Positions 1 through 11,167 of a stretch of 11,167 nt of DNA are shown here, piece by piece. The stretch is from Desulfovibrio sp. Lineage in GTDB: Bacteria > Desulfobacterota > Desulfovibrionia > Desulfovibrionales > Desulfovibrionaceae. The notes below the pieces were generated by a model that saw nothing but the letters and a program-made list of their open reading frames with translations, had not been told where the DNA came from and ran no database searches. Made by a program: the position numbers and the translations under genes. The stretch covers positions 1 through 11,167 of the forward strand of contig JAQVZK010000037.1 in assembly GCA_028708195.1 (NCBI GenBank), in the 5' to 3' direction. Position 1 is the first letter of the stretch; each line of letters begins with the position of its first letter.

Positions 1-3
1 ATA

Positions 4-19
4 TGTGGCTTTCGCCACA
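4..19 (-). terminator. GNRA-tetraloop hairpin downstream of the minus-strand gene (possible terminator)
   Basis: Read on the minus strand, this is a perfect 6-bp stem (TGTGGC / GCCACA) closed by a GAAA tetraloop. It starts about 33 bases after the stop of the glycosidase-family gene. The window ends before any U-tract could be seen, so a terminator role is only inferred. It could equally be the edge of another structured element to the left. Confidence 0.3.
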
Positions 20-51
20 GCCCCGCAGGTGCGCCATCAGCGGGCTTTCGC

Positions 52-1266
52 TTACGGGGTGGTCGTTTGGGATGGGATCTGCGAAGGGGCGGGCACGTCT
101 GAAGCTGTCCCTGCCACATCTGAAGCTGGCACGGGCACGTCTGAAGCTGGCACGGGCACGTCTGAAGCCGGCAAGGAAAGAGGGGGGCTCGGTTCGCCGT
201 CTTCCGTTTCTTCTGTAGCGGCAGAGCGGCGTACTGCGCCCAGCACATTGGGCAGCAAGGCGCGAATGTCACCGGTTACCAGCAGACCTGCGGTACTTTG
301 CCCTGTGAGTTCGTGCCGCCAGTGGGCAGAGCGCACAAGCAGGCCAGCTTGCCCGCCACCTTCCACATACATGACTGTGCGTATGTTGAGGGGCAGGTGC
401 AGCAGTTGCTGGGCAAAGGCGTAGGCTTCTACAGGCTGGCGGCAGTGGAGAAAAAGAATGCGCCCCTCACCGTCTTGCGCCACCGCAGAAATGGAGTAGT
501 GCGGCCCGCCGGGCGACCACAGGATGCGCCTGTCGGCGTTGGTCATGCGGTAGTTCTGTATCACGAGGCGATACTGGCCGATATGCTGCTCCCACAGGGG
601 GTCATCCCGGTCCACAATGGCGGCCCCGGGCAGTTCTGGGCTGCTGGGCCCCGCGACAAAGAAGGCCCCAAACCGTTGCACCACACGTTTGTTGTTGAAG
701 TGGCCGTCCTGTTTCATGAAGCCCGTGCTGGTTACGCCGTCGGGCAGGTACATGCTGGCGTTGATGGCTGCGGAGAGGTTGTACTGCTCGGCCCACTGGT
801 TCAGTGAGCGCAGGGGGCCGCCATCCTGTGAGCGGGCGCAGAGAATGAAATTGAAGTGGGCCGGGTCGATGCGTAGGGCCGTCAGCAGGGCTTCGTTGTC
901 ATTGAGACGAAACTGGCCAAAATCCAGCCCGGCTTCCAGTTGTCGCCAGTCGGGCTTGCCCCGGTCGTCAACTCCGGCGGAAGACGGAGCGGGGGCGGCT
1001 ACTCCCGGTGCCGAAAGAACGGCGTTTTTAGGGGGTGTCTCCAGGGCGGGGGCAGGGGCAGGGGCTCCGGCAGTCACAGGTGCAGGGTCGGCTCCAGTTG
1101 GTGCGGGTGCTCCGGCAGGCACGGCCAATATCCGGTGCGGTTCTGTCTGGTTATCCTGAGCCGCACCGACATCTGGGGGGAAACAGAGCAAGAGCGCCGC
1201 CAGAGTGCAGACCGCGCGCGCCAGCATAAAGACACGACCCCGCATGGGGGCGTCTGTCTTGCCCAT
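52..1266 (-). CDS. Exported phosphodiester glycosidase family protein (NAGPA/DUF2233-like)
   Basis: Probable extracytoplasmic hydrolase of the phosphodiester glycosidase family (Pfam NAGPA/DUF2233 type); its substrate cannot be read from sequence. From the start chosen here the protein is 404 aa. It has a signal peptide (hydrophobic stretch about residues 15-29, cleavage near GAA at 34-36), a Pro/Ala-rich linker to about residue 104, the catalytic-type domain about 106-340, and a Pro/Ser/Asp-rich tail with four 7-residue repeats. Family-like motifs include AINASMYLPDG (about 167-177), a following TGFMKQDG, SPGGPHYS (about 251-258) and a late VEGGGQAGLL (about 301-310). The frame stays open up to 1590 but that would overlap metF. 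In-frame ATGs lie at 1320, 1266, 1245 and 1227; none has a good Shine-Dalgarno, so the start is uncertain. 1266 or 1245 gives a sensible signal peptide. Transcribed divergently from metF. Confidence 0.75.
   Translation of the reverse strand: MGKTDAPMRGRVFMLARAVCTLAALLLCFPPDVGAAQDNQTEPHRILAVPAGAPAPTGADPAPVTAGAPAPAPALETPPKNAVLSAPGVAAPAPSSAGVDDRGKPDWRQLEAGLDFGQFRLNDNEALLTALRIDPAHFNFILCARSQDGGPLRSLNQWAEQYNLSAAINASMYLPDGVTSTGFMKQDGHFNNKRVVQRFGAFFVAGPSSPELPGAAIVDRDDPLWEQHIGQYRLVIQNYRMTNADRRILWSPGGPHYSISAVAQDGEGRILFLHCRQPVEAYAFAQQLLHLPLNIRTVMYVEGGGQAGLLVRSAHWRHELTGQSTAGLLVTGDIRALLPNVLGAVRRSAATEETEDGEPSPPLSLPASDVPVPASDVPVPASDVAGTASDVPAPSQIPSQTTTP
92..175 (-). repeat. Four 21-bp tandem repeats inside the 3' end of the glycosidase-family gene
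   Basis: The core (A)CGTCTGAAGCT recurs with an exact 21-base period, beginning near 95, 116, 137 and 158. The middle copies are nearly identical and the outer ones have diverged. Each unit encodes seven residues of the type ASDVPVP, giving a repetitive Pro-rich tail at the C-terminus. The period is a multiple of three, so copy-number changes would not break the frame. Confidence 0.85.
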
Positions 1267-1343
1267 GCGGGCGGCGCGCGGGGGCTGCCCGCATGTATGA
1301 TTGCTGTTGCGTATTTTCATAGTATGCTTTTGGGCTTGAACCT

Positions 1344-1372
1344 GCATTACGACCAAGTCGTGTATTTTGCAA
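1344..1372 (-). promoter_or_regulatory. Weak candidate sigma-70 promoter for the minus-strand gene
   Basis: On the minus strand, TTGCAA (1372-1367) is separated by 17 bases from TAATGC (1349-1344). If real, transcription would begin near 1337. That would favour a start codon at 1320 or further downstream and rule out upstream ATGs. Both hexamers are imperfect, so the call is tentative. Confidence 0.25.
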
Positions 1373-1392
1373 GGGCTGTCTGGCCTTTTTTC

Positions 1393-1420
1393 TTGACATA
1401 TCAGCTTATCTTGATATAAA
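1393..1420 (+). promoter_or_regulatory. metF promoter (sigma-70 type)
   Basis: A consensus -35 box TTGACA (1393-1398) is followed after 16 bases by TATAAA (1415-1420). The predicted start near 1427 leaves a leader of about 50 bases before the metF ATG at 1480. No riboswitch-like structure was recognised in that leader. Confidence 0.7.
1398..1417. promoter_or_regulatory. Candidate operator: inverted repeat ATATCA-N8-TGATAT between the metF -35 and -10 boxes
   Basis: ATATCA (1398-1403) and TGATAT (1412-1417) form a perfect 6-bp inverted repeat. A second, nested dyad TATC-TT-GATA lies at 1407-1416. The position overlaps the promoter, as expected for a repressor site. In Desulfovibrio, methionine-cycle genes including metF are known targets of SahR, an ArsR-family regulator that responds to S-adenosylhomocysteine. 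Assigning this site to SahR is inference from position and target gene only. Confidence 0.45.
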
Positions 1421-1479
1421 CATAAATATGGCTGGTCATAAAAAAGGCCGCCTTCGCGCCGTACAGAAGGAGTCGCAGC

Positions 1480-2358
1480 ATGCATATTGGAGACAGCATT
1501 CGAGCCGCCAAGAAGCCGTTTTTTTCGTTGGAGTTTTTTCCTCCGGCCGCTGAAGCGAGTCTGCCCGGTTTTTTTAAAAATGTGGAGCAATTGCAGGCTC
1601 TGGATCCACTATTTGTTTCCGTCACGTATGGAGCGGGCGGTGGCAAGCAGCACAACTCGCTTGCTGTAACAGCCGAGCTGGCGCGGCGTGGGCTGAGCAC
1701 GATGGCTCACCTCACCTGCGTTGGTGCCGAGCCTGAGAAGATTTCATCCTATCTTGCAGAGTTGCGGTCTTTTGGGGTGGATAATGTGCTTGCCCTGCGT
1801 GGCGACCCGCCTGTTGATCAGGAGTGGGACTGGAGCAAGGGCTACTTTCAGCATGCCTCGGACCTTGTGATGTTTGCCCGCCGCGAGCAGCCTGACATGG
1901 GCATTGGCGTGGCCGCCTACCCGGCACCACACCCGGAATCCACATCCATTTCGCAGGACAGGAGCTATACCGCTGAAAAAATGCGCAGTGGCGCGGACTT
2001 TGCCGTGACCCAGCTTTTTTTTGACTCGCGCGAGTATCTGGACCTGCTGGAGCATCTGCGCGGCAGGGGCATTCACACGCCCATTATTCCGGCTATTTTA
2101 CCCATCCAGAGCTTTGATTCTTTGCGGCGTGTGCTTTCGCTTTGCGGTGCGAACATCCCCGGCAAGCTTTACCTTGACCTTGAAAAGGCCAATGAAAAGG
2201 GCGGTGCCGAGGCGGTACGTGAGGCGGGGCTTGAGTTCGCGGTGCGCCAGATACGCTTTTTGCTCGAGAGCGGTGCACCCGGCGTTCACCTTTACACCCT
2301 GAACAAGGCCGACATGTGCTTGCGGCTGGCGGACGAATCCGGCCTTTTGCGGGCGTAG
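1480..2358 (+). CDS. metF: 5,10-methylenetetrahydrofolate reductase
   Basis: Reduces 5,10-methylene-tetrahydrofolate to 5-methyl-tetrahydrofolate using flavin, supplying the methyl group for methionine synthesis and, in anaerobes, C1 metabolism. It is a cytoplasmic TIM-barrel enzyme. The 292-aa length matches the bacterial short form. Visible family motifs are SLEFFPP (16-22, with E18 in the position of the conserved catalytic Glu), VTYGAGG (48-54), HLTC (77-80), ALRGDPP (105-111, with the flavin-contacting Asp109), AAYPAPHPES, the K-x3-GADFAVTQLFFD block, and a C-terminal GVHLYTLN. The ATG is preceded by a strong AGAAGGAG (1465-1472) at 7-base spacing. It appears to be monocistronic, with its own promoter and operator and a hairpin after it. 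No MetV-type partner gene is adjacent. Stop codon TAG. Confidence 0.96.
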   Translation: MHIGDSIRAAKKPFFSLEFFPPAAEASLPGFFKNVEQLQALDPLFVSVTYGAGGGKQHNSLAVTAELARRGLSTMAHLTCVGAEPEKISSYLAELRSFGVDNVLALRGDPPVDQEWDWSKGYFQHASDLVMFARREQPDMGIGVAAYPAPHPESTSISQDRSYTAEKMRSGADFAVTQLFFDSREYLDLLEHLRGRGIHTPIIPAILPIQSFDSLRRVLSLCGANIPGKLYLDLEKANEKGGAEAVREAGLEFAVRQIRFLLESGAPGVHLYTLNKADMCLRLADESGLLRA

Positions 2359-2426
2359 CGCAAAGCGGGCTCCGGCAATTTTGCCGTGGTGACGGCGTAA
2401 AGTCTGCGCAGCGGGCTTGTCATATA

Positions 2427-2460
2427 TCTGGTCCCCCGGCGGTTACGTTGGGGGACCAGA
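2427..2460 (+). terminator. Strong hairpin downstream of metF
   Basis: TCTGGTCCCCC (2427-2437) pairs perfectly with GGGGGACCAGA (2450-2460), an 11-bp GC-rich stem with a 12-base loop, 68 bases after the metF stop. No T-run follows, so it may be a weak or Rho-assisted terminator or a 3'-end stabilising structure rather than a classical intrinsic terminator. Confidence 0.5.
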
Positions 2461-2553
2461 CTGTTGAGACCGCCGCACGTCTTAAGGGCTCCGCCCCGGA
2501 TGGCCTTGTTTTGGGCCAAGGTACTCCCTCTCCCACAAAGCATTCCAATACGT

Positions 2554-2605
2554 CAAAAACTTCCCTCCCTCACAAAATTCTTCCACAGACCAAAAACTTC
2601 CCTCC
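2554..2605. repeat. Direct repeat CAAAAACTTCCCTCC (two exact copies)
   Basis: The 15-mer CAAAAACTTCCCTCC occurs at 2554-2568 and again at 2591-2605, start-to-start distance 37 bases. Read on the minus strand it is GGAGGGAAGTTTTTG. From general impression, similar GGGAAGTTTTTG strings occur in intergenic regions of Desulfovibrio genomes; that part is recollection, not shown here. The copies lie just upstream of the MFS promoter. Confidence 0.7.
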
Positions 2606-2613
2606 GCTTCCTG

Positions 2614-2642
2614 TTGACCAGCCCCAGACCCAAAGATATTCT
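2614..2642 (+). promoter_or_regulatory. Promoter of the MFS gene, positioned for a leaderless transcript
   Basis: TTGACC (2614-2619), a 17-base spacer, then TATTCT (2637-2642). The expected start, about 7 bases after the -10 box, falls on the A of the ATG at 2649. There is no Shine-Dalgarno sequence in the preceding bases. Confidence 0.5.
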
Positions 2643-2648
2643 CTCGCC

Positions 2649-4028
2649 ATGTCATCATCCATCGAAAAAGGCCACGGCTGGCTTCTTATTGCGGTTTGTA
2701 CCTCACTGTTCTGTATGCCCTTCATGATGGCCGGGGTGAATGCTGTTCTGCCGCCTATGGCCGCAGACCTGAACGCCAGCGTGCAGGAACTGGGGCTTAT
2801 GGGGGCCTTCTACGCGATGGGGCTTGCCGTTTTTCAGCTAGCCAGCGGCAGTCTTGGCGATATTTTGGGGTACCGGCGCATCTTCATTTGGGGCACAGTC
2901 ATCTTTGGTATTAGCGGGGCCTTGCTGGGGTTTGCCCCTTCTGTAGAAGTGTTTTTGGGGTTGCGCCTTGTGCAGGGCGTGGGTGGGGCCATGTTCAACG
3001 CCTGCGGTCTTGCGCTTCTGGCGTCGGCGGCACCTCCTGAAAAAAGGGCCATCTATCTTGGCTACAGTGGGTCCGCCGTTTATGCGGGTATTGCCTGCGG
3101 CCCCCCCGTGGCGGGCTTTGTGGCTGGCTGGCTTGACTGGCGCTGGCTTTTTTGGGGCAACGCCTTTGCGTCCCTCGGCGTGCTTCTGCTTATGAAGTAC
3201 TGCGTAAAGCTTGACTGGCGCACGGCCAAGGGCCGCCCCTTTGACTGGGGAGGCTGTATAATCTACGGGCTGGCCATGACGGCGCTGACCTTTGGCTCGT
3301 CAGAACTGGCGGATTACCCCGTCATGGCGGGTTGCCTGCTGGCGGCGTTCGTCGTTCTTATGGTGCTGTTCTGCTTCAAGGAACTGCGCAGCGAGTTTCC
3401 CATTCTTGATATTCGTCTGCTGGCGCGCAACCGGGTTTTCGCCCTGTCGTCGCTGGCGGCCTTCATCAATTACAGCTCCTTTTTCGGCATCCTTTTCTTT
3501 TTCAGCCTGTATCTGCAGTTTGGCCTGGGCATGACGGTGCAGCAGGCGGGCATGTTTCTGGCCTTGCAATCTCTGGTGCAGGCTTTGATGACGCCCGTGG
3601 CGGCCCGGTTGTGCCTCAAGTTCGATCCCGGCCATGTGAGCGCGGTGGGCGTGGGCTTATGCGGTCTGGGGCTTTTGACGTCGGCTTTTCTGGAAATTGA
3701 TTCGCCCATAGGCGTGCTGCTGGCTGCCCAGGGGTTGCTTGGCGTGGGTATAAGTCTTTTCGCGCTGCCCAATACCACCATTATTCTCGAAAGCGCGGGG
3801 CCGGAGCACGTGGGGCAGGCATCCGGCCTGACAGGAGCCGTGCGCACTGGCGGGCAGCTTGTAAACATGGCTGTCATCACGCTGACCCTGGGTTTTTTTC
3901 TGGGCGATCAGGCTGCCGGGCCGGAAACCATAGACGCTTTTATGGACAGTATGCACGTTGACCTGGTGGTCTTTGGCGTACTGAATCTGCTGGCCGTGGG
4001 CTGCGTGCTGGCGCGCAACAGAAAGTAA
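2649..4028 (+). CDS. MFS transporter, DHA2 / EmrB-QacA-like (14-TM drug:H+ antiporter type)
   Basis: Inner-membrane secondary transporter, probably a proton-driven exporter; the substrate is unknown. The protein is 459 aa and very hydrophobic, with about 14 predicted membrane spans. Major-facilitator motifs are visible: motif A GSLGDILGYRR (67-77), the motif B arginine in RLVQGVGG (R106), and the antiporter motif C GPPVAGFVAGW (151-161) followed by LDWRWLFWGN, typical of the 14-TM DHA2 group. ATG 2649 is chosen because the next Met residues lie inside TM1, and the frame upstream (open from 2316) is non-coding in character. There is no ribosome-binding site, which fits the promoter position and a leaderless start. 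No regulator or periplasmic adaptor gene is adjacent, so it may work alone. No clear terminator follows; the next promoter starts 37 bases after its TAA. Confidence 0.88.
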   Translation: MSSSIEKGHGWLLIAVCTSLFCMPFMMAGVNAVLPPMAADLNASVQELGLMGAFYAMGLAVFQLASGSLGDILGYRRIFIWGTVIFGISGALLGFAPSVEVFLGLRLVQGVGGAMFNACGLALLASAAPPEKRAIYLGYSGSAVYAGIACGPPVAGFVAGWLDWRWLFWGNAFASLGVLLLMKYCVKLDWRTAKGRPFDWGGCIIYGLAMTALTFGSSELADYPVMAGCLLAAFVVLMVLFCFKELRSEFPILDIRLLARNRVFALSSLAAFINYSSFFGILFFFSLYLQFGLGMTVQQAGMFLALQSLVQALMTPVAARLCLKFDPGHVSAVGVGLCGLGLLTSAFLEIDSPIGVLLAAQGLLGVGISLFALPNTTIILESAGPEHVGQASGLTGAVRTGGQLVNMAVITLTLGFFLGDQAAGPETIDAFMDSMHVDLVVFGVLNLLAVGCVLARNRK

Positions 4029-4064
4029 ATGAAAAAATGGCGGTATCAGGGGCAGAAAAAAGTC

Positions 4065-4091
4065 TAAAGTTTTTTGTAGGGCAGCCGAACA
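4065..4091 (+). promoter_or_regulatory. Sigma-28 (FliA) promoter for the DVU0524-like gene and flgM
   Basis: TAAAGTTT (4065-4072), exactly 11 bases, then GCCGAACA (4084-4091). This matches the enterobacterial FliA consensus TAAAGTTT-N11-GCCGATAA at 14 of 16 fixed positions. Predicted start is near 4098, giving a leader of about 16 bases to the ATG at 4114. Placing flgM under sigma-28 is the familiar negative autoregulatory arrangement. Confidence 0.8.
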
Positions 4092-4113
4092 AGCAGTAAG
4101 GACGGAGAGATTC

Positions 4114-4602
4114 ATGGCCGACGCCAATTCCGCAAAACTGCGCATGATGCTACAAGGGTATGAGCAGCAACTGCTGGCAGCCCGGCGTCTTGCGCGTTTT
4201 CGGGTTCGCATGCGGCTGGCGCACGGCGATGCGCCTGATGATCCTGACCCGGCAGCCAACAGGCATGCCTGCGTTGAAAAAGTGGCGCGCGAGCTGTATG
4301 AAACTCTGATCTTCACCGGCAGTGATAACCCCGTGGTGGAGAAAATCCGCCAGGAACTGGGCAGGGAAGTGGGGCAGGAAGTGCGCTTCACCTATCCGCC
4401 AGGCCAGAGACTGCATATTGTGGGCGAAGGCCCGGAAGGCATGCAGCCGCTGCCCGAGGATTTGCACAGAAGAACACGGCATGCCCTGTGGCGCATCACC
4501 CGCGACACGGTAGACAAAAGTATGCTGGAAGAGCCGCCAAAAGATGGAAATTTTGTGAAACCGGCGGCACAGGGCGGTGCGGAAGTGCCGTCAGCGGAGT
4601 AG
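4114..4602 (+). CDS. DVU0524-like FlgM-associated protein of unknown function
   Basis: A 162-aa soluble, strongly charged protein with no signal peptide or membrane segment. The N-terminal third is rich in Arg, Leu and Ala and looks helical. A compact middle block (ARELYETLIFTGSDNPVVEK, about 57-76, then a REVGQEVRF segment) looks like the conserved part, and the last 20 residues appear disordered. It resembles the hypothetical gene found next to flgM in Desulfovibrio, which I recall being named the DVU0524 family of FlgM-associated proteins; that match is from memory. The ATG has a GGAG (4104-4107) at 6-base spacing. It is the first gene behind the sigma-28 promoter, and the end of its coding region supplies the Shine-Dalgarno of flgM, so the two are co-transcribed and probably translationally coupled. 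A role in FlgM or FliA control is inferred from position only. Confidence 0.75.
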   Translation: MADANSAKLRMMLQGYEQQLLAARRLARFRVRMRLAHGDAPDDPDPAANRHACVEKVARELYETLIFTGSDNPVVEKIRQELGREVGQEVRFTYPPGQRLHIVGEGPEGMQPLPEDLHRRTRHALWRITRDTVDKSMLEEPPKDGNFVKPAAQGGAEVPSAE

Positions 4603-4605
4603 TGT

Positions 4606-4929
4606 ATGGAAATCAAGAATACAACGAACAGCTTTTTTGATCCTTATGCCGCCGGGCTGGACAAGAGCGCCGAGGCCAGAACTGACACGCGCCTGAAAGC
4701 ACGTGCCGAAGGTACTGGCACGGAAGCCCCGCAAGGGGATACGGTCAGCGTTTCACAGGATGCCCTGCTGCTGACGGAAGCGCGCCGCGCCGCACAAAGC
4801 GCGCCGGACGTGCGCTAGGAAAAAGTCGAGGCCCTGCGCATTCAGGTTGCCAACGGAACCTACAAGCCAGACAGCAAGCTTATCGCCGCCAATCTTGCGC
4901 GCGAAGAACCAGGCCTGTTCCAGATATAG
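4606..4929 (+). pseudogene. flgM: flgM, anti-sigma-28 factor, interrupted by an in-frame TAG at codon 71
   Basis: FlgM binds sigma-28 (FliA) in the cytoplasm and is exported through the finished hook to release late flagellar gene expression. The frame begins at ATG 4606 with GGAG (4596-4599) inside the preceding gene. The first 70 codons end in GDTVSVSQDALLLTEARRA...APDVR, a typical start of the FlgM domain. Codon 71 is TAG (4816-4818). The same frame then continues with EKVEALRIQVANGTYKPDSK and ends in EEPGLFQI before a second TAG at 4927-4929. This is exactly the conserved sigma-28-binding C-terminal half of FlgM, so the intact protein would be 107 aa. A single change, such as CAG to TAG, explains it. 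The 70-aa product should be unable to bind sigma-28. Alternatives are a sequencing error, amber suppression, or recoding; recoding is unlikely because TAG ends most other genes here. Confidence 0.88.
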
Positions 4930-5022
4930 TTTTATAGCCTTCGTCTGACGCGCACTGCGTTCATGCCGCCACAGAGTGGCAGGGCAGTACCGCGCACCAT
5001 CAGGCCAGATTTTATAGTACGG

Positions 5023-5067
5023 CCCCGACCCCGCTCCCTGTGAGCGAGGTCGGGGTTTTGGCGTTTT
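5023..5067 (+). terminator. Intrinsic terminator of the DVU0524-like/flgM unit
   Basis: A 14-bp stem with one C/A mismatch: CCCCGACC-c-CGCTC (5023-5036) pairs with GAGCG-a-GGTCGGGG (5042-5055) around a 5-base loop. It is followed directly by TTTTGGCGTTTT (5056-5067). It lies 93 bases after the flgM stop and separates flgM from flgI. Confidence 0.88.
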
Positions 5068-5106
5068 GAGCCGTTGATGCTTGTGTGGCGCTGACTTCAA
5101 GCCGTT

Positions 5107-5122
5107 CGGCACGGTTTCTGCA
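5107..5122 (+). promoter_or_regulatory. Sigma-54 promoter for flgI-flgJ
   Basis: CGGCACG-GTTT-CTGCA, with the invariant GG (5108-5109) and GC (5120-5121) exactly 10 bases apart, against the consensus TGGCACG-N4-TTGCA. Predicted start is near 5133, leaving about 29 bases including the flgI ribosome-binding site. It lies after the terminator, so flgI has its own promoter. Confidence 0.75.
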
Positions 5123-5161
5123 GAACAGGCTGTGCCGGTATTCCGGCAAGGAGTCAGCGCC

Positions 5162-6274
5162 ATGAAATTGACAATCTTGCGCAATCCCGCCCTGTGGATA
5201 TTCACCGCAGCTCTGCTTATCAGCATGGCCCTTCCCGCACAGGCGGCGCGCATCAAGGATATTGCCAACTTTTCCGGTGTTCGTGACAACCAGCTCATTG
5301 GCTACGGCCTTGTGGTTGGCCTGGCGGGCACGGGCGATAAAAAAGATTCAGTCTTTACCATGAGTTCCATGAAAAATATGATGGACCGCATGGGTATTGG
5401 CGTGGACTCCGCTGCGCTCAAGACCAAGAACGTGGCATCCGTCATGGTGACGGCCCGTATGCCCATCTCGGCCAAGCCGGGCACGAGCCTTGACGTTACC
5501 GTGTCTTCTGTGGGCGACGCCACCTCCCTTTTGGGCGGCGTACTGCTGCAAACGGCCCTCAAGGGCGTGGACGGCAAGATATACACTCTGGCCCAGGGCT
5601 CGTTGACGGTGGGTGGCTTTTCCAGCCAGGGCAAGGCGGCCAGCGTCAGCAAGAATATCAGTACGGTGGGTATTATCCCCGGTGGCGGCATTGTGGAGCG
5701 CGGCATCCCCTTTGAGTTCAATCAGCAGGACAAGCTCACCCTGCACCTGCGCACCGCAGACTTCAGCACTGCCCAGCAGATAGCCGAACGCGTCAACGGC
5801 GCCATGAGCGGCCCCTTTGCCCGCGCTGTTGACGATATGTCCATCACAGTGGATATCCCCCCCCAGTACCGTCACAATATGGTGCCTCTCATGGCCTCCA
5901 TTGAAAATCTGGACGTCAGCCCGGACACAGCCGCCAAGGTGGTTGTGGACGAAAAGACCGGTACAGTGGTGCTTGGCCGCGATGTGCGCATCATGCGTGC
6001 GGCGGTGGCCCACGGCAACTTGCAGATAACCGTGCAGGAAGGCCAGCAGGTGTCGCAGCCCGGGCCTTTCTCGCAGGGGCAGACTGTTGTGACGCCCATT
6101 ACAGAAACCAATGTGCGTGAAGAAAACCGCCACCTGATCATCGTTGAAGGTGCAACCCTTCAGGAACTGGTGGACGGCCTCAATTCCATCGGGGCTACCC
6201 CGCGCGACCTTATTTCCATCCTGCGCACCATGCAGGTTTCCGGTGCGCTGTTGGCGGAGCTGGAGGTAATCTAG
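5162..6274 (+). CDS. flgI: Flagellar P-ring protein FlgI
   Basis: Forms the periplasmic P-ring around the flagellar rod, at the peptidoglycan layer. The protein is 370 aa, close to the usual 365. A signal peptide covers about residues 1-29 (hydrophobic core, then PAQAA), and the mature start [18 protein letters not shown] is highly characteristic. Further family blocks are [47 protein letters not shown], the [11 protein letters not shown] motif, and a C-terminal [23 protein letters not shown] 5162 is chosen over the open frame upstream (from 5081) because AAGGAG (5148-5153) sits 8 bases before it and a proper signal peptide follows. The protein contains no cysteine, unlike E. coli FlgI, which needs a disulfide. 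flgJ begins 1 base after its TAG. The flgF/G/A/H genes that often precede flgI are not in this window upstream. Confidence 0.97.
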
Positions 6275-6275
6275 C

Positions 6276-8078
6276 ATGACCTCGCCTCTTACCACAGGTC
6301 TTGTGCCGCATGAGGCCAGCGGGGCTGAAGTGTCCCGCCGCGAGATGCAGTCCCGCCTGGCGGGCGTGAGCAACCTCAACGGCAAAAAAATGACGGAAGC
6401 GGATAAAGAAAAGAAACTTCGCGAAGCCTGCGAGGGCTTTGAATCCATATTTATTCAGAAAATGTGGCAGGAGATGCGCAGCACCCTGCCCAAGACCAAT
6501 ATGCTGCAAGGCCGCGAAGAGCAGTACTGGCAGAGCATGTATGATCAGGAACTGGCCAAATCTATGACGGCGGCGGGCGGTATCGGTCTGGCCGACATGA
6601 TGTACGCCCAGCTTTCGCGCGACCTTGTTTCTGCCAGCCGTGGTACGGCCTCGGCTCAGGCGGGGGCCGCGCCCGGTTTTGTGCCGCAGGTCGCCTCCAT
6701 CATGCCGCAGGCAGAGCAGGCAGGCCAGGCAGATGGCAGTCCCGAAGGGCAAAACAATTCTCAGGGCAGGGCGGGGCATACCGCCATGCGGGGCAATGTG
6801 CCCATACCTTCCGTGTATGACGGCATTGCGCCGGTACAGAACGTGGGCGAATCCATGCAGCTTCAGGTGCTGCCGGGCGGCACCGGCTCTGCCCAGGCCG
6901 CGCTGGCTGCGGCGGGGCAACCCGCCTCGCAGGCCCCTGCGGTGGCAACGCCCCCTGCGGTAGAACAGGCCCTGACCGCCTTGCGCACCCAGAAGGAATC
7001 TCAAGCCCGTCAGGAAGGGGAGCCGCGCACACCCAACATGAATACGGGCCTGAACCTCGCACGCGCAGCACAGTTTGAGGCGGGCAGCAAGGTGGGCGCA
7101 CGCGCGGGTATGCCGCGCACCCATCTTAACGGCCCCGCCTACAATCCCAATGGCATGGCCGGGCAGGCCGCCCATCCGGCAACGGGCCAGGGGAACCAGG
7201 CCGTACAGGCAGCCAACGCCGGGCAGGCCGCTCAGGCACTGGACATGCAGATGCGCATGGCCCAGAGCATGGGCACGCCCGCAGCCATGCAGGCCGCCAT
7301 GCAGCTTGGGCAGCCCGACCAGGCGCAGGGCCAGATGATGGGCCAGGCGCAGGGCCAGCCCAATATGCAGGCCGCCGCGCAATCCGGTATTCCTGTGCCC
7401 AGGCCGCAACAAACAGCGCAACCTGCCCGCGGTGTCATAACGCCGGGGCCGTCCGTTGCCGCAGGGCAGGAGGCCGCACAGGCACCGCACGTCCAGAAAG
7501 TGCGCTACACAACCAACATGCCAGCCAGCCAGCGTAAAACCTCTGGCAGCGACATTTTGCGCAATCTTGCTGTGGAAAATGCCGCCCTGCCGCAACAGGC
7601 ACAGCAGCAGGCACAGCGGCGGGTACAGCCGCAGGCTCAGCAGCCCCAGGCGGGGTCTGCGCTGCCGTCACAACCCGCTGCCGCCGGGCAAGAAGCCGCG
7701 CAGCCGCAGATGCAAAAGGTGCGCTACACAACCAACATGCCAGCCAGCCAGCGCAAAACTTCTGGCAGCGACATTTTGCGCAACCGCAACGTGGACGCCG
7801 CCGGCCCCAACAGCCGCGCAGGTGCGGGATTGGCAGCCTACCATGCCCAGCAGGCCGCACAGCCCCTTCAGGCCGGGCAGCCACAGCAGGCCGGGCAGCC
7901 GCTGCCACCAGCAGCGCCCGCAGCGCAGCCTCCTGTGCCGCCCATGACTGGCCAGCCCGCGTGGCCTGTCGCACCCTTAACGCCCGCAACGCCGTTGGTT
8001 TCTCAGCCTGCGCAGCAGGGTCAGATGCCTGAAAGCCTTGGTATCCCGCCCCTTACGGCTATGGATCTGCGGCGCTGA
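6276..8078 (+). CDS. flgJ: Rod-binding protein FlgJ with a very long Ala/Gln/Pro-rich C-terminal extension
   Basis: FlgJ caps the growing rod in the periplasm. The N-terminal rod-binding domain lies about residues 45-115, with ACEGFESIFIQKMWQEMR (51-68), a QGREEQYWQSMYDQELAKSM segment (78-97) and the GGIGLADMMYAQL ending (101-113). The remaining 480 or so residues are low complexity, rich in Ala, Gln, Pro and Gly. They contain a Met/Gln-rich stretch (324-364) and two copies of a 24-residue motif containing VRYTTNMPASQRKTSG (407-430 and 480-503). No glucosaminidase/muramidase domain of the Salmonella type is visible, so a separate enzyme would have to open the peptidoglycan. At 600 aa it is much longer than single-domain FlgJ proteins (about 100-150 aa). 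GGAGG (6262-6266) within the end of flgI provides the ribosome-binding site. The frame is continuous, with no sign of a fusion to a known domain. Confidence 0.92.
   Translation: MTSPLTTGLVPHEASGAEVSRREMQSRLAGVSNLNGKKMTEADKEKKLREACEGFESIFIQKMWQEMRSTLPKTNMLQGREEQYWQSMYDQELAKSMTAAGGIGLADMMYAQLSRDLVSASRGTASAQAGAAPGFVPQVASIMPQAEQAGQADGSPEGQNNSQGRAGHTAMRGNVPIPSVYDGIAPVQNVGESMQLQVLPGGTGSAQAALAAAGQPASQAPAVATPPAVEQALTALRTQKESQARQEGEPRTPNMNTGLNLARAAQFEAGSKVGARAGMPRTHLNGPAYNPNGMAGQAAHPATGQGNQAVQAANAGQAAQALDMQMRMAQSMGTPAAMQAAMQLGQPDQAQGQMMGQAQGQPNMQAAAQSGIPVPRPQQTAQPARGVITPGPSVAAGQEAAQAPHVQKVRYTTNMPASQRKTSGSDILRNLAVENAALPQQAQQQAQRRVQPQAQQPQAGSALPSQPAAAGQEAAQPQMQKVRYTTNMPASQRKTSGSDILRNRNVDAAGPNSRAGAGLAAYHAQQAAQPLQAGQPQQAGQPLPPAAPAAQPPVPPMTGQPAWPVAPLTPATPLVSQPAQQGQMPESLGIPPLTAMDLRR
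7494..7565 (+). repeat. FlgJ tail motif, copy 1
   Basis: This encodes residues 407-430 of FlgJ, a 24-residue block containing VRYTTNMPASQRKTSG. It is repeated 219 bases downstream with an identical amino-acid sequence. A shared AAGQEAAQ segment precedes both copies. Confidence 0.95.
7713..7784 (+). repeat. FlgJ tail motif, copy 2
   Basis: This encodes residues 480-503. The DNA matches copy 1 at 67 of 72 positions, and all five differences are third-position synonymous changes (caa/cag, aag/aaa, cgc/cgt, act/acc, aac/aat). The peptide is therefore identical while the DNA has drifted. Confidence 0.95.
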
Positions 8079-8119
8079 CGCTGTTTTTGGCATAAGGTCA
8101 GCAAATATTTTACCCCTAT

Positions 8120-8135
8120 GGGCACGAAAATTGCT
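8120..8135 (+). promoter_or_regulatory. Sigma-54 promoter for flgN-flgK-flgL
   Basis: GGGCACG-AAAA-TTGCT: GG at 8121-8122 and GC at 8133-8134, 10 bases apart. It matches the sigma-54 consensus TGGCACG-N4-TTGCW at every fixed position except the first. Predicted start is near 8146, giving a leader of about 59 bases that contains a small GGCAG-ATT-CTGCC hairpin (8153-8165). It lies in the 126-base gap after flgJ. No terminator is seen there, so read-through from flgIJ is also possible. Confidence 0.85.
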
Positions 8136-8204
8136 TCGCGTAAGGACGGGGCGGCAGATTCTGCCTGCGAGCCATAAGCCACAGACCGCCCAGCGAGGTC
8201 TATC

Positions 8205-8672
8205 ATGTACACGACAGTCCATACATCCCTGATACGTCAAAGCAAGGCCCTGGCCCTGCTCTGTGAACTTTTGGAAGAGGAGTACCAGACTCTGCTGGGC
8301 CACGACACGGATGCCGTGGTGGCGCTGGAGTTTGCCATTCAAGAGCTCATACGCCAACTGGCGGTAGAAAAAGCCACGGTCATCAAGGCCTTGGCGGGCC
8401 TGCGCGTAATGGAATACGCCAATGCGCTGTCGCAGCCCGAGGGTGATGCCCTGCTTGACCTTTTGACCGTCATTGACAAGGCGGAGCAGGGTGTGTCGCG
8501 TCAGGCCACGCGTAACAGCCAGCTTTCTCTGGCTCTGCTTGATCAGAGCAGCCGCACCCTCCAGGCTTTGACGAGCCAGGCCATGCCGCCCAAGGCAGAG
8601 ACTTATGGCCGTCGGGGTGGCATGCGCGTGCGTGCGCATCCTGAAGCGGCGCTTATTTCAGGGAGGCTCTAG
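8205..8672 (+). CDS. flgN: FlgN-family flagellar export chaperone
   Basis: Cytoplasmic chaperone expected to keep the hook-associated proteins FlgK and FlgL export-competent. The 155-aa protein is almost entirely helical in character, with heptad-like Leu/Ala/Glu patterns over residues 5-125 (for example LLCELLEEEYQTLL and AIQELIRQLAVEK) and a short basic, flexible tail. These are general FlgN features; the family is divergent, so the name rests on fold character plus position directly before flgK. The ATG has GAGG (8195-8198) at about 6-base spacing. The stop TAG is 3 bases before the flgK ATG, and its final codons carry the flgK Shine-Dalgarno GGGAGG (8661-8666), suggesting coupled translation of chaperone and client. 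Confidence 0.82.
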   Translation: MYTTVHTSLIRQSKALALLCELLEEEYQTLLGHDTDAVVALEFAIQELIRQLAVEKATVIKALAGLRVMEYANALSQPEGDALLDLLTVIDKAEQGVSRQATRNSQLSLALLDQSSRTLQALTSQAMPPKAETYGRRGGMRVRAHPEAALISGRL

Positions 8673-8675
8673 GCC

Positions 8676-10823
8676 ATGCTTAACGGACTGCTCAACATCG
8701 GCCAGACGGCTCTCAACGCATCCCAAGCCTGGATATCTGTTACCGGCAGCAATATCGCCAATGCCGACACCGCGGGCTATGCGCGTCGGTATGTGGACCA
8801 GCGCGATGCGGGCACCGTTGAGGCCAAGCCCGGCGGCGAGAGCATGGGCGTCAACGCCCAGCAGATTCTGCGCTTTTTTGACGCCTTTCTTGAGCGGTCC
8901 TATGTGCGGCAGTCCACCAACTCTTCCCGCTGGACAGAGCAGGACACCGTGCTCTCTTCGGTTGAAAATTTGTTCAACGAATCCAACAGGTCAGGCATAA
9001 GCTCGTCCTTGAATGATTTTTTCAAGGGCTGGCAAGACCTTACGCAGCTTCCGGACAATAATGCCTATCGTGAAAGTCTGCTTTCACATGCCGACAACGT
9101 GAGCGACATGTTCAGCAGCACTGCGGCGGCGCTCAAATCCATTCAGGACGAGATGGATGTTTCCATCAACCAGTCGGTAAACCGCATCAACACTCTGGCC
9201 AAAAGCATTGCCGACCTCAACAGGCAAATAACCGCCAATACTGTTGACGGCGTCAGCAACCCCAATGCCCTGCTTGACCAGCGCGACCAGATGGTGCGCG
9301 AATTGGCCGGTCTTGTGGATGTGGAAACCATCGACGGCGGCAAGGGCAACTTCACCGTGCAGCTCACCACCGGGCAGCCGCTGGTGCAGGGGCAGAGCGT
9401 CAACGAGCTTCAGTTGATGGGGCCGCGCGCAGAAAACAATATTCAGGTTGGTTCGGCCTACAAGGGCAGCGTGGAGTTTCAGGGGCTCGACAGCCACGAA
9501 TACACCGTTGAGATTGTCAATGGCGGCAGCGTGGGCGATACCCCGCCGCCGAGCTTTCGCGTGTCGCTGGACGGCGGCAAGACGTGGCTGCGTGGCGAAA
9601 ACGGCAATGAACTGCGCTATGAAATTACCGATGCGGACGGCGACGGCAAGGTTGACCCCGTAGAGGTGAAGAACCTCAAGATATCCTTCAGCGAGGGAGA
9701 AAACTTCAGCGCCGGGGACAAGTTCGACATTATGCCCAAGAATGGGCTGTACTGGATAGAACCCACCCGTGGCCCCCAGAATATCACGCCGCAGACGTAT
9801 TTTGACGGTACTGAAAACAGAAACCGCGTCACCGGCGGCAAGCTGGCCGCCTACTACACCGTGCGCGACGACAACTGCGGCCGCTACCTTGATGAGCTGG
9901 ACGCCGTGTCTTCTTCTCTGATCTGGGAAGTAAACCGCCTGCACAGTCAGGGCACCGGCACAGAACTGCTGACCTACGCCCAGGGCACGCAGCAGGTGCA
10001 GAGCGCCCAGCAGCCGCTTGGCTCGCCGCAGTCCATCCTGCCGTATGCCAACAAGCTGCAGAGCGGCAACCTGAACATATATTTTTATGACAAGACAACC
10101 GGAGACTTTCGCGAGACGGCTTCTGGCGTCAATACACTGGATTTCAGCTCCATCACGCCTCCTGGTACCGTGAATTTTGACCCGGCCCACCACACCCTTC
10201 AGAATGTGTGTGATGTCATCAACAGCAGCTTTACCGACAGCAGCGCCCCTGGCACCAACATGCTTATGGCCTCCATTCAGGACGGCAAGCTGCTTATTGA
10301 ATCTAACCCGGCCAGTAACGTCAGGTTTGGCATGGGCACAGACAGCACGGGCCTTATGGCGGCTCTGGGCATCAATGCCTTTTTTACGGGCGACAGCGCG
10401 TCCAACATGGCGGTCAACAGCCAGTTACACAGTAATGTCAACCTTATCGCTGCGGGGGCTGTCAACGGCCAGAACCAGGCCAACAAGGGCGACAACTCCA
10501 CAGCCACTGCCATAGGGGAGCTCGCCACCAAGGACGTGACCGTTTCCACCACCTGGAAAACCGTGTCCAATCAGAGCATTGGCGAATATTATGCCACGCT
10601 GGTGACCACTGTGGGTGCTGACAGGCGGCTTTCTAAAACCAATTCAGAGTACCATACGTCCCTGACTACCGATCTTGAGGACCGCGTTGCTTCTGTAACA
10701 GGGGTGAATCTGGACGAAGAAATGTCCAACCTCATCAAGTACCAGCATTCTTATACTGCGGCGGCAAAGCTCATCACAACCGCTGACCAGATGCTGCAAA
10801 CGCTGCTGGGCCTCAAGCAATAG
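8676..10823 (+). CDS. flgK: Flagellar hook-associated protein 1 (FlgK), with enlarged middle domains
   Basis: First of the two junction proteins between hook and filament, exported by the flagellar type III system and so without a signal peptide. The N-terminus (LLNIGQTALNASQAWISVTGSNIANADTAGYARR) and the C-terminus (VNLDEEMSNLIKYQHSYTAAAKLITTADQML...) are the classical rod/hook helical D0 segments that pair in the assembled structure. GGKLAAYYTVRDD (387-399) with YLDELDAVSSSLIWEVNRLHSQG is the conserved FlgK D1 block. At 715 aa it is longer than the 547-aa E. coli protein; the extra length lies in the surface domains, about 250-385 and 440-600. The first insertion contains DADGDGKVDPVE (319-330), a canonical EF-hand loop. 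It follows flgN closely, and its stop overlaps the flgL ribosome-binding site. Confidence 0.96.
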   Translation: MLNGLLNIGQTALNASQAWISVTGSNIANADTAGYARRYVDQRDAGTVEAKPGGESMGVNAQQILRFFDAFLERSYVRQSTNSSRWTEQDTVLSSVENLFNESNRSGISSSLNDFFKGWQDLTQLPDNNAYRESLLSHADNVSDMFSSTAAALKSIQDEMDVSINQSVNRINTLAKSIADLNRQITANTVDGVSNPNALLDQRDQMVRELAGLVDVETIDGGKGNFTVQLTTGQPLVQGQSVNELQLMGPRAENNIQVGSAYKGSVEFQGLDSHEYTVEIVNGGSVGDTPPPSFRVSLDGGKTWLRGENGNELRYEITDADGDGKVDPVEVKNLKISFSEGENFSAGDKFDIMPKNGLYWIEPTRGPQNITPQTYFDGTENRNRVTGGKLAAYYTVRDDNCGRYLDELDAVSSSLIWEVNRLHSQGTGTELLTYAQGTQQVQSAQQPLGSPQSILPYANKLQSGNLNIYFYDKTTGDFRETASGVNTLDFSSITPPGTVNFDPAHHTLQNVCDVINSSFTDSSAPGTNMLMASIQDGKLLIESNPASNVRFGMGTDSTGLMAALGINAFFTGDSASNMAVNSQLHSNVNLIAAGAVNGQNQANKGDNSTATAIGELATKDVTVSTTWKTVSNQSIGEYYATLVTTVGADRRLSKTNSEYHTSLTTDLEDRVASVTGVNLDEEMSNLIKYQHSYTAAAKLITTADQMLQTLLGLKQ

Positions 10824-10831
10824 GAGCTGTC

Positions 10832-11167
10832 ATGTCCATTAGAGTTACCCAAAGCTCCATGTACAACACTATGGTAGGTCAGATGCAGAAAAATCTTTCT
10901 GCATATATGGAAAGCAACGAGCAGGGCTCCACGCAAAAAAAGATCAACCGTCCGTCTGACGACCCTGCGGGCACGTACCGTGTTCTCATGACCAGAGACG
11001 ATATCAGCGACACCAAGCAGTATCAGTCCAATTGCGATACGGCCAAGGGCTGGCTCACACTGGCTGACGACGTTTTGGGCACGCAGTTGAGCACGACCAT
11101 GACCAGGCTCAAGAGCCTGATGGAGCAGGCATCCACGGGCACCACGTCCAACCAGCGCACGCTTATC
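10832..11167 (+). CDS. flgL: Flagellar hook-associated protein 3 (FlgL), 5' part only
   Basis: Second junction protein between hook and filament, related to flagellin. The first 112 codons are present and the gene runs off the right edge of the window. The N-terminal sequence MSIRVTQSSMYNTMVGQMQ, then QGSTQKKINRPSDDPAGTYR, is the standard flagellin/FlgL N-terminal helix with the RPSDDP turn. AGGAG (10822-10826), overlapping the flgK stop codon, lies 5 bases before the ATG, so flgK and flgL are tightly coupled. Confidence 0.94.
   Translation, partial: MSIRVTQSSMYNTMVGQMQKNLSAYMESNEQGSTQKKINRPSDDPAGTYRVLMTRDDISDTKQYQSNCDTAKGWLTLADDVLGTQLSTTMTRLKSLMEQASTGTTSNQRTLI

Follow-up and report, generated by a model that had tools for sequence, protein, structure and literature searches.

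We have found that the flgM frame in this Desulfovibrio assembly is interrupted by one in-frame TAG at codon 71, and, judging from the sequence alone, we would put the chances at about even that this is a recent nonsense allele of the strain or population. Taken as biology, a stop of this kind in one gene is an ordinary lesion, and there is no sign of a novel decoding of codons. The window, i.e., the whole stretch of DNA that was analysed (11,167 nucleotides), is contig C102 of an assembly of 2,304,003 bases in 344 contigs, which is 78.08% complete. On the forward strand, the flgM frame (4606-4929) translates into 70 residues, the TAG at 4816-4818, 36 further residues and a final TAG at 4927-4929. 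Its features are as follows.

4596..4599, + strand: GGAG, 6 bases 5' of the flgM ATG, putatively ribosome-binding to judge from its letters
4606..4818, + strand: translated part of flgM, 70 codons and the TAG; alone it scores 15 bits to PF04316 (cut-off 25)
4738..4899, + strand: Pfam FlgM domain spanning the stop, 60.7 bits, with one TAG inside
4816..4818, + strand: in-frame TAG, codon 71; no stop here in the seven relatives compared
4819..4929, + strand: what remains of flgM behind the stop, 36 untranslated codons plus a TAG; alone it scores 33.1 bits to PF04316
4897..4899, + strand: codon 98 of flgM, Ala; Val, Ile or Leu in 84 of 84 placed homologues

Read across the TAG, the frame matches the FlgM family above its cut-off. 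The initial annotation had described a good FlgM C-terminus in the 36 codons behind the stop, and both the translation and the score of this part confirm it; by their family scores, the two halves on either side of the TAG are both FlgM. The predicted 70-residue product stays below the cut-offs of PF04316 and of TIGR03824 (18 vs 40.75 bits for the latter), so that the earlier statement that it lacks the second half of the domain holds as well. On the other hand, the stop had been placed exactly at the start of the sigma-28-binding half, while it actually lies in the middle of the domain, with 26 of the 55 Pfam positions preceding it. Compared with solved structures, flgM matches one FlgM chain (9wsf_B, E 1.3e-6), and the remaining four rows look like chance. 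The flgM DNA has no match in E. coli genomes, as expected, and Rfam has none anywhere in the window.

The frame is not a chance one, because the best DNA match, the related genome G010, aligns with window positions 4002-6300 in a single piece (2.3 kb, 89% nucleotide identity) and has an open FlgM of 107 residues. Among the 60 FlgM matches from 79 genomes of the genus (own genome counted), only the present flgM has an internal stop, and the same is true for the 49 matches from a second, overlapping set of 61 genomes. Order-wide, 285 of 348 genomes have a FlgM match, and among the matches listed the stop again occurs in this flgM only. An alignment with sister strains, which had been proposed earlier, shows seven relatives intact at codon 71, with Ser in G010, G057, G058, G008 and MES5, and Ala in G024 and G019. 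This TAG, present here and absent from the relatives checked, has the distribution that would be expected of a recent nonsense pseudogene. As to its origin, the proposal of one base change stands, but CAG, the example given for it, does not, since these relatives have Ser (5) or Ala (2); as the nearest ones have Ser, one change from a serine codon is likely instead. Glutamine does occur at residue 71 in the wider family, since a pattern that placed 98 of the 120 homologues listed (out of 132; 22 of the 120 not placed) gave A 73, S 10, T 10, Q 4 and E 1. The closest FlgM protein among the matches listed is 92% identical, but the protein database groups its entries at 90%, so that a cluster might conceal an intact copy of the same species. 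No report of this allele appears among the titles and abstract openings of the papers listed, which proves little. Apart from the stop, the spacing between the flgM and flgI matches varies, from ~0.2 kb here (window 4929-5162) to 0.5 kb in G008, 1.9 kb in G020 and G058, and 3 kb in G057.

We have further counted the changes on the own branch since G010, which were polarised with the outgroups G057, G058, MES5 and G008 (7 differences in flgM are unassigned). Codons 1-70 have 8 synonymous changes and no replacement, and codons 72-107 have 5 synonymous changes and one replacement (V98A), out of 247 replacement or nonsense and 77 synonymous single changes possible in the latter. This bears out the earlier remark that the downstream half is without visible decay. 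As replacements are so few, the second half was constrained for most of the own branch; either the stop arose late, or ribosomes read through it, or the consensus has a wrong base at this point. V98A itself may hint, weakly, at a constraint that was relaxed once the stop had arisen: among the 120 homologues listed (of 132), residue 98 is V in 51, I in 29 and L in 4 of the 84 placed, with 36 not placed. The hint is weak because flgI, although intact, has itself gathered 5 replacements on the own branch, each at a site that does not otherwise vary among the six relatives compared.

If the TAG is real, a single base change would have turned an ordinary codon 71 into a stop in the strain or population, ribosomes would halt there, and the product would be a fragment of 70 residues that lacks the second half of the domain. 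This fragment should not hold FliA (sigma-28) and would probably be inactive, so that the late flagellar genes would no longer wait for the hook before they come on; the adjoining flagellar genes would stay intact. A passage on FlgM function in coli and Salmonella is found in PMC3930126. According to a part of PMC4284756, the C-terminal half of FlgM becomes structured upon binding sigma-28, and an excerpt of PMC4598750 describes FlgM as wrapping around the outside of sigma FliA, thereby blocking the polymerase-binding sites of sigma-2 and sigma-4. In a passage of PMC5809477, simulated Salmonella flgM mutants lose the late-gene delay, in agreement with experiments cited there. The corresponding part of PMC11187230 reports longer or more flagella for flgM mutants of several species, yet no significant length change in its own data for a C. 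jejuni flgM deletion. The effects thus differ from one species to another.

The gene for FliA is present and open (243.6 bits; 278 aa from ATG), and flgI, flgN and flgK are open frames, of which flgN was checked by a family search, while flgI and flgK presumably bear their right names, which come from the initial annotation and gene order. The features next to flgM are the following.

4114..4602, + strand: 162-aa gene directly upstream of flgM, DVU0524-like according to the initial annotation; no Pfam match at E 0.1
5021..5057, + strand: hairpin followed by T-rich sequence between flgM and flgI, terminator-like by folding energy
5162..6274, + strand: flgI, an open frame, named after the initial annotation and gene order

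The hairpin (fold of 5015-5065) has a folding energy of -28.7 kcal/mol with a z of -3.73, and 1 of 200 shuffles is as good; a scan for terminator patterns does not list 5021-5057. Given this terminator-like hairpin, a polar effect of the flgM stop on flgI would not be expected. A second FlgM was not found in the assembly (78% complete), and in the genus each of the 60 genomes with a match has a single copy. Two other frames of the window show repeats: the 600-aa frame at the place of flgJ (6276-8078, + strand) has a high content of Q, A and P, and the stretch QKVRYTTNMPASQRKTSGSDILRN occurs in it twice, and a 512-aa frame (52-1590, - strand) has short tandem repeats around the motif PASDV at its end.

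To what extent a single base of this assembly can be trusted is addressed by a survey of in-frame stops, in which 1.2 Mb of G010 supplied 987 frames, each 100 aa or longer, for comparison with 61 own contigs (528,775 of the 2,304,003 bases). Rows were kept when the third-position share of differences was at least 0.55 and the codon score above 0.15, thresholds that were set after the first result. That first survey, on 41 own contigs, had given 89 rows at 70% identity or more, of which 69 passed a third-position filter and 10 of the 69 had stops; by eye, these were shadow frames, pre-start stretches, a non-coding stretch, flgM and two possible real cases. In the final survey, 166 rows reached at least 75% identity; 128 were kept and 38 dropped, 13 of the dropped rows having stops. 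Six of the 128 kept genes have an in-frame stop, namely flgM at codon 71 and five others at codons 4, 4, 15, 17 and 23 of the G010 frame. We read the latter five as G010 frames begun too early; none of the 127 other kept genes has a stop beyond codon 23. In addition, none of 48 ABC-domain matches has an internal stop. Taken together, the two counts indicate that stops are not scattered over the assembly.

Two of the dropped rows may be real genes and would then add two interrupted genes. One is a frame which we take to be MOSC-like, with a TGA near its start at a G010 cysteine (L109:7657-7659; G000:C138, - strand), which might stand for selenocysteine, lie before a later start or be a lesion. 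The other, which we take to be VWA-like, has a TAG at a G010 lysine (L105:34-36; G000:C64); conservation is poor around it, and the contig ends 11 codons away. As a separate observation, one 291-aa G010 frame matches twice at L216:5035-6648 (G000:C127), with 95% and 75% identity, so that two related genes lie in tandem there. A codon-usage scan for frames continuing past stops was discarded, as it was swamped by antisense shadow frames and N-filled contigs.

The survey has also revealed a lesion of another kind. The leuS gene (L100:9964-12476; G000:C3, - strand) is one base short of G010 in mid-gene, being the only frameshifted gene among the 128 kept. A family search finds leuS in three pieces at this locus, with the frame switch at C3:10947, while all matches at other loci fall far short of the cut-off. 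Leucyl-tRNA synthetase is essential, and for this reason the frameshift most likely stems from faulty assembly or from blending in the consensus. The broken leuS thus means that base-level errors do occur in the assembly.

In favour of a recent nonsense allele, the stop occurs in 1 of 60 genus matches with seven relatives open and the nearest one base away; the own branch has no replacement before the stop and one after it; and internal stops are absent from the other 127 genes beyond codon 23 and from the 48 ABC domains, with FliA open. This reading is weakened because the TAG base is taken from the consensus of an assembly in which leuS is frameshifted, and because 22% of the genome is missing, so that a second flgM is possible there. 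The chief alternative is that the fragmented assembly has a wrong base at the TAG, or blends several strains there, and that the living strain has an intact flgM, which we regard as quite possible, though short of an even chance. The interrupted leuS, with no other leuS over the cut-off, the fragmentation into 344 contigs at 78% completeness and the remainder of flgM, which carries no other lesion, all fit such an error. However, the leuS lesion is an indel and that of flgM a substitution, and the clean counts for the 127 genes and the ABC domains speak against this reading. The replacement counts are also against it, with no clear excess on the own branch over that of G010: replacement to synonymous changes are 5/30 vs 3/26 for flgI and 7/13 vs 3/11 for the 162-aa gene. 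Of the three options that the initial annotation had left side by side (a recent event, read-through or a sequencing error), the last has thus gained weight through leuS, while read-through has found no support in the PylS search, the tRNAs or the 127 genes.

The frame conserved after the stop would suit a TAG that is real and read through by a suppressor tRNA, as pyrrolysine or by leaky termination, yielding some full-length FlgM, yet we hold this to be very unlikely. A search for pyl genes and an amber-suppressor tRNA had been recommended earlier. In the 78% of the genome at hand, a CUA anticodon is absent from the 26 tRNAs found, and the search for PylS gives 30.9 bits at best, where the cut-off is 178.15. 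As 13 of 14 control genomes match PylS too, one of them over the cut-off, the match here looks like another synthetase. No further internal TAG exists in the 127 other kept genes (the dropped row at the contig end has one), and the relatives have no stop in flgM. It was stated before that TAG ends metF, the DVU0524-like 162-aa gene, flgI, flgN and flgK, and this is correct; these are 5 of 7 further complete window genes that were checked (the MFS gene ends with TAA and the gene at the place of flgJ with TGA), so TAG is an ordinary stop here. Low, perhaps regulated read-through, giving little full-length FlgM beside the 70-residue fragment and making the stop a dose control of the flagellar checkpoint, seems to us less likely again. 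The least likely of all is a split gene, whose C-terminal part would be translated from an internal start and still bind FliA: this part does score as FlgM on its own, but no ATG, GTG or TTG follows the TAG in frame (4819-4929), and a rare start codon would be needed.

If the nonsense allele is real, a lineage of sulfate reducers would have lost FlgM naturally while FliA and the adjacent flagellar genes are still open, and nature would thereby have done a small experiment on the FlgM checkpoint. Should the TAG be an error instead, it would serve as a reminder that a lone stop codon in a fragmented assembly has to be checked against reads, for which the broken leuS in the same assembly is a concrete case.

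Overall, the locus can be compared with three known systems. It resembles the FlgM anti-sigma-28 factor (PF04316, TIGR03824) in its sequence on both sides of the stop, its flagellar gene neighbours, its single copy and the presence of FliA, but the domain here is not in one open frame and the predicted product ends after 26 of 55 positions. With UAG read as pyrrolysine or by amber suppression it shares an in-frame UAG followed by conserved coding sequence, while it differs in a PylS match below the cut-off, the lack of CUA among 26 tRNAs and a stop that is not conserved. Compared with an ordinary bacterial nonsense pseudogene, the difference is that the flgM lesion is only a single base, which may be an assembly error and is hence unproven, whereas the likeness lies in one stop within a well-kept flgM frame, absent from the relatives.
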